This document shows positions 1-64,000 of a DNA stretch of 64,000 nt, piece after piece; position 1 is the stretch's first letter, and every line of letters begins with the position of its first letter. Source of the stretch: a virus. Location: IMG/VR virus record IMGVR_UViG_3300020419_000006, positions 1 through 64,000 of that record. One strand, given 5' to 3'. The position numbers were made by a program, and so were the translations under genes. The notes under the pieces were generated by a model. The model saw only the letters and a program-made list of their open reading frames with translations. It was not told the DNA's origin and searched no databases.

Positions 1-1551
1 ACAGAACTTAGACGACCTAGTATCCTAAGATCTGGTAACCACACATTTGAATATGTTGGTTTCGGACCAGGTAACTATTCAACTGGTTTACCTTCAGTTC
101 AGAACAGAGTTCTTACTGATGCTGAGACACTACTAGCACAGTCACAGAAGGAAGACGGTGGTATCGCATTCTACTCTGGACTTAACAGTAATGGTGACCT
201 ATTCATTGGTAACACTAGAATATCTGCTGTTACTGGTGAGGAAGCATCACTTGATACTCCATCACTATCAATCGTTGGTGAGACTGCAAACCTACGTCCT
301 GTATTTGATGAGATCATTATCAGAGACAAGATCACAGTTGATGACACTAACCTAGAGTCAGTATTCAAAGGTTTCTTATCAGTCAACCAAGACTTGAACG
401 TATCCAAATCATTATTTGCTGAGGATGTCACAATTACTGGTGAGAGTGCAGACAACGAAGGAACTAAAAAGTTTGATGTTGTAACTACTGATCCTAATGG
501 TAATACAACTGCTGCTAACAATGGTGACTATGCACTATTAAATAACGTCACTCGTGGATCATCCTTAGGTTGGTATTGGAATACATCACAGAATGCATGG
601 GTTAAGATGGGTCTTACCGATACTGGTAACCTTAATATAACTGGTGGATCTGGTACTGGTGATGCAACTGGTGATGTACAATTTAAGAACGGACTAGGTA
701 TTGACATACAGTCAACTGGTACATTAAATGTAAACAGTGGAACTACTACACTTGGTGGTGAGTTAGATGTAACAGGTAGCGTTGATATTAATTCAACACA
801 GTCATCTACAACTAACAGCACTGGTGCATTGAAAGTGGATGGTGGTGTTGGTATTGCCGAGAACCTCAACATGGGTGGTAGTGCTGACATTGATGCTAAT
901 CTAACAGTAGCAGGTAACGTAACTTTAGGTACCTCTGGTGCTAATAACGTCACATTTAATGCTGATATTAATAGTAATCTCCTACCTAATACCACTGGTG
1001 CACATAACTTAGGGTCAGTTGGACAGAAATGGGGTACAGTATATGCTGACGCAATCGTTGGTATCACCAATGTTACAGCAAGTATCACAGGTAACGTTAC
1101 TGGTAATGTATCTGGTTCATCTGGAAGTTGTACTGGTAATGCTGCTTCGGCAACTGTATTACAGACAGCAAGAAATATTGGTGGTGTATCGTTCAACGGT
1201 GGTGCAAGCATTAATCTACCAGGTGTTAACACTGCAGGTAACCAGAATACATCTGGAACTGCAACTCAGGCAGACAACATAAATATTGATGAAGCAAACG
1301 GTAACACCAACTATCAGGTATCGTTCTCAGCACTGAACAATGCAGGATACAACAGACAATACATTGATAGTGATGACAGTCATTTAGTGTATAATCCTGG
1401 CACTGCTACACTATCTGGATTAAATATTTCAGGTAGCACTATAACAGCAAGCACATTTGGTAACTCAAACCAAAACGCATACGGTGCAAGGACAGTATCT
1501 ACTGGTAACCCTAGTGGTGGATCCGACGGAGACATTTGGTACAAGTATTAA
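1..1551 (+). CDS. Virion fibre-like structural protein, C-terminal part
   Basis: The reading frame is open from base 1, so the true start lies outside the window; 516 residues are visible. Residues 1-35 contain the RPSILRSG and GFGPGNYSTGLPS segments that I associate with the C-terminal part of long cyanophage fibre proteins. The rest is low-complexity beta-type sequence rich in G, N, T and S, with repeats of the form G-N-V-T-G, N-L-N-x-x-G and T-V-A-G-N, ending in GDIWYKY. This looks like a trimeric fibre shaft or tip. It is followed after 3 bases by the glycine-rich adhesin candidate, so the two may form one fibre module. The exact fibre (long, short or accessory) cannot be told. Confidence 0.75.
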   Translation, partial: TELRRPSILRSGNHTFEYVGFGPGNYSTGLPSVQNRVLTDAETLLAQSQKEDGGIAFYSGLNSNGDLFIGNTRISAVTGEEASLDTPSLSIVGETANLRPVFDEIIIRDKITVDDTNLESVFKGFLSVNQDLNVSKSLFAEDVTITGESADNEGTKKFDVVTTDPNGNTTAANNGDYALLNNVTRGSSLGWYWNTSQNAWVKMGLTDTGNLNITGGSGTGDATGDVQFKNGLGIDIQSTGTLNVNSGTTTLGGELDVTGSVDINSTQSSTTNSTGALKVDGGVGIAENLNMGGSADIDANLTVAGNVTLGTSGANNVTFNADINSNLLPNTTGAHNLGSVGQKWGTVYADAIVGITNVTASITGNVTGNVSGSSGSCTGNAASATVLQTARNIGGVSFNGGASINLPGVNTAGNQNTSGTATQADNINIDEANGNTNYQVSFSALNNAGYNRQYIDSDDSHLVYNPGTATLSGLNISGSTITASTFGNSNQNAYGARTVSTGNPSGGSDGDIWYKY

Positions 1552-1554
1552 ATT

Positions 1555-2445
1555 ATGGCAGTCCCTTATAACGATGTAATAGCAGGTTATCTTGACGGAC
1601 ACACACGTATCAAGAAAGATGGCACATGGCAAATCGTAGAAGATATTCAAGTAAAACACTCAGGTGCATGGCGAGATACTAAGGCAGTATACGTCAAGTC
1701 AGGTGGTTCATGGCGTACAGTCCATGATGGTGAACATTTCTTATTCAGTTACTATCAGTCAAGTGATGATGCTAGTGAGTTTAACTTAGCAGCACATATC
1801 TCAGGACTAGGATATGGTGGTAACTTAATTAAGGGGTGTGTACAAATAAATGCAAAGAGACAGAGAGTACATCTAGGTAGTTTCTCATCCGACTCAAAAG
1901 TATTTCTTGGTGTTGCAAATTATGGTAGCATCAAAGGACGTGGTGGTAATGGTGGATCAGTTCCTAGTCAAAATGGCCAAGGAGGTCAGACTGCAGTATA
2001 TTCTGGTGGTACACCATTTATTCTCAACAACGGTGGCATCATTGCAGGTGGTGGAGGTGGCGGTGGTGCTGGCATCAACGGTCAATGTGTCTATCAGAAT
2101 ACATACTATTACGGTTGTATGAAAGGTGCCCAATGCGATGGCACTGACCAACAGTTCTCACAGCAATCAGGCGGTGGGGGAGGTGGCGGTGCTGGCTATC
2201 CTGGTGGCACTGGTTACAATGGTGGTCAAAACGGTCAGGAAACTGGCGGTGGTGGCGGTGGCGGTAACGGTGGTTGCGGAGCAGAATCTGGTGGTGGAGG
2301 TGGAAACCTCGGAGCTGGTGGTGGTAATGCAACTAGTGGTGGTAACGGTGCTGGTAACGGTATTGGTATCCAAGGTATCAACCACAGATACCAACAAGTA
2401 ATGACAGGCGACGGTGACATCCGTGGCGGTACAAGTAACACTTAG
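1555..2445 (+). CDS. Polyglycine-rich tail-fibre adhesin candidate (gp38-like architecture)
   Basis: The protein has 296 residues. The N-terminal part (about 10-60) has two units of the type G-x-W-R/Q-x-V/T...V-K, seen in other phage tail proteins. Residues 115-290 are dominated by glycine, including runs of 6-8 consecutive glycines separated by short variable loops (for example around the two cysteines in NGQCVYQN and YYGCMK). Polyglycine runs alternating with variable loops are the hallmark of the receptor-binding tip protein gp38 of S16/T2-type phages, where they pack as polyglycine-II helices. Its place directly after a fibre C-terminus fits the gp37-gp38 order. Function is inferred from composition and context; I cannot confirm homology. 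Confidence 0.6.
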   Translation: MAVPYNDVIAGYLDGHTRIKKDGTWQIVEDIQVKHSGAWRDTKAVYVKSGGSWRTVHDGEHFLFSYYQSSDDASEFNLAAHISGLGYGGNLIKGCVQINAKRQRVHLGSFSSDSKVFLGVANYGSIKGRGGNGGSVPSQNGQGGQTAVYSGGTPFILNNGGIIAGGGGGGGAGINGQCVYQNTYYYGCMKGAQCDGTDQQFSQQSGGGGGGGAGYPGGTGYNGGQNGQETGGGGGGGNGGCGAESGGGGGNLGAGGGNATSGGNGAGNGIGIQGINHRYQQVMTGDGDIRGGTSNT

Positions 2446-2454
2446 GTTAAAACT

Positions 2455-2928
2455 ATGTCTTTAGAAGATATTGATCCGCAGTTTAGATTAGATGCAGACG
2501 TTGCACCACAGTTTAAATGCGAGAACTACAACGCAGAGGATAGAACCTTTGAAGTATGGTACAACGATGGTACTCTAAACAATGATGAGTGGTATGGTCC
2601 TCTTTATATGGATCTAGACTCATTGAAACCAGAGACGGAAGAACCATTAAGGTTTCAGATAGGACAGGCAGTCTATGCTGCTGTAAATAATTGCAGACTA
2701 GCAGAGTGTGATATGTCTTCAACTACACTGGTATTATCTGGTATGCTCGGAACGGTACAGACAGTACCAATGGAAGAGTTGATGAAGCATCAAGAAGCAA
2801 TGGCGAAGAAGAATATACAGAACGTAGATCCAGTAGTACAGGCTACTACAGTCGTAAATGTATACAGTGAGGATGATTTCGACGAACAGTTTGAAGCATT
2901 GAGTGCTGCATTATCCGAAGAGGAGTAG
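2455..2928 (+). CDS. Acidic hypothetical protein
   Basis: A 157-residue protein of unknown function that starts nine bases after the adhesin gene. It is acidic throughout, has no membrane segment or signal peptide, and ends in a glutamate-rich tail (ALSEEE). The central part, with W-Y-G-P-L-Y and LSGMLGTVQTVP, looks like a compact globular domain. Position suggests a fibre-related accessory or assembly role, but nothing in the sequence proves this. Its stop codon lies only a few bases before the next start. Confidence 0.7.
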   Translation: MSLEDIDPQFRLDADVAPQFKCENYNAEDRTFEVWYNDGTLNNDEWYGPLYMDLDSLKPETEEPLRFQIGQAVYAAVNNCRLAECDMSSTTLVLSGMLGTVQTVPMEELMKHQEAMAKKNIQNVDPVVQATTVVNVYSEDDFDEQFEALSAALSEEE

Positions 2929-2929
2929 C

Positions 2930-3661
2930 ATGACAGGTATCTACGCACTTGCAGAGTCCCAAGACGCACGCATTGCTCAGTATACATTTGGTAAGAGCAT
3001 AGCACAGTTCGGTGTTAGTGTATTCTCATGCAATAATGCACGCAAAGGCAAGAAAGTGTTCGGCAACGATCCTGACCCAGTGAAGGAGATCATGCTAGAA
3101 ACACAGGATGATATTATATCTGCACATATAAAGAGTAATCCTGACGGGAAGGTAGCAGGTTACGAGAAGATTATACGGGAATGTGGTCAGACATATCAAG
3201 TACACCACAGAACTGTATCGTTTGGTAGTACATGGAGGAGTGACTCAGTCAAGCTATCAGACTATTCATTGCTATATCACGCTAACTCACACACTCACTT
3301 CCGTTTTCCTGGTATGAATAGACTGACATCACGAGAGGATGGAGGCACAGTTGCATGCTCAGGATTTGAAGATCTCAGTGCAACCGCACGTAAGGTGCAT
3401 ATGTTTGAGTCAAGTGACAGCTTTACACCCGCAGGTAATGGTAGTATAATAGTTCCTATGAAGGACATCTACTATCATAAGAAGAAAGTTTATCAACATT
3501 ATCCATTCCCAGTATCAGAACTAGATACAGTACAGATCTCAGTTGATGAACCTACACTGGTCTTGGAATTTATTACAGATCAAGAACCTGATGTTGCAGA
3601 ATTCACGCAGTCATGGTTAAATCAGATAGAAGAGGGATTAATCGAAATCGTAAACAGATAA
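2930..3661 (+). CDS. Hypothetical protein, first of a diverged tandem pair
   Basis: 243 residues with ATG at 2930 (MTGIYALAES). An in-frame upstream start exists but would run deep into the preceding gene, and GAGGAG lies just ahead of this ATG. The family is unknown to me. It shares ordered segments with the next gene: F-G-N/D-D-P near residue 45, a F-R-x-x-G-x-x-R-x-T-S motif in the middle, S-I-x-V-P and an E-F-I/M acidic C-terminal part. No transmembrane helix or nucleotide-binding motif is visible. The pair probably arose by duplication and then diverged strongly. Confidence 0.75.
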   Translation: MTGIYALAESQDARIAQYTFGKSIAQFGVSVFSCNNARKGKKVFGNDPDPVKEIMLETQDDIISAHIKSNPDGKVAGYEKIIRECGQTYQVHHRTVSFGSTWRSDSVKLSDYSLLYHANSHTHFRFPGMNRLTSREDGGTVACSGFEDLSATARKVHMFESSDSFTPAGNGSIIVPMKDIYYHKKKVYQHYPFPVSELDTVQISVDEPTLVLEFITDQEPDVAEFTQSWLNQIEEGLIEIVNR

Positions 3662-3664
3662 CAA

Positions 3665-4336
3665 ATGAATTGTGATTACACTGTAAGAGATAGTAATAAC
3701 GATCTCACAGTACTATACTATAAGGGTTGCGGTCAAGGATTTAAGTTTTTCGGGGATGACCCAGAAGAATACAAGCATCACATCAAGCAAGAACATATTG
3801 AGATGGTGCAAGGTATGTTTGAACGGGAGTTGAAGGAGTTACCCGTAGACTTCTTGCCCAAATTTTATATGCATAGTCGATGCCTAGTGTTTCCCGATGG
3901 TGTATGGATGAGTGAAACAGCAGGTGTTCCACAATATCTCAGGTATAGGTCAGGAACCAACCTGAGTTTTCGTGTATCTGGTGTCACTCGGTTCACATCA
4001 TTGACCGAAGATAGTAGTGCTATCTGTATTGGTGCCGATCCTGGTGCGGATACTATTCCATTGCTACGTAGATTGGTACACAAATGCAGTGGTAGTACAC
4101 ACTTCATGCCACTCAGTACATCATCTATCCTCGTACCAACAGAGAATTGTACTTACGGAGACCTAAAGATAGACTTAGGACACCCAGTACTTGCCAAACA
4201 TGAGTTTGATGAGTTAGTATTTGAGAAACCAGGTTACCTTATTGAGTTTATGAATGAACCTATGAGTTTGGAAGAAGAGCTTGTAAACTATTGTCATCAA
4301 TACATATCACAAGACATTGAGGTATTTCAGCGATGA
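3665..4336 (+). CDS. Hypothetical protein, second of the diverged tandem pair
   Basis: 223 residues beginning 3 bases after the stop of its upstream relative. It has matching landmarks in the same order: FFGDDPEE, FRVSGVTRFTS, SSILVPT and YLIEFMNEP. It begins with MNCDYTVRD and has several cysteines, two of them early (C3, C22). The function is unknown. Because the two proteins keep the same order of conserved blocks but differ in most other positions, they could form a heteromer or recognise different partners. The stop overlaps the following ATG. Confidence 0.75.
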   Translation: MNCDYTVRDSNNDLTVLYYKGCGQGFKFFGDDPEEYKHHIKQEHIEMVQGMFERELKELPVDFLPKFYMHSRCLVFPDGVWMSETAGVPQYLRYRSGTNLSFRVSGVTRFTSLTEDSSAICIGADPGADTIPLLRRLVHKCSGSTHFMPLSTSSILVPTENCTYGDLKIDLGHPVLAKHEFDELVFEKPGYLIEFMNEPMSLEEELVNYCHQYISQDIEVFQR

Positions 4337-4659
4337 TGTTTATAGAGGATGGACTGTATCCGCAATGGCAGAAGCATTTAGATCATCCACCACTGGAGTA
4401 TAAGCATCTTGAACGTGATAAGTTTGAAGAGTTACTCGATCTAATGATAGAAGCACACCCAAATCACGAACTAACGGAGTGGTTGAAGCGTGGTTACGCT
4501 ATGAATGAGGGAGATAGTACCATAACATTCGCTAGTCTGCAAGGACATAGAGTATTACAGTGGACTATGAACCATTTTGATGAGGAGGATGCGGAGAGTT
4601 ATGAAATGATGTTCGGTGAAGAGGAGGAAATGGACTGGGATGACGATTGGGACGATTAA
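4333..4659 (+). CDS. Small acidic hypothetical protein
   Basis: 108 residues, translationally coupled to the previous gene by an ATGA overlap (a second ATG lies 3 bases further in). The protein is aromatic and acidic and ends with an extreme Asp/Glu/Trp tail (EEEEMDWDDDWDD). Such tails occur in DNA-mimic and inhibitor proteins, but that is only a resemblance of charge. It is the last gene before a strong promoter, so it probably ends the fibre-linked transcription unit. Confidence 0.7.
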   Translation: MMFIEDGLYPQWQKHLDHPPLEYKHLERDKFEELLDLMIEAHPNHELTEWLKRGYAMNEGDSTITFASLQGHRVLQWTMNHFDEEDAESYEMMFGEEEEMDWDDDWDD

Positions 4660-4676
4660 TAAAGTTGCACAATAGC

Positions 4677-4705
4677 TTGCATATCCGCACAAAATAGACT
4701 ATAAT
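4677..4705 (+). promoter_or_regulatory. Host-type sigma-70 promoter
   Basis: TTGCAT at 4677-4682, a spacer of exactly 17 bases and TATAAT at 4700-4705. It lies in the intergenic gap 26 bases before the next ATG, which also has AGGAG at 4722-4726 as ribosome binding site. It probably drives the small-gene array early in infection. Confidence 0.75.
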
Positions 4706-4730
4706 AAGTACATACACAAACAGGAGACAC

Positions 4731-5216
4731 ATGACAGTAGCAACCGCACCTGCAACACTCGAAGAAAGAGTACAAGGTTGGGCTAACGATCTATGTTCAG
4801 CACTAGACTTAAACTATAAGAAGCAAGCAATCAGACATCATGAGAGAGAACTAGCAGATGAGAGATCATATGCGGAGTATCATGAAGAGCAACTAGACAA
4901 GATTGCATTTGGTACTGCTAACCTAAACAGATTTGTTGCATACACAGGACGTAAGTACATCAAGATCGTTATGCAAGAGTTTGGCAGACACGAGACAGAG
5001 TACAAGGACAGCACTGTACATGCATTTATAGATAAGAAGACAGGTCAGGTGTATATGCCTGCAGGTTATAATGCACCAACAAAGACAGGTAAGTATCCAG
5101 TAAGATGGGACTTAAGAATTATCAAGGATAGAGAGTATATCCTTAATCCAGTAAACTGCACATGGTCTGGTGGTTATCTTTACGATAGATCAACTTTACC
5201 TACCAAGTATATCTAA
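4731..5216 (+). CDS. Hypothetical protein, promoter-proximal
   Basis: 161 residues, first gene behind the 4677 promoter and with a clear AGGAG ribosome binding site. The N-terminal half is predicted helical and charged (residues 10-65, LEERVQGW to EEQLDKIAF). The C-terminal half contains a segment with VHAFIDKKTGQVYMPAGYN and PVRWDLR, which resembles the small conserved proteins that many T4-like cyanophages carry without known function. A hairpin pair directly follows the stop, so the gene appears to form its own short transcript. Confidence 0.75.
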   Translation: MTVATAPATLEERVQGWANDLCSALDLNYKKQAIRHHERELADERSYAEYHEEQLDKIAFGTANLNRFVAYTGRKYIKIVMQEFGRHETEYKDSTVHAFIDKKTGQVYMPAGYNAPTKTGKYPVRWDLRIIKDREYILNPVNCTWSGGYLYDRSTLPTKYI

Positions 5217-5244
5217 GACCCCACAGGGGGTCTCAGACCCCTTT
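5216..5244 (+). terminator. Tripartite AGACCCC/GGGGTCT hairpin region
   Basis: AGACCCC (5216-5222), GGGGTCT (5227-5233) and AGACCCC (5235-5241) are arranged so that the middle arm can pair with either flank. The first hairpin has a 4-base loop; the second has a loop of about 3 bases and is followed by CTTTC. The U-tract is short, so termination may be partial. The first base of the left arm is the last base of the stop codon. Confidence 0.5.
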
Positions 5245-5256
5245 CAATAGAGAATT

Positions 5257-5514
5257 ATGCCAGTATATAGAGACTACGAGATTAGACTTAACCTCAATGA
5301 ATTAATAGAACACAGGATACCAACCTGTGATTTGTTGCATCCAGACCATTGTTTATCTGAAGCACAGGTGGCACAGATAGCACACGATATTAACATGGAT
5401 TTAGATCTGCATCCAATCTATCATCAGATAGATGATCACATCATGCGGTATGTCAAGGCAGCAGGTATTGATAACTCAGAACATTGGGTAGAACCTAAAC
5501 TCAAAGACCTATGA
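5257..5514 (+). CDS. Small hypothetical protein
   Basis: 85 residues, rich in His and Asp (for example D-L-L-H-P-D-H and H-Q-I-D-D-H-I), with no recognised domain. The His/Asp content could suggest metal binding, but spacing matches no motif I know. It begins the first run of ATGA-coupled genes: its TGA overlaps the ATG of the next small membrane protein. Confidence 0.65.
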   Translation: MPVYRDYEIRLNLNELIEHRIPTCDLLHPDHCLSEAQVAQIAHDINMDLDLHPIYHQIDDHIMRYVKAAGIDNSEHWVEPKLKDL

Positions 5515-5657
5515 AGAAGATACTTGAATACCTAGTCTTGATAGGATTTATAGTAGGTTTATGTTTTGTATTTCTATTTGAGGTATTGGATCTCTTTTTG
5601 GTGCGACCCATATATCAAAGGTTCTTTAAAAAGAAAAAAAGGAGGAGAAGGCGATGA
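5511..5657 (+). CDS. Small single-pass membrane protein with polybasic tail
   Basis: A 48-residue protein. The start ATG overlaps the preceding stop (ATGA) and its own TGA overlaps the next ATG in the same way, which strongly supports translation despite its small size. Residues 7-30 form one hydrophobic segment (YLVLIGFIVGLCFVFLF). The C-terminus is a run of four lysines followed by five arginines, so the protein would insert with a positively charged cytoplasmic tail. The role is unknown; membrane-active early proteins of phages often look like this. Confidence 0.65.
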   Translation: MKKILEYLVLIGFIVGLCFVFLFEVLDLFLVRPIYQRFFKKKKRRRRR

Positions 5658-5851
5658 ATGACATAACAATATTCATATTCGGTCTTAGTTTTGCAGCAGT
5701 CACTGGTGCAACATTCGCATTTATGTTTAAGATGACAGGTGCTGTATTAGAAGACGCGAAGAAACCACGGAGAACAGTGCATCCAGAGATGAAAGAGGTG
5801 CAAGATGGTGAAGAACTCCTCGTATTCCGTGCGGAGGACAAGGACGAGTGA
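5654..5851 (+). CDS. Small membrane-anchored hypothetical protein
   Basis: 65 residues. Residues 3-28 are hydrophobic (FIFGLSFAAVTGATFAF) and probably span the membrane once. The remainder is hydrophilic, with PRRTVHPEM and GEELLVFR. This hydrophobic-then-PRRTVHPEM layout is one I associate with short conserved cyanophage proteins of unknown function. It is coupled by overlaps on both sides, to the upstream membrane protein and to the downstream GTG-started gene. Confidence 0.65.
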   Translation: MNDITIFIFGLSFAAVTGATFAFMFKMTGAVLEDAKKPRRTVHPEMKEVQDGEELLVFRAEDKDE

Positions 5852-6051
5852 AGAAGATATGGAAGATATGGAAGTATGCACTCGGATCTTTCCAAGATGA
5901 GACAACTAAAGAGTATGATGATATCATATGTTGCATAAGATCTCTAATTATGCTACAATTGGTTATCACCAACTGTTTCATTATAGGTGGCAACATTCGT
6001 CATTGGAATGACCACTATACTAGACCACATTATGAACATATTCGTAACTGA
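5848..6051 (+). CDS. Small hypothetical protein with GTG start
   Basis: 67 residues from a GTG that overlaps the upstream stop (GTGA). The N-terminus is basic and aromatic (KKIWKIWKYAL), and residues 28-48 are hydrophobic with two adjacent cysteines (IICCIRSLIMLQLVI), suggesting membrane association. The 3' part overlaps the next gene by 20 bases and also contains the promoter at 5931. The gene is plausible by its coupling but cannot be proven from sequence alone. Confidence 0.5.
   Translation: MKKIWKIWKYALGSFQDETTKEYDDIICCIRSLIMLQLVITNCFIIGGNIRHWNDHYTRPHYEHIRN
5931..5959 (+). promoter_or_regulatory. Internal sigma-70-like promoter
   Basis: TTGCAT at 5931-5936, a 17-base spacer and TACAAT at 5954-5959, inside the preceding small gene. 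The spacing and -35 box equal those of the 4677 promoter. It would start transcripts about 65 bases upstream of the ATG at 6032. Confidence 0.55.
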
Positions 6052-6529
6052 CGCTGATCCGCATAAGTCTGCACAGGTGTTACCTGACAAGCATATTGTC
6101 AAGATGCCACTAGAGACATGTCAAATGTTATCTATTGTTGCATCCGAGAAGTGGGGTCATGGTTTCGGCACACTACCTAAGTTAGATGGTACTCCGTACA
6201 AAACTGACAAAGGTGCGTTTCGTAATCATCCATGCACCATCTGGGCACAGACTAACTTCTATTGGTTAATAGAACATGGTCTTGCATTGTGTGCAGAGTA
6301 TACACACAGGTACAACAAGGTTCATAGTTGTCAGCATACTATTGAGTGTGCGGATATTATGTTTCCATCATGCCCACCACCCACATCCTTTACACGTGCT
6401 ATGCCCGATGAGTTTAAATATGACACAAGCATTGACACTTTTACTGCTTACAAGAATTACATTGGCAGCAAACCTTGGGTTGCATCTAATTATTTACGTG
6501 ACCCATCCCGCAAACCAGATTGGTTATGA
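6032..6529 (+). CDS. Conserved phage protein (MNIFV..DP / DKH..KM..E family)
   Basis: 165 residues. I use ATG 6032 because MNIFVTDADP is the typical start of this family; an earlier in-frame start is less likely. The signature D-K-H-I-V-K-M-P-L-E-T-C-Q-M-L (about residues 19-33) followed by an aromatic C-terminal half is found in many phages of unrelated hosts. Such proteins are usually listed as hypothetical, and I know no proven activity. Several conserved His and Cys residues (H21, C29, H61, C63) could bind metal, but this is conjecture. Confidence 0.7.
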   Translation: MNIFVTDADPHKSAQVLPDKHIVKMPLETCQMLSIVASEKWGHGFGTLPKLDGTPYKTDKGAFRNHPCTIWAQTNFYWLIEHGLALCAEYTHRYNKVHSCQHTIECADIMFPSCPPPTSFTRAMPDEFKYDTSIDTFTAYKNYIGSKPWVASNYLRDPSRKPDWL

Positions 6530-6747
6530 GTAGAGTGTATCCCAACATGAGTGCTAACTTGCAACTCACGTTTACTGAAAGAGAACTAGAGTGTATAAGA
6601 GTGTGTCTAGCAAACGCACCATCACCATATGATATTCGGTTGAAGAAACTTCCGAAAACAATCTTAGATAAGATTGGTGAACCAACACCACTCAAGGGTG
6701 AACCATTACCACTCATTGAGTGTGATTTAACAAAATACGATAGATGA
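6526..6747 (+). CDS. Small hypothetical protein
   Basis: 73 residues, ATG overlapping the preceding stop (ATGA). The N-terminal part (NLQLTFTERELECIRVCLAN) looks like a short helix, followed by a proline-rich C-terminal half with EPTPLKGEPLPLIE. No known motif. The TGA overlaps the next ATG, so it sits in the middle of a coupled run leading to the methyltransferase. Confidence 0.65.
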   Translation: MSRVYPNMSANLQLTFTERELECIRVCLANAPSPYDIRLKKLPKTILDKIGEPTPLKGEPLPLIECDLTKYDR

Positions 6748-7022
6748 AACTAACACAGGAAATTATTGACCAGATACAGGAAGCAATGCTTCATACCAAG
6801 AAAGATGGTAGTATCAACTGGAAAGATGGAGATGAATTGGAAGTGCAGTTAGCAGGTACGTTTGCTGCTGATAGATTTATTGTCATCAAGAACAAGAGAA
6901 TGTCTCCTGTTGTGAGTGCAGCACCTCATCCTTACTTTGATTATGAGAAGAATGTCTTTACCGAAGATGGTAGAGATAAGTGGATGAAGGATTGGATGAG
7001 GGACAATCCTGATGATGAATAA
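6744..7022 (+). CDS. Small hypothetical protein upstream of methyltransferase
   Basis: 92 residues with ATGA coupling to the upstream gene. Two basic/aromatic stretches (DGSINWKDGDELEVQ and DRFIVIKNKRM) suggest a small beta fold, and the C-terminus is acidic (DNPDDE). The last 11 bases overlap the start of the methyltransferase gene. It might be an accessory of the methyltransferase, but only proximity suggests this. Confidence 0.65.
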   Translation: MKLTQEIIDQIQEAMLHTKKDGSINWKDGDELEVQLAGTFAADRFIVIKNKRMSPVVSAAPHPYFDYEKNVFTEDGRDKWMKDWMRDNPDDE

Positions 7023-7947
7023 AGTATTATTCGGTGACTGTCGTGAAACACTGAAGACTATTGATACCAAGGCACGCATGTGTGTCACATCGCCACCATA
7101 CTACGGACTACGTAACTATGGTGATGAGGACAGGCAGATAGGTATGGAACAATCACCAGAAGAATACATTGCTGAAATGGTTAAGGTATTCCGATCAGTA
7201 CGTGATGTACTCACTGATGATGGTACACTATGGTTAAACATAGGAGACACATACTATAACTACAGGTCAGATGGTAACTATCCTAAACAGACAGTATCCA
7301 GAACCAAGCAAGACCTACCTAACTTCTCACCTGTTCGTGGTAACAAACTACAAGGACTGAAGAGTAAGGACTTGATAGGTATACCATGGATGTTAGCATT
7401 CGCATTGAGAGCAGACGGATGGTGGTTAAGACAGGATATCATCTGGAATAAACCTAACCCTATGCCTGAGAGTGTCAAGGATAGATGTACCAAGTCACAT
7501 GAGTACATATTTCTATTGAGTAAGAGTAAACAGTATTATTATGACAATGAAGCAATTAAAGAGCCAGTCAAGCAAGACTGGGGGACAAGAGACCGCACGA
7601 ACGGTAAGTACCATAATCCTGGTACTGGCCTGGCTCCTCATAGTGGGTTATCCAAGTCTTATGACAGGAAGAATAAACGATCTGTTTGGACTGTGACTAA
7701 TAAACCATACAAGGGAGCACACTTCGCTGTATTCCCACCTGACCTCATTGAACCATGCATACTAGCAGGCAGTGAGGAGAATGATATAGTCCTTGACCCA
7801 TTCATGGGTAGTGGCACCACAGCAATGGTTGCCAAGAAACACAATCGTAACTACATTGGTTGCGAGTTACATGAGGACTATGCCAGTTTACAGACTGACC
7901 GCATTGACAGCATTCCATCCCAATTACCTGCTATACTATGGAAGTAA
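7012..7947 (+). CDS. Beta-class DNA methyltransferase (N4-cytosine or N6-adenine)
   Basis: 311 residues, full length for the family. The catalytic motif IV appears first, TSPPYYGLRNYG at residues 26-37, and the AdoMet-binding motif I last, DPFMGSGTT at 262-270, with the HFAVFPPDLIEPCILAGS segment just before it. This order defines the beta class of amino-methyltransferases. SPPY is common in both N4-cytosine and N6-adenine enzymes, so the base cannot be decided. The target specificity region would lie around residues 80-220. ATG 7012 and 7015 are both possible starts. No endonuclease is adjacent, so it may be a solitary methylase that protects phage DNA. Confidence 0.88.
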   Translation: MMNKVLFGDCRETLKTIDTKARMCVTSPPYYGLRNYGDEDRQIGMEQSPEEYIAEMVKVFRSVRDVLTDDGTLWLNIGDTYYNYRSDGNYPKQTVSRTKQDLPNFSPVRGNKLQGLKSKDLIGIPWMLAFALRADGWWLRQDIIWNKPNPMPESVKDRCTKSHEYIFLLSKSKQYYYDNEAIKEPVKQDWGTRDRTNGKYHNPGTGLAPHSGLSKSYDRKNKRSVWTVTNKPYKGAHFAVFPPDLIEPCILAGSEENDIVLDPFMGSGTTAMVAKKHNRNYIGCELHEDYASLQTDRIDSIPSQLPAILWK

Positions 7948-8147
7948 TCATCACAGAGCAACCAGAAATGGACAAAGTAGTAACTATGGTTGAACTCGAT
8001 ACTCAACAGATCAAGTATCTTATTGATCTTATGTGGTCTACCGATCCTACAATTTCAAACAATGTAGCATTGAGACACAGCGTTGATGACGTTCAACTAG
8101 AGAGTAGATTGAACCTAGCACTAGGTAGTGCACTAGGAGAAGTATGA
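7938..8147 (+). CDS. Small hypothetical protein
   Basis: 69 residues, starting inside the last codons of the methyltransferase gene and ending with a TGA that overlaps the next ATG. It is mildly acidic and helical (DTQQIKYLIDLMW, then LESRLNLALGSALGEV). No domain recognised. A later in-frame ATG at 7968 is an alternative start. Confidence 0.6.
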   Translation: MEVIITEQPEMDKVVTMVELDTQQIKYLIDLMWSTDPTISNNVALRHSVDDVQLESRLNLALGSALGEV

Positions 8148-8338
8148 ACGCAAAAAATATGTCAAGCACAGAAAAACTTATCTTTATCTTCTCATTCATT
8201 AATTTTCTTCATTGGTCATGTCTTGTTATGTCACGTTTGGTGGGTATCGCAATCGGAAGCGTATCGCTCGCAATGCAGTCGAGTGGTTCCTACAACATCG
8301 TAAACTCAATCGCTTCAACACGTTTATCCATATTGTAG
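8144..8338 (+). CDS. Possible small membrane protein overlapping the zincin gene
   Basis: 64 residues, start coupled by ATGA to the upstream gene. Residues 10-45 are largely hydrophobic (KLIFIFSFINFLHW, then VGIAIGSVSLAM). The second half shares its DNA with the zincin gene in another frame. The coupling argues for translation; the extensive overlap argues against a conserved protein. It could instead act as a leader reading frame that carries ribosomes to the downstream start, which has no clear ribosome binding site. Confidence 0.35.
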   Translation: MNAKNMSSTEKLIFIFSFINFLHWSCLVMSRLVGIAIGSVSLAMQSSGSYNIVNSIASTRLSIL

Positions 8339-8676
8339 ATAAACGACTGTGGCCTGAGGATGATGGTGCTTGTATCGCCATTGATAGTATGTCACGTCCT
8401 AGATACTTTGAGATTGAGATAGAAAATCGTCTCGATAACAAAGAACAATACCTCACAACTCTATTTCATGAGTTAATTCATGTAGAGCAACGTCTTCGTA
8501 ATACACACAGTGTCACTTATGATGCACGTCTCTGTCGTAGTGTCAACAAATGGCATGGTGATGTAGTTCCACCAGAAACTGCATACATGGATGAACCATG
8601 GGAGATAGAAGCATATGGTTTAGAGGGTCAACTGTATAAGGAATACAGGAAATATGAAGCAAAACTTAAGAATTGA
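8218..8676 (+). CDS. HExxH zinc metalloprotease-like protein (zincin)
   Basis: 152 residues from ATG 8218; an upstream in-frame stop at 8200 limits the start. The motif TLFHELIHVEQ contains HELIH at residues 84-88, the classic zinc-binding and catalytic HExxH. The segment EPWEIEAYGLE near residues 126-136 offers a glutamate as third zinc ligand, as in gluzincins and SprT-like proteins. A basic N-terminus (RNRKRIARN) could bind nucleic acid. Phage proteins of this kind may cleave host proteins or act in protein-DNA crosslink removal, but the substrate is unknown. Confidence 0.72.
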   Translation: MSCYVTFGGYRNRKRIARNAVEWFLQHRKLNRFNTFIHIVDKRLWPEDDGACIAIDSMSRPRYFEIEIENRLDNKEQYLTTLFHELIHVEQRLRNTHSVTYDARLCRSVNKWHGDVVPPETAYMDEPWEIEAYGLEGQLYKEYRKYEAKLKN

Positions 8677-9136
8677 GACGTTTTACGTTAAACCACCAGT
8701 AAATACAGATGAGATCCTTGATGATCTCGACTGGTGTCGTAGGGAAGATGCACCTGTAAAGGCAAATCTGACCGAATGGAATATATCTGACTACCTACCC
8801 GACCTATGCTCACAATTATATGTCCTCTTCCCGAACTATAAGATCGAAGATCTTTGGATTGCTTCGTACGGACTGGGAGACTACACAGAAAGTCATGACC
8901 ATCGCGGTTTTGATTGGAGTTTTGTGTGGTATCTGGATGCCTGTATTGACTGCAGTCCTCTCACGTTCCCAAACTTAAAGCATCCATGGTTGCCACCTCA
9001 TGTAATATATCCTAAGGTAGGCAACCTGCATGTATTTGATGGTGGATTAGTCCACTATGTGTGTCCACACACATGTACCCACGATCGAGTTGTGGTATCT
9101 GGAAACCTGACTACATATAACTCGGATAAGAAATGA
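8654..9136 (+). CDS. 2-oxoglutarate/Fe(II)-dependent oxygenase
   Basis: 160 residues, starting inside the end of the zincin gene. The double-stranded beta-helix landmarks are present: the iron-binding start ESHDHRGFDWSFVWYL with H81, D82 and H83, the distal FDGGLVHYV with H134, and R145 in DRVVVSGNL, which would grip 2-oxoglutarate. The spacing resembles the 2OG-FeII_Oxy families that are common in marine phages. Substrates in such phages are mostly unknown (protein side chains or bases). The assignment to the superfamily is good; the substrate is not inferred. Confidence 0.75.
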   Translation: MKQNLRIETFYVKPPVNTDEILDDLDWCRREDAPVKANLTEWNISDYLPDLCSQLYVLFPNYKIEDLWIASYGLGDYTESHDHRGFDWSFVWYLDACIDCSPLTFPNLKHPWLPPHVIYPKVGNLHVFDGGLVHYVCPHTCTHDRVVVSGNLTTYNSDKK

Positions 9137-9140
9137 AACA

Positions 9141-9383
9141 ATGGATCCTGACATTCAAAAACACTTTGACTTCAAATATGTGGAGGGAGAACTTCACATG
9201 TATATTAAGGCAGAATTCGTCAAGAAACTAGGATGGACGGATAAAGATATAGAACTATCATTCGGTAACATCAAGAGAATGAATAGTTTTAAGGGAGCAT
9301 CCCTATCCATCAACACAATTGAACAATCACATTATGAACACCCATGGCACTTACACCAGAAGAAAGAGAACTTAGAGCAATAG
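9141..9383 (+). CDS. Small hypothetical protein
   Basis: 80 residues, starting 4 bases after the oxygenase. It contains FDFKYVEGELHMYIKAEFV, a likely pair of beta strands, then a charged C-terminal part. No domain recognised. Its last 40 bases overlap the next gene in another frame. Confidence 0.6.
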   Translation: MDPDIQKHFDFKYVEGELHMYIKAEFVKKLGWTDKDIELSFGNIKRMNSFKGASLSINTIEQSHYEHPWHLHQKKENLEQ

Positions 9384-9562
9384 CAAGATTTTATAAGGAT
9401 GCCAAGTATGGTTTTGCGACCGAAGACGGTTATTACGCAATCCCTAGTGATGGTAAGAAGTTGGCTTTATTCCATAAAGGTGCTATAATTAAATGGTGTA
9501 GGAACGAACAATCCGCACGCAATTTAGTTAATCGCCTTCGTAAACGTGAAACCAATCGTTAA
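9344..9562 (+). CDS. Small basic hypothetical protein
   Basis: 72 residues, rich in Arg and Lys (ELRAIARFYKDAKYG and NLVNRLRKRETNR), so nucleic-acid binding is conceivable. It overlaps the preceding gene by 40 bases and the adenine methyltransferase by 17. A promoter for the downstream restriction-modification pair is embedded in its coding sequence. Being directly upstream of an R-M pair, it could in principle be a controller, but no helix-turn-helix is evident to me. Confidence 0.6.
   Translation: MALTPEERELRAIARFYKDAKYGFATEDGYYAIPSDGKKLALFHKGAIIKWCRNEQSARNLVNRLRKRETNR
9461..9489 (+). promoter_or_regulatory. Internal promoter ahead of the R-M pair
   Basis: TTGGCT at 9461-9466, a 17-base spacer and TATAAT at 9484-9489, with GC immediately before the -10 box. 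It lies inside the upstream small gene and about 57 bases before the GTG of the methyltransferase, so the R-M pair could be expressed on its own. Confidence 0.6.
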
Positions 9563-10415
9563 ATACCAAGGTGGTAAGTCAAGAGAGTTACCACTCATCA
9601 AGACATTACTACCACAGAACTATGACACTGTGCTCGAACCTTTTGCAGGTGGAGCAGCAGTGTCTTTTGCATTAGGACACCGATGCATATTAAATGATAT
9701 GAATGATGCATTGATAAACATGTATCAACAAGTATCAAATCCAACTACCTTTCATGATGTATTCTCTCATGTAGCATACTTGAAGACACTGGAGCATGAT
9801 GCACTCAGTGATGAGTACTATAAAGCAAGAGACTACATCAATGGTACAGAACGTGACCCATATGACTGGGCAGTATCATATATCACATTGAGACAGTTAT
9901 GTTTCAGTGGTATGGAGAGATACAACAAGGATGGTAAGTTCAATGTACCATTTGGACATTACAAGAGATTTTCATGTAACCTAGACTGGAACCACATGAA
10001 GTTCTTACATCAATCAGGTAGTAGCATCTATCATGGAGACTTCGCACCCATATTTGATATGGCAACAGAGGATGACTTCATATTCATAGACCCACCATAC
10101 CTAGACAGACTAGGATATACACATGGGGATGGAGGTAATACACTTCATACAAGACTAGTCGAGTGTATGCATAAGACCAAGGCAAAGTGGTTGTTCATAC
10201 ACACTAAGCATGACTTCTACATGGATACACTATGGGAGTATAACATCATGTTCAGACCACATGGTTACTCACAGAGGTTCGGTAAGAACAGAGACCATAG
10301 TGGTGCACAGGTAGAACACATGTATGTTACCAACTACGAGGATGATATGACACTCCATAGGGTGTCTAACTCATCGTTGCAGAATTTATTAGACCATGAT
10401 AGAATAGGAGCATGA
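9546..10415 (+). CDS. D12-class N6-adenine DNA methyltransferase (Dam-like)
   Basis: 289 residues, normal length. It has motif X KYQGGKS (6-12), AdoMet motif I EPFAGG (31-36), the family signature GMERYNKDGKFNVPFG (122-137) and catalytic motif IV DPPY (182-185). This order places it in the alpha-type D12/MboIIA class, which methylates adenine N6. The start is GTG; the next residues match the usual family start. Because the gene is overlapped (ATGA) by a probable endonuclease gene, it is best read as the modification partner of a type II system. The recognition sequence cannot be read from the protein. Confidence 0.92.
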   Translation: MKPIVKYQGGKSRELPLIKTLLPQNYDTVLEPFAGGAAVSFALGHRCILNDMNDALINMYQQVSNPTTFHDVFSHVAYLKTLEHDALSDEYYKARDYINGTERDPYDWAVSYITLRQLCFSGMERYNKDGKFNVPFGHYKRFSCNLDWNHMKFLHQSGSSIYHGDFAPIFDMATEDDFIFIDPPYLDRLGYTHGDGGNTLHTRLVECMHKTKAKWLFIHTKHDFYMDTLWEYNIMFRPHGYSQRFGKNRDHSGAQVEHMYVTNYEDDMTLHRVSNSSLQNLLDHDRIGA

Positions 10416-11095
10416 AACTAAGACCCCAATCACCTGGTAATGAGTACTTGAGGTATAACCTACTACCTCTCATTGATAGTATCGTGCCAAAGAATACATC
10501 ATCCAGTATATTATCTGCATGTGGTTTAGGTGATACCACATCAAGTCAGAGTATACTCATCACATGTGGTAACCGTTTCGAGAAGTTTTGGAACAAGGTC
10601 ATTACACACAGTCGTGGTGTAGACAATCAATTACCATTTGCAAATGGCACTGATAGGATTAAAGTTGATGCTAAGGACAGACAAGTAGATCACTTCTTCA
10701 GTATTCATGACCTTGAAAACAACAACTATGTGTATCTGGAGAGTAAGACCAACCTCGACTTCGATACAGAGAAGAAACCAGAGAGTAACGAGAAGATCAA
10801 GAGAGTTGGTGAACAACTAGGATTTGCATTTGATGCAACAGTAAATTGTGGTTACTATGTACCAGTTGAACGTGAGATTGACCAGAAGGTTAGATCACAC
10901 TATACCAAACATGGTGTTAATGTATATGGTGTAGAGGACATGTTCCGATGGTTAAATGATGTACCATTCACAATAGATGAGTATTTCATATTCCTACGTG
11001 AGGTCATAGGTCCTATATTGAAGGAGAAACTTGATGGTGTGACAGTGCAACAACCTGCACACAGTGGTAGACATAGTGACCTAGATGCACTATAA
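10412..11095 (+). CDS. Probable type II restriction endonuclease (PD-(D/E)XK fold)
   Basis: 227 residues, a typical size for a type II enzyme, with the ATG overlapping the methyltransferase stop. A candidate catalytic centre is D93 in RQVDHFF followed by E110-S-K112 in YVYLESKTNLD, 17 residues apart and at the end of a predicted beta strand, as in the PD-(D/E)XK fold. An upstream E57 lies in a helix (RFEKFWNK). The E-S-K followed by TNLD resembles other restriction enzymes. The call rests on this motif and on the tight coupling with a D12 methylase; I do not recognise a named isoschizomer. A terminator follows. Confidence 0.72.
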   Translation: MKLRPQSPGNEYLRYNLLPLIDSIVPKNTSSSILSACGLGDTTSSQSILITCGNRFEKFWNKVITHSRGVDNQLPFANGTDRIKVDAKDRQVDHFFSIHDLENNNYVYLESKTNLDFDTEKKPESNEKIKRVGEQLGFAFDATVNCGYYVPVEREIDQKVRSHYTKHGVNVYGVEDMFRWLNDVPFTIDEYFIFLREVIGPILKEKLDGVTVQQPAHSGRHSDLDAL

Positions 11096-11105
11096 TAATA
11101 GAGGG

Positions 11106-11131
11106 AAACAAAGGCACACGTGCTTTTTGTT
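11106..11131 (+). terminator. Rho-independent terminator after the R-M pair
   Basis: The arms AAGGCA (11111-11116) and TGCTTT (11121-11126), with one G-T pair and a CACG loop, run into TTTTTGTTT. It lies 15 bases after the endonuclease stop and would close the R-M transcript. Confidence 0.5.
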
Positions 11132-11161
11132 TCTCGCACCCTATTACTCACGGAGAGGTAC

Positions 11162-11371
11162 TTGACCACTTATTATTATGACGTTGTATGGACTGACTAT
11201 CAGTACACACACAACCTTACCACAACAGAGATGCAAGAAAAGCATCATATTGATGCAATGCTTAAACAAGTAGACCATCTCAAGTGGCAAGACGAGCAAC
11301 GTAGCAAATGGATGGGTGGTGAAGAACCAGAGTATGTATCAAGGGGTATCCCCGAAGACTGTCCTTTTTAA
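11162..11371 (+). CDS. Small hypothetical protein with TTG start
   Basis: 69 residues. I chose TTG 11162 because GGAGAGG lies just upstream (11152-11158) and the alternative GTG further upstream overlaps the terminator. The N-terminus is tyrosine-rich (TTYYYDVVWTDYQYT) and the rest is charged. No domain seen. It opens the next packed run of small genes. Confidence 0.55.
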   Translation: MTTYYYDVVWTDYQYTHNLTTTEMQEKHHIDAMLKQVDHLKWQDEQRSKWMGGEEPEYVSRGIPEDCPF

Positions 11372-11379
11372 TCATCATC

Positions 11380-11493
11380 ATGTCACAGACATTCGCAAAC
11401 TTCCTTCTTTGTCAAGCAGATACAGGCAATGACTTGCTTGCTATACTCGAAGACATCGTGGACACAGTAGACTATGATCACACCATCTTATAA
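11380..11493 (+). CDS. Very small hypothetical protein
   Basis: 37 residues (MSQTFANFLL to TVDYDHTIL). It starts 8 bases after the preceding stop and overlaps the next gene by 20 bases, the same packing as its neighbours, and fills a gap with no other reading frame. It is acidic and helical. Function unknown. Confidence 0.5.
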   Translation: MSQTFANFLLCQADTGNDLLAILEDIVDTVDYDHTIL

Positions 11494-11680
11494 CTCAATG
11501 TCCACTGTTACCACTCTTGCTTCAGTCAACTCTATGATTAAATCACTCAAGAAGGCACTCAAGGCATCTGACCTTGATCCATTTCTATATGAGGAGAAGG
11601 AGATCATATACATGAAGACCAAACTTCGTGAAATGTATGCTGAAAGACAAGAGTTAAATAGTGGAAATGGTTTTGGTTAA
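11474..11680 (+). CDS. Small helical hypothetical protein
   Basis: 68 residues, with alternative start ATG at 11498. The stretch SLKKALKAS to YMKTKLREMYAERQEL is strongly helical and amphipathic, possibly a short coiled coil. No domain recognised. The stop overlaps the following ATG (TAATG), so the two are coupled. Confidence 0.65.
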   Translation: MITPSYNSMSTVTTLASVNSMIKSLKKALKASDLDPFLYEEKEIIYMKTKLREMYAERQELNSGNGFG

Positions 11681-11886
11681 TGAAACTACCTTTCCGCAAG
11701 GGAGATCACGTACAGTATGAAGGTAAGCAATGCCTTATCACATTTGTATGTCGCGATTACATCACAGTATGTACTCAGCAGTGGCCAGATGAGAATACTC
11801 TTCATGGTCACAAACAAGTCAACGTTGTAGTATCTCGTAGATACTGGAACACTATCACACCTCATGCTTCAAATGAAGAAAAGTAA
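11680..11886 (+). CDS. Small basic SH3-like hypothetical protein
   Basis: 68 residues. The pattern FRKGDHVQYEGKQCLITFVC followed by YITVCTQQW looks like successive short beta strands of a small SH3/KOW-like barrel; this is a visual judgement. It has three cysteines (C18, C24, C32). It is coupled to its neighbours by overlaps on both sides. Confidence 0.6.
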   Translation: MKLPFRKGDHVQYEGKQCLITFVCRDYITVCTQQWPDENTLHGHKQVNVVVSRRYWNTITPHASNEEK

Positions 11887-12094
11887 GAACGTACAGTTCT
11901 CCGTCCTCAACAGTGACGTGACTGTCCAACTACAACCGAAGAGAAGAGGGATATATTGGAACTATCAGGATGTACCATTTAACTATGGTCCATTCAAAGA
12001 CGACAATCAGGCAATCAATGATGCCAAACTATACTCACAGTATGGTACAACATCAAAGGTCTTCCTTACTACACAAGGTAGGAGGAGAAGATAA
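11864..12094 (+). CDS. Small hypothetical protein with polyarginine end
   Basis: 76 residues from ATG 11864; ATG 11873 (MKKSKNV) is an alternative. Beta-type sequence (VQFSVLNSDVTVQLQPKRRG) precedes a helical part with DNQAINDAKLYSQYG, and the protein ends in four arginines. It shares its stop with the next start (TAATG). No domain recognised. Confidence 0.6.
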   Translation: MLQMKKSKNVQFSVLNSDVTVQLQPKRRGIYWNYQDVPFNYGPFKDDNQAINDAKLYSQYGTTSKVFLTTQGRRRR

Positions 12095-12240
12095 TGCAGA
12101 ACGTACCGTTTTATGACTTACCACAGTCACCAATACTATGGATAGGACTATGTGGCATACTGTTCACGTTAGTACTGTACTACTTCACGCAGAGAGCGTA
12201 TTTCCAATCACCACTCAATAGGGACAATGACAAAAACTGA
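12094..12240 (+). CDS. Small single-pass membrane protein
   Basis: 48 residues. The ATG overlaps the preceding TAA and GGAGGAG lies just upstream as ribosome binding site. Residues 12-31 form one hydrophobic span (SPILWIGLCGILFTLVLYYF), followed by a short polar tail. It is the second tiny membrane protein of the array after the one at 5511. Function unknown. Confidence 0.65.
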   Translation: MQNVPFYDLPQSPILWIGLCGILFTLVLYYFTQRAYFQSPLNRDNDKN

Positions 12241-12490
12241 AATCATCCTCGAACGCTTCCCATACAGATTTGTACAGAAAGGACTGCTAGAGATCAATGG
12301 CGAACCAGACTATCGCATACAGAAGTTCAATGACATCACCAGACAGTACAATGACATGTACTACCTCGATAGCAGCATACAGTTAGATGCATGCCTAGAG
12401 GATCATGAGTATGTCAAGTGGTTAGACCCAGATCCTGAGGTTGCTGCATATCCCAACAAGACAGACAAGGTGGTATCCCCATATGCCTGA
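12227..12490 (+). CDS. Small hypothetical protein
   Basis: 87 residues, overlapping the membrane-protein gene by 14 bases. Aromatic and acidic, with RFPYRFVQKG near the start and DITRQYNDMYYLDSS in the middle. No domain recognised. The stop overlaps the next gene by 8 bases. Confidence 0.6.
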   Translation: MTKTEIILERFPYRFVQKGLLEINGEPDYRIQKFNDITRQYNDMYYLDSSIQLDACLEDHEYVKWLDPDPEVAAYPNKTDKVVSPYA

Positions 12491-12665
12491 TAGAATACTC
12501 GAACGTAGACAACGATGCTACAAACAACTGATACAGACAGACCTGCCCATGGAGTTTGTATATGCATATTGTACTGAATGGGCAGAAGGAGACGAGATCG
12601 AACTCAATGTACCCAAGAACCCCAAGGTAGTCAAACGTGTTCCTACGTACAGACCAAGTAAGTAA
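12483..12665 (+). CDS. Small hypothetical protein
   Basis: 60 residues from ATG 12483 (MPDRILERRQRCYKQL). Basic at both ends and acidic in the middle (EWAEGDEIELNV). No domain recognised. It overlaps the preceding and the following gene, in keeping with the compressed layout of this stretch. Confidence 0.55.
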   Translation: MPDRILERRQRCYKQLIQTDLPMEFVYAYCTEWAEGDEIELNVPKNPKVVKRVPTYRPSK

Positions 12666-13218
12666 TAATAAACTCATCGGACTAGAACATGTGTATCCTA
12701 CACTTAAACAAGAGTGGGATGCATATAACCATGACATAGAGTGGAGAGACTTTACCACTTATATGGAACGTACTATCAATCAATCTAACCAAGGACATGA
12801 GATAGACAGTATAGAGAATGCACCAATAGCAACACCTCAATCTAAATGGAGTATCGCACCATTATTCTATCACAATCAACCATATACAAGGAATACTAAC
12901 CTATTACCTAAGTTAAGGAAGACTATGTACTGGTTAGGAGAGACTAGTTACGTAGGAATGGTTAAACTAGCATCAGATAGTGGTCTTGGATGGCATTATG
13001 ACCCTGATCCGAACCCAGTTACTCAGAGGATCAGATGTCAGTTACCATTTGACTGCTCAATCTCTACGTTATCTGTACAGAGTGAGAATAGACCCTATGC
13101 GGAGGGTAAGCTCATGATTTTCTTGAGTTCCGCACGTCATAAAGTACAAAATCAGGGAGAAAACGATAGAATTTCACTAGTTTTTGACCTGTTCCGTAAG
13201 GGGAAGGGTATTTTGTAG
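12637..13218 (+). CDS. Asp/Arg hydroxylase-like 2OG-Fe(II) oxygenase
   Basis: 193 residues from GTG 12637, which gives a 29-base overlap; a later GTG at 12691 is possible. The iron triad is visible: H120-x-D122 in GLGWHYDPD and H168 in SARHKV, with R178 in NDRISLVFD as the 2-oxoglutarate contact. The arrangement H-x-D, then RCQLPF, GKLMIFLSS, H-x-V and R-x-S-L-V-F-D matches the aspartyl/asparaginyl beta-hydroxylase-type cupin fold. It may hydroxylate a protein residue. It is the second oxygenase of the array and unrelated in sequence to the one at 8654. Confidence 0.72.
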   Translation: MFLRTDQVSNNKLIGLEHVYPTLKQEWDAYNHDIEWRDFTTYMERTINQSNQGHEIDSIENAPIATPQSKWSIAPLFYHNQPYTRNTNLLPKLRKTMYWLGETSYVGMVKLASDSGLGWHYDPDPNPVTQRIRCQLPFDCSISTLSVQSENRPYAEGKLMIFLSSARHKVQNQGENDRISLVFDLFRKGKGIL

Positions 13219-13230
13219 TGAAATGAGTAT

Positions 13231-13247
13231 AGGATAGTATCCTTTTA
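13231..13247 (+). terminator. Weak rho-independent terminator
   Basis: AGGAT and ATCCT (13231-13235, 13239-13243) around an AGT loop, followed by TTTA. It lies just after the oxygenase gene. The 5-base stem makes it weak. The rest of the gap 13248-13364 shows no gene, only a 17-codon frame I do not support. Confidence 0.4.
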
Positions 13248-13364
13248 TGAAACGTTTAATTAAATGTAACTGGGCGATTTACTTTGCGGATCTCTTGTAG
13301 TCTAAGCCCGCAGTCTAGCAGAAGTCAAGCTCGCATGTGCCACTATGTAAACTGTCTGAAATAT

Positions 13365-13393
13365 TTGACAATTCTCTGAGGTTTCGCTATAAT
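13365..13393 (+). promoter_or_regulatory. Perfect consensus sigma-70 promoter
   Basis: TTGACA (13365-13370), exactly 17 bases, then TATAAT (13388-13393) with GC before the -10 box. It matches the bacterial housekeeping consensus in all twelve positions and should be very strong in the host. It lies 24 bases before the ATG at 13417. Confidence 0.85.
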
Positions 13394-13416
13394 TAATAGT
13401 ATAAACACAAAAAGAA

Positions 13417-13671
13417 ATGCCCGCAAAGAAACACACATTTGACATCGGCGAGTTGAGTTCTGCCATAGATAAGGTAGTCGTGCAAGGATCCAAGGTTTTC
13501 ATCAATTTTTCAGGAAACGAAAAAACCTACGAGTATAAGTGGAAACCTGCAAGCTCGCAGCTTTTGTCAGTTCTTGAAGGTTTTGTCAAAAACCCAGAAA
13601 GTGTATCACTTGGACGCTTTTACAACAATTCACTAAAAAGTGAAGACCTTGTACAAATTACAACAGTCTAG
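13417..13671 (+). CDS. Small hypothetical protein behind a perfect promoter
   Basis: 84 residues. Its consensus promoter suggests strong early expression, which in phages often marks host-takeover proteins. The sequence (HTFDIGELSSAIDKVVVQG, then TYEYKWKPASSQLLSVLEGF) looks like a small mixed alpha/beta fold with a basic surface. I do not recognise the family. It is followed by two further small genes that end at the bidirectional terminator. Confidence 0.7.
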   Translation: MPAKKHTFDIGELSSAIDKVVVQGSKVFINFSGNEKTYEYKWKPASSQLLSVLEGFVKNPESVSLGRFYNNSLKSEDLVQITTV

Positions 13672-13695
13672 TAAAAACTACCAAAAGGCAAACTA

Positions 13696-13863
13696 ATGGC
13701 AAATACTTGGAGTTATCGTGGAAACGGTAAGAAAGGTTCATTTGGTCAAAAAAAGAAGAAACTGAAAGAAAATGAGGATTTGAGATCTTCTGGCTATTAT
13801 GACATGTTATCTAATAGGCAAAAGATAAATAGTGATACAGACATGGAGGACCTTTATGGTTAA
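13696..13863 (+). CDS. Very small basic hypothetical protein
   Basis: 55 residues, starting MANTWSYRGNGKKGSFG, with lysine-rich residues 12-25. The N-terminal half is likely disordered and could bind nucleic acid; the C-terminal half is helical and acidic. A late-type box and the ribosome binding site of the next gene lie in its coding sequence, which it overlaps by 8 bases. Confidence 0.6.
   Translation: MANTWSYRGNGKKGSFGQKKKKLKENEDLRSSGYYDMLSNRQKINSDTDMEDLYG
13824..13831 (+). promoter_or_regulatory. T4-type late promoter box
   Basis: GATAAATA, matching the NATAAATA late box of T4-like phages, 24 bases upstream of the ATG at 13856. It lies inside a coding region, so a chance match is possible. 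Confidence 0.4.
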
Positions 13864-14056
13864 GCTGCCACAGCTAGTACAAATGTACACAGATGGACTC
13901 ATGAGTCCATTAGAACAAATAGAACTAGTACAAATCCTACTAGACACTGAATTATTATCAGAGTATCCACAATTTGACAAACTGGCAGATTATTTCATAA
14001 GTGAAGGTTTATGCTACTATGTGCCAATTAATATAATGCCTGAACTAAAGGATTAA
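13856..14056 (+). CDS. Small hypothetical protein
   Basis: 66 residues from ATG 13856, preceded by GGAGG at 13846-13850 with ideal spacing. Helical and leucine-rich (VKLPQLVQMYTDG, then EQIELVQILLDTELL), ending with LADYFISEGLCYYVP. It resembles short helical proteins seen in other cyanophages; function unknown. It is the last gene of the rightward array. Confidence 0.65.
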   Translation: MVKLPQLVQMYTDGLMSPLEQIELVQILLDTELLSEYPQFDKLADYFISEGLCYYVPINIMPELKD

Positions 14057-14063
14057 AAGACAA

Positions 14064-14090
14064 AAAAAAGAGGGGTTGACCCTCTTTTTT
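14064..14090. terminator. Strong bidirectional terminator
   Basis: An 11-base perfect stem: AAAAAAGAGGG (14064-14074) pairs with CCCTCTTTTTT (14080-14090) around a GTTGA loop. The A-run on one side and the T-run on the other give a U-tract in either direction. It lies between the rightward array and the leftward island, whose last gene ends 2 bases away, so it serves both. Confidence 0.85.
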
Positions 14091-14091
14091 A

Positions 14092-14253
14092 TTATATAAT
14101 GGTCAACTCCTCTGGACGGAATGCCTTACGGTCAAACCTCTCCTCTACTGTAGTGATACAGACCACGGAGTTGATCTCAGGGAAGAGAGATAGAACCCAC
14201 CATTCTAATCCCTCTTCGTCTCTTACCTTGTCGGAAATACTCAGCTGAGTCAT
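14092..14253 (-). CDS. Small hypothetical protein, last gene of leftward island
   Basis: 53 residues (MTQLSISDKV to RPEELTII). The ATG overlaps the stop of the upstream gene (ATGA) and the stop abuts the bidirectional terminator. Acidic, with EGLEWWVLSLFPEINSVVCI as a probable strand-rich centre. Function unknown; support is position and coupling. Confidence 0.55.
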   Translation of the reverse strand: MTQLSISDKVRDEEGLEWWVLSLFPEINSVVCITTVEERFDRKAFRPEELTII

Positions 14254-14381
14254 GAAAATTCTCTGATGTAAAGTTCGTAATTGATCATGTCATCTAATTC
14301 TACGGGGATATCCTCTTTAAGATATGCCCGTAGTTTAGCAGTAGATGCTCTGCGAATTTCGTCATGTGTCAATGGTCGCAC
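14250..14381 (-). CDS. Very small hypothetical protein with GTG start
   Basis: 43 residues (MRPLTHDEIRRAST to LYIREFS), from a GTG inside the last codons of the upstream gene, with the stop overlapping the next ATG. The pattern RRASTAKLRAYLKEDIPVELDD is strongly helical. No domain recognised. Confidence 0.5.
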   Translation of the reverse strand: MRPLTHDEIRRASTAKLRAYLKEDIPVELDDMINYELYIREFS

Positions 14382-14563
14382 CTCTTGTCCTGATATGCAT
14401 CCTCGTTCCAATGCTCATTAGCATCCAATGCCCCTACGTATTGTAGGATTTCATCATAAGTTTGCATACCACTACGTGACATTCTATTACAGGTGTATTC
14501 CCATCCTAGGTCACAAAGTTTATCCATTAGCACGGATAGTTTAATTTGCTGTTTTGATTTCAT
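14369..14563 (-). CDS. Small hypothetical protein
   Basis: 64 residues (MKSKQQIKLSVLMDKLCDLG). Predicted helical in the first half; the second half is acidic with EHWNEDAYQ. The ATG overlaps the stop of the upstream gene by 4 bases. No known motif. Confidence 0.6.
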   Translation of the reverse strand: MKSKQQIKLSVLMDKLCDLGWEYTCNRMSRSGMQTYDEILQYVGALDANEHWNEDAYQDKRCDH

Positions 14564-14823
14564 GCCGCCACCTCTTCTTCAAGGTAACGGAATGGATTGA
14601 AACCGCCATCATAAATCTGGTTCATGATGTCTCTTACTCGCTCTCTGTCGAGACTATCGCCATCGCCCCACGTGTAAACGTCGCTGTCATAATGTGCAAT
14701 AGCATCAAGGTAAATGCATGTAGCGTAGGCAATCTGTTCACGTGACCTACCTTGATCATATAAACCACCGTAACCATAAAATTCTTTACAGTAGTTTATG
14801 AAGTCGTTAAAAGATGTGTTCAT
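14560..14823 (-). CDS. Small hypothetical protein
   Basis: 87 residues from the ATG at 14823 (MNTSFNDFINYCKEFYGYGG). I reject longer in-frame versions because they run through the upstream gene. The middle part (SREQIAYATCIYLDAIAHYD) is helical, and DSLDRERVRDIMNQIYDGGFNPF is a further helix. Function unknown. It starts 2 bases after the stop of the upstream gene. Confidence 0.65.
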   Translation of the reverse strand: MNTSFNDFINYCKEFYGYGGLYDQGRSREQIAYATCIYLDAIAHYDSDVYTWGDGDSLDRERVRDIMNQIYDGGFNPFRYLEEEVAA

Positions 14824-14825
14824 GA

Positions 14826-15020
14826 TTAACCTACCATTTTTTTGATATCGTTTAGGAAATCTTCGTATTTCCATTGTGCTGATTGGTTCAGCATCTGTTG
14901 ACCGTACATAGGTAGGTCTCCAGTATCCGTTGCTTCTGCTACTACTTCGTCGTAGCATGCCTGATAGATACCCTCGTTTGTTACAGGATAGTCACTAGGG
15001 TCAACGTAGAAGAATTGCAT
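14826..15020 (-). CDS. Small hypothetical protein, promoter-proximal
   Basis: 64 residues (MQFFYVDPSDYPVTNEGIYQ). Acidic, with aromatic N-terminus and a helical C-terminal part (AQWKYEDFLNDIKKM). It is the first gene behind the TATAAT box at 15057-15062 and leads a five-gene leftward unit. No domain recognised. Confidence 0.62.
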   Translation of the reverse strand: MQFFYVDPSDYPVTNEGIYQACYDEVVAEATDTGDLPMYGQQMLNQSAQWKYEDFLNDIKKMVG

Positions 15021-15056
15021 AATCTAAAAATGAATGAATTTCGTTTGTACTCTTTT

Positions 15057-15062
15057 ATTATA
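15057..15062 (-). promoter_or_regulatory. -10 box of leftward promoter
   Basis: TATAAT on the minus strand, 37 bases upstream of the ATG at 15020, in the only intergenic gap of the leftward island. No convincing -35 box at 17 bases, so it may need an activator or be an extended -10 variant. Confidence 0.4.
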
Positions 15063-15112
15063 GTCGAAAGTATGCCCAAAAAAGAGATAAGTGAGCATAC
15101 TGAAACAATTCG

Positions 15113-15625
15113 TTACAAATAACCTGCGACCTCTTGACCTGGTTCATCATAGAACCAACTCATGCTTAAGTCGTCAAATTGCTCACAAATTGCTGAATGG
15201 ATTTCCTCAGGTGGAGACCACGCAGTTTCAAAATTGACCTCGAAACCGTTTGGCATATCGCAATCGTCAATCTCTAAGGAATAAGCATCCCACTTAGTTC
15301 CCCAGTTTGCATTTCGCCAGTTGTACCATCTGTCATCATTATTTCCAGTAGAGGGAAAGCAAAGACCTCTCATAGGATCTTCATTCATTACAGGCAGTTC
15401 ACCAACTTCACCTCTAGGGGAACTGAATGAATACTCTCTAACGTGTTCTTCAGCGAGGGGAACTTTACTCCAATCAGGTTCGGGGACAAATGATCCGAAC
15501 ACGGAATCTCTTCTCTCTGTATTGTCATCATTCTTAAGACCCTTTTTAAATATGTTATGTAGTTTAAGGATCGCTGTTGTATCTTCACTATAGAAAGTGA
15601 CTCTGTTATGGCAATGATTTGGCAT
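15113..15625 (-). CDS. YubB/Api92-like ferredoxin-fold phage protein
   Basis: 170 residues from the ATG at 15625 (MPNHCHNRVTFYS). The N-terminal M-P-N-H-C-x-N-R-V, the central W-Y-N-W-R-x-A-N-W-G-T-K-W-D and the later F-E-T-A-W-S-P-P are the hallmarks of the DUF1281/YubB ferredoxin-like family carried by many phages and plasmids. The molecular role of the family is not established. The start overlaps the stop of the upstream gene by one base. Confidence 0.8.
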   Translation of the reverse strand: MPNHCHNRVTFYSEDTTAILKLHNIFKKGLKNDDNTERRDSVFGSFVPEPDWSKVPLAEEHVREYSFSSPRGEVGELPVMNEDPMRGLCFPSTGNNDDRWYNWRNANWGTKWDAYSLEIDDCDMPNGFEVNFETAWSPPEEIHSAICEQFDDLSMSWFYDEPGQEVAGYL

Positions 15626-15753
15626 TAATGACACCTCTGTTGGAATAGTTCGTTTGCTAGGTCGATTTGTTCTTCGTATGACAAATCTGGTCTCTCTTCT
15701 AGGACATCTTCGTAGATGTCCATTAAGATGTCTGCATGATGGAGGGAACTCAT
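15625..15753 (-). CDS. Very small acidic protein
   Basis: 42 residues (MSSLHHADILMDIYED to FQQRCH), with helical DLSYEEQIDLANELF in the second half. The TAA overlaps the ATG of the YubB-like gene by one base, and its own ATG overlaps the stop of a still smaller frame. The packing and the compact amphipathic sequence make it a likely real gene. Confidence 0.55.
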   Translation of the reverse strand: MSSLHHADILMDIYEDVLEERPDLSYEEQIDLANELFQQRCH

Positions 15754-15818
15754 TTTTTGTTGCCCCCTAGATAACGTTTCTTAGGGAATCCGTCTCTGTT
15801 GTACTGTCCACAGTTCAT
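15750..15818 (-). CDS. Possible 22-residue peptide
   Basis: MNCGQYNRDGFPKKRYLGG and three more residues. It is coupled by ATGA to the downstream gene and overlaps the end of the upstream one. Too short to judge by composition; listed because it fills the gap with the same overlap logic as its neighbours. It could simply be a coupling leader. Confidence 0.3.
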   Translation of the reverse strand: MNCGQYNRDGFPKKRYLGGNKK

Positions 15819-15973
15819 TTCTTTACCTCGTATGGTTCGTAATCAAATGGGGATGGTTCGCAGTATTTCTCACAGAGTGAGTCATATGCTTCTTGAGTTG
15901 AATCGTCGATCCAACCCATATCGTTAAAAAACGAGATCATGTCGCCGAGTACGGTTTCTTCGTCTTCGGTCAT
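15815..15973 (-). CDS. Small acidic protein
   Basis: 52 residues from the ATG at 15973 (MTEDEETVLGDMISFFNDMG). An upstream in-frame ATG at 16021 would give 68 residues but lies at the expected transcription start of the TATAAT at 16028-16033, which would make it leaderless. The protein is helical and strongly acidic, ending PFDYEPYEVKK. Function unknown. Confidence 0.6.
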   Translation of the reverse strand: MTEDEETVLGDMISFFNDMGWIDDSTQEAYDSLCEKYCEPSPFDYEPYEVKK

Positions 15974-16027
15974 TGTGATGGTTCTTAGAAAACCAGAGTT
16001 TGCGAATGAATTATCTCTCATGATTCT

Positions 16028-16033
16028 ATTATA
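16028..16033 (-). promoter_or_regulatory. -10 box of leftward promoter
   Basis: TATAATAGAATC on the minus strand, overlapping the end of the upstream gene. The same 12 bases recur on the plus strand at 17350-17361, which suggests a shared promoter type. No clear -35 box. Confidence 0.4.
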
Positions 16034-16271
16034 CTCCCTCTGGATGACATAAAGAAACAATGACATCATCTGTAACAATGTTGACTTGATCAACGTGTTT
16101 GAAGTACTGATTGATGTGCTTGCTAGTTGTACGACTGTAATAGGTCTCAGTTTTGAAGTGACCTAGTTTAGGTGAAAAACCTGCAACAGGTGTTTCATAT
16201 GAAAAGAATAGCGTATTGCCATTGTTCAAACTGATTTCGGTTTGGTTGCTACCGACTTGTCTTAAGATCAT
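16029..16271 (-). CDS. Small phage protein with SRTTSKHIN signature
   Basis: 80 residues from the ATG at 16271 (MILRQVGSNQTEISL); longer in-frame starts overlap the promoter. It holds NTLFFSYETPVAGF and YYSRTTSKHINQYF, a pair of segments that recurs in short hypothetical proteins of phages and mobile elements (DUF8033-like, from memory). The fold looks like a small beta sheet plus helix. No activity is known to me. First gene of the leftward island. Confidence 0.68.
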   Translation of the reverse strand: MILRQVGSNQTEISLNNGNTLFFSYETPVAGFSPKLGHFKTETYYSRTTSKHINQYFKHVDQVNIVTDDVIVSLCHPEGV

Positions 16272-16299
16272 TTTAGTCTTATTGGTTTGGTACTCTTCT

Positions 16300-16305
16300 A
16301 TTATA
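16300..16305 (-). promoter_or_regulatory. Leftward promoter of the island
   Basis: TATAATAGAAG on the minus strand, 28 bases upstream of the ATG at 16271. Together with the TATAAT at 16389 on the other strand it makes an 83-base divergent promoter region (16306-16388), where a regulator could act on both directions. Confidence 0.45.
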
Positions 16306-16388
16306 GACTCACGGATCACTGAATCAGGGAAAAAGTGGACGGAAATATTACTGGCACACTGAGTCGGGTTTGGATGGATATCACCCCT

Positions 16389-16394
16389 TATAAT
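16389..16394 (+). promoter_or_regulatory. Rightward promoter, divergent partner
   Basis: TATAATGGAATC on the plus strand, 21 bases before the ATG at 16416. No good -35 box. Similar in sequence to the boxes at 16028, 16300 and 17350. Confidence 0.42.
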
Positions 16395-16415
16395 GGAATC
16401 AGTTCAACAAAGACT

Positions 16416-16730
16416 ATGCAAACCCACTCAATCACCCTAGGAATGAATATTGGATCCGAGGGAAGAGTAACGAATCAGATGTGGTTGCAATTCCTAACCG
16501 ATGAGATTTGCTCCATGCTCGACTATGCCACAATCACCGATGCAATCGGAATTTATAAAGGCACCGTTGAGAATTCAAAAATCATTTCAGTGACTGTTGA
16601 CGAACGTACAACACGCGGTAACTCAATCATTGAATCATTACAAGAGGTCGGACAGACCTACAAAAAACAGTTCAGGCAAGAAGCAATCTTGTATACATGC
16701 ACGGAGGTCCCCACGCTCACCTTCGCGTAA
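16416..16730 (+). CDS. Hypothetical protein
   Basis: 104 residues from ATG 16416 (MQTHSITLGMNIGSEGRV); an upstream in-frame GTG at 16335 would place the promoter inside the gene. The centre contains QMWLQFLTDEICSMLDYATI, helical, followed by strands with TVENSKIISVTVDE and the C-terminal helix SIIESLQEVGQTYKKQF. It looks like a compact alpha/beta fold. I do not recognise the family. The 140-base gap that follows has two small GC-rich hairpins (ACCC/GGGT and GGTGA/TCACC) around 16740-16775 and no gene. Confidence 0.65.
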   Translation: MQTHSITLGMNIGSEGRVTNQMWLQFLTDEICSMLDYATITDAIGIYKGTVENSKIISVTVDERTTRGNSIIESLQEVGQTYKKQFRQEAILYTCTEVPTLTFA

Positions 16731-16859
16731 TTATGCCGAACCCTTACGGGTGATCCTACTCACCTTTGCCCTATTATTTGAATCCTAAGCAGCTTGAATC
16801 CTTATGTTACAGATTGTTTCAATTCTCTATCTTTCACTACTCATCATACACTTACCGAG

Positions 16860-16865
16860 TATAAT
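16860..16865 (+). promoter_or_regulatory. -10 box directly upstream of an ATG
   Basis: TATAAT followed by AGTAGT and then the ATG at 16872. The expected transcription start falls on or next to the ATG, so the mRNA could be leaderless. Confidence 0.4.
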
Positions 16866-16871
16866 AGTAGT

Positions 16872-17033
16872 ATGAACAAACTTCAAACACATTTCAACGG
16901 TGCAGTACTCATGAACGAGACAGCAACCAAAGACAAAGCAGTAATGGCAGCATTAACAGCAATGTCGAAACGCAACTTTGAACCACAGGAAATCAATCGC
17001 TATGGCATATGGTACATAAGCGATAGGCACTAA
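16872..17033 (+). CDS. Very small hypothetical protein
   Basis: 53 residues (MNKLQTHFNGAVLMNET to YISDRH). A later ATG at 16911 would give 40 residues and a normal leader. The middle is helical (TKDKAVMAALTAMSKRNF). No domain recognised. Directly downstream lies the structured noncoding region, whose first hairpin begins 12 bases after this stop, so this gene and the RNA probably share a transcript. Confidence 0.55.
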   Translation: MNKLQTHFNGAVLMNETATKDKAVMAALTAMSKRNFEPQEINRYGIWYISDRH

Positions 17034-17091
17034 GTGCCTTGGGCATTGATTGGGCATGGTGAGAGTCCATGCATAAAGGAGATCAATCTAT

Positions 17092-17173
17092 GTAAGTCCC
17101 ATTCCACTAGGCAGTAAGAACCTTAAATGACCGTGTATTGAACATGGTGGTTGTAACGTAAGTCCTATCCCAC
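17092..17173 (+). repeat. Two-copy 16-base motif within the RNA candidate
   Basis: GTAAGTCCCATTCCAC at 17092-17107 and GTAAGTCCTATCCCAC at 17158-17173, 66 bases apart, each followed within a few bases by AGGCA. Both differences are pyrimidine exchanges, which a G-containing helix would tolerate. Confidence 0.75.
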
Positions 17174-17314
17174 AGTCAGGCAAGCGTGACCTCATTCCTC
17201 TAAGTCTAAAGACTCGCGAGACGGAGGTGGTACAGGTCTTTAATTTGAAGCTCTGACTCTATTCTAGCACGAAGGATGTTGGTTCGGCCACAGGCGAGTG
17301 CCAGTTTACAAAGT

Positions 17315-17350
17315 GTCCACTGAGTCATGACTCGGTGGGCATTTTCTTTT
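17315..17350 (+). terminator. Strong terminator of the RNA candidate
   Basis: GTCCACTGAGT (17315-17325) pairs with ACTCGGTGGGC (17330-17340) over 11 positions, two of them G-T, with a CATG loop, followed by ATTTTCTTTT. The T-tract runs directly into the next TATAAT. Confidence 0.82.
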
Positions 17351-17355
17351 ATAAT
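17350..17355 (+). promoter_or_regulatory. -10 box fused to the terminator
   Basis: TATAATAGAATC starts at the last T of the terminator tract and lies 27 bases before the ATG at 17383. The expected -35 position falls inside the terminator hairpin. Confidence 0.45.
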
Positions 17356-17382
17356 AGAATCAAACAAACAAAGGTTTACTAA

Positions 17383-17637
17383 ATGCTAAATCAAACTTCA
17401 CTCAACCTCACCGATCTCCCAAAGAAGGACTATAACGGTTGGTCAGACTGGACTACATGGAATTGTGCCTTATGGGTTGGAGGTGACGAAGGACTCTATA
17501 ACCTCGCTAAGGACTGCGAGTCATGGTTCGACTTCATCATATGCATGCAAGATATGGGCATGAACCAGACTCCAGATGGTGCAAAGTGGACAGAAGCAGA
17601 CTATGACGAGATGATGGAGATGATGGATGAATTGTAA
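17383..17637 (+). CDS. YNGW..TWN.ALW family phage protein
   Basis: 84 residues. The signature YNGWSDWTTWNCALWVGG (residues 17-34) is that of a small phage family (DUF7249-like, from memory) found in marine and other phages; activity unknown. The second half is acidic and methionine-rich (EADYDEMMEMMDEL). It has its own promoter. A perfect ACCTCGTC/GACGAGGT hairpin lies 15 bases after the stop. Confidence 0.7.
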   Translation: MLNQTSLNLTDLPKKDYNGWSDWTTWNCALWVGGDEGLYNLAKDCESWFDFIICMQDMGMNQTPDGAKWTEADYDEMMEMMDEL

Positions 17638-17651
17638 ATCTTTGTTACAAC

Positions 17652-17676
17652 ACCTCGTCATTACTATAGACGAGGT
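17652..17676 (+). other. Intergenic hairpin without U-tract
   Basis: ACCTCGTC (17652-17659) and GACGAGGT (17669-17676) form a perfect 8-base stem with a 9-base AT loop. No T-run follows, so it is probably not a classic terminator. It could be an operator for the promoter just downstream (TATAAT at 17689) or an mRNA end-protecting structure. Confidence 0.6.
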
Positions 17677-17688
17677 ATTCATCAATGC

Positions 17689-17694
17689 TATAAT
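17689..17694 (+). promoter_or_regulatory. -10 box downstream of a palindrome
   Basis: TATAAT preceded by GC, 28 bases before the ATG at 17723. The palindrome at 17652-17676 covers the position of its -35 box, a layout typical for a repressor-controlled promoter. Confidence 0.45.
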
Positions 17695-17722
17695 TAGAAC
17701 ATACACATCATCACTTGAACAA

Positions 17723-17911
17723 ATGAACAAAACTACTTGGGCAGTTCAACCTACATCATGGGGAAACGATTTAAGATCATGGGCAGATCATTGTGCTACA
17801 TGGGAACAAGTCGAAGACATGGCATTAGACATGGCAGAGGAAATGATGGAGGAAATGACAATTTTCAAAGTCGGATCAGTAAGCGAGTTTAAATGGGCGA
17901 CTAGGGGTTAA
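17723..17911 (+). CDS. Small acidic hypothetical protein
   Basis: 62 residues from ATG 17723 (MNKTTWAVQPTSWGNDL); a longer in-frame version would run back through the promoter and the palindrome. Tryptophan-rich N-terminal half, followed by a methionine/glutamate-rich helix (VEDMALDMAEEMMEEM). The C-terminal part of the upstream YNGW protein has a similar Met/Glu composition. Function unknown. Confidence 0.6.
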   Translation: MNKTTWAVQPTSWGNDLRSWADHCATWEQVEDMALDMAEEMMEEMTIFKVGSVSEFKWATRG

Positions 17912-17965
17912 CGCACCCCGTCGAACTATTAGACGACTAATTATTCACCTTTTCTATTACAATCA

Positions 17966-18088
17966 ATGACGCGACTCATCATTTTAACTTTGGCAATCTT
18001 TTGCATAGGACAAAACACATTTGCTCGAACGCAATTATCAAACGTGTTAGACTTAACAAGTGATGTAATTAGACCTAGTTCATACTAG
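17966..18088 (+). CDS. Small secreted or periplasmic protein with signal peptide
   Basis: 40 residues. The N-terminus has M-T-R followed by a hydrophobic core (LIILTLAIFCIG) and a likely signal peptidase site after TFA at residue 20, leaving a mature peptide of about 20 residues (RTQLSNVLDL to IRPSSY). A TACAAT box lies just upstream. The stop codon is embedded in a perfect terminator. A mature peptide this small, exported from the infected cell or to the periplasm, is unusual; its role is unknown. Confidence 0.6.
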   Translation: MTRLIILTLAIFCIGQNTFARTQLSNVLDLTSDVIRPSSY

Positions 18089-18099
18089 GTCTTTTTTTA
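18071..18099 (+). terminator. Terminator overlapping a stop codon
   Basis: AGACCTAG (18071-18078) and CTAGGTCT (18085-18092) form a perfect 8-base stem with a 6-base loop, followed by a run of T. The last five codons of the 40-residue protein form its left arm and loop. Confidence 0.82.
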
Positions 18100-18120
18100 T
18101 ACCCCGTCGAATATACAGGG

Positions 18121-18336
18121 CGGGCTATATATCGCTATATGTGGGTATATAATACACATATATGAGATTAATTTGTTTTGTTATATCAGCTCATATATTA
18201 TATACTATACACATATACTATTATACTCATATACTATACACACATATAATATACTATGACACATATATAACTGTCACATATACTATACTATAGTCAATAT
18301 ACTATACTATAATAATACTATACACATATATCACAC
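18121..18336. repeat. AT-rich array with nine ATACTAT copies
   Basis: About 215 bases made almost only of TATA, ACACATATA and ATACTAT words. ATACTAT starts at 18202, 18215, 18231, 18251, 18280, 18285, 18299, 18304 and 18315, often followed by A or AC. No gene is present. Such an easily melted iterated region could be a replication origin, a binding array for a phage protein or a cluster of promoter -10 boxes. The composition is clearly unlike the rest of the window. Confidence 0.75.
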
Positions 18337-18338
18337 GT

Positions 18339-18491
18339 ATGAATTCACTATCTAATGACACATATGAGTCACTACTCAATGACAAGTTTATTAAAGAACA
18401 CTTCACAGTAATAACATATGGATCACTAGAAGAGGAACGCGAAGACTTAGGGTATTGCCCTTGCTGTTGCTCACCACCTGAGGAAGAGTAG
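18339..18491 (+). CDS. Very small cysteine-rich hypothetical protein
   Basis: 50 residues (MNSLSNDTYESLLND to PPEEE), starting at the edge of the AT-rich array. The C-terminal YCPCCCSPPEEE has four cysteines in five positions, suggesting metal binding or membrane/protein attachment. The N-terminal part is polar and helical. No family recognised. The 140-base gap after it contains unusual C-runs (see 18504). Confidence 0.5.
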   Translation: MNSLSNDTYESLLNDKFIKEHFTVITYGSLEEEREDLGYCPCCCSPPEEE

Positions 18492-18503
18492 CACTCAGGC
18501 AGT

Positions 18504-18526
18504 ACCGCCCCCCCGTCGCGGTTTTG
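18504..18526 (+). terminator. Possible terminator in a C-rich stretch
   Basis: ACCGC (18504-18508) and GCGGT (18518-18522) around a C-rich loop, followed by TTTG. The C-runs here (seven and six in a row) stand out in an AT-rich genome. Only weak support as a terminator. The rest of 18527-18631 shows an AT-rich stretch (ATATAAAATAAA at about 18591) that may be the next promoter. Confidence 0.35.
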
Positions 18527-18631
18527 CCCCCCGCCCTAGCTTAACTTTCTATATAAGTCTAACCTACAAAGTCTTGCATGAGCGAGCGTGATATAAAATA
18601 AAAAATTTTCCCAAAATTGCCCAGACCCCCA

Positions 18632-18811
18632 ATGAAAACTTTCGATGTAGAAACCACAGTAACCTATAAGCAGTGGATCAGAGTGGATGCCGATAGTGAG
18701 TATGCTGCTCAGAAACGTGTCAATGATATGGCATGGGACGTAACCGCAATCCAGTATCAGACGATGGAGAGTGCGAATGCCACAGGAACGGTTAGAGAGT
18801 GCCCAAACTAA
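18632..18811 (+). CDS. Small hypothetical protein
   Basis: 59 residues from ATG 18632 (MKTFDVETTVTYKQWIRVDA). The pattern of a strand pair with YKQWIRVDADSEYAAQKRV, then a helix, resembles small DpnD/PcfM-like and other phage proteins of the form beta-beta-alpha; no activity known. Its last 13 bases overlap the phosphopantetheinyl transferase gene, suggesting coupled expression. Confidence 0.6.
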   Translation: MKTFDVETTVTYKQWIRVDADSEYAAQKRVNDMAWDVTAIQYQTMESANATGTVRECPN

Positions 18812-19245
18812 TATACTCGGATGACGTAGCAAACGTTTATCTAACTGAAGATGTCAAAGCTGCCCTAAGAGATTTTCTTGGCAGATACCCTCTGAATTGC
18901 AAAGAGAGCATCCAACTACACTGGAACAAATCTGACACCGCACACTACGCTGTAGTAGCAGTGGGTTTCAGAGAACTTGGAGTAGATATTGAGTACATGA
19001 GAGATAGAAGGTTCGGAGATATATCTCGAAGATACTTTCATAAGGATGAAGAGACAGTCAATATCAACATCTTCTATGAACTATGGTGTAAGAAAGAAGC
19101 ATACACCAAGTGGAAGAAAGGTAAGATATCTCAGTATATGTCTCAGAAGATAGACAAGGATGTGTCTCAACTTGTACCACAATCGAGGTATTCTCTGATA
19201 GAACTAGAGTTACCTGATAATCTCAAAGGATATCTCTGCTATTGA
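18799..19245 (+). CDS. Short Sfp-type 4'-phosphopantetheinyl transferase
   Basis: 148 residues from GTG 18799. It carries the two signatures of the superfamily: GVDIE (61-65) and FYELWCKKEAYTKWKKGKI (92-110), giving the magnesium ligands D63, E65 and E100 and the catalytic-site K104, with the usual spacing of about 35 residues. R71 and RRYF (77-80) fit the coenzyme A pocket. Such enzymes move phosphopantetheine from CoA to a serine of carrier proteins. Sfp enzymes are normally near 220 residues; here much of the N-terminal lobe is missing, so it may act as a dimer like AcpS or be specialised. No carrier-protein gene is seen nearby. Confidence 0.82.
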   Translation: MPKLIYSDDVANVYLTEDVKAALRDFLGRYPLNCKESIQLHWNKSDTAHYAVVAVGFRELGVDIEYMRDRRFGDISRRYFHKDEETVNINIFYELWCKKEAYTKWKKGKISQYMSQKIDKDVSQLVPQSRYSLIELELPDNLKGYLCY

Positions 19246-19275
19246 CATTGTGTTCAAACTCAGATATAATAAATA
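19242..19275 (+). promoter_or_regulatory. Superimposed early and late promoters
   Basis: TTGACA (19242-19247), 17 bases, TATAAT (19265-19270): a perfect sigma-70 consensus. Overlapping it, AATAAATA (19268-19275) matches the T4-type late box NATAAATA. It starts within the last codons of the transferase gene and precedes the ATG at 19297. Confidence 0.75.
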
Positions 19276-19296
19276 AAACATCTACACTCCTTGCCA

Positions 19297-19473
19297 ATGC
19301 AATACGTCTTGTACAACGAACATCTAGACCAAGTAGGTACTTACAGTAGTATCTACGATTTACGTAAGTTTCTCTGTGATCGAAAGTATGAGATAGACTG
19401 TGACAAGGACATAGGGGATACATTTGATTATATCAAACATATCAAGTGGACATTCGACATCAAACAAAATTAA
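19297..19473 (+). CDS. Small hypothetical protein
   Basis: 58 residues from ATG 19297 (MQYVLYNEHLDQVGTYSS). The N-terminal part looks like a strand pair (YVLYNEHLDQVGTYSSIYDL) and resembles the start of other short phage proteins with tyrosines; the rest is acidic. It has a perfect promoter, so it may be abundant. The stop overlaps the next ATG. Confidence 0.62.
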   Translation: MQYVLYNEHLDQVGTYSSIYDLRKFLCDRKYEIDCDKDIGDTFDYIKHIKWTFDIKQN

Positions 19474-19685
19474 TGGCATTATCAAACGAAGAACTTCTCG
19501 GTCGGATTGAGGCACTCGAAGCAAAGGTGAGACAATCTCGACTAATGATGAAGAGACCTGGTCATGATGAATATGAGAGACTTGTCGATGTTGTATGCGA
19601 CCATGAAACCAGATTAGCAAGAGAGGAAGAGGAACTTCAGAAGTGTTCTGAGAGTGTCTCTGAGCTTGAAGATGCGAACTGGTAA
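19473..19685 (+). CDS. Small coiled-coil protein
   Basis: 70 residues from ATG 19473, coupled by TAATG. Almost entirely helical with heptad character (LSNEELLGRIEALEAKVRQS, then LAREEEELQKCSESVSELED), so it probably forms a coiled-coil dimer or trimer. No further domain. Its partner is not indicated by context. Confidence 0.62.
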   Translation: MALSNEELLGRIEALEAKVRQSRLMMKRPGHDEYERLVDVVCDHETRLAREEEELQKCSESVSELEDANW

Positions 19686-19730
19686 AAAATCGCGAATCCT
19701 AACCAAAGGGCAAAAATCGCGTCGTGTATC

Positions 19731-19738
19731 TCTAAATA
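19731..19738 (+). promoter_or_regulatory. Late-like box
   Basis: TCTAAATA, one mismatch to TATAAATA, 21 bases before the ATG at 19759, in an intergenic gap. Suggestive only. Confidence 0.35.
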
Positions 19739-19758
19739 AACTCAAGTAAGTAACAACC

Positions 19759-19974
19759 ATGTTAGGACTGGAATCACTCGAAGGAGAGTTCGTTATCAAA
19801 AAGGATGGTCAACTCATAAGGCATACGAAAGCCAGAGACCTACCTGCTAGTTTCGACCATCTAATAAAGTTTTGCCCTACCCCTCCCGAACCTCCACATA
19901 GTGTGAATGATCATACAGAAATGAGTCGGTATACGGAATACTTGCAGGAATTAATGACAAGAGAAACTAAATGA
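19759..19974 (+). CDS. Small hypothetical protein
   Basis: 71 residues. The first half (LEGEFVIKKDGQLIRHTKAR) looks like a small beta fold; then a proline-rich link (CPTPPEPPHS) and a helical end with SRYTEYLQELMTRE. Such proteins near gp25 occur in related cyanophages without assigned function. The stop overlaps the next ATG. Confidence 0.6.
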   Translation: MLGLESLEGEFVIKKDGQLIRHTKARDLPASFDHLIKFCPTPPEPPHSVNDHTEMSRYTEYLQELMTRETK

Positions 19975-20168
19975 CAGAATACGATTTCTGGTTCGACGAA
20001 GAAATACCAAAGGCACAGTACGGAAGTCTCCAATGTTGGATATCAAATGAGAAGACGCAACCATGGTCAACTGCATACGATATGACAATACATAGTATTA
20101 TGTACGAGATAGCGTCAAAGAACGGATTAATATTAGGAGGGAGCGAATGCCAGCAGTCACCCGTATAG
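19971..20168 (+). CDS. Small hypothetical protein
   Basis: 65 residues, coupled by ATGA. Acidic and aromatic N-terminus (EYDFWFDEEIP), two later cysteines. It overlaps the start of the PAAR gene by 22 bases. No domain recognised. Confidence 0.58.
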   Translation: MTEYDFWFDEEIPKAQYGSLQCWISNEKTQPWSTAYDMTIHSIMYEIASKNGLILGGSECQQSPV

Positions 20169-20434
20169 GAGATGCAGACACACCTCATTGTTCTGGAATG
20201 TCCAGAGCACAGGGTTCGTCTAATGTGTTTTGCAATGGTATAGGTATCTCTCGTCAAGGAGATAACAATACTGTTCACCTTAAACCTCCTGCAGCACCTG
20301 TATGTCCTCCTCATTCAGCATCAATAGCTACAGGAAGTACAACTGTCTTTGTAAATGGCAAAGGATGTGGTAGAGTAGGAGATGCAACATGTACTAGCGT
20401 CGCTGCTGGTTCATCAAACGTATTCGCAGGTTAA
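20147..20434 (+). CDS. PAAR-motif baseplate spike-tip protein (gp5.4-like)
   Basis: 95 residues. It shows the PAAR pattern: G-D at residue 8, T-P-H-C (H14), repeated V-F-V/C-N-G-x-G segments (residues 27-32 and 67-72), T-V-H-L (H44) and C-P-P-H (C53, H56) as candidate zinc ligands. PAAR proteins form a sharp cone with a bound metal at the tip of gp5-type spikes; T4 gp5.4 is the phage example. The place right before the baseplate wedge block fits. Translation likely depends on the upstream gene, which it overlaps. Confidence 0.82.
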   Translation: MPAVTRIGDADTPHCSGMSRAQGSSNVFCNGIGISRQGDNNTVHLKPPAAPVCPPHSASIATGSTTVFVNGKGCGRVGDATCTSVAAGSSNVFAG

Positions 20435-20436
20435 TT

Positions 20437-20577
20437 ATGGCAACAAGATATGCAATGGGTCTTCCCTCTATTGAGCAGCACCCAAAGAAGACAAGACAAG
20501 GTAAAGGATCACATACCAAGTATTCTGCTACCTCTAGAAATAAAGCAAGGAAGAGATACCGTGGCCAAGGCAAATAG
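20437..20577 (+). CDS. Small basic conserved protein
   Basis: 46 residues (MATRYAMGLPSIEQHPKK to YRGQGK), starting 2 bases after the PAAR gene. It is extremely basic, with KARKRYRGQGK at the end, so nucleic-acid binding is likely. I believe short proteins like this stand near gp25 in other T4-like cyanophages, but I cite this from memory. The longer frame in another phase across this stretch is not the coding one at this point. Confidence 0.65.
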   Translation: MATRYAMGLPSIEQHPKKTRQGKGSHTKYSATSRNKARKRYRGQGK

Positions 20578-20617
20578 AATTAAAGACGGTGGAAGGAACG
20601 CTAACATTCCTGTGGAT

Positions 20618-20722
20618 ATGAGTGATCATTTTTACGATCATGGTAACGAATATTGTAGATATTTGATCACAGATCCTAGGTCTGATAGGGCAGGTAAAAA
20701 AAAGTCACAAAAAGAAGTATAA
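20618..20722 (+). CDS. Possible very small protein
   Basis: 34 residues (MSDHFYDHGNEYCRYL to KKKSQKEV) between the basic protein and gp25. It is His/Tyr-rich with a lysine-rich end. The gap would otherwise be 175 bases of noncoding sequence. Weak evidence only; the late box lies over its last codons. Confidence 0.35.
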   Translation: MSDHFYDHGNEYCRYLITDPRSDRAGKKKSQKEV

Positions 20723-20725
20723 ATA
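20718..20725 (+). promoter_or_regulatory. T4-type late promoter of the baseplate block
   Basis: A perfect TATAAATA, 27 bases before the TTG start of gp25. It probably drives the whole gp25-gp6-gp7 unit late in infection. Confidence 0.75.
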
Positions 20726-20752
20726 TACCTGAGGTTAATAATAGGCTAACAG

Positions 20753-21142
20753 TTGGCATTAATATCGAAGTCATTTCGTGACTTCTCGTTGACTTTTGAA
20801 AAGAACGCAGTGACAAACGATGTATTGGCACTGAACAATGAAGCAGCCATTAAGGAATCAGTAAAGAATATTGTACTCTACAACTTCTACGAGAAACCTT
20901 TTGACCCAGCATTCGGTGGTAATATCATCGGATTGCTTTTTGAAAATTTTACACCAAACGACGCACAGAAGATTAAGAGACGACTTAAGCAATGCATAGG
21001 AACTCATGAACCCAGAGTGGCGGTATATGAGATAAAGGCAACTTGGACTGAGGATCGTAATCAATTAGATGTAAGTGTAGCATACGTTATTATGGGTTTA
21101 CCACCAACTTTTGATTCCATTGACGTAGCATTTAAACCATAA
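20753..21142 (+). CDS. 25: Baseplate wedge subunit gp25
   Basis: 129 residues against 132 in T4, so full length. It has the lysozyme-like gp25/TssE fold features: FRDFSLTFEKN at the start, ESVKNIVLYNFYEKPFDPAFG in the middle (the E-K-P-F and F-G-x-x-I segment is the family core), then LFENFTP and a final strand pair. The start is TTG, with no in-frame ATG nearby. In the virion it sits with gp6 and gp53 in the baseplate wedge and helps to nucleate the sheath. The stop overlaps the gp6 ATG. Confidence 0.93.
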   Translation: MALISKSFRDFSLTFEKNAVTNDVLALNNEAAIKESVKNIVLYNFYEKPFDPAFGGNIIGLLFENFTPNDAQKIKRRLKQCIGTHEPRVAVYEIKATWTEDRNQLDVSVAYVIMGLPPTFDSIDVAFKP

Positions 21143-22995
21143 TGGCATTTAATCAGGTCAACGCCTTAGAATTTAATCAAATCAAGGCACAAATTAAAGA
21201 TTACCTAAGGGCACAGGAACAATTCTCGGATTATGACTTCGAGGGATCGTCCATGACTGTCCTTTTAGACGTTTTAGCATACAATACTTACTATACAAGT
21301 GTAAATGCTAACCTTGCAGTGAACGAAGGGTTCCTTGAAACTGCTGTTTTAAGAGAAAACGTTGTAAAACTTGCTAGAATGATTGGATATACTCCAAAAT
21401 CAGCAAGATCTGCTCAGACAGTAGTCGATATTTCAGTTCAGACTGTAGTTCCATACCCAAAAACAGTTACAATCAACAAAGGATTGGTTTTAAACTTCAC
21501 AGGATTGGATAATAACAACTTTGTATTCTCATTAGGGACTGATACTACCCAATCAGTAGACAGTACGAGTGGAATTGCCACCTTTACTGGTGTACAATTG
21601 TTTGAGGGAGTGTTTCTTACCGATACTTTTGTAAAAGATATCAACCAAAGACAGAGATTTATACTAACCAATGCAAATGCAGACACAACTTCTATGAGAG
21701 TAGAGGTTACTTCTGGTACTATTACAGAAAGATACCTTCAAGCAACTGATATTACAAAGATAGATTCAACTTCTAAGGTATTTTTCCTAGAAGAATCTGA
21801 GTATGAGATACCCGAAATATTATTTGGTGACGGAAAGGTAGGAAAGGATCTAGAGAATGGAGATGTAGTAAGCGTACAGTATTCTACATCTAGTGGAACT
21901 GGTGCAAATGGACTAAAAGTGTTTGAGAATATTGGTACATTTAGAGATAACCTTAATAATACAATTACAAGTGGCATCACTATTACTGCTACTACGTTCC
22001 CTGATGGGGGTTCTCAAGCAGAAACTACGGAGTCTATTAAATTTGCTGCTCCTAAATTCTATTCTGCCTTTGGTAGAGCAGTTTCCACACGAGATTATGA
22101 AGCAATTATTCCTCAAATATATCCAAACGTGGGTTCCATAGCATGTTATGGTGGTGAGGAAGCAGAACCACCTGAATATGGTAAAGTATTTTTGGCAATC
22201 AAACCAAAAAATGCAGATAAATTATCTCTTTCCGAGAAAAATGTGGTTCTTAAGAGGTTAAGAGAGTATTCAGTTGCTGCAATTCAGCCTTCTATCATTG
22301 ATCCGTCCATATTATACATTGATGTGGACAGTTTTGTGTACTTTAACCCGAATATAACGCGGAGAGAAGCGTCTGGAGTGAAAAATACCGTAATTAATTC
22401 ATTAACTGTCTTGAATAATAGCGGAGAGTTCAATAAATTTGGCGGAAAATTCAAATTTTCAAAGCTTCAGAGTATAATTGATAGTTCAGAGACCTCAATT
22501 ACGTCCAATATCACTCGTCTCAAGATGAGAAAGAACGTAACTGTCGATCTGGGTGCACGTGTGAACTACAAGATATGCTACGGTAACCGCATTAAGCAAG
22601 GAACTAGCACAAAACCTACCGTTATTAGTAGTGGATTTAAGATTGTTGGAGATGATTTCAACACTTACTACTTAAATGATGACGGAGCGAGTTCTTTGAG
22701 ACTCTATTATGTCAAAGGAACTGGTGAATATGAGTATGTTGATGGTCTATGGGGTACAGTTGACTACTCCATGGGTGAAATTGTAATCAATGATTTGATT
22801 ATTTCATCTACAAGTGTAGCAAATAATCAATTACAGATATCTGGAACTCCTGAATCTAATGATATCATATCTTTACGAGAAACCTACTTGACAGTAGGCA
22901 TAGATAATACGACTGTAAGTGTTGTAGAAGACACTATCAGTAGTGGTTCAAATATTTCTGGTACAGGAGTAGTACCAGAGTCCAGCTATAGTTAG
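21142..22995 (+). CDS. 6: Baseplate wedge subunit gp6
   Basis: 617 residues (660 in T4). The start MAFNQVNALEFNQIKAQIKDYLRAQ, then SDYDFEGSSMTVLLDVLAYN, is diagnostic for gp6 of T4-like phages. GYTPKSARSAQT follows near residue 80, and the later part has the long mixed beta region and the conserved core FGRAVSTRDYEAIIPQIYPN (about 310-330), as in gpJ-type baseplate proteins. It forms the inner baseplate ring and iris. It is coupled to gp25 by TAATG and is followed 6 bases later by the gp7-like giant. Confidence 0.93.
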   Translation: MAFNQVNALEFNQIKAQIKDYLRAQEQFSDYDFEGSSMTVLLDVLAYNTYYTSVNANLAVNEGFLETAVLRENVVKLARMIGYTPKSARSAQTVVDISVQTVVPYPKTVTINKGLVLNFTGLDNNNFVFSLGTDTTQSVDSTSGIATFTGVQLFEGVFLTDTFVKDINQRQRFILTNANADTTSMRVEVTSGTITERYLQATDITKIDSTSKVFFLEESEYEIPEILFGDGKVGKDLENGDVVSVQYSTSSGTGANGLKVFENIGTFRDNLNNTITSGITITATTFPDGGSQAETTESIKFAAPKFYSAFGRAVSTRDYEAIIPQIYPNVGSIACYGGEEAEPPEYGKVFLAIKPKNADKLSLSEKNVVLKRLREYSVAAIQPSIIDPSILYIDVDSFVYFNPNITRREASGVKNTVINSLTVLNNSGEFNKFGGKFKFSKLQSIIDSSETSITSNITRLKMRKNVTVDLGARVNYKICYGNRIKQGTSTKPTVISSGFKIVGDDFNTYYLNDDGASSLRLYYVKGTGEYEYVDGLWGTVDYSMGEIVINDLIISSTSVANNQLQISGTPESNDIISLRETYLTVGIDNTTVSVVEDTISSGSNISGTGVVPESSYS

Positions 22996-23001
22996 TAACA
23001 G

Positions 23002-26000
23002 ATGACAAATTCTTCCTGGAAGGTTAGTTCGTGGACTACCCCGACCACAACGGTTTCTGTACCACCAGTACCGTCTGAGGTCAGTCCTGAATCTAAATCG
23101 CAAATATCCCTCAGTGTTGCGGGACAGTTTGCTTCGTTTATACAGGAAAATTATCCAACCTTCATATCGTTTGTAAAAGAATACTATAAGTCACAAGAAT
23201 TAAAGGGATACTGTTTTGATGTCATTCAGAACTGGTCTGATTATTATAATATTGACAACTACGGTGGTCTAGTTACTGAGACTACACTAATTTCAGCGTT
23301 AACAACTACCTCTTCAGCAGTTGACGTTGAATCTACTCGTGATTTTCCTAATGAAGGTCTTTTAATGGTAGATGATGAGATCATTTACTACCAAAAGAAA
23401 GGATCTACACTTTTTCAAGACTGTGCAAGGGGATTTAACGCTGTAAAGTCAGTTGGAGAGGTTGGAACTTTCCAATTTGAAGAAACAACTGCTGCAACTC
23501 ATGCTCTTGGAGCAAAAGTTGTCAATTTAAACAATATATTTCCACTTTACATACTTGGAAAGTTCAAAGAACAGTTTTTAGCGACTTTTCCAAAGAACTT
23601 TGCAAGTGGAGTTACTGAATCAACAGTAATTAAGAGAATTAAAGACTTCTATGCTGCAAAGGGGTCTACAAGGTCATTCCAATTTGTTTTAAGAACACTA
23701 TTTGGCGTAGAATCAGAAGTTAACTACCCAAGAGAGAGAATATTCAAACCATCCGATGCATATTACACCTCCAGAGAGGTTATTCGTGCGGTTGCTGTCT
23801 CTGGAGACCCTATTGCACTTGTTGGACAAGTATTATACCAAGAAAACGACGCAAACGACGCAAATGTTGCTTCTGCAAGAATTTACGTTAAGGGAGTTGT
23901 AGAAGTATTCACTCCAAGTGGCACAATCTTTGAAATTGACGTAGATACCAATAATTCACTAGGTACATTTGTTACACCGTACAAATCTACTCTTGCAAAT
24001 GACTTAGGTGGTCAATTAACAGATACAACTGTTACAGTTGACTCTACATTAGGTTGGCCAGAGGCAAATGGTCGATTTAGGATCGAAGATGAGATTATAA
24101 GTTATACAGACAAGACTGTAACCCAATTTCTTGGTTGTAACCGTGCTAGAGAGAATACAATTATCAATGCACATGATTCAGGTCAAGAAGTCTTTGCTGC
24201 ATTCAAGATTTTCGGATATTCTAATGTAGATAACTCAGAAATCCAGTTAAAGGTATATGGTGGTACTAGAGGTGTAATATTGAACGATGGTGGTAAGTAT
24301 TATCTACCAGACAGTAAAGTCACAACACCTGCAGCACCTGGCTTTGATAGTATTGATCCTCTATGGGATAGTTTTACATATAATGTGAGACGTGCTCTCA
24401 GAGGGTCTTCAGCGACCCTAGGAAGCGTACTTGCTGATGGTTCGGTACGTTGTACTGTTGTGACTAAAGAGAGACATTATTTAAAAAGAGATGATGTCAT
24501 TAGAATACTGAATGCACCTGAAGACATCTACAATAATATGCACGATGTTGCAGGTATTATTGATGACTTTACATTTGAGTTTATATTCAGCTCAACACCT
24601 GCAAATGGTATAACAGGATTTGAATTCTACATTGCTAGAGAGTTTGCATTTGGTAAGAGTGACTATAATTCAATTAATGTAGGAATTGAGAAGTATACCG
24701 CAGATGTACAGAACACTTATAAGAGTAGTACAGATGCACTTGTAACTAGTACAGGTTTACCATCACATAAGATAGGTCCTTTCGGTACTAACGACTTAAA
24801 TCCTGGCAACCAGAGATATCTTAAGAGAATACCTCTTGTACCATCTACTAAGAGTACAAAGACTGCTACTCCAGTAGGTCAAGTTGGTATTGGATCAAAT
24901 GGTGTACCTTTCTTCTCATATAAGGGAGAAGGTAAAAAGAAATATGGTGGATTGAAGTCTATTACGAAAATTAACGGTGGAACTGGATATGATATCACAA
25001 ACCCTCCTACAGTTGAGTTTGAAGCAGACTATAAACTCAATACACCCTATGCTTCAGGTATAAGAGTCAAATATAATGGTAATAGGTATAAATCGTTACA
25101 AGCAGGTATATCTTCTAATACATTATACCCAACACACAATACTGGAGACGCTGCAGTAGGTCAAATCACTTGGGAATACGAAGGAACGCCAGCAGCAGCG
25201 ACTGTTTCCGTAAAAGGATCAGTAACAGCTATAAACGTTACTAATGGTGGTAGTGGATATACAACAGAACCAATTATATCAATTACTGGTGGTGGAACAA
25301 CCTCTGATAACCAAGCATCTGCTACTGCACAGATTACATCGGGTACTGTAACTGGTATTAACGTTGTTAGTGGTGGATCTGGATATACCAGTGTCCCAAC
25401 TATCACAATTACTGGTGGTAATGGTTCTGGGGCAACTGCAACCGCAACTTGTCGAGGTCCTGTTGATACTATTAACATTTCTAATGCAGGAACTCAATAT
25501 ACATACGAACCAACTATCAATTTGATCTCTGGTAGTGGTGCTGTTGCATATCCGTCAATATTGAACGGAAAGATCGAAAGTATTATTGTTACATTTGGTG
25601 GTAGTGGATATTTTGGTGCTCCAGACGTTATTATCACTGGAGATGGAGTTGGTGCTACTGCATTTGCTCAAGTAGACCTTTCTAGCAACATTGTTACAGG
25701 TATTGTCATAACAAACAAAGGTGCAGGTTACTCTGCAGGTGCTACAACCGTTAGTATCGTATATCCTGGTTCTGGTGCGTCATTCCAGACCAATTTGACA
25801 GAATTAACATATAATGAAGCAGCAACAGCAGAAGAACTAGGAGTTCCGTCAAATCAGTTCACAAATAGGAAAACTGTAGACGCTTCAAACGGTGCAACCA
25901 TGCAAGGTGAGAACTATTTGATATATGGTGGAGAATATGGATATTTGTACAATCCTAAGCAACTTAGATTCCTTTTAAGGGATAATATTGACGCAAACAT

Positions 26001-29000
26001 GACTGAGTTGAATCCAACCTCTCATTCACCGATTATTGGGTATGCATTTGACGGACATCCGATATATGGACCTTATGGTTTCGAGGATGCTGAAAATACC
26101 GCACCATACAACTCATATAAGTTGATGGTTTCCAGTTATAACGTAAAGTCCTCTAGAGATGCTCTTCTAAGCGGTCTAACAGACCCTATGGGGACTTATA
26201 TCGACGATTATGAATATACAGAAGGATATGGAGATTTAGATCAATATAATGGAAGATTTTGTGTTACTCCCGAATATCCAAATGGAGTTTATGCATATTT
26301 CGCTACAATTAAGGGATCTGCGGGAGAACCGAAGTTTCCGTACTTTGTAGGACCTAATTTCTACTCAGAAGCGGATGCTGTCAACTGGAATGGTAATGGT
26401 CTGCAGAAAAACTTCACAGAAGACGCAGTTAGGTATAAAGCACCATTTATCAGCACAGATAACATTGTAGCGAAGAGAAAACAGTTAGATAACCGAGTTG
26501 ACTTCTTTTTAGCACTAGAAGACACCACAACTTTGATTGTGATGGAAACTGGGGAGATATTAACTTATCTTGAAGATGGAATTGGGTATTACAGTTACTA
26601 TCCTACTATTAGAGGTGGTACTGCTGATTCTATGGTTGTATCAGGTACTAATAAGTATTCATCCTCTGGCGTTGACCAATATCTAGTTGAAGGTGGTGGT
26701 AAAGAGTATAAAGTCAATGATAGACTTCAATTTGACAATACTGGCACTGGTGGAGAAGGTATAAGTGCAATTGTATCAAATGTACAAGGTACTACAGTAA
26801 GTTCCATCAGTATGATGGTTTTATCAGGTGAGGACAGATATCTTGCAACTGTTAACACTACAGAGAACCATTATTTGCAAGTTAACGATACAGCTGTCAT
26901 TACAGTAGCAGATAATCTTTATACGAGAAATATCAAGACAAAAATCATTGGTAGCAGATATCACTTCAAATATGGAGATATGTTGAGTGGTGGAATGAAA
27001 CTTATTGCCCCATATCAAAATACTACCGCATATGTCTATGGTGACTTAATATATGTTGCAGATAGAGTTTATAGAGCTGCACAAGGTACATCTGGTTCAT
27101 CAGCACCTACACACACTTCTGGGACTGTTTCTGACGGTTCTATGGACTGGACTTACATGAGATTACGTACAGATGGTAATTTGTACCAAGATGGTTGGTC
27201 TAGCATCACAGGTGGGTCTGGATACACAAATGGCACATATTCTGGAGTTCCTATAACAACTAATGGATCTGGTAAGGGTGCAAAAGCAACTATCGTCGTT
27301 TCTGGTGGTTCTGTAACAAATGTTACACTTACAGAGATGGGAACCGCATATAACGTCGGTGACACTATAACTGCTGCAGATATTAACCTTGGTAATGCAG
27401 GTGGGTCTGGATTTACAATAACATTGACTGAAGTTGAAACTGAAGCACAAATTCAACTTAATAAAGCTCATCAGACTGAAATTGGCGATATAGTCAATAT
27501 CTCAGGTGTATCACCTGCGTCTTACAATAAGACAGACTATACAGTTGTTCGTAGTGATACATTAAGAAGATTTGTCGTAAAACGCAACTTTGGAAGTGTT
27601 GCAGCTGCAACAACGACTAATGCCGAGGTTTATGTCCAAGAACCGAAGTTAAAACTCATTGACGGACACAAATACACTTTTGACACTTCTGATGCAAGTA
27701 ATGTTGGAAAAACACTTGCATTTACTTTAGATTCGGCAAATACCGATATTTTCACTTATAAGAACATTACTGACGAAGTTAGAGACGCAGTTACTGGAGA
27801 TCAGACCTCAATCACTATTTTGGTCGATGGTTTACCTGGTATCTTCTATTATTTCGATATTCAAGGATCTACAAGCGGAAATTACTTCCAAGCGATTAAT
27901 GATCCGATTATCGGCACTCAAACCGTATTCTCAAAAACTGATACATCATTTACCTATGAAATGGCAGTTGCACCTGAAAGTGGATATGCAGCTGCAACTT
28001 ACACTACAGACTCCGTTTATCCTTCAGGAGGGATTGCATCTATCTCTATTGGTGATCCTGGTCGAAATTACTCATCTCTTCCAAAATTATTAAGTTCTAC
28101 TAGATCTGGTTCTGGAGCAACTGCGGTAGCGACTATTTCTGGTTCTTTATCAAATGTATCGGTTACTAATCAAGGATCTGGATATAATCAGGCATCTTTA
28201 CCAAGTGGAGTTGTTACGTTACCAGATTACGTAGATTTAACACTTACTAACATACTTGGGTCATTTGTTCCAAATGAGATCCTTATTTCACAAACAGTCC
28301 AAGGTAACCAGACTGCTAGGGGACAAGTAATTAATTGGAACCCAGTTACCTCTGTATTGAGAATTAGACCACTTAGGAACGAAAGAACTGGTGCAGGTAA
28401 TAAAGGATACATTATGTTCAGTACTGGGGTTGCTGAGACCAATAATCTCTTTAGTGCAGATTCACAAGCATCTATTAGTGCTATAAGTGGAACCCAAGCA
28501 ACTGTAGCAACTGTAGTGTCTGGTGGTGGTGCACTTTCAGAAGTGACCGTTACTGCTGCAGGTTCTAACTACAGAGCTGCTCCTAACGTTATATTTGATG
28601 ATCCTTACTATGGATCTGTAGATACTATTACTACACTAGTCCAACCAGCTGGTAACGGTACATATACCGCAGACCAGACTACAACTGGTGTAACTCAAAC
28701 TAGTGTTGCTCCTGTCAACGGTACAGGTGCTACTTTCACAGTTGTCACAGATGGTAATGGAAGAATAGCTACTGTCACCGTGACTGGTGGTGGTAGTGCA
28801 TATGCATTGGGTGATGTAATCACTTTTGATGGTACAAAGATACCAGGTGGTGCTTCTAACGAAGACTTTACTGTGACAGTTAATGGATTGGCACATGCTA
28901 ATCCTGCAACGATCGCTACTCTGTTAGATGCTGCTGTAGATACCATTACTATTACTAATAGTGGATCTGGTTATCTATCTGCTCCTAATATCGAAGTTAG

Positions 29001-32000
29001 TGGTGGTAATGGAATTAATGCTAAGTTCAATGCTACTATAGTCAATCAGGGTGTCAGTGCAATTAATATCGAGACTGGTGGTCTTCAGTACCAAAGTGCT
29101 CCTGTAGTCAATATCACACAAAAAACAGGTTCAGGTGCTTCTATACTACTCAAGTCATCAGACATGGGTAAGATATTGAAGATAGGTGGAGATAACATCA
29201 CATTCAACTATTCTCACGATAGAACCTTAAAACCAGAACTCAATACAACATATAACCTTCAACTTACAAGAACTCAGGTTCTTGATTACTTCACTATCAC
29301 TTCTGGTGGTGCGAATTTCGTATCTACACCTGAGATTGTTCTTGTCGGTGGAAGTGGGTCATTATATGAGACAAGGGCATTAATAGAGAACGAAGTCATA
29401 CAAACCATTCAAATCATCAATGAAGGTAGAGGTTTCTTAGCTGCTCCTACAGTTGAAGCAAGAGTAACTCATACATGGGTTGGATTGCAGTCTAATAGTA
29501 CTTTAAACTTCCCATACAATACTAAAATACCAACAGGGACTAAAGTAACCCTACAACAGAACAGTGGTCAGTTCCCACCACCTCTTGCTGTTGGTACAAC
29601 TTATTATGCTGTTGCAGCAACTATAGCAAATGGATTGGCAGATAACCAGATCAGACTAGCTACAAGTCTTGCAAATGCAAATACTGGAACAGTCATTTCG
29701 TTTACTGGTGCACCAGTGGGTGATGCTCTAACTGGACAAACATCCTTTACACTTCAGACTAGTGACCTAGGAGATAATATTACTGCGTTTATGAAACCTG
29801 CTACTTTCTCTGTTGGAGAGAGGATTTATCAGGGTGCATCAACATCTTCCTTTACTGCATATGGATTTGTTAAGAACTGGGATGCTTCTGGTCGTGTTGT
29901 AAGTGTAGAGATAGTAGAAGGTGAGTTTAAGGTCGGTGAACCTGTATTTGGTGAAGAGACTGCTGCATTTGGTCAGATCCATGAGTTTACTAGAGCAGAT
30001 GCTGTATTTGAGGTTTCACCAATCAGTACATCAGCAACCACATGGGAAAAGACAACTGGTTTCTTAGATCTTAACGAACAGAGACTATATGACAGTGACA
30101 GGTATCAGGAATTCTCATATGACATCTCCTCATCTATTAATATTAATGATTGGAAGAACCCACTTAAGTTTGCTGCTCATCCTGCAGGCTTTAAAGTCGT
30201 TGGTACACAAGTACTATCACAAGCAAGCATTAAAGACCATAGATCTAAACCAACTCTTAACCTTAACTCTGGTAATTCATACGATTGGTGGATTCCAGCT
30301 ACAAATAGTCTAGGAACTACCTTTAATGGTACAACATACGTCATACCTAAACCATCTGCTAGAAATACTGGTAAGTTATCAGTTATTCAGAACTTTGCTC
30401 TAGGTAAGGCAGACTATAGTGCAGCAGTTCCAACTGAGGTTCAAGTATATGGTAAGCAACTACTAGACATTCAGAAGATCTTATCTTGTATTGCTTATAA
30501 GGCAGATGACATCAGTGATAGGTCTCTCAGTTTTGATGGATCATCATCTAGTCTCGTAGATACAAGCACTAATAGAATTACTCTTACAGGTCACAACCTA
30601 GTTGATGATCAACGTGTCATCTATAACTCTGGTGGAGATAGATTCCAAGATGCTAGAGATTTGGTCATTAAGAATATTGATTATATCGTAGAAGAGGTCA
30701 TTGGTGATCTAAACTACACATACCCAAATCTTATATACAACTCAACAACCTGTGCTAGAGATACAAGACTAATATTAGCTGCATTTGCAAATGATTTAAG
30801 ATATGGTGGTAACCAGTTTAGTTTAACAGCAGTCAATTCTTATGTTGGGCAGACTATATCTCAAGGTAATGCTTATATTGACGCTGCTAATCTCTTAAAG
30901 GACAATAAGAACCTAATTGCTGCTGAAGCAGTGTATCAAATGTTACAAGACCAAACAGTTGGTATACCAAGTGGTTATGCAGGTGTACCAGGTGGAGATC
31001 AGAACTGTATTGACGATATTGTAGATGTAATTGAGGCAATTGCTTATAACCTACGTTATGGTGGTAATAGTGAAGTATGGGATGCTGCAAACTACTATGT
31101 AAACACAGTTCACCTAGATGGTGAAGAAACCCAATCAGTATGGGCATTTAACAAAGCAAAAGAATATGCTGCTAGTATTCTTATCAATACTGCGATTACT
31201 ATCCAAGGACAACACGGATACACCCAAGTAACTAACACTGGAGTCACATTTGATGCTGCGACATGTGCAACTGTAGACGCTGCAATGGACACTCTATTCA
31301 ATATTGTTACTACTGCTATCAGTAATGATACTCTTGCTAGTGTAACCAGAACTAACCCATCAAATCACATTCTGCATATTGAGGGAGAAGAGATTGAAAC
31401 CATTCATGCAATCAACAAAGCTAGGGACTTAATGAACTTAGCGGTAGTCAACAACCTACCTATTGGCACATACACTACCAAGGTTCCTGTTACTGACCTC
31501 AGTATTACACTAGCCTCAGACAGTTGTGCAACTGTCACATCCGCTATCACAACCCTTGCTAAGTTGATGACTGATGGTATTGATAATCCATCTACACTAC
31601 CTCAACTGAACGAAGGTAACTATCCAAATATTAGAACAGGAACCCCTATTACAGGATTAACTAATGGTACTGCATACTTTGTCAAATATGTTGATGCAAA
31701 TACAATTGAACTTAGAACTATAGCAGGTGGTCAGTCAATTAACTTAACTGGGGTTGGTGCTGGTACAGGTCATACTATTAGAGCATTTATTGATGGTGTT
31801 AACACTCAGTTTAAACTAGTTGAGAATGGAGCTCCATTCAGTACTAGACTAGGTAAGACTCCAGATAAGGATCAGTTATTTGTTCTTGCTAATGGTATTG
31901 TTCAGAACCCTACCAATTACACATATGCAAGTGATATCATAACCTTCAACAAACCATTACTTAGTGGAACGACTGTTGTGGCGATGTATTACGATCGTGC

Positions 32001-35000
32001 ATCATATACCTCCAGTTTCCAGTTAGATACTATTGGAGATGAGATCAAGACATTTGATGTTGCTAATGGTCTAACACCTGGCAATGGATATAGTAATGGC
32101 ACATATATCAATGTACCACTTAAAAATAATCTTGGTTCTGGTAGTGGTGCTACTGCAGATATTACAGTCACAAGCAATAAGGTATCTAATGTTGTACTCA
32201 ACCAAGCAGGTAATGGATATACTGAAAATGATGTATTGGGCATATCTGAGATAGGAGAACAGTTAACTAATAATTACATTCCTTCTACAGCATCTTATAC
32301 ACCTGCTAGTGGTGATTTAGAGTTGACTATTGGTAATCACACTCTAACAACTAATGACACAATCAGAATTGCTAATGATGCTCTAATATTCTCATGCAGT
32401 TACGGTGGTGGTGGCAATCAGAACTATCCTAGATCCACAGACCCTATCGGAAATCTATTTGATGTTCCTATTACTGCTACTAGTGCAACCACTATTACAG
32501 TCAATGCTTTACAAGGCACAACTCCTACAAACACTGATGCTCATACATGGCAAGGATTAAAGGCATATCAGTTCCAACCTACTAAGGTCAAGTATATTCC
32601 TGCAACAGGTGACATGATAGTTACTGCTGCTAGTCATGGAATGTATAAGGGAGATAGAATTCAGATTGATACAGATTCATTCACCTTCACTTGCTCTAAA
32701 GATAATAACAGTAGTAATCACACATATCCTCGTGCTTCAGATCCTGTAGGTGGTGCATGGTTGACAATTGCTAGTGTAACCACAGATGCATTCACAGTTA
32801 ACGTTGGTGCTAACGAGAGAATGTCATTTACACCATCAGCATCAACATATAATGCTGCTACAGGTGATGTGACACTTGATATTGGTGCACATGCTTTAGT
32901 TGCTCCACTAGATCATACTGCAACGAATGCAGTCTATACACCTGCTGATGGTAAGGTTGTTATCACTGTAGTTGGACATGGAATGTCTAATGGTGACAGA
33001 GTGTGGATCGTAGATGATTCATTATCATTCACATGTACTCATGGTTCTGGAACTAAAACATATCCTAGATCAACTGACCCTATCAGTGGTAAGTTTGTAG
33101 AGATCTTTGATGTATCAAATGATACATTCACTATTCAGTGTTTGGAGACTATCCCATCAAGCAATACTACTACTCATACATTTGTATCTGCTCAAGGTGC
33201 AGGTATTAAACAAGCAAGAGATTTTGTAAGAATTAAGAGAAATGGATTGATCTATACTTGTGAGATGGATGACAGAGCAACACGTCATTCTTATCCTCGT
33301 CAAGGTGATCCTGCAGATGGTGCACCACTAGGTGTTAAATCAGTCTCAGGCAACGTTATCACTGTAAACGTTGGTAAGTCACCTATTGTCAATTACACCC
33401 CTACAGATGCCACATACTCCCCAACCACAGGAGTTATGGAATTGACTATCGGTTCTCATAGTCTTGTTGCTGGTAAGAGTATTAAATTAGCAGAGGGTGC
33501 TGTAACATTTACCTGTGCACAGGATGGTAATACTGTCAGTAAGAGTTATCCAAGATCATTGACAGATGGATTTGATGTAACAGGTGTTAACTATAATCCT
33601 GACAACGGTGTTATGACAGTTACGTCACTGGCACATGGTATGGCGAATGCTGATTGGATTAAATTCAAACCAGAATCATTAACATTCACATGTGGACTAG
33701 ATGGTAATGTTAAGAAAAAACAGTATCCACGTGCTACAGATTACCCCTATGATAGGTGGTTAAAGGTATCAAATGTTACAACTGATACATTTGACGTTGT
33801 TGTTCTAGATGTTGTACCTTCTACTAATACAGATACCCATTTATTCAGTCCATTACCTACTAGAGGACCTTCCTCAGTATCTTATAATGCAACTTCAGGT
33901 ATAATGAGTATCTCAGTTGAGCAGTTTAATGTAACTGATGCAACTTATAATGGTACAACAGGTGACATGGTACTAAACATTGGTACTCATAACCTAACAA
34001 CTCTTAATGTAATCAGACTTGATGAGGAATCATTATCATTCAGTTGTGAATATAACGGACAAGTACAGACTAAGGCATATCCAAGATCAAATGGTAATGA
34101 CTATGTTTACAACGTTGATATTCCAATCACAGCATACACACCTACTACAATTACAGTCAATGTAAATGGTGGTCAAGGTGCTATCAGTCATGCTGTACCT
34201 CATACCTTTATAAGTGCTACCGCAAACTGTGTTAAATCTGGTCATGGATTATCAAATGGTGACTTCATTAAACTTAAGGATGATTCACTAACATTCAGTT
34301 GCACACAAGGTCTTGGTAATAAGAATTATCCTAGAGCAGTTCAGGCACAATATACTGCTGCAGCAGGTACTACCTATGATCCTGTAACAGGTCTTATGAA
34401 TGTTACTACTTCAATCAACCATGCAATTCAGGTTGGTGATAAAATTAAATTTGATGATGGTGCTACATCATTCAGTTGTACTGCAGGTTCATTCCCACAT
34501 ACATTCGTAAGTGCTACTGCTAACGCTGTTACTGTAGTGACAGATAGTAATGCTCAGAGAAACGTAACAGATGCAGCATATAATCCTGCAAATGGTCAGG
34601 TAGAATTGACAATAGGTTCTCACAGTTATACAACAAGTGATACCGTTAAGATTGCTGTTAACTCTATAACATTTACTTGTGATGAAGATAGTAATGCTAC
34701 CCTTCACTCATATCCTAGGATAACTGATCAGGCATATGAAGCAGTATTACCAATTCTTGCTGAGACTGGTACTACAATTACGGTTGCTGTTGGTACTGCA
34801 GCATCTACTGCTGCTACTGCATACCCAAGATCAGGAGACTATGCTAGTGGTAAATGGTTAGAGGTATATTCAAGAACTGCTAATACCTTTACTGTCAAGG
34901 TATTGGATAGCGTTCCTTCAACAAATATTGCACCTCATACATTTACGACTGGTTCTACTAATGGTATTACATTAAAGGATCCTGCAAGTCAAGAGTTTCT

Positions 35001-37335
35001 TCCTGTATCAAATGTTACATTCAACTCATTCGATGTACAAGTTCTCAATACTGTACCTTCAACTAATACAACCGTTCACACATATATCTCTGGTGATGCA
35101 GATGCCATTACCATTGCACCATTTGAGAAGAAGCGTGACCCATTCTATGATACTGCCTTAAAGATTACTGCAACTACTGCAACGACTATTAGTGTTGATG
35201 TTCTTACTACTGAACAGAGTACAAATACCTACGCTCATAGTTTCGTATCTGCCTTAGCAGATGGAGTTATAACAGGTGGTAACTATGCTCATACATTTGT
35301 CGCTGCAGATGCTGGTGCTATTGTAACAGGAGATAGACATACATTTGTGAGTGCCACTTCAAATAGTGTCACAAGGGGTATTGTCACCCATGGTGTATTT
35401 GCGTATAACAAACTTGCAGATGCAGGTAGGTTGATACGTGACAACCTAGAGTTCATTGCAACTACTGCATATGGTAGAATGCTTGCTGCTAACCCAAGTT
35501 TCAATGGTGATGCCTACAAAGTCAAATGTATTCGTGACACTAAGTTGATATGTGATGCTGTTGCAGATAATATAGAATTTGGTGGAAACGATGCTACTTA
35601 TGATGCAGCAAACTTCTATGTTGGAACTGTACACTTGACTGGTGAAGAAGATCAGTCTGTTCAAGTATTCAACGCTGCTAGAGATATATGTCGTGAAGTT
35701 ATGCGTAATATCACAGTTACAACTAACTCAACCACTCTTGGATCTCAATTCAAGGATCTAACTATAACTAACGATAGTGGAAATGATGTGTACGACACAA
35801 ATGACTGTACTGCCATCGCTTCTTCTATCACAACACTCTTCGCTATTGTTACTACCGCAGTTGGTACTACAGCAGGTGGTTCTGGTAATCTTAATAGTAT
35901 TACAAGAACAGAAGCATCCAACCCATTCTTCCAGATTGGAGTGGGAACTGTAACCTTTGATGGCACAGACACCACATATACTGCACAGGTAGGCGGTAGT
36001 ACACAAGTACTACCCGCAAGTGATAACTTCCTAATATTCTTGAACAGCACCCTACAGGTTAAAGGTAGTACTGAGTCTTACACATACACTGGTAGCACAT
36101 TAACCTTTAATGAGGCACCTCTACCAGGAATGGACTTCTATGGGTTCTACTTTGGTAAATTGGAACTTATTGACGATCTTGCACCATACTTTGACAACTC
36201 TAAGAGAAACTTCACTATGAAGAAGGATAATGAACCAATATCCTTAGAATCTGATAACGCTTCTGTTATTGCATCTAACAACTTGGTCATCTTCCTAAAT
36301 GGTGTATTCCAAGAACCTCAGCAAGCATATAACTTGAGAGGATCTATTATTGAGTTCAGTGAAGCACCAAGAGCAGGTTCTGACTGTACTGCATTTATAT
36401 TCACAGGATCTGCTGAAGACGTATTATTGAGTAATACATACAACTCTGTTGATCCTGGTGACAGACTTCAGGTTGCTAGTGAAGGAGATGACAGACTGAT
36501 TGCTACAGTTTCTAGTTCTACTTCTATTGATAGTTACGAGTACGTAGGTCTTAGACCAATACCTGCAGAGTTCGTAGCTACTATATCCAGTGGTAGAGTG
36601 ACACAGGTTAGTATAACTAATCCTGGTTCTAACTATGAAGTACCACCAATCTTATTATTCCAAGGTGGAGGTGGTGAAGGTGCATTCGCAGAAACAACTA
36701 TCGAAGAGGGTAGTGGTAAGGTTATCTCAGTTACAAACTTGAAAGGTGGTAATAATTATGCTACAGTGCCTACAGTGTTAGCAACACACCCACTTCACTT
36801 AGAGAGAAAGGAAAGGAACAGAATTATCTCAGATTCAAATCTGATTGCTAATTCCTTCCTAACTAGTTCTGTCACAGATAGTGATACTACATTAAATCTG
36901 CAGAATGTCTGGTATGATGTTTCTCAAAAATATGGTTTCCCTGATGAAGCAGAAGTGCTTATTACATTCTATAATACTGTGAAGCAACATTGGACTGCTG
37001 AGAGAATTCTCTATGGTGCAAAGGATACATCTGCTAATACATTAACAGTAGCAACTGGTGGTAGAGGGTTTATGGGAACGACTGCCCATGCTCACACTAT
37101 ATTAACAGGAACTTACAGTGCGACAGGAACTGCGTGTACTGTAACTACAGCATCAGCTCATAATCTAATCAATGACATGTATCAATACTTAGATTTCACG
37201 AGTGGTGATGGTTTCGACGGATCTTATAAAGTTACCGTTACAGGAGCCACAACATTCACAGTCGAATTCCCGTTCTCTAGAACAACAAGCGGAAACGTAA
37301 GTCTCCTCCCAGAAGTTCGTCTGAGATCATTATAA
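23002..37335 (+). CDS. Giant gp7-like baseplate wedge protein with YHYH domain and repeat arms
   Basis: 4777 residues; T4 gp7 has 1032. Residues 1-260 (SLSVAGQFASFIQENYPTF, YILGKFKEQFL, FYAAKGSTRSFQFVLRTLFG) are the conserved baseplate part. GSGY-type repeats cover about 650-925. A YHYH domain lies near 1000-1118 (GYAFDGHPIYGPYGF, NGRFCVTPEYPNGVYAYF). Further GSGY repeats follow, then helical RYGGN modules near 2550-2780 and 4135-4245, and about ten tandem C-to-YPR units at about 3090-4115. The frame is intact over 14.3 kb. It stands where gp7 stands between gp6 and gp8. The repeats probably form long external arms or fibres. The gp7 identity rests on position and the N-terminal part. Confidence 0.85.
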   Translation: MTNSSWKVSSWTTPTTTVSVPPVPSEVSPESKSQISLSVAGQFASFIQENYPTFISFVKEYYKSQELKGYCFDVIQNWSDYYNIDNYGGLVTETTLISALTTTSSAVDVESTRDFPNEGLLMVDDEIIYYQKKGSTLFQDCARGFNAVKSVGEVGTFQFEETTAATHALGAKVVNLNNIFPLYILGKFKEQFLATFPKNFASGVTESTVIKRIKDFYAAKGSTRSFQFVLRTLFGVESEVNYPRERIFKPSDAYYTSREVIRAVAVSGDPIALVGQVLYQENDANDANVASARIYVKGVVEVFTPSGTIFEIDVDTNNSLGTFVTPYKSTLANDLGGQLTDTTVTVDSTLGWPEANGRFRIEDEIISYTDKTVTQFLGCNRARENTIINAHDSGQEVFAAFKIFGYSNVDNSEIQLKVYGGTRGVILNDGGKYYLPDSKVTTPAAPGFDSIDPLWDSFTYNVRRALRGSSATLGSVLADGSVRCTVVTKERHYLKRDDVIRILNAPEDIYNNMHDVAGIIDDFTFEFIFSSTPANGITGFEFYIAREFAFGKSDYNSINVGIEKYTADVQNTYKSSTDALVTSTGLPSHKIGPFGTNDLNPGNQRYLKRIPLVPSTKSTKTATPVGQVGIGSNGVPFFSYKGEGKKKYGGLKSITKINGGTGYDITNPPTVEFEADYKLNTPYASGIRVKYNGNRYKSLQAGISSNTLYPTHNTGDAAVGQITWEYEGTPAAATVSVKGSVTAINVTNGGSGYTTEPIISITGGGTTSDNQASATAQITSGTVTGINVVSGGSGYTSVPTITITGGNGSGATATATCRGPVDTINISNAGTQYTYEPTINLISGSGAVAYPSILNGKIESIIVTFGGSGYFGAPDVIITGDGVGATAFAQVDLSSNIVTGIVITNKGAGYSAGATTVSIVYPGSGASFQTNLTELTYNEAATAEELGVPSNQFTNRKTVDASNGATMQGENYLIYGGEYGYLYNPKQLRFLLRDNIDANMTELNPTSHSPIIGYAFDGHPIYGPYGFEDAENTAPYNSYKLMVSSYNVKSSRDALLSGLTDPMGTYIDDYEYTEGYGDLDQYNGRFCVTPEYPNGVYAYFATIKGSAGEPKFPYFVGPNFYSEADAVNWNGNGLQKNFTEDAVRYKAPFISTDNIVAKRKQLDNRVDFFLALEDTTTLIVMETGEILTYLEDGIGYYSYYPTIRGGTADSMVVSGTNKYSSSGVDQYLVEGGGKEYKVNDRLQFDNTGTGGEGISAIVSNVQGTTVSSISMMVLSGEDRYLATVNTTENHYLQVNDTAVITVADNLYTRNIKTKIIGSRYHFKYGDMLSGGMKLIAPYQNTTAYVYGDLIYVADRVYRAAQGTSGSSAPTHTSGTVSDGSMDWTYMRLRTDGNLYQDGWSSITGGSGYTNGTYSGVPITTNGSGKGAKATIVVSGGSVTNVTLTEMGTAYNVGDTITAADINLGNAGGSGFTITLTEVETEAQIQLNKAHQTEIGDIVNISGVSPASYNKTDYTVVRSDTLRRFVVKRNFGSVAAATTTNAEVYVQEPKLKLIDGHKYTFDTSDASNVGKTLAFTLDSANTDIFTYKNITDEVRDAVTGDQTSITILVDGLPGIFYYFDIQGSTSGNYFQAINDPIIGTQTVFSKTDTSFTYEMAVAPESGYAAATYTTDSVYPSGGIASISIGDPGRNYSSLPKLLSSTRSGSGATAVATISGSLSNVSVTNQGSGYNQASLPSGVVTLPDYVDLTLTNILGSFVPNEILISQTVQGNQTARGQVINWNPVTSVLRIRPLRNERTGAGNKGYIMFSTGVAETNNLFSADSQASISAISGTQATVATVVSGGGALSEVTVTAAGSNYRAAPNVIFDDPYYGSVDTITTLVQPAGNGTYTADQTTTGVTQTSVAPVNGTGATFTVVTDGNGRIATVTVTGGGSAYALGDVITFDGTKIPGGASNEDFTVTVNGLAHANPATIATLLDAAVDTITITNSGSGYLSAPNIEVSGGNGINAKFNATIVNQGVSAINIETGGLQYQSAPVVNITQKTGSGASILLKSSDMGKILKIGGDNITFNYSHDRTLKPELNTTYNLQLTRTQVLDYFTITSGGANFVSTPEIVLVGGSGSLYETRALIENEVIQTIQIINEGRGFLAAPTVEARVTHTWVGLQSNSTLNFPYNTKIPTGTKVTLQQNSGQFPPPLAVGTTYYAVAATIANGLADNQIRLATSLANANTGTVISFTGAPVGDALTGQTSFTLQTSDLGDNITAFMKPATFSVGERIYQGASTSSFTAYGFVKNWDASGRVVSVEIVEGEFKVGEPVFGEETAAFGQIHEFTRADAVFEVSPISTSATTWEKTTGFLDLNEQRLYDSDRYQEFSYDISSSININDWKNPLKFAAHPAGFKVVGTQVLSQASIKDHRSKPTLNLNSGNSYDWWIPATNSLGTTFNGTTYVIPKPSARNTGKLSVIQNFALGKADYSAAVPTEVQVYGKQLLDIQKILSCIAYKADDISDRSLSFDGSSSSLVDTSTNRITLTGHNLVDDQRVIYNSGGDRFQDARDLVIKNIDYIVEEVIGDLNYTYPNLIYNSTTCARDTRLILAAFANDLRYGGNQFSLTAVNSYVGQTISQGNAYIDAANLLKDNKNLIAAEAVYQMLQDQTVGIPSGYAGVPGGDQNCIDDIVDVIEAIAYNLRYGGNSEVWDAANYYVNTVHLDGEETQSVWAFNKAKEYAASILINTAITIQGQHGYTQVTNTGVTFDAATCATVDAAMDTLFNIVTTAISNDTLASVTRTNPSNHILHIEGEEIETIHAINKARDLMNLAVVNNLPIGTYTTKVPVTDLSITLASDSCATVTSAITTLAKLMTDGIDNPSTLPQLNEGNYPNIRTGTPITGLTNGTAYFVKYVDANTIELRTIAGGQSINLTGVGAGTGHTIRAFIDGVNTQFKLVENGAPFSTRLGKTPDKDQLFVLANGIVQNPTNYTYASDIITFNKPLLSGTTVVAMYYDRASYTSSFQLDTIGDEIKTFDVANGLTPGNGYSNGTYINVPLKNNLGSGSGATADITVTSNKVSNVVLNQAGNGYTENDVLGISEIGEQLTNNYIPSTASYTPASGDLELTIGNHTLTTNDTIRIANDALIFSCSYGGGGNQNYPRSTDPIGNLFDVPITATSATTITVNALQGTTPTNTDAHTWQGLKAYQFQPTKVKYIPATGDMIVTAASHGMYKGDRIQIDTDSFTFTCSKDNNSSNHTYPRASDPVGGAWLTIASVTTDAFTVNVGANERMSFTPSASTYNAATGDVTLDIGAHALVAPLDHTATNAVYTPADGKVVITVVGHGMSNGDRVWIVDDSLSFTCTHGSGTKTYPRSTDPISGKFVEIFDVSNDTFTIQCLETIPSSNTTTHTFVSAQGAGIKQARDFVRIKRNGLIYTCEMDDRATRHSYPRQGDPADGAPLGVKSVSGNVITVNVGKSPIVNYTPTDATYSPTTGVMELTIGSHSLVAGKSIKLAEGAVTFTCAQDGNTVSKSYPRSLTDGFDVTGVNYNPDNGVMTVTSLAHGMANADWIKFKPESLTFTCGLDGNVKKKQYPRATDYPYDRWLKVSNVTTDTFDVVVLDVVPSTNTDTHLFSPLPTRGPSSVSYNATSGIMSISVEQFNVTDATYNGTTGDMVLNIGTHNLTTLNVIRLDEESLSFSCEYNGQVQTKAYPRSNGNDYVYNVDIPITAYTPTTITVNVNGGQGAISHAVPHTFISATANCVKSGHGLSNGDFIKLKDDSLTFSCTQGLGNKNYPRAVQAQYTAAAGTTYDPVTGLMNVTTSINHAIQVGDKIKFDDGATSFSCTAGSFPHTFVSATANAVTVVTDSNAQRNVTDAAYNPANGQVELTIGSHSYTTSDTVKIAVNSITFTCDEDSNATLHSYPRITDQAYEAVLPILAETGTTITVAVGTAASTAATAYPRSGDYASGKWLEVYSRTANTFTVKVLDSVPSTNIAPHTFTTGSTNGITLKDPASQEFLPVSNVTFNSFDVQVLNTVPSTNTTVHTYISGDADAITIAPFEKKRDPFYDTALKITATTATTISVDVLTTEQSTNTYAHSFVSALADGVITGGNYAHTFVAADAGAIVTGDRHTFVSATSNSVTRGIVTHGVFAYNKLADAGRLIRDNLEFIATTAYGRMLAANPSFNGDAYKVKCIRDTKLICDAVADNIEFGGNDATYDAANFYVGTVHLTGEEDQSVQVFNAARDICREVMRNITVTTNSTTLGSQFKDLTITNDSGNDVYDTNDCTAIASSITTLFAIVTTAVGTTAGGSGNLNSITRTEASNPFFQIGVGTVTFDGTDTTYTAQVGGSTQVLPASDNFLIFLNSTLQVKGSTESYTYTGSTLTFNEAPLPGMDFYGFYFGKLELIDDLAPYFDNSKRNFTMKKDNEPISLESDNASVIASNNLVIFLNGVFQEPQQAYNLRGSIIEFSEAPRAGSDCTAFIFTGSAEDVLLSNTYNSVDPGDRLQVASEGDDRLIATVSSSTSIDSYEYVGLRPIPAEFVATISSGRVTQVSITNPGSNYEVPPILLFQGGGGEGAFAETTIEEGSGKVISVTNLKGGNNYATVPTVLATHPLHLERKERNRIISDSNLIANSFLTSSVTDSDTTLNLQNVWYDVSQKYGFPDEAEVLITFYNTVKQHWTAERILYGAKDTSANTLTVATGGRGFMGTTAHAHTILTGTYSATGTACTVTTASAHNLINDMYQYLDFTSGDGFDGSYKVTVTGATTFTVEFPFSRTTSGNVSLLPEVRLRSL
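24960..25790 (+). repeat. GSGY-type tandem repeats in the gp7-like protein
   Basis: Five to six units of about 35-45 residues built on I-x-V/I-x-x-G-G-S-G-Y-x-x-x-P-x-I/V-x-I-T-G-G/D-G-x-G-A-x-A. They look like stacked beta hairpins and recur in the same protein further on and in the genes at 37359 and 48213. Confidence 0.8.
32280..35350 (+). repeat. About ten tandem YPR repeat units in the gp7-like protein
   Basis: Units of roughly 90-110 residues: Y-x-P-x-T-G-x-M/D-x-L-T-I-G-x-H-x-L, then L-x-F-T/S-C-x-x-D/G-x-N, then Y-P-R-x-x-D-P and a closing T-I-T-V-x-V-G strand. One cysteine and the YPR triplet are kept in nearly all units. Some copies are truncated, and two lack the YPR part. Confidence 0.85.
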
Positions 37336-37338
37336 ATA
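37331..37338 (+). promoter_or_regulatory. T4-type late promoter before gp8
   Basis: TATAAATA overlapping the stop codon region of the giant gene, 20 bases before the gp8 ATG. Confidence 0.7.
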
Positions 37339-37358
37339 ACCAATAAAGCTTGTAGGTA

Positions 37359-38873
37359 ATGGCATTAGTTACTGATAAATTTAGAATATACGCTGCCGAG
37401 AGCTTCAGAAATACTCTGCAAAGCTCAAACAAAGTGTACATGTTCGTCGGTAGGGCGAAAACATGGGGGTCTTCTGACATCCCACCAACAGGTGAGCCTA
37501 TCGACAGTTTTGAGTATGCAAGAACTACATATCAGGATTCCGTTGCCTTTAAGCGTGTTGATATATCTGATACTGCATTAGTAGTTCCTAGAGTTGATTG
37601 GGTTGACCCAACAAAGACAACTGGTGGAGTTGGTCGTACATATTCAATGTACAAACCAGACTATGCACCAACTAAGACAACCGCAAACGGTGCGTCTAGG
37701 TTGTATGATAGTAACTTCTATGTTATGAACTCAGACTTCAATGTCTATAAGTGTCTTTATAATGGTGAAGATCCAGACTATCCAAGAGGTAGACCTTCTT
37801 TGGTAGAACCAACTGGTACATCAACCACAATTATTGAAACATCTGATAGTCCTGGTGTATATTCCTATAGATGGAAATATCTCTATACTATTGATGCTGA
37901 TAATATTCTAAAGTTTGTTACTTCTGAATTTGTCCCTGTATTATCCAATACTCTAGTAAATTCTGCAGCAAACCCAGGTTCAATTGACACTGTTGTCGTT
38001 GAGAATGCTGGTGCAGGTTATAACAACGGTACATATACCAATGTTCCTATTCGTGGAGATTGGGAAATCAATAGTGGAACCCAAGCACTATGTACTGTAA
38101 CTGTTGTTTCAGGTTCTATATCTGCAGTGACTGTTACTCAAGCAGGTTCTGGATATAGTTTTGCTTCTATTGATGTGGCACTAATTACTAATATTGGTAA
38201 TGGTACTAATGCAGCACTTGACGTTGTACTACCTCCTCAGGGTGGTCATGGTGCAGACGCTGTTAGAGAATTAGGTGCATATCGTCTTATGTTCACTAGT
38301 AAATTAGAAACTACTAGTGCATTCGTTGATTTCCCTAATGATTTGTCATACAGAAGGGTTGGTCTTGTACTAAACCCATTTGATTACAATACTACTAGTA
38401 TTTGTAGTCAGAACACAAGATCTGCTGTTAAGGCAATGATCTTTCCCCAGTCTGGTACTGGTACTCCTAGCGGAAGTTTTGCACCTGGTGAGACTATTAC
38501 ACAGACAAGCACAAATGCGAAAGGATTTGTAGTTTCTTATGACTCTACAACTAAAACTTTAAAATATTATCAGGATTCTGTTGATGGTACTGTCAATGGC
38601 AATATTATTGCGTTCTCTGGTTCAAACCAGATTACAGGTGGTACAACATCATATACCGCAACCCCTGATGCAACATTTGGAACTTCATCCGTTCCACTAT
38701 CACAGATTACTATTGGTGTATCTGTGTATGAGTTAGGTCTTTCATTCGTCACTGGTTATGCCAATGAAGAGATAGAACTAAACTCAGGTGAAATGCTTTA
38801 CATAGATAATAGGATTCCGATCACAAGATCGGCAGACCAAAACGAAGAGTTAAAAGTAGTAATTGAATTCTAA
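37359..38873 (+). CDS. 8: Baseplate wedge subunit gp8
   Basis: 504 residues against 334 in T4. The start MALVTDKFRIYAAESFRN and the conserved KVYMFVGRAKTW, SNFYVMNSDFNVYKCL and YSYRWKYLYTIDAD blocks identify gp8. The excess length comes largely from an inserted GSGY-type beta segment around residues 205-300 (NAGAGYNNGTYTNVP and ITQAGSGYSF-like parts), the same type of module as in the gp7-like giant. In the wedge it bridges gp6, gp7 and gp10. It has its own late promoter. Confidence 0.9.
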   Translation: MALVTDKFRIYAAESFRNTLQSSNKVYMFVGRAKTWGSSDIPPTGEPIDSFEYARTTYQDSVAFKRVDISDTALVVPRVDWVDPTKTTGGVGRTYSMYKPDYAPTKTTANGASRLYDSNFYVMNSDFNVYKCLYNGEDPDYPRGRPSLVEPTGTSTTIIETSDSPGVYSYRWKYLYTIDADNILKFVTSEFVPVLSNTLVNSAANPGSIDTVVVENAGAGYNNGTYTNVPIRGDWEINSGTQALCTVTVVSGSISAVTVTQAGSGYSFASIDVALITNIGNGTNAALDVVLPPQGGHGADAVRELGAYRLMFTSKLETTSAFVDFPNDLSYRRVGLVLNPFDYNTTSICSQNTRSAVKAMIFPQSGTGTPSGSFAPGETITQTSTNAKGFVVSYDSTTKTLKYYQDSVDGTVNGNIIAFSGSNQITGGTTSYTATPDATFGTSSVPLSQITIGVSVYELGLSFVTGYANEEIELNSGEMLYIDNRIPITRSADQNEELKVVIEF

Positions 38874-41800
38874 ATGGCACAGAATACTAACCTGAACATA
38901 GCTCCTTACTACGACGATTTTGATCAGAGTAAGGGTTTCCTAAAAGTACTGTTCAAGCCTGGCTACCCAGTCCAAGCGAGAGAACTTACTACGCTTCAGA
39001 GTGTACTTCAAAATCAGATCGACACATTTGGTACAGGTGTCTATAAAGAAGGTTCTATGGTGGTGCCAGGTGGCATTACACTGAACAATGATGTAGCTTG
39101 TGTCATAATACAAAATACGTACCTCAATTTAGATGTAGAACTATACAGAACTGCTCTCGATGGATTAGTTATTAAGGGATCAACCTCTGGTGTGCGTGCC
39201 CGTATACTATTTTCTATTAGTGCTACTACATCAACTAAAAATAATATCACATTCTATGTCAATTACCTCCAAAAGGCAACTGACAACACTACTAGTTACT
39301 TCTCAGATGGTGAAACCTTCACTTGTGAGACTGATTTCACTTATGCTTCCACAACTATTGCTGCTGGAACACCTATTGCACAGTTATTAAACTCTAATTC
39401 TAATAGTAGAGGTTCTACAGCGAGTGTAGGATCTGGAACTTACTATGTTAGAGGATATTTTGTTCCTGTAAACGAACAAACTCTCATTTTAGACCAGTAT
39501 GGCACTTCACCATCATATAAAGTTGGTCTAAAAGTAGAAGAAAGGATTATAACTGCTGATGAAGACGCAACTCTTTACGATAATGCCATTGGTAGTACCA
39601 ATTTCTCAGCACCAGGTGCCGATAGATTTAAAATTAACCTATCTTTAGTCAAAAAAGCAGTCACAGACCCCAATGCTGCTGACTTTATTGAGCTTCTTAG
39701 GACTGATACTGGTAAAATTCAGAAGAAAGTCGAACGTAGCACACTAGGATTCATCAATGATGTCCTTGCTACTAGAACAAAAGAAGAATCTGGTAACTAT
39801 TATGTCAAGAAATTCACTATAGATGCAAGAGAGAACCTTGATGATGGGTTTAACAATGGTGTATTTGCTTCAGGCTCTACTACCTCTGATGGTAATACTC
39901 CATCTGAATCTAATATTGCTGTTCAACTATCTGGTGGTTCTGCATACATTTCTGGTTACAGAACAGAAAGACTATCTACATCTTATAAGGATGTGGAAAA
40001 ACCAAGGACTTTTGATACTGTAGTAAATCAATCTCTTACATCTGATTTTGGTAACTATGTCTTCATGACAAACCAACATCAAGCACCTACCATATATGAG
40101 ACAATTGAACTAAGAGATACAGTCACTACAACACCAGGTAGTCCTGCAGGTACTGTTATAGGTCTAGCAAGATCTCTTAACTTCTATCATGAGTCTGGAG
40201 CATATAATAATCAAGAAACAGTTTACAGGACATATCTTTCTGATACTCAACTGTTTACAAAAATTACGTTAACTGGTAGTGGGACTTGGACAAATGGAAG
40301 AAAAGTGTACGGTGCAACTTCAGGGGCTACAGGATTCTGCAGATCGGGTTCAGGTACTACTGGATATCTTTACCAGACTAATGGTACTTTCGTTGCAGGA
40401 GAAGACTTAAAGGTCAATAATGCTGGCGGTGCTGCTCATGGTACTATTGCAGCTGGTGGAGTTAGGGCATATAACTTTAGTGATGTAAAATCATATGCAT
40501 TCTCATCTGGTGGTGGTACTGCTGATGCAGTCATGGATGTTAGAGTTGCATTACCTGGCTCAGGTCCTATTATCTCTGGTCAGAGTGGATCTGGTACATC
40601 TCAAACTGCTACTATTACAGCAACCTTATCTAACTTCAACACTCAGTTGAAAGTAGGTGATCTTGTTGAGTTTTCAAACAATGGTATAGCACATAAGTGT
40701 TCAGTTACTGCTGTTACCAGTGGTTCTGTATTCACAGTTCAGAAAGCAGAAGCTGGTGCAGGTAACATGGCTAATGGTGCTATCAATGGTAGTGTTGTTA
40801 GATCTCGTCCAGAAATTAAGGAAGCAACTAAGAAGAAACTCCTTACACCACTAGGATTTGAAGCATTAAAGAATACTAATAATAATAACAGTCAAAATCC
40901 TGCAGGTTATTACAGGATGAGTGTAACAGGCGTTTCTGTAAGTGGTGGTGCTGCTACAGTTGATGTAGGTTCAGGTCTATTAATTAAGAATGCAGACAGT
41001 GGTGATGACTTTGTTGTCAGTGTCACATCTGGTACAGGTGATGGAGATATATTAAAAGAAGGTGACTTTACTACAGGTAATCCCTCAGTCAACACACAGT
41101 CTGTTGCTCTAGGTGGTTTATGTGGTGGTGGTTCTGGTACTATTGATGTTACTGTAACAGTATACAGTTCTAATAGATCTGCTAAGGCAAAGACCACTGA
41201 GAGGATGAAGATCCTTAAAATTGACAAGACAACTGTATCTGGTAGTCCAAATGGTCTAACAACTGCTACTACTGGTAATGGATACAGAGTAGATGATGAC
41301 CGTATCGCTTTAGGTACTGGTGATGTATTCAAGGTTAAGGCAGTATATGAATCTGTAAACCAATCAGATCCACAACTTCCTCAGTTTACCTATACAAATT
41401 TACTAGGTACTCTATCTGTTGACGAAGTTATCACAGGAGATACCTCAGGTTCTAGAGCAAGAATTATATCAACCACAAGTAATATTGTATATTTCATCCC
41501 AGTAGAGGATGATGTGTTCACTGACGGTGAAACTATCACAGCACCTAATGCTACATTAAAGATCACTACAGGTGGACTTGTTAAGGGTGCAACTGATATA
41601 ACTGATAGTTTTGATTTAGATGATGGTCAGAGAGATCAATACTATGATTATTCAACTCTTACAAGGAAGGCAGGTTATTCAGCACCTACACATAGAATAT
41701 ATGTTATAGTTGATCGTTTCCTTACTACTGCAGGTGTTAACCCATATACAGTAGATTCTTATTCAACATCTGAGTATAAAATTATACCAGAGTTTGATAC

Positions 41801-44800
41801 TGGAAACCTTAGAGATGTTATTGACTTTAGACCAATAGTTGCAGAGTTACTAACTGGTGCTGGTTCTGTTGCTTCTCCATGGACTTTAAATGCCACTAAG
41901 TTCCTTGACTTTGATAATAGAGCATTTACTGGTAACTTAACTGGAATTCCTGGTATAGGAGATACCACTATTATTAGTCTACAGCATTACCTTGGAAGGA
42001 TTGATAAGGTCTTTATGAACAAGGATAACATTGTTCAAGTAGTTAAAGGTGCACCTGCTACTAACCCTGCACCTCCTGATGATATTGATGATGCAATGTT
42101 ATTGGCAACATTGAGATATGAACCATATGTCTTTGATGTTGAAGAAGATATAAGCATAGAAGAGACAAACTTTAAGAGATTTACATTCCGAGATATTCAA
42201 GTACTTGAAAATAGGATCAAAAATCTAGAGTACTATACTCAACTTTCATTACTTGAAGGTGAGACTGCAGGTATGGAGATCAGAGATGCTAGTGGTCTTA
42301 GCAGATATAAGAATGGTTTCATCGTAGATAATTTCGCAAGTCTTGCTACTGCTGATACCTTACACCCTGATTATAGAGTATCTACTGACTTTGAAGAGGG
42401 TCAGATGAGACCTTCTCATTACACAACTCAGGTTCCATTAACATATGGTACAAGTAGTGCAAATGTACAGCAGACTGATGATATAATTACACTTCCATAC
42501 ACAGACGCAGTTTTAATAGACCAACCATATGCATCAGCTGTGGAAAACGTTAACCCATTTAACGTCTTTACATATGTGGGTGACATTGAACTATATCCTG
42601 AAAATGATAACTGGGTAGATACTAAATCTCTCAACCCAATCAAAGGTCCTGTTGTAGAAGGTAACTTCATGACAACAGTAAGAGAATATAACGCAGACCA
42701 GAATGGTTTCTCACCTATACAGTGGAACTCATGGAAAACTACATGGACAGGTAATTCTGTAACCAAAGAAACTGGGTCATGGAGAAGAAGTGGAAAGCAT
42801 AGAAGAAGAAGAGATAGAACTATTACTACTACATCTACTACCACTACAAAGCAAACTAGAAGTGGTATAAGGTTTAGAGTTACTCCTGTGATTGAGCAAC
42901 AATCTCTAGGAAGTAGAGTTGTTTCTGTTGAGCATATTCAATTTATGCGTTCTAGGAACATTGAGTTTGTATGTCAGAAACTAAAACCAAGAACTAAGTT
43001 CTATGCATTCTTTGATGGTATTACACTCGCTAAGAAACTAATTACACCTAAGGTGATGGGATTAGTTAAGGATCCATCTACTGATGCTCAGACAAACAGT
43101 ATTCCATTCCAGATTGGTGAAACAATCCACGTTAAGAAAGGAAATGGTAAGTTCAGATTTAAAGCAAGAGTAGCATCTCCTAATGAAGGATACAATATCA
43201 ATCCATTAGACGGTACAGATATTACAACTATTTCTGATTATAAGTCTAACCTATCATTTATTAACATTGATACCAAATCCCTTGCTGATCAAGTAAAAGG
43301 AACCTACTATGGTTCTCCTAAGATCAATGACTACATTGTTGGTGAAACATCTGGTGCTATTGCTAAGATTAGCAATAAAGACCTAGTGACCGATAAGAAA
43401 GGTAAACTTAGAGGATCATTCTTTATTGACCAACCAAATGTTGATGGAAACGTCAAATTTAAGACTGGTACTAAACTATTCAGATTAAGTGACTCTGATA
43501 GTGATAGTAAGGTAGTTGGTATCTCAGACTCTAACGGTGAAGCAGAATTTACATCTTCTGGTTTATTAGAGACAACTCAAGAGACTATTATATCTGTAAG
43601 AAATGCGAAGGTGACATCCGAAGATATGAAGGATGCTAGAACTGTGACTAGTGCAAGTGTATCAACTGAGACAGAGACTAGATGGTGTGACCCACTAGCA
43701 CAAACATTCCTAGTTGAGGATTCAACCCTAGAGGGTGGTGTATTCTTAACGAAGATTGATATATTCTTCTTTACTAAAGACGAAGAGATCCCTGTTGCAT
43801 TAGATGTTAGAACTGTAGAAAATGGAAATCCAACACAAGATATTTTACCATTCTCTAAAGTAGTAAAGGATCCTGAGGATGTATTTACATCTACTGATGC
43901 TTCTAAACCTACATCATTTACCTTCAAAGCACCTGTCTTCTTACCATTCAGACAAGAACATGCAATAGTTCTTACATCTGATAGTAACCAGTATAAGGTA
44001 TTCATATCATTACTTGGTAAGGATGCTATTGATGCTGCACACTCTGGAGAGAAGATATCTGAGCAACCATATATCGGTGTGCTATTTAAGTCACAGAACG
44101 CATCTACATGGACACCATCTCAGTATGAAGACTTGATGTTCAAGATCTATAGAGCAGAGTTCACAATTCCTACTACAGCAGCAAATAGTACACTTGTACT
44201 AGAAAATGCACAGTTGGGTGAATCTAATGGTGGAGTTCTAAATCTTAGAACCAATGCACTACAGACCACATCTGGTAGTGATGAGATAAGAATATTCCAT
44301 GGTAATCATGGTCAACAGTCTGGTCTTAACTATGTTGAACTTAGTGGAGCAATCTCTGAGGTTGCAAATACTACTGTCAATGTGGGAGCTGGTTTGAGTA
44401 CTACTGCTACTTCTGTAACTGTTGCTGATGCATCTCAGTTCCACACAACTATAGGTGGTTCTGCTGTTGGTAGTTCAAATACTGGATTTATAAGGGTCGT
44501 AGGTACACAAGAGGATGGTAGTGGTGATGAGATCATTGCATACGATAGTATTGCAGGTAATGTCATTAACTTCAATTCAACTGGTAGAAAATATTCAGGA
44601 TCTTCAGGATCCTCCACTGGATTAGCACATGCTGATGGTGCAGTGGTAGAATGCTATAACCTATGCGGTATACCTCTTACATTAATCAACACAACACATA
44701 ACAGTACAACTGGTGGTGTGATTTCAATCAATAGTCCTCATAGTTACAACTTGAAGATTACTAATAAGAATGCTGGTAAGAGTATTAACTGTGGAGGTCC

Positions 44801-45560
44801 TAACCTCACAGTATCCCAGAACGTACCATGGGATGTCCTTACACCACAGATACAAAGTCAGGTAGAACCTATGACAAGCATTGTTGCTAGAGTCAAGGGT
44901 ACTAGTGGAACCTCATGTGGTCCTTTCCCAGTTGGCGAGAGTGCAGAAACATCATTTACTAAGGACAGCAACTGGCAAGACATTACTATTGCTGAGGAGA
45001 ACTACTTCCCAGACACTAAGATCATTGCTAACCAGTTGAATGAGATTAATAGAATGAGTAGTGCTAAATCATTTACTATGGAACTTAACCTCAGTACTGA
45101 GGTAACTCACCTATCTCCTGTCATTGATCTAACTCAGTGTGCTATTATTACTACTGCGAACCAGTATAATAACATCGAACCTACTTCAGGTATTGGTGGA
45201 GAGTGTGCTGCTAACTATATTACTAAGGTGGCAAGACTAGAGAAGAGTGCTAGTGGTATCAAGGTCATGCTTGCTGCTAATACATTCAATCAATCCAAGA
45301 TCGTAGTGATGTACAAGTTGGTTCCAGTTGGTTTTGCAGGTAACCTTGATGATCTAGAATTCACATTCTTTAACAGCACAGGTAGACCAGATAGCGGTGA
45401 GTTAGTTCCTCAGAACGACTTAACCACATTTACTGACTATGAGTTCACTGTTGAGGACACTGATGACTTCGATGCATTCCAGATCAAAATCAGTCTGCTC
45501 AGTTGGAGGCAACCATACATACCTAGAGTAAAAGACTTTAGAGCGATAGCGTTGGCATAA
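38874..45560 (+). CDS. DUF4815 large virion structural protein
   Basis: 2228 residues, start directly at the gp8 stop. The N-terminal NIAPYYDDFDQSKGF followed by VLFKPGYPVQARELTTLQ is the DUF4815 signature common in cyanophage baseplate or fibre proteins placed after gp8, where T4 has gp9/gp10. Later landmarks are a strongly basic patch near residue 1305 (SGKHRRRRDR) followed by a T-rich stretch, then SRNIEFVCQKLKPRTKFYAF and WCDPLAQTFLVEDS. The long C-terminal part is beta-rich. It probably links the fibres to the baseplate. The exact correspondence to T4 gp9 or gp10 is not settled by sequence. Confidence 0.85.
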   Translation: MAQNTNLNIAPYYDDFDQSKGFLKVLFKPGYPVQARELTTLQSVLQNQIDTFGTGVYKEGSMVVPGGITLNNDVACVIIQNTYLNLDVELYRTALDGLVIKGSTSGVRARILFSISATTSTKNNITFYVNYLQKATDNTTSYFSDGETFTCETDFTYASTTIAAGTPIAQLLNSNSNSRGSTASVGSGTYYVRGYFVPVNEQTLILDQYGTSPSYKVGLKVEERIITADEDATLYDNAIGSTNFSAPGADRFKINLSLVKKAVTDPNAADFIELLRTDTGKIQKKVERSTLGFINDVLATRTKEESGNYYVKKFTIDARENLDDGFNNGVFASGSTTSDGNTPSESNIAVQLSGGSAYISGYRTERLSTSYKDVEKPRTFDTVVNQSLTSDFGNYVFMTNQHQAPTIYETIELRDTVTTTPGSPAGTVIGLARSLNFYHESGAYNNQETVYRTYLSDTQLFTKITLTGSGTWTNGRKVYGATSGATGFCRSGSGTTGYLYQTNGTFVAGEDLKVNNAGGAAHGTIAAGGVRAYNFSDVKSYAFSSGGGTADAVMDVRVALPGSGPIISGQSGSGTSQTATITATLSNFNTQLKVGDLVEFSNNGIAHKCSVTAVTSGSVFTVQKAEAGAGNMANGAINGSVVRSRPEIKEATKKKLLTPLGFEALKNTNNNNSQNPAGYYRMSVTGVSVSGGAATVDVGSGLLIKNADSGDDFVVSVTSGTGDGDILKEGDFTTGNPSVNTQSVALGGLCGGGSGTIDVTVTVYSSNRSAKAKTTERMKILKIDKTTVSGSPNGLTTATTGNGYRVDDDRIALGTGDVFKVKAVYESVNQSDPQLPQFTYTNLLGTLSVDEVITGDTSGSRARIISTTSNIVYFIPVEDDVFTDGETITAPNATLKITTGGLVKGATDITDSFDLDDGQRDQYYDYSTLTRKAGYSAPTHRIYVIVDRFLTTAGVNPYTVDSYSTSEYKIIPEFDTGNLRDVIDFRPIVAELLTGAGSVASPWTLNATKFLDFDNRAFTGNLTGIPGIGDTTIISLQHYLGRIDKVFMNKDNIVQVVKGAPATNPAPPDDIDDAMLLATLRYEPYVFDVEEDISIEETNFKRFTFRDIQVLENRIKNLEYYTQLSLLEGETAGMEIRDASGLSRYKNGFIVDNFASLATADTLHPDYRVSTDFEEGQMRPSHYTTQVPLTYGTSSANVQQTDDIITLPYTDAVLIDQPYASAVENVNPFNVFTYVGDIELYPENDNWVDTKSLNPIKGPVVEGNFMTTVREYNADQNGFSPIQWNSWKTTWTGNSVTKETGSWRRSGKHRRRRDRTITTTSTTTTKQTRSGIRFRVTPVIEQQSLGSRVVSVEHIQFMRSRNIEFVCQKLKPRTKFYAFFDGITLAKKLITPKVMGLVKDPSTDAQTNSIPFQIGETIHVKKGNGKFRFKARVASPNEGYNINPLDGTDITTISDYKSNLSFINIDTKSLADQVKGTYYGSPKINDYIVGETSGAIAKISNKDLVTDKKGKLRGSFFIDQPNVDGNVKFKTGTKLFRLSDSDSDSKVVGISDSNGEAEFTSSGLLETTQETIISVRNAKVTSEDMKDARTVTSASVSTETETRWCDPLAQTFLVEDSTLEGGVFLTKIDIFFFTKDEEIPVALDVRTVENGNPTQDILPFSKVVKDPEDVFTSTDASKPTSFTFKAPVFLPFRQEHAIVLTSDSNQYKVFISLLGKDAIDAAHSGEKISEQPYIGVLFKSQNASTWTPSQYEDLMFKIYRAEFTIPTTAANSTLVLENAQLGESNGGVLNLRTNALQTTSGSDEIRIFHGNHGQQSGLNYVELSGAISEVANTTVNVGAGLSTTATSVTVADASQFHTTIGGSAVGSSNTGFIRVVGTQEDGSGDEIIAYDSIAGNVINFNSTGRKYSGSSGSSTGLAHADGAVVECYNLCGIPLTLINTTHNSTTGGVISINSPHSYNLKITNKNAGKSINCGGPNLTVSQNVPWDVLTPQIQSQVEPMTSIVARVKGTSGTSCGPFPVGESAETSFTKDSNWQDITIAEENYFPDTKIIANQLNEINRMSSAKSFTMELNLSTEVTHLSPVIDLTQCAIITTANQYNNIEPTSGIGGECAANYITKVARLEKSASGIKVMLAANTFNQSKIVVMYKLVPVGFAGNLDDLEFTFFNSTGRPDSGELVPQNDLTTFTDYEFTVEDTDDFDAFQIKISLLSWRQPYIPRVKDFRAIALA

Positions 45561-45784
45561 TGGACAAAGATATAATTGAACTGATCCCTGTCGAAGGACA
45601 TAACCAACTTGGTAGGGATCCAAATTCTAATGCAATTGTGAATACTGACTTAACTGCGTACGAGTCTTATAAGAAAGCACGTGCAGAAGCTAAGCGAAAA
45701 GCAACAGAAATGGAGGATTTGAAGGGTGAAGTTGCCGAATTGAAGAGTCTTGTGAAGAGGTTGATTGAGAAAGAAGATAAATAA
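45560..45784 (+). CDS. Small coiled-coil structural protein
   Basis: 74 residues, coupled by TAATG to the giant upstream. N-terminal MDKDIIELIPVEGHNQLGRD, then a long charged helix (YKKARAEAKRKATEMEDLKG, KSLVKRLIEKEDK). The form with a short conserved head and a coiled coil suggests an oligomeric virion component or chaperone. Similar small proteins follow this position in related phages, as I recall. Confidence 0.65.
   Translation: MDKDIIELIPVEGHNQLGRDPNSNAIVNTDLTAYESYKKARAEAKRKATEMEDLKGEVAELKSLVKRLIEKEDK
45776..45783 (+). promoter_or_regulatory. Late promoter box
   Basis: GATAAATA overlapping the stop codon of the coiled-coil gene, 31 bases before the ATG at 45815. A further CTAAATA lies at 45792-45798. 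Confidence 0.55.
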
Positions 45785-45814
45785 AGTTAAGCTAAATAAT
45801 ATAGTTGTAAAAGA

Positions 45815-46153
45815 ATGGCTAGTGCTGTATCCAATTTACTGATATATCAGGGTTCTGACTTCATCATCGACTTCACTATTGAAAACGATAATGGGACAGT
45901 ATTCAATTTGACTGGATATACAGTAGCATGTAAAATCAAAAAGCATTACACAAGTAGTACGTCCACTACTGTAACTGCTGCAGTTCTTTCACCTGCAACC
46001 AGTGGGCAGATTCAATTATCTCTCACAAACGGACAAACGGCCGCAATGAAGTCAGGTCGTTATGTATATGATGTCGTTATCACAGCAACGTCTGGTGTAA
46101 AATCCAGAGTGCTGGAAGGTTCTGTCAGCGTACTTGAGGGGGTAACTATCTAA
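45815..46153 (+). CDS. Small Ig-like/BppU-like structural protein
   Basis: 112 residues. Pattern: LLIYQGSDFIIDFTIENDNG, NLTGYTVACKIKKHYTSS, then LTNGQTAAMKSGRYVYDVVI and a final V-L-E-G-x-V-x-V strand. This succession of strands with a YVYDVVIT element matches the BppU-type N-terminal beta sandwich of baseplate and fibre proteins. It likely sits in the fibre attachment region. The stop overlaps the next ATG. Confidence 0.7.
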   Translation: MASAVSNLLIYQGSDFIIDFTIENDNGTVFNLTGYTVACKIKKHYTSSTSTTVTAAVLSPATSGQIQLSLTNGQTAAMKSGRYVYDVVITATSGVKSRVLEGSVSVLEGVTI

Positions 46154-46374
46154 TGGCAAGACTAAGATTTGGAGATCAATCAGTTCCAAGAGTAACACGA
46201 GTCGCCACAGGTGGTGGTGGAGGTACTATTGGAGGAATGTCTGATGTAGATCTTACAGACGTATCTCAAGGAGGACTAGCCGACGGTTCAGTGCTAGTGT
46301 ATTCTGCTGCAGACACAAAATTTGTTCCAACGAACGTATTAAACAACATCACTATCAATGGGGGTAGCTTCTGA
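46153..46374 (+). CDS. Small glycine-rich structural protein
   Basis: 73 residues (MARLRFGDQSVPRVTRVATG), a basic start, five glycines, then DVDLTDVSQGGLADGSVLVY and a C-terminal ITINGGSF. The D-x-D-L-T-D-V/D-G-x-V-L-V-Y element is a common fibre shaft motif. Its C-terminus is similar to that of the next gene (TIDGGTF). Coupled on both sides. Confidence 0.65.
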   Translation: MARLRFGDQSVPRVTRVATGGGGGTIGGMSDVDLTDVSQGGLADGSVLVYSAADTKFVPTNVLNNITINGGSF

Positions 46375-48059
46375 TGGCTTCAAATATACTCATAAAAAGG
46401 AGTACTGGTTCAACCGCACCAGGCAGTATTACTTACGGTGAATTAGCCGTAACAACAGGTGCTAATGGTACCCAAGCAAACGCAGGTGACCGTGTATTTG
46501 TCGGAGACAATAACGGTGCTGCTCAGGTTGTGGGTGGTAGATACTTCACAGATCTACTAGATCATGTCCATGGAACTATTACCGCAAGTTCTGCTGTACT
46601 TCTAGACAGCAACTTAAAAGTTGATAACTGGAATGTTGATGACATTAACCTAAATGCTAACGTCATTACTACTTCCACAACTGACTCTGACCTTGTTTTC
46701 CGTGCAAATGGCACAGGTAAACTGGTAATTGAAGATGGTCAGGAACTAGAATTTGGAACTACAGGTGATGTAGAATTTGTATTTAACGACTCTGATGCTG
46801 TTGTAGACATCAAGCGTGTAGCAGGTACCCCCGACTTGCGTATCGCTGATGACATGAAGCTTCACTTCGGTAATACAAAGGATGCTTCCATATACTATGA
46901 TGAGACAACTTCTGACAAAATCCAAGTAGAGGGTGCAGATTGGAACTATGCTGTCGGTGTTACTGCAAGTTATGCAGATACAACTGATGCTTCCAACGTA
47001 GCAACTGCATCTGTAACCTTTGCTGGTGGTATTGGTATTTCAGCAACCACATGGACTAAAGACCTTAAGGTTGATGACAACACAACTCTTGGTACTGCTA
47101 ATACAGACATATTGACTGTTAATGCAACAACTACCTTTCAGAATGGTGTAACCTTTAATGGTCAAACAAATATCTCTGGTAGCACACAGCAGACTGGTGA
47201 TATTCAGATTGATAACCTTAAGTTAGATGGTAACACACTATCTACTATTAATAGTATACAAGAATTGATTATTGACCCATTTCCTGCAGGTGGAGACGCT
47301 GATGGATTGGTCATAATTAAAGGTGACCTTCAAATTGATGGTACAACAACGACTGTTAACAGTGCTTCAATGTCTGTTAATGATCCTACCATTGAGTTGG
47401 CTGATCCTACTACACCTGTCACAGTTAAAACTCTTGCTACCTTTGCAGGTAACGCAACAGTTGATGTTATACTTGACACTGTAGAGCAATTACAAGTAGG
47501 TAATTCAATTACTGGTACTGGTATTCCTGGTGGAACTACAATCTCTGCTATCAATACAGGTACAAAAACTATTACACTTAGTGCAGCAATTACTGCTGAC
47601 CAAGTTGTAGGTGCTACCCTAGTATCAGTTAGGGGTGCTGATGATGCAATGGATCGTGGTGTTAAAATCCACTACAATGCTTCTGGAACTAATAAGTTTG
47701 GTTTCTTTGGTTATGACCGTACAGGTGGTAACGATGGAGCAGGTGCATGGACATTCATTGAAGATGCAACTGACACTGGAACAGTTTTCGGTGTAACTGG
47801 AAACCGTGGTACAGTTGTATTGGGTGATCTTGAATTAGATACCGACCTCGCAGTTCAATACGGTGGTTCTGGTGCTAGTTCATTTAATACAAATGGTATC
47901 ATCTATGGTAATGGCACAGGTGCCTTACAAGTAACTGAGGCTGCTAATATGGCATCTCCTGGTACTACACCTGACATGGCCGAATCTTATCAAATTTTAA
48001 CCGTAACCTCTGGTGGTGTTCCCGTATGGACGAACACGATCGACGGGGGTACCTTTTAG
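46374..48059 (+). CDS. Fibre-like virion protein
   Basis: 561 residues. The N-terminal NILIKRSTGSTAPGSITYGE followed by LAV is the I-x-I/L-K-R-S-T...P...G-E-x-A-V motif of phage fibre proteins, also present at the start of the gene at 48213. The rest is beta-type shaft sequence, with D-x-T-T-x-V-N-S-A-x-M-S-V-N-D-P near residue 325, AVQYGGSGASSFNTNGI and a C-terminal TIDGGTF. It probably forms a trimeric fibre segment. The ATG overlaps the upstream stop (TGATG). Confidence 0.75.
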   Translation: MASNILIKRSTGSTAPGSITYGELAVTTGANGTQANAGDRVFVGDNNGAAQVVGGRYFTDLLDHVHGTITASSAVLLDSNLKVDNWNVDDINLNANVITTSTTDSDLVFRANGTGKLVIEDGQELEFGTTGDVEFVFNDSDAVVDIKRVAGTPDLRIADDMKLHFGNTKDASIYYDETTSDKIQVEGADWNYAVGVTASYADTTDASNVATASVTFAGGIGISATTWTKDLKVDDNTTLGTANTDILTVNATTTFQNGVTFNGQTNISGSTQQTGDIQIDNLKLDGNTLSTINSIQELIIDPFPAGGDADGLVIIKGDLQIDGTTTTVNSASMSVNDPTIELADPTTPVTVKTLATFAGNATVDVILDTVEQLQVGNSITGTGIPGGTTISAINTGTKTITLSAAITADQVVGATLVSVRGADDAMDRGVKIHYNASGTNKFGFFGYDRTGGNDGAGAWTFIEDATDTGTVFGVTGNRGTVVLGDLELDTDLAVQYGGSGASSFNTNGIIYGNGTGALQVTEAANMASPGTTPDMAESYQILTVTSGGVPVWTNTIDGGTF

Positions 48060-48070
48060 ATTAAATTAAA

Positions 48071-48274
48071 ATGAACGCACAAATTGTTATTTCTAGATTA
48101 CAAAGAAAAGTATCTGAATTGACCCTTATTAACGTGATGCTGGAAGCACAGATTGAAGACCTGCAAACCCAGTTAAATAGTATAAACGAACAACCTAGTG
48201 ATGCTCAAGTAGATGGCAACGAGAATCAAACTCAAGAGATCGACAACAGCGACGACAGTCCCGACGACTTCTAA
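48071..48274 (+). CDS. Small coiled-coil protein with dual-coded tail
   Basis: 67 residues. Residues 8-40 are heptad-like (ISRLQRKVSELTLINVMLEA, QIEDLQTQLNS); the rest is acidic and disordered (TQEIDNSDDSPDDF). The last 62 bases overlap, in another frame, the start of the giant fibre gene at 48213. Both N- and C-terminal parts look protein-like, so the overlap seems real. It could be a fibre chaperone or a trimerisation piece. Confidence 0.6.
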   Translation: MNAQIVISRLQRKVSELTLINVMLEAQIEDLQTQLNSINEQPSDAQVDGNENQTQEIDNSDDSPDDF

Positions 48275-51200
48275 TTTAGAAGACGGTGAAGTCGCGGTTA
48301 ATATAGCCGATCAAAAATTATACGCCAGAAATGGTGCAGCGATAGTCGAAATTGCGAACCAGAAACCGAATGTCGGTGAGGTGACTACTGCTATGTTGGC
48401 AACGGACATTACGAACGGTGCTGGTAACACATGGTTCGTTAACAAGTCTGGTTCTGACGTTACTACATTATCAAACTCTGGTGCGAATGGTAAGCATTCA
48501 GATTCTTCGTTCCTTACAATCGCTAAAGCACTTACTGTAGCACAGTCTGGAGACACTATATTAGTGGGTGTTGGAGAGTTCCAAGAAGTATTTCCCCTAG
48601 CAATTCCTGATGGTGTAACTCTACGTGGTACTAATCTACGTTCAACTCAAATAACTCCTACATCTGGAACTAAAACTAATAACGCAATGACGTTATCAGG
48701 AGATTGCCACGTCTCTGATATTACAATTAAAGGTTTTGAATACGCTAGTGGTGCCGATACAGGATATGCATTCGTTCTAGTATCAACAGTTAATTCAGAA
48801 AAAAGTCCATATATTGAAAGAGTAACAGTAGCAACTAAAGGTAGTGTAACTTCTGCATCAGATCCCTATGGATTTAACCAAGGAGATGCAGGACGTGGTG
48901 CTAAATTAGATGGTGCATTAATAAATTCTGCTTCACAGCATGCTGCAGTGCTCTTTAACGAGTGTACTTTCATCACACCTAACCAAGTTGGTCTTTTACT
49001 GACTAATGGTATTCGTTGTGAGTGGTTAAATTGCTTTAACTATTTTGCATCTATTGGTATACAAGGTATCCAAGGTGCTACAGGTAAGTATGGAGCAGGT
49101 CAAACAAGATTAAAACTAGGTGGTACAAGTGGTACTTTCTCTGCTGCTGAGGTAATATATCAGTTAGAGGATGGTTTCCAGTCAGGTACATATACTAGAT
49201 CAGGAACTACTGTCACTCTAACAAGAACTGGACACGGTTTAGTCACTAACGACTACATCTATGCAGACTTTATCAGTGGTGGTGCTACAGATAACTTCTA
49301 TCAAGTTACTAAAGTAGACAATAACGTTGTTACATTTAGTGATAGTGCATCTGGAACTATAGCAGCTGGTAACGTAACTTATAAGAAAGCAGTTGGTCGT
49401 GGTGTTATTGCTTCTAATGATGGTACTTACCTCTATGTTAATGGTAAGGGAAGTGGGATATTCACAACTGCACTCAAACCAGTAAAGGTATTAAGTAGAT
49501 TTGGTGACACCCAAATTGACACTGCACAAAAGAAATTTGGTTCAGGTTCACTACTACTTGACGGTACGCAAGATAATTTAAAAGTTCCTGACGATACAGA
49601 CTTCGGATTTGGTACTGCAAACTTCTGTCTAGAGGCATTCATACGTCCAGCTAGTGTTACTGGCATACAGCATATATTTGACCTCAGAAACGCTTCTGCT
49701 ACAGACACAGCAGGTAAACTTTACTTAAATGGTACTGCACTACATTACGGTGTAGGTAACGCATCTACTCGTACTGGTGGTACTCTATCTACAGGTACAT
49801 GGTATCATGTTGCTGTTGCAAGAAATGCTGGAACTACTAAGTTATTCTTAGATGGTGTAGAATTAGCAACTGGTGCTGATACAAATGACTATGGAACTAC
49901 AAAACCTGTTGTCATAGGTTCAGACTATCAGGCATCTCCAGCTGAAGCATTTAATGGACATATTGATGAGGTAAGAATTAGTAAGGGTGCTGCTAGATTT
50001 ACTGGTGCATTTACTCCCACTACAGGTGCATACGTTTCAGATAATAATACTGTACTACTATTACATGCTAATGGTGACGATGCTTCAACAACATTCACTG
50101 ATGAATCTGGTGGAACATCTGATATTAGATCAAATGGTGGAGACAGTGCTACTCAGGTAACAACTGCTGACTACTCTGCATTTGGTGCTGAGTTGCGTTC
50201 AGTTGCTTCTGCATGTGTATATGGTAGTAAAGGTGTACAGGCAGATGGATCTGGTGTAAAACTCTTATTGACTGCACATAACTTTGCTTATGTTGGTGCT
50301 AATGCTGACTATACCAATGACCCCTCACTTGCTATTCAGGCAAACGAAGTAGAAGAACTGAATAGTGGTAAAGTATTATACTCATCAACTGACCAAGACG
50401 GTGACTTCCGTGTTGGTGATGCTTTCACAGTTGATCAAGCAACTGGTAACGTTCAGTTCCAAGCAACATCTACCGCCCAGTCTGCTGCCAACATCACCTT
50501 GAGTGATGGAACTGGTACTACTAACATCTATCCTGCATACGTTGAAACAGGTAACTTACGATTAGCAGGTAATAGTCTTACATCTACGTCAGGTAAGATC
50601 ATCCTCGACCCTGCAGGTGACGAAGATATTCAGCTAAATGGTCAGGTTATTGCTCCAGAAAATATCTACTTTGCTTCAAATAGACTAGCATCTTTCCTAG
50701 GTACTGGTAACTCTTCTGTTGCGTTCACAGTTGGTACTTATGCACAAGCAGGTTTCTCCTCTTTTGGTATCTTCTCGAATAAGAACTTTGGTGTTAACAA
50801 GAAATCTCTTAACGAAACCACTGGTGTTACAATCACCAACGAAGGTTCAGGTTATACACCAGGTGCATATAGTGCTGCAACCTTATCAAACCCAGATCTA
50901 GTTGCTACAGCAACTGCAACCCTTGCAACTGATGGTTTAATTGGTACTATTACCATCACTAATGCAGGTTCTTTATATACTACATCTCCTACTGTAACCG
51001 CATCCCCTACACCATCATCAGGTATCACAACCTTCCTAACTTCTCTAGAGAGTGGTGGTAAGGTAGCAATCATTGCTGTACCAGGTGGATCAGGTGGATC
51101 AGGATACACATCACCTACAGGAATATTTACTGCACCTCCTAACAGAGAATTTGATGCTAATACTTCTATTGCTAACAACGCTATAACATTTACTAATACA

Positions 51201-54200
51201 TTCCTAAGCAATGGTGACAAATGTGTTTACGATAATAATGGTAATAGTGACTTAACTAACCTTACTAATGGTTCAACATATTATGTTGTAAATAGAGACG
51301 CAGTAAATCATACTATTCAACTTGCTGCAACTTCAGGTGGTACTCCAATCGTTCTAAGTGCAACTGGTGCACAGGAAATGCATATCATCAGAGGTTTCAC
51401 TGCTACTACTGGTGCAGTAACTGTAGCTGCTGGTGTCATCACTGCTGTTGCTATAGCAGATCCTGGTTCAGGATACACCGTGGGTGCTTCTCCTACTCTT
51501 ACTATGAGTGAGGATGGTGGAGCAGGAGTTACAGCTGCGACATTTACAATCACACTTGGTTCTCCAATTTCTGCGGTCACCACTACAGGTGATGGTGTGT
51601 ACGCTTCAATACCTACACTTACTGTTACTAATGACAGTAATGACACCACAGGATCTGGTGCTGTACTTACCGTTTCTAATTTAACATACGCTATTGCTTC
51701 CCTAACCATTAATAATGGTGGTTATGGATATTCATCTACTCCACAAGTAAGTTTTAGTGGTGGTAATGCAACTAACGATGCTGTTGCTACTGCTGTTCTA
51801 GACACTGAATTAGGACAAGTATCAGAAATTACTTTATCACAAGGTGGTGAAGGATATGATTCAGTTCCTACCGTTGTTATATCTGGTGGATCTGGTACAG
51901 GTGCTAATCTAGCTTTAACAGTCTTACCTATCGGTGGTACAATAACATCTGCAGGATCTGGATACGTAGCTGGAACTTATGCTAACGTTTCATTCACATC
52001 GACTACAGGTAGTGGTGTAAATGCTGCTGCAACATTCACAGTTCGAGGATTATTTGGTACTATCACAGCAGGTAGTGGAGGTACAGCTGGTGAGTATATG
52101 CAGATTGACGTTGTTAATAACAATCCTGCAGCGACATACACAGTCACCACTGTCAATAAATTACAGTTACCTTCTACTGTTAGTGGAATAACAGGAAGCG
52201 TAACCGTCGGTGCTACTGCCACAGGTGCAACATCTGGTGCAACTGGTGTCGTAAGTTATGTTGGTGCTGCAGCTGCAGGTACTGACAGTATGGTATTCCT
52301 AAACTTCCCTGTCACTTCAGGTACATTCCAAGATAACGAAGTAGTTAACTTCTCTAGTGGTGGTAGTTTGACAACTAGTGGAGATCCAGCTGCAAGAGGA
52401 AGATATTTCATAGACGGAACTGAGGCAGCAAGTCTTACTATGGTTCAGGGTAATACATATCGTTTTGATATGTCTGATACCAGTAACAACGGTCATCCAC
52501 TTGTTATGGATGGTACATCTCAGGCTGCTACAACAGAATTTCAAACAGTAACATACGGAACTGCTGGTCAAGCAGGTTCTTTCGTAGACATAGTTGTTAA
52601 ACCTAGTGCAACTATAGGTAACACTGCATACTACGAGTGTTCTACACACGGTCGTGTTATGTCGGCAAATGCCTTAATTAACGTTACTGCAGGTGCTGCT
52701 GGTGAATATGGGCATGGTGCTCAAATGGATATTACCGTAGCAAGTGGTGGAGTCACTGTAGCAACCTTTGCAACAGGTATGCAAGGTAGTGATTATAAAG
52801 TGGGTGACGTTCTTAGGGTAACAGCCACTTCTCTTATTGGTGATACCTCAGGGTTCTTATATACAATCACTGGTAATGACACTGGTATCTTTAGTATAAC
52901 TGAGATACAGGCATCTGGTTCAGGTTATGCTGTTGGAGATCAACTTAGTGTTGATGACGCAGACGTTGGTAATGCAGGTGGTTCTGGTTTCGTATTTAAC
53001 GTAACTAAAGCAGGTTATGTATCTTCTGCTCTTGTTAGTGCAGGTGGTGGTGGAGCAGGTTTCTTTAGTGGACAAACTCTAGTATTTGATAGTCTACAGT
53101 TTGCAGGTATGGGTGATGGTGGATCAGGTTTTGCTATGACAGCAAATACTATTGACACTACTGGTATCACAACTATCTCTGGTGATGGTTCATTAACCTC
53201 AGCAAAATATGCATTCTCAACTGCAGGCGATCTAACAATTGGTATCGGTGGTTCTACCACAACAAGTATTTCTGCAGACACTGTTACAACCACAAATGGA
53301 AACTTTACTGGTAATATGGTCATCGGAACCAACGCTACTGTTGGTGGAACCTTTGGTGTTAATGGTATATCAACCTTCACAGATAATATTACAGCTAATG
53401 GTCTAGACAACCACATCTTAAATGGTAAGATTGGTATCCAGAATGGTACTAATACCGTTCCTTCAGTTTACCTAGCAGCTGACACTACTACTGGTTTCTA
53501 CAGATCATCTGCTAATGAGATAAGCATCACACATAACGGTACACAAAAGCATGTATTCTCGCCATTGAGTATACAAACTGCAGGTGATATCATTGCTGAT
53601 AGCACTATTGGTAATGCTGCTCCATTCTTTAAGGTAGATTCTACTAACGAAACTCTAACTGTTGGTACTGCAAACTCTGGACTTCAACTTAACAACGCTG
53701 CTGTACTGACTGCTGCAGGTCAAGATGCTGACATTCCTGTAACCATCACTCCTAAAGGTGAAGGTGACATGATCATCACTGGTGGAACTAATAGAGACTT
53801 TGTAGTTAATGATGGTGTTGTTGGGCAAGACAAATTAAAATTAGACACTCAGACTGGTGATGCAGAATTAACTGGTACTTTAAAAGTTGATGAGAAACTT
53901 AAGTTTGTAACATCTGCTATTGAAAACGCAGACATTGGTGGTACTAACTCTTTCGGTGAGATAGTCACAGTTGGTATTACTGGTACAGGATCAGGTTACA
54001 CTGATGGTTCTTACACTGCATGTACTGTAACCGCAACGACTGGTGTTGGTTCAGGAGCAACCTTTGATGTCACAGTATCTGGTGGTGCGATTACTGCTGC
54101 AACAGTAACGACTGCTGCTAGAGGTTACAACTATTATGTTGGAGAAGAGATCACACTTAATCCTGCTACGATTGGTGGTGGAACTGGAAACACTATTACT

Positions 54201-55559
54201 ATTCTTGACACACAAGGTCAAGGTTTAACATTAAAACCAGGCGGTGGTAAGAGTGTACTCGTCAAGACAACTGGATCACTTATTATTCCATCTGGTACTA
54301 CAAACCAACGTCCACTCTCTAATGACAGATTAACTGGTGCGATAAGATTTAATAATACTCAGTTACAGTTCGAGGGATATAATGGAACTGACTTTGTATC
54401 TCTTGGTGGTGTTCGTGACGTTGACCAAGATACTTACATATTAACTGAAGCATCTCCTGGTTCTGATGAAGATACATTTGAGTTCTATGCTGCAGGTATT
54501 AATAATCTTTCATTAACCAACACTACCCTAACGTTCAAACCGAACATGACGGGTACAAAGTATGATACATCTCACCTTACTACAATTGATGGTGGGTACT
54601 CACTTAAAGGAACAGTCTTCGATACTAACCCATTCAATGTTCTTGTAGGTGCACAAAATATTGTATCTGTAAGAGCGAAGAAAGACCTTGAAGTTTCTGG
54701 TGGTCTAAGACTACGTAGTGTACCTGCTCAGGGTGTCGTTGCTACATTAGATGCAGCAACCCTAACACAGGTTGCAACATCATATACTGCATCCACAACC
54801 TTTAATGCAGTTCCCACAACAGCATCTGTTGAAGGTATTGGAGCAACATTAACGGTTACTACTGACGGTAACGGAACTGTGACTACAGTTACTATTGCCT
54901 CTGGTGGTACTTTCTATGAAGCAGCATCATCTCCTTCAGCTGGAGACGGTGAAACATTAACAATAGCAGGTACTGCTCTTGGTGGATTAACTCCATCTCA
55001 AGATGTAACAATCAAGGTAGATACTATTTCTAGTCCTTCTACCCCATATGCTCGTAATGATATCCTCCTTCAGGACTACATTACCAGATTAGATAATAAA
55101 GCATTTATTTCATTAGATTCTAACGCATCAGAATGTAAGTGGAAAATTAATAGAGGATGGAACGGTGGTTCAGAAAGCTACCTAACAGTATTTGATTCCA
55201 CTGCTGATTTCGTAGAACTAGATGACTGTAGAGTAGAGGGTGGTCAAATGACTACGTTTACTTCTAACTCATCTATCACACAGTTTGATAAGACAGCATA
55301 CAAAGGAGCGAAAACTCTCATTACTATTGAAAGTGATGATGGAAAGGTTCACATGCTTGAAGTAACTGCTATCTGTAGTGCATCTGGAACTACAGCACAT
55401 GCTACGGTTACTAACTCAATAACTTCTGATAACGATCTTGTAGATGCAACTGTTGCTGTTGCTGCTAACAACATCAATATTAGTTTGAATAAATCATCCG
55501 CAGCCACATCCTCAACCTCATTTACTGGTAGATTTACGACTACCAAAGTTAAGGTATAA
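48213..55559 (+). CDS. Giant fibre protein with beta-helix, LamG-like and cupredoxin-like domains
   Basis: 2448 residues. Start: MATRIKLKRSTTATTVPTTS and then EDGEVAVN, the fibre N-terminal motif. About 72-292 is a pectate-lyase-type beta-helix (NTWFVNKSGSD, IAKALTVAQSGDTILV, IPDGVTLRGTNLRSTQI). About 425-605 is a concanavalin/LamG-like lectin domain (FGSGSLLLDGTQDNLKVPDD, WYHVAVARNAG, HIDEVRISKGAARF). GSGY repeats cover about 870-1300. About 1396-1489 is a cupredoxin-like domain with H in NNGHPLVM and YYECSTHGRVM. The C-terminal third is shaft-like. Lectin and helix suggest binding of host surface glycans. It starts inside the upstream gene. Confidence 0.82.
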   Translation: MATRIKLKRSTTATTVPTTSNLEDGEVAVNIADQKLYARNGAAIVEIANQKPNVGEVTTAMLATDITNGAGNTWFVNKSGSDVTTLSNSGANGKHSDSSFLTIAKALTVAQSGDTILVGVGEFQEVFPLAIPDGVTLRGTNLRSTQITPTSGTKTNNAMTLSGDCHVSDITIKGFEYASGADTGYAFVLVSTVNSEKSPYIERVTVATKGSVTSASDPYGFNQGDAGRGAKLDGALINSASQHAAVLFNECTFITPNQVGLLLTNGIRCEWLNCFNYFASIGIQGIQGATGKYGAGQTRLKLGGTSGTFSAAEVIYQLEDGFQSGTYTRSGTTVTLTRTGHGLVTNDYIYADFISGGATDNFYQVTKVDNNVVTFSDSASGTIAAGNVTYKKAVGRGVIASNDGTYLYVNGKGSGIFTTALKPVKVLSRFGDTQIDTAQKKFGSGSLLLDGTQDNLKVPDDTDFGFGTANFCLEAFIRPASVTGIQHIFDLRNASATDTAGKLYLNGTALHYGVGNASTRTGGTLSTGTWYHVAVARNAGTTKLFLDGVELATGADTNDYGTTKPVVIGSDYQASPAEAFNGHIDEVRISKGAARFTGAFTPTTGAYVSDNNTVLLLHANGDDASTTFTDESGGTSDIRSNGGDSATQVTTADYSAFGAELRSVASACVYGSKGVQADGSGVKLLLTAHNFAYVGANADYTNDPSLAIQANEVEELNSGKVLYSSTDQDGDFRVGDAFTVDQATGNVQFQATSTAQSAANITLSDGTGTTNIYPAYVETGNLRLAGNSLTSTSGKIILDPAGDEDIQLNGQVIAPENIYFASNRLASFLGTGNSSVAFTVGTYAQAGFSSFGIFSNKNFGVNKKSLNETTGVTITNEGSGYTPGAYSAATLSNPDLVATATATLATDGLIGTITITNAGSLYTTSPTVTASPTPSSGITTFLTSLESGGKVAIIAVPGGSGGSGYTSPTGIFTAPPNREFDANTSIANNAITFTNTFLSNGDKCVYDNNGNSDLTNLTNGSTYYVVNRDAVNHTIQLAATSGGTPIVLSATGAQEMHIIRGFTATTGAVTVAAGVITAVAIADPGSGYTVGASPTLTMSEDGGAGVTAATFTITLGSPISAVTTTGDGVYASIPTLTVTNDSNDTTGSGAVLTVSNLTYAIASLTINNGGYGYSSTPQVSFSGGNATNDAVATAVLDTELGQVSEITLSQGGEGYDSVPTVVISGGSGTGANLALTVLPIGGTITSAGSGYVAGTYANVSFTSTTGSGVNAAATFTVRGLFGTITAGSGGTAGEYMQIDVVNNNPAATYTVTTVNKLQLPSTVSGITGSVTVGATATGATSGATGVVSYVGAAAAGTDSMVFLNFPVTSGTFQDNEVVNFSSGGSLTTSGDPAARGRYFIDGTEAASLTMVQGNTYRFDMSDTSNNGHPLVMDGTSQAATTEFQTVTYGTAGQAGSFVDIVVKPSATIGNTAYYECSTHGRVMSANALINVTAGAAGEYGHGAQMDITVASGGVTVATFATGMQGSDYKVGDVLRVTATSLIGDTSGFLYTITGNDTGIFSITEIQASGSGYAVGDQLSVDDADVGNAGGSGFVFNVTKAGYVSSALVSAGGGGAGFFSGQTLVFDSLQFAGMGDGGSGFAMTANTIDTTGITTISGDGSLTSAKYAFSTAGDLTIGIGGSTTTSISADTVTTTNGNFTGNMVIGTNATVGGTFGVNGISTFTDNITANGLDNHILNGKIGIQNGTNTVPSVYLAADTTTGFYRSSANEISITHNGTQKHVFSPLSIQTAGDIIADSTIGNAAPFFKVDSTNETLTVGTANSGLQLNNAAVLTAAGQDADIPVTITPKGEGDMIITGGTNRDFVVNDGVVGQDKLKLDTQTGDAELTGTLKVDEKLKFVTSAIENADIGGTNSFGEIVTVGITGTGSGYTDGSYTACTVTATTGVGSGATFDVTVSGGAITAATVTTAARGYNYYVGEEITLNPATIGGGTGNTITILDTQGQGLTLKPGGGKSVLVKTTGSLIIPSGTTNQRPLSNDRLTGAIRFNNTQLQFEGYNGTDFVSLGGVRDVDQDTYILTEASPGSDEDTFEFYAAGINNLSLTNTTLTFKPNMTGTKYDTSHLTTIDGGYSLKGTVFDTNPFNVLVGAQNIVSVRAKKDLEVSGGLRLRSVPAQGVVATLDAATLTQVATSYTASTTFNAVPTTASVEGIGATLTVTTDGNGTVTTVTIASGGTFYEAASSPSAGDGETLTIAGTALGGLTPSQDVTIKVDTISSPSTPYARNDILLQDYITRLDNKAFISLDSNASECKWKINRGWNGGSESYLTVFDSTADFVELDDCRVEGGQMTTFTSNSSITQFDKTAYKGAKTLITIESDDGKVHMLEVTAICSASGTTAHATVTNSITSDNDLVDATVAVAANNINISLNKSSAATSSTSFTGRFTTTKVKV
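50820..52070 (+). repeat. GSGY-type repeats in the giant fibre protein
   Basis: Repeats of the I-T-N-x-G-S-G-Y-x-P-G, G-G-Y-G-Y-S-S-T-P-Q-V and G-G-E-G-Y-D-S-V-P-T-V type, interleaved with a T-N-G-x-T-Y-Y-V module near 51240-51390. The same family as in the gp7-like giant. Confidence 0.75.
52400..52680 (+). other. Cupredoxin-like domain within the giant fibre gene
   Basis: Encodes RYFIDGTEAASLTMVQGNTY, then FDMSDTSNNGHPLVM and YYECSTHGRVMSANALINV. The His of NGHPL and the C-x-x-H-x-x-x-M of ECSTHGRVM stand where plastocyanin-type proteins keep their four copper ligands. Whether copper binds is not known. Confidence 0.65.
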
Positions 55560-55562
55560 ATA
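55555..55562 (+). promoter_or_regulatory. T4-type late promoter
   Basis: TATAAATA overlapping the stop of the giant fibre gene, 21 bases before the ATG at 55584. Confidence 0.7.
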
Positions 55563-55583
55563 AACCATAGGTAATCTAGAGTC

Positions 55584-56117
55584 ATGCCAGTTAAAAATTT
55601 CGCATCCATAGGGGGATTTGCAGTAGGTTCTACTGAAGTCTTTAATACGGAGTACGCATTGAAGAATGTCAGTGCGATACATATGACTAGTAATAATTTT
55701 ACTGACGCTACTCATGATAAGTACCTAACTAAGAGAGTTACAGATGCTGCTAACAATACACTACAGTTGACGTTAGATGGCACAACTGCTCTTACAACCA
55801 ATACCCCTCCACTTGCTGCGGATAGGGTATCCTTTATCAGAGCAAGGGTTTTTGGACAGGAAACTACCAACAACCAGTATGTTTATGCAACAAGTTTTGA
55901 TGTAATCGTGACCACTGCTAATGATGGAACGCCAACAGTATCAGCGACACACGAAAACATTATTAAAAATAATCCTCCTGGGCAAGAGGATTGGGTAGTA
56001 ACACCTGATGCCTTCCTAATAGGAGGAGCTCCATATTTTACATTTGAGGTAAAATCCGTGACAACCAATTCTATTGTTAAATGGATTGGCATTTTAGATA
56101 TCACAGTCGTATCATAA
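55584..56117 (+). CDS. Virion structural protein
   Basis: 177 residues. Beta-rich with NFASIGGFAVGSTEVFNTEY at the start, then LTLDGTTALTTNTPPLAADR and VVTPDAFLIGGAPYFTFEVK. No enzyme motif. Proteins of this form stand between fibre genes of cyanophages and are taken as structural; the call rests on this context and the late promoter. It is followed 13 bases later by the last fibre gene. Confidence 0.68.
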   Translation: MPVKNFASIGGFAVGSTEVFNTEYALKNVSAIHMTSNNFTDATHDKYLTKRVTDAANNTLQLTLDGTTALTTNTPPLAADRVSFIRARVFGQETTNNQYVYATSFDVIVTTANDGTPTVSATHENIIKNNPPGQEDWVVTPDAFLIGGAPYFTFEVKSVTTNSIVKWIGILDITVVS

Positions 56118-56130
56118 TAGTTGGGAACTA

Positions 56131-59100
56131 ATGGCTCTTAAGATTAATTCTGACCAACAGAGAATATCAGCATCGGGGAATACCCCCACAGGTAATTGGA
56201 TAAACGCTACTTACAGTAGGACTGTGACTGGTATGGTCAACATCCTGTCTGTTGCACATGGGTTTATTGGAAGTGATAAGTTGTATATCGACTTCACTTC
56301 TGGTGGAGAAACGGATGGAACTTATACTGTCACGAAGGTAGATGACGATAATTTACAATATCAGAGTACAAATTTAGGTGTCATAACTGCTGGTAATACT
56401 CTAGCGTACAAAAGAGTAAGATCTTTAAGTATTCAGGGTGACGAGACCATTGAAATGTCAGTGGGTACTGGTGCAAATGAGAAGGATGCACTTACCGTCA
56501 ACCTAAATGCACAAAATAATATACGTATTGGTGTTAATACTACCGATCCTCTATACGAATTAGATGTTGAAGGACAGATAAGAACCACTCGTTCTATCAT
56601 TTCTGATACTGCACAGGTTGTTAACTTAGATATTCAGACGATTATCAACCCTGCACTGGATCTTCGTGGTCCTAATTTAATAAATTACGAAGATACAGAC
56701 GTAACAAGTCCTACTTTTGGTACGACTTTTTACCCAACTGCCGATACTCCACCTCTAACTGACCAGTCCAGAAGACTTGCAACCACTGACTTTGTATATA
56801 AAGTTGCTACTAATGACACTGGTGGTCGTGTTTATGTGTCTGCAACCATCGGTAATGACGAAAATGATGGTCGTTCAGCTGCAAGACCAGTAAAAACAGT
56901 TAAAAAAGCAGCACAGATTGCCTATACATTACAAAAAGCAACCCCAGATCCTAGTGATGAATACGTTTCATTGATCGTATCTGGTGGTGAATACCTTGAA
57001 GACAACCCAATTTCACTTCCTAGGAACTGTTCACTAATCGGTGACAACCTACGTCGTGTTGTTATGCGACCAGCTAACCAAGATCGTCACATGGTTAAAG
57101 CGTCTAACGAGACGTATGTGTTCGGTGTTGTATTCAGAGACGCACTACAAAACCCATCAGACCCACAAAGTACTGTAATCCATACTTGGAAGTATGCATT
57201 TGTGTTTGATGACAAGCAGAGATTATACTACGAACCAGAACTTCAGCAGATACCTGCTATTCCTGGTGATAAGTTCCGTGGTGATAACCTTTTCAATATT
57301 ACTTTTAATAACCATACAGGTAACAATACTACTCTCGTAGTTGGTTATTTTGTACAAGGTGGATCATCAGGAACACTAGGTACAATTCAATCTATTACTT
57401 TCACAGGTCCTGATGCATCTCCATACTCAACTGGTAGTATAACGATATTAATTACATCAGGTGTTAACGATGTATTCCAAGACGCTGAAAAAGTATTCTA
57501 TGATGCTGTGGCAGCAAATATCATTACTGATATTAATAATGCTAGTGTATCAAACCGCTTTGACGTAGCAGATGCTGAATCATTAAGACCTGAACTAGAA
57601 ACTATATCTAACCAGATCTATCAGCACACAGTTAATTCCGAAAGATTTTTTGAAGCATTCTCTGGTGACGCAACCAAGGTCAACCTAACAACAGATCGTA
57701 TCACAGTTCCTAATCATTATTTTGAGACTGGTTCTGCTGTTTACTACCAAAAGGATGAAGCAACTGTCCTTGCTGGTTTAGCTGACACTACTGTATACTA
57801 TGTCAGAGTTATTGATTCAAACACGATTGAACTTTATGATAACTATACAAATTCTGTAGCGACTACTACAACTACAGGTAGAAAAGACATTACCTCAGTA
57901 TCTACAGATACAAAACTTCACTTGTTTACTTGTGGTAATGTAATGCCAGAAAGTAACAATATCAGAATTCCAACACACCAATATGCAACTGGTGATGGTG
58001 TAGTGTACCGTTCAGGTGCAATGGGTGGTATTGATGGTCTTGTAAGTGGAACTTCATATTATGTCTACAGAGAAAATAAAGATTGGATCAGACTTGCATC
58101 ATCTGCTGCTAACGCAGTACAAAAAGATGCACAGGGTAACGATGATCCTGTAACTCTTCCTATCAATAGCACTGGTACTGGTTATCAGAGATTTGAACTT
58201 GCAGCAAATCTTCTATCAGTTGGTACTATAGACACTACTATTGCAACACAGCAAACCTACAGAGGTCCTATCTTAACTCTTGCTGGTACTGAATACCATG
58301 ACTATGAGGTAGGACAGGAAGTTCATCTATATGGTTTCCAAAGTTCTGCTATTAACTTTGGTTCTTCCACTAACACTTCTTGGTCTTTATCAAGTGGTGT
58401 AGTTACTGTTACCATCTCAAGCGTAGATAACACTCTCACAAGTGGGCATTTTAGTAACTGGATGACACTAACAGAATGTGGTCTCACATTTAACTTTAGT
58501 GGAACTGGATCTGAAGCATTAAGCAAGACATATCATATTGATCAATTTGATCTTGGATCTGGTACTCCATCTCTACCTGGCAACACTGCATTGGGTATGG
58601 GTTATGCTAGGTACAATAGTTCTAGTACAACTATCACTTTCGTATTAAAGACAGCAAATATACAATCAACATCTAATACTGCCACTGCAACTGGATCTAC
58701 AGTCAGTGTCTTGGATAACGTTGCTGACCTTAATGGACGTAAGTACATCACACACCGTATTGAACGTGCTGATGGATACTCCCTACAGTTTGTTATAAGA
58801 GCTGCTATCAGTGTATTTTCTGCTTCGCTTAACCCAACTGGTAACCAGACAGTTATCTCATCTAGTAACTATGTTCTAGCATCCTTAAGAAACTCTCCTT
58901 ATGGATTTACCAAGATCTCTCAGACTGACAGATATAGAGATGGTGCTGAATCTATTAAGAGAAACCAAGAATTTATTGCAGAAGAAGCATACGGTTATGT
59001 TAAGTCACATTATGAACAGTCTGGTACTAGAAGCAGTACGCTTGTAATAGGACCTACAACATTCAATGCTTTAGGAGATACCTTTACACATCCTATCAGT

Positions 59101-62100
59101 GAGTGGACACTAACCTACAATTACCTTAAGGTTAAGGTCAATACTGGTCACAACTTAAGCAAAGGATTTAGAAATCATAACCACATATACAATGGTGGTA
59201 CAGCATCTAATGCTATTACAATTACACAAGGTAGTGTTCAGAAAGATGTAACTGATGCAACATACAATCCTGTAACAGGAGATCTAGTATTAACAATTGG
59301 TGCTCACGCCTATACAACTGCTAATACACTGGTTATTGCTAATGGTGCTATTAGTTTCACATGCTCTAGAGACAACCACGCAACATCTCATACCTATCCA
59401 AGAGCAACAGATCCTGCATACGGTGCTACTCTACCAATCACAGCAGTAGATGCTGCAGGTACAGTTACAGTCAACGTTGGTGTTTCTGCGGGTGTCACAA
59501 TTTCAGGTAGTTCTACTGCTGGTATCAATGGTACTTGGGCAATCTCTGACGTATATGATCATAGAGAATTTACACTAGACATTGGTGAAAACACTATCTC
59601 TACTGGAACTACTGGTACTGATGGTTCATTCAATGATATAAGAAAACCATATAGAACTCCAAATACATTCCCTGTCAGCAACAAGCAAGGTGATGGTGCA
59701 GACTTAATTGCTAATAACGCTGAATTAATTGCTGAAGTAGCAGTTAAGAAGATGCTTGCTGCCAACGCAGGATATACTCCTACAGGCGGTACTTCAGCAT
59801 GTACTGATGACCTTAAGGACTTCTTACAGAAATCACTTTACCATAACCTCAAATGGGGTGGTAATGACAGAGTATATGATGCTGCAAACTACTACATTCA
59901 TTATGTAAGCACAGGTAATAAGGATAGATACGCCGAAGCATTTAACTATGCTAAAGAATATTGCATGAAGGTTATCCGTAACCTACCAATACTAAGGCAT
60001 CCTCATACTCTTGCACCTCAGTACTACGATACTAGCATCACCCTAGACAGAGCTGTCTATGGTACAGTTCCTAACCTAACTCAAGATGCAGCAAACTTAT
60101 TGAATGCTAACAACAAGTTTATCTCTGAGGAATCTGTAGAGCGTTTCATTTCAAAACTAACAGACGTTGCTGTTGATGCAGTCAATGGAAATGAGATCAC
60201 TATCAATGCTCTAAACGGAACAACTCCAACAAACACAAATCCTCATACATTCCAAGGTGTAGCTACATATCAGTTCACACCAACTGGAGGATCATACGAT
60301 CCGTTAACTGGATATATGACTTTAACTATGAATGGTCACCCATTTGTAGATGGAGATAAAGTTCAGTTTGCTGCAAATTCTATTAAGTTCACATGTGACT
60401 TAGATGGCGATGCATCTATCAAGTCATATCCTCGTACTACAGACCCATGGTATAACAAGTGGATCGGTGTACAGAAGGTAGACGCAAATAATATTAAAGT
60501 TAACGTAGGTCCCGCTAAGACTGACGTTACCAATCACACATGGTCAAGTGCTACAACTAATGCGGTATCAAGAGCAGTTGTTTACAATGACACTGGATTT
60601 ACACAGCATACTGTAACTGGTGCTAACTACGAACCAATCACAGGTATACTAACTCTTACAATTCCTAATCATGGATTTACTATAGGAGAGAAGGTACAGG
60701 TTGCACAGGATTCATTGACATTCACTTGTTCAATGGATGACAACTTCTCCAAGCACACATATCCAAGAGCAACAGATCCAGCACTTAATGTTTGGAAGAG
60801 TGTTACTAACGTTACACAAAATACTTTCGATATTAACGTAGGAACTACACCTCCTGTCACTTTCACTCCTACAAACGCTACATATACGCCTACAACAGGT
60901 CTTATGGAGTTGACTATAGGTAATCACACTCTTGAAGCTCCTACTAGTCATACAGTCACAGACGCATCATTAGACACTAGCACTGGTATCTTTACTGTAA
61001 CTATTAATAATCATGGTTTCCAAGAAGGAGACAAGATTAATGTTGCACAAGGCAGTATTCAAATGTCTTGTGGATATAGTGGTGGTGGTAATGAATCTTA
61101 TCCTAAGGCAGGTCAATATGCTGATGGTAAGTGGTTAAACATCTGGGGAGTTACTCAGAACACATTTAGTTTCGACTGTACTGGTGGTGTAGCGGTATCC
61201 GTTAGTGATGCTCATACATTTGTATCTGCGACAACTCTTGGTTTGAAGCATGTTAAGGAGCATATCAAACTTACAACAGGTGCGGTTACATTCAAGTGTG
61301 CTGCTGATGGTAATTCAACTGATCATGCATATCCAAGATCAATCGTAGATTCACATACTGCAACAACTGGTACAACATATGATCCTAATACAGGTATCAT
61401 GAAGATTACCACAACTGCTGCTCATGGTATGAGAAATGGAGATTGGGTAAAACTTTCTGAAGGTTCTATTTCATTCAGTTGTGGATATAATGGTGCAACT
61501 GGTTCAGCTGCTATCAAGGCATATCCAAGATCATCTGATCCTATCTACAACCAGTGGCAGAAAGTTTTCAACGTAACCTCATCAACATTTGATCTTCAGG
61601 TTCTTGACAGTATTCCTTCTACTAATACTGATACACATACATTCGTATCTGCAACATCTAATGGTATTCAACAGAAGAGAGATAAGACATACAATACTTC
61701 AGTTCCTATCGTAGCAATATCTGGTACTTCAATTACTATTGACGTTGGTATTTCATCCAACACTACTGCACACGTTTATCAGTCTGCACTTAACAACTCA
61801 GTTATTACTGGTGGTAACTACAGTCACACATTCATTAGTGCAACAACTAATGGTATTAAGAGAGCAACTGCATCCACAATTAATAACTACGTACCTTCTT
61901 CAGGAACATATAATCCTACAACTGGTGCTCTTGTATTAAATATCGGTGCCAACGATCTTTCAGCACCTCAAACTTATACTTCCACTAATGGTGTGTACAA
62001 CCCAACAACGGGTATAATGACAGTCACTGTTGCCAATCACGGGTTCCAACCAGGTGATAAGGTTAAGTTTGCTGTAGGTGCAATAAGCTTTAGTTGTACT

Positions 62101-64000
62101 TATGGTAGTGGTGGCACAACTGCATATCCTAGATCATCAGATCCAATTGCTGAAAAGTGGGTTAATTGTTTTAACATCACTACAAATACATTTGATGTAC
62201 AAACATTAGATACTACTCCATCAACAAACACAAATCCTCATACCTACGTCAGTTCTGCTGCTAATGGTATCAGTCATGCTAAGTCTACAATTAAGATTGC
62301 AGTAGAAGCATTAGAGTTGAGTTGTACTTATGGAGATCAGAGTACTAAGAAATATCCTCGTGCAACTGACCCAATAGCAAATCCAAGATTTACTATACCT
62401 AACCACAATCAAGATTGTAAGGATGACGTATCTGATGTTCTAAGAGCAGTAGCATACAACCTTACTAACGGTGGTAACGATGCTGTCTATGACCATGCAG
62501 GTTACTTTGTCGGCACTCCACACGTAGATGGTGAAGAATTCCAAGCACGTGCTGTTATGGAACTTGCTAGTGATATCTCACAAGAAGTTCTTGCTAATGA
62601 AACAGTTAACATTAAAGGTTGGCATGGTGTAGATCAGACTAAGGATCTCACAATTACAGTAGAACCTGGTGGTTGTGCTTCTGTCAAATCTACATGCGAC
62701 ACTCTATTCTCTATAGTTGAACAAGCAATCGTTACTGATAGTCTTGCTCATGCTACAGATACAGCAGCGTCTACTCCAACATGTGCTGATGTAGCATCTT
62801 CTGTCACAACATTCTTCGATATTATTACAACTGTAATCGGTACTGAAGCTGGTGGATATGGATCTCTTCCAACCACAAGAACAGTTTCAGTTGGCGATCA
62901 GCAGTGTATTGATGACATTCTTCATGTCGTTAGAGCATTCCAGTATGACCTCAGATACACTGGTAACTCTAAGATAGTTGAAGCTGCTAACAAATATATC
63001 TCAAGTGGTGCAATCGTACACATCACTGAGGAGATAGATTATACTCGTGCGATCTATGCATACGCAAAAGAGTTATGTATCAAAGCAATAAGAAATGATC
63101 TAGAGGCTGGTTTCTTCTCATTGATTGCTCCAATATCTAATGGTTCTATCACTGTAGATTCAGCGAAACCTGAGTGTGCTAACGTTGTATCTGCGTTGAC
63201 TACTAACTGGGGTATATTAGATAACGTATTGTCAAGTGGTACTGCATACAGTGGAACTACAACAGTTCCTGATCCACTCATTCAGGAACAGGATGCTGCT
63301 AAGTATAGTTTCCCACTACTTAATATTTTCTTAGATCTTCCAGTTATTGAAGCATCTCCTTACATTCAGAACTCTTCACTTATATCATTCCTTGGTGGTT
63401 CTGGTTGTGACATTGACGGTGCTAAGGTTGCTACACCTAACGTACCTAGACCTGGTCTTAAATTAGATGGACTAGGTAATAGTATTGCACAGTTCGACCC
63501 ACAAGGTAAGTCGATGGTTGCAAACGCATTCACTATCATCTGTTTTGGTGGTACTGCGTACAACGTCAGTAATGATGGATACACCCAGTTAGTTTCTGTA
63601 TTCGCTATCTTCTGTCAAGATGGTATCTTCTGTCAGTCTGGTGGTTATGCATCTGTTACTAACTCAGCATCTAACTTTGGTACATACTCACTACGTGCTA
63701 CTGGATTTAGAGCAGAACCATACTCATTTGATATTGGTGTTATTGATAGTATCACTAATGACGCTGATGGAAATGGAGTAGAAAATGGTAGACAGGTCAT
63801 TCAGGTTTCTGGTACAACCTTAACTAACATCCCTGTTGAAGATTACATCATCAGAATTGGTGACACTAATCCTACAGACCCTGCTGTTGAGCATATCATT
63901 CTTGAAACTGAAGTTGTTTCTGGTGCTCCTGGTACTCAAGTTGTTGCCAAGATTACAACTAACAGGTCAATGGATTATACATTGACTGCTTCACCTAATA
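56131..64000 (+). CDS. Giant fibre/spike protein, N-terminal part (open at window end)
   Basis: At least 2623 residues; the frame is still open at 64000. It starts MALKINSDQQRISASG. Residues about 225-330 form the start of a beta-helix (GGRVYVSATIGNDENDGRSA, PVKTVKKAAQIAY, ISLPRNCSLIGDNLRRVVMR). From about 1030 on there is a long insertion with eight C-to-YPR units and three helical GGN modules. The beta-helix character returns near residue 2410 (LISFLGGSGCDIDGAKV, NAFTIICFGGTAYNV, FAIFCQDGIFCQSGGYASVT). This looks like one spike domain interrupted by repeat arms. Likely a receptor-binding or decorating fibre. Confidence 0.82.
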   Translation, partial: MALKINSDQQRISASGNTPTGNWINATYSRTVTGMVNILSVAHGFIGSDKLYIDFTSGGETDGTYTVTKVDDDNLQYQSTNLGVITAGNTLAYKRVRSLSIQGDETIEMSVGTGANEKDALTVNLNAQNNIRIGVNTTDPLYELDVEGQIRTTRSIISDTAQVVNLDIQTIINPALDLRGPNLINYEDTDVTSPTFGTTFYPTADTPPLTDQSRRLATTDFVYKVATNDTGGRVYVSATIGNDENDGRSAARPVKTVKKAAQIAYTLQKATPDPSDEYVSLIVSGGEYLEDNPISLPRNCSLIGDNLRRVVMRPANQDRHMVKASNETYVFGVVFRDALQNPSDPQSTVIHTWKYAFVFDDKQRLYYEPELQQIPAIPGDKFRGDNLFNITFNNHTGNNTTLVVGYFVQGGSSGTLGTIQSITFTGPDASPYSTGSITILITSGVNDVFQDAEKVFYDAVAANIITDINNASVSNRFDVADAESLRPELETISNQIYQHTVNSERFFEAFSGDATKVNLTTDRITVPNHYFETGSAVYYQKDEATVLAGLADTTVYYVRVIDSNTIELYDNYTNSVATTTTTGRKDITSVSTDTKLHLFTCGNVMPESNNIRIPTHQYATGDGVVYRSGAMGGIDGLVSGTSYYVYRENKDWIRLASSAANAVQKDAQGNDDPVTLPINSTGTGYQRFELAANLLSVGTIDTTIATQQTYRGPILTLAGTEYHDYEVGQEVHLYGFQSSAINFGSSTNTSWSLSSGVVTVTISSVDNTLTSGHFSNWMTLTECGLTFNFSGTGSEALSKTYHIDQFDLGSGTPSLPGNTALGMGYARYNSSSTTITFVLKTANIQSTSNTATATGSTVSVLDNVADLNGRKYITHRIERADGYSLQFVIRAAISVFSASLNPTGNQTVISSSNYVLASLRNSPYGFTKISQTDRYRDGAESIKRNQEFIAEEAYGYVKSHYEQSGTRSSTLVIGPTTFNALGDTFTHPISEWTLTYNYLKVKVNTGHNLSKGFRNHNHIYNGGTASNAITITQGSVQKDVTDATYNPVTGDLVLTIGAHAYTTANTLVIANGAISFTCSRDNHATSHTYPRATDPAYGATLPITAVDAAGTVTVNVGVSAGVTISGSSTAGINGTWAISDVYDHREFTLDIGENTISTGTTGTDGSFNDIRKPYRTPNTFPVSNKQGDGADLIANNAELIAEVAVKKMLAANAGYTPTGGTSACTDDLKDFLQKSLYHNLKWGGNDRVYDAANYYIHYVSTGNKDRYAEAFNYAKEYCMKVIRNLPILRHPHTLAPQYYDTSITLDRAVYGTVPNLTQDAANLLNANNKFISEESVERFISKLTDVAVDAVNGNEITINALNGTTPTNTNPHTFQGVATYQFTPTGGSYDPLTGYMTLTMNGHPFVDGDKVQFAANSIKFTCDLDGDASIKSYPRTTDPWYNKWIGVQKVDANNIKVNVGPAKTDVTNHTWSSATTNAVSRAVVYNDTGFTQHTVTGANYEPITGILTLTIPNHGFTIGEKVQVAQDSLTFTCSMDDNFSKHTYPRATDPALNVWKSVTNVTQNTFDINVGTTPPVTFTPTNATYTPTTGLMELTIGNHTLEAPTSHTVTDASLDTSTGIFTVTINNHGFQEGDKINVAQGSIQMSCGYSGGGNESYPKAGQYADGKWLNIWGVTQNTFSFDCTGGVAVSVSDAHTFVSATTLGLKHVKEHIKLTTGAVTFKCAADGNSTDHAYPRSIVDSHTATTGTTYDPNTGIMKITTTAAHGMRNGDWVKLSEGSISFSCGYNGATGSAAIKAYPRSSDPIYNQWQKVFNVTSSTFDLQVLDSIPSTNTDTHTFVSATSNGIQQKRDKTYNTSVPIVAISGTSITIDVGISSNTTAHVYQSALNNSVITGGNYSHTFISATTNGIKRATASTINNYVPSSGTYNPTTGALVLNIGANDLSAPQTYTSTNGVYNPTTGIMTVTVANHGFQPGDKVKFAVGAISFSCTYGSGGTTAYPRSSDPIAEKWVNCFNITTNTFDVQTLDTTPSTNTNPHTYVSSAANGISHAKSTIKIAVEALELSCTYGDQSTKKYPRATDPIANPRFTIPNHNQDCKDDVSDVLRAVAYNLTNGGNDAVYDHAGYFVGTPHVDGEEFQARAVMELASDISQEVLANETVNIKGWHGVDQTKDLTITVEPGGCASVKSTCDTLFSIVEQAIVTDSLAHATDTAASTPTCADVASSVTTFFDIITTVIGTEAGGYGSLPTTRTVSVGDQQCIDDILHVVRAFQYDLRYTGNSKIVEAANKYISSGAIVHITEEIDYTRAIYAYAKELCIKAIRNDLEAGFFSLIAPISNGSITVDSAKPECANVVSALTTNWGILDNVLSSGTAYSGTTTVPDPLIQEQDAAKYSFPLLNIFLDLPVIEASPYIQNSSLISFLGGSGCDIDGAKVATPNVPRPGLKLDGLGNSIAQFDPQGKSMVANAFTIICFGGTAYNVSNDGYTQLVSVFAIFCQDGIFCQSGGYASVTNSASNFGTYSLRATGFRAEPYSFDIGVIDSITNDADGNGVENGRQVIQVSGTTLTNIPVEDYIIRIGDTNPTDPAVEHIILETEVVSGAPGTQVVAKITTNRSMDYTLTASPN
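59230..62390 (+). repeat. Eight tandem YPR repeat units in the terminal giant
   Basis: Same unit as in the gp7-like protein: T-Y-N-P-V-T-G-x-L-V-L-T-I-G, then I-S-F-T-C-x-x-D-N, then Y-P-R-A-T-D-P and a closing T-V-N-V-G strand. Landmarks include FTCSRDN (about 59355), FTCDLDG, FTCSMDD, MSCGYSG, FKCAADG, FSCGYNG, FSCTYGS and LSCTYGD. Confidence 0.85.

Follow-up and report, generated by a model that had tools for sequence, protein, structure and literature searches.

Restriction-modification is a textbook defence of bacteria against phages, and the locus described here raises the question whether a lytic phage carries such a system of its own. The locus lies in a window of 64,000 nucleotides (the whole stretch of DNA that was analysed), taken from the start of a viral record that has 129,240 bases in all. 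A sequence-only reading of this window had proposed that two genes, a methylase and a nuclease, form a self-contained restriction-modification-like cassette. The phage is lytic and infects marine cyanobacteria. Judged by its baseplate wedge protein gp6, which has 80-81% identity to those of the Prochlorococcus phages P-HM1, P-HM2 and MED4-213, the window comes from a T4-like phage near that group. Since a DNA-level search of 4 kb against phage isolates gave no match, protein searches were needed for the comparisons.

The first gene of the pair (positions 9546-10415, plus strand, GTG start) encodes a protein of 289 aa, which belongs, as the sequence-only reading had stated, to the D12-class (Dam family) adenine-N6 DNA methyltransferases. 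In profile searches it matched PF02086 with an E value of 1.2e-38 and TIGR00571 (Dam family) with 160 bits against a cut-off of 115; it was assigned to phrog_56 and matched the DpnM structure at 1.6e-22. The DPPY and EPFxGG motifs are conserved and the catalytic motifs are intact. In E. coli Dam acting on GATC, K9 addresses the first base pair, L122 and P134 the third and R124 the fourth, while Y119 intercalates (PMC10073500). The residues K6, F120, M123, R125 and P135 of the phage methylase align with K9, Y119, L122, R124 and P134 of E. coli Dam, M123 being a conservative change, and all five are invariant among the methylase relatives aligned. Because the GATC-reading residues of E. coli Dam are kept, GATC is the likely site of the methylase. 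The frequency of GATC in the window (observed/expected 0.91) is a weak and unclear depletion, which neither supports nor excludes GATC as the site. Three other tetranucleotides, AGCT, CATG and TGCA, are clearly under-represented in positions 1-64000, with observed/expected ratios of 0.48, 0.69 and 0.77, respectively. At positions 7012-7947 the window encodes another DNA methylase, this one of the N6_N4 class (PF01555, 1e-57), which is 81% identical to the P-HM2 'dam' gene product PHM2_043 and has no evident nuclease partner.

The second gene of the pair (positions 10412-11095, plus strand, ATG start) encodes a protein of 227 aa. Its start shares the sequence ATGA with the stop of the methylase gene (positions 10412-10415, plus strand), and the same 4-base overlap is present in the nearest relatives, L003 and L004. 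The protein matched phrog_26553, a phage family to which no function has been annotated, with an E value of 3e-54. It has no family match in Pfam, NCBIfam or PADLOC and no match by sequence in the PDB, and neither it nor its 33-member family matched the MutH/Sau3AI or Hjc profiles. Likewise, no known restriction enzyme family matches it by sequence; one relative matches RE_TdeIII, with an E value of 0.038 only. Phage_connect_2, RPA and alginate lyase came up as weak matches in the sequence searches and were discarded as identities. Two scans of 84,980 prokaryote genomes with short peptide seeds, which could miss distant bacterial relatives, and a plasmid search found no homologue.

We aligned 33 members of this family, drawn from the isolated cyanophages S-WAM2 and S-CAM8 and from viral contigs. 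Five residues, E57, Q91, D93, E110 and K112, are invariant. They include the putative catalytic D93 (codon at 10688-10690, in the motif RQxD) and the putative ExK motif E110-S-K112 (10739-10747), as well as E57 (10580-10582), an acid located in the first long helix; all these codons are on the plus strand. The AlphaFold (AF2) model built on this alignment has a mean pLDDT of 84.3 and a pTM of 0.81, and shows the order of elements expected for a PD-(D/E)XK core, i.e. a helix (residues 45-66, with E57), a strand, a strand with D93, a strand with E110 and K112, a helix and a strand. When the model was compared with the PDB by Foldseek, the best matches were mostly PD-(D/E)XK proteins, including Card1, Cdn1, EcoO109I, XisH, BamHI, MspJI, Can2 and McrBC. 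These matches are individually weak (best E value 5e-4, TM to query 0.24-0.40) and no specific Type II enzyme is prominent among them. As the single fold scores are modest, they support the PD-(D/E)XK superfamily but no subfamily. The dN/dS ratio of the gene is about 0.04-0.3 in close pairs, and the protein is therefore under purifying selection. Together with the invariant E...D...ExK set, this indicates a functional protein and not a degenerate neighbour of the methylase. We consider that the protein is, on the basis of the predicted fold, a probable PD-(D/E)XK endonuclease. The overlap of the two genes and the residues D93, E110 and K112 named by the sequence-only reading were confirmed, and the structure prediction, which it had proposed as a check, came out in its favour.

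That reading had also put its case to the question whether homologues of the 10412 gene occur next to a methylase. The nuclease homologues from public viral contigs were clustered at 90% amino acid identity, which gave 39 clusters, and in 31 of them a related D12 methylase adjoins the nuclease on the same strand. The nuclease gene comes first in 23 of these paired clusters and the methylase gene, as in the window, in 8. Eight clusters have no adjacent methylase; two of these carry a methylase of the same branch (49-53% identical) about 8-10 kb off, and most of the others are fragments. Searching from the methylase side, we found the nuclease next to most loci with enough flanking sequence. Among 50 distinct methylase-nuclease pairs there is weak co-divergence (Mantel r 0.21, reached in 6 of 2000 permutations). 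Both genes are present in the cyanophage isolates S-WAM2 and S-CAM8, while P-HM2 and MED4-213, which have the same flanking gene order, contain neither the nuclease nor a close methylase; the pair therefore behaves as a single unit of gain and loss. These results show that the pairing is not due to chance. A coupled nuclease had been called rare. This is too strong, because many marine T4-like phages have the pair and related methylases are also accompanied by other nuclease candidates. Our search of the literature did not find the pair of these phages described.

Some nuclease copies are lone or tandem, though most are tied to a methylase. At L037:1346-2752 the nuclease family is present in two copies in tandem, on a 6.4-kb contig without a methylase, and no methylase match was found on G022, a 123-kb contig with the nuclease, whose record is a fragment. 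The split variants, which have about 8-10 kb between the nuclease and a same-strand D12 methylase, are on a 176.7-kb contig (L077, with the distance counted across the contig ends) and a 62-kb contig (L027).

The next-nearest methylases from isolates are those of Klebsiella phage KP179 and Salmonella phage STML-198. Each overlaps an unrelated PD-(D/E)XK-like gene, whose product weakly matches Hjc; the STML-198 protein also appeared in the Foldseek search of viral folds. In viral contig L202 a related D12 methylase is overlapped by yet another nuclease-like gene (L202:2324-3001), which weakly matches REase_MTES_1575 and RE_BanI; a search for relatives of this gene recovered only the L202 locus itself. 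The candidates in KP179, STML-198 and L202 are leads to, rather than proofs of, partner exchange; the repeated occurrence of different nucleases beside related methylases is what would be expected of restriction-modification pairs. A nuclease-like gene upstream in L176 (weak match to PDDEXK_5) was left out of the swapped partners, because a methylase of the same kind, in L177, is followed by the usual nuclease.

The pair had further been credited with transcription signals of its own, namely a TATAAT promoter with a 17-base spacer in the preceding gene and a terminator at the end. The upstream site, TTGGCT-17-TATAAT with an extended -10, does exist inside the preceding gene (9461-9489, plus strand), but it is at chance level, since 9 promoter-like sites were found in the region and 9.1 in shuffled sequences. 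Its TGCTATAAT is retained in three relatives, yet it lies within conserved coding sequence. The start of the methylase gene overlaps a small ORF of 72 aa (9344-9562, plus strand), which is conserved in L003 and L004 and has no match in the corresponding region of P-HM2 or MED4-213; the pair therefore belongs to a run of overlapping co-directional genes. At the other end, a hairpin (11101-11137, plus strand) with a folding energy of -14.4 kcal/mol (z -3.7 against shuffles) lacks a clean T-run and was not accepted by the terminator scan, and it is missing from L003 and L004. The terminator was thus not borne out, and neither was the self-contained transcription of the cassette, as the hairpin is part of a different element.

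The first half of this element is a better promoter-like sequence, TAGACA-17-TATAAT (11068-11096, plus strand, 11 of 12 matches), which overlaps the C-terminal and stop codons of the nuclease gene. The sequence TAGACA-17-TATAATAATAGAG (11068-11103) runs through the final nuclease codons, and the stem-loop follows. The whole unit (11068-11137) is also present in P-HM2, where it stands directly after PHM2_047, the homologue of the window gene at 9141. Its layout is that of the PeSL elements of T4-type phages, in which a stem-loop comes immediately after an early promoter at the boundary of a module, and here it is kept between the window and P-HM2; the difference is that the window promoter passes through the last nuclease codons. 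Reports on T4-type phages ascribe gene shuffling to PeSL elements (Arbiol 2010 and Comeau 2014, as cited in PMC4503421). The encoded tail is also common to the window and P-HM2 (GRHSDLDAL versus GRQRDMDAL); residues 211-227 of the nuclease form a disordered tail that is absent from the nuclease-first relatives. Because both the PeSL layout and the encoded tail are shared with P-HM2, it is suggested that the gene at 9344, the methylase and the nuclease were inserted at the PeSL-like element, and that the disordered tail of the nuclease is a by-product. A similar hairpin is found 3' of the nuclease gene in L058 and L060.

Taken together, the two genes probably form a phage-borne Type II-like restriction-modification pair, and in this respect the sequence-only reading offered the best explanation, favoured by the predicted PD-(D/E)XK fold and by the linkage in 31 of the 39 clusters. 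Three features of a Type II system were found here, namely a methylase with intact motifs, an endonuclease with a known catalytic fold (by prediction only) and a conserved linkage of the two. The computed support comprises the methylase family, the PD-(D/E)XK-like model with the invariant D...ExK, the same-strand linkage in two gene orders, the purifying selection on the nuclease, the joint absence from close relatives and the position at the promoter/stem-loop unit. In such a pair, the methylase would mark the phage's own DNA at a short site, which is most likely GATC, and the PD-(D/E)XK nuclease would cut DNA in which the site is unmarked, such as the host chromosome or the DNA of a co-infecting phage. 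Cleavage activity, a specificity shared by the two enzymes, GATC as the site and a role as a weapon or in the recycling of host DNA are what we infer from these data. Its recurrence in dozens of related marine phages makes the pair a probable weapon against the DNA of the host or of rivals, with the phage's own DNA protected.

Three other explanations were weighed. The nuclease might act in repair, recombination or replication, like Hjc or MutH, with the methylase providing strand or self discrimination, a housekeeping role without attack on foreign DNA. The PD-(D/E)XK superfamily does include resolvases and MutH, a Dam-like methylase would fit the logic of MutH, and the partner gene in KP179 and STML-198 weakly matches Hjc; however, the window nuclease itself has no such match, its neighbours and the gene order differ between phages, and the absence of the pair from P-HM2 and MED4-213 shows that it is dispensable. 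We regard this role as unlikely. The lone and tandem nuclease copies, the patchy distribution and the insertion beside a shuffling element would also be compatible with a homing-like, selfish mobile endonuclease moving together with the methylase, or near it, without functional coupling. The adjacency of the two genes on one strand, seen in 31 of 39 clusters and in both orders, the joint presence or absence of the genes and the other nuclease candidates beside related methylases argue against it and make it rather improbable.

It is very improbable that the methylase is an ordinary orphan protecting against host restriction, with a degenerate or non-nuclease protein next to it. Orphan methylases are common in phages and the window's second methylase, at 7012-7947, appears to be one without a partner, but an orphan has no companion nuclease gene, whereas here a conserved PD-(D/E)XK-like gene adjoins the methylase; its fold matches, its invariant E...D...ExK set with low dN/dS and the conserved linkage all speak against this explanation. 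T4 Dam, an orphan phage methylase of the same D12/Dam family (23% identity over the alignment), differs in this respect, since the T4 dam gene, located between genes 56 and 61, has no neighbour annotated as a nuclease partner.

The restriction-modification reading can be compared with several known systems. The bacterial Type II system DpnII/DpnM resembles the pair in that a Dam-family methylase of the DpnM type adjoins a small nuclease gene, but the phage nuclease family is without match in Pfam, NCBIfam, PADLOC, PDB sequences and prokaryote seed scans. In KP179 (gp241-242) and STML-198 (gp067-066), both T4-like, a same-branch D12 methylase (39-40% identical) overlaps a PD-(D/E)XK-like gene, which belongs to a different, Hjc-like family. 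That a virus may have its own restriction-modification pair is already known from viruses of eukaryotes. In the chlorovirus systems (CviAI, CviAII, CviJI and others) the methylase and site-specific nuclease genes are always adjacent (PMC7019647, PMC7253447), and chloroviruses are thought to degrade host DNA with these nucleases, which are packaged (PMC7019647). As in the phage pair, both enzymes are virus-encoded and would serve infection and not cell defence; chloroviruses, however, infect eukaryotic algae, and host DNA degradation has been linked to their packaged nucleases. In the GATC system mel_015/mel_016 of a marseillevirus, a nuclease adjoins a GATC adenine methylase, and the system appears to act on rival viruses rather than on the host, exclusion of competing viruses having been proposed (PMC7253447). 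This is an amoebal giant virus with a CviAI-like nuclease, and activity on other viral DNA was tested there. By analogy, either host DNA degradation or attack on rival viruses would fit a lytic cyanophage.

What is new is a nuclease family that is apparently undescribed, as judged from the literature, the prokaryote seed scans and plasmids, its wide, conserved association with a methylase of the Dam type in marine lytic T4-like phages, and the position of the pair at a shuffling element. If the reading is true, lytic phages of abundant ocean cyanobacteria would use a bacterial weapon in reverse, much as chloroviruses and marseilleviruses seem to in eukaryotes, and the pair would be a genetic basis for phage-phage exclusion or host DNA recycling. 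A wider proposal, which we make tentatively and rate at somewhat less than an even chance, is that marine T4-like cyanophages use this PD-(D/E)XK restriction family offensively against rival phages or the host genome with a Dam-type methylase as guard, that several unrelated nuclease families have been recruited to related methylases by T4-like phages, and that the cassettes are swapped at promoter/stem-loop junctions. The cultured phages S-CAM8 and S-WAM2 make the phrog_26553 family directly testable.

Oxygenase-like genes lie on both sides of the cassette region, a 2OG-Fe(II) oxygenase (PF13759) at 8654-9136 and an Asp/Arg hydroxylase (PF05118) at 12637-13218, and the L004 copy of the second methylase has a cysteine-rich insertion.
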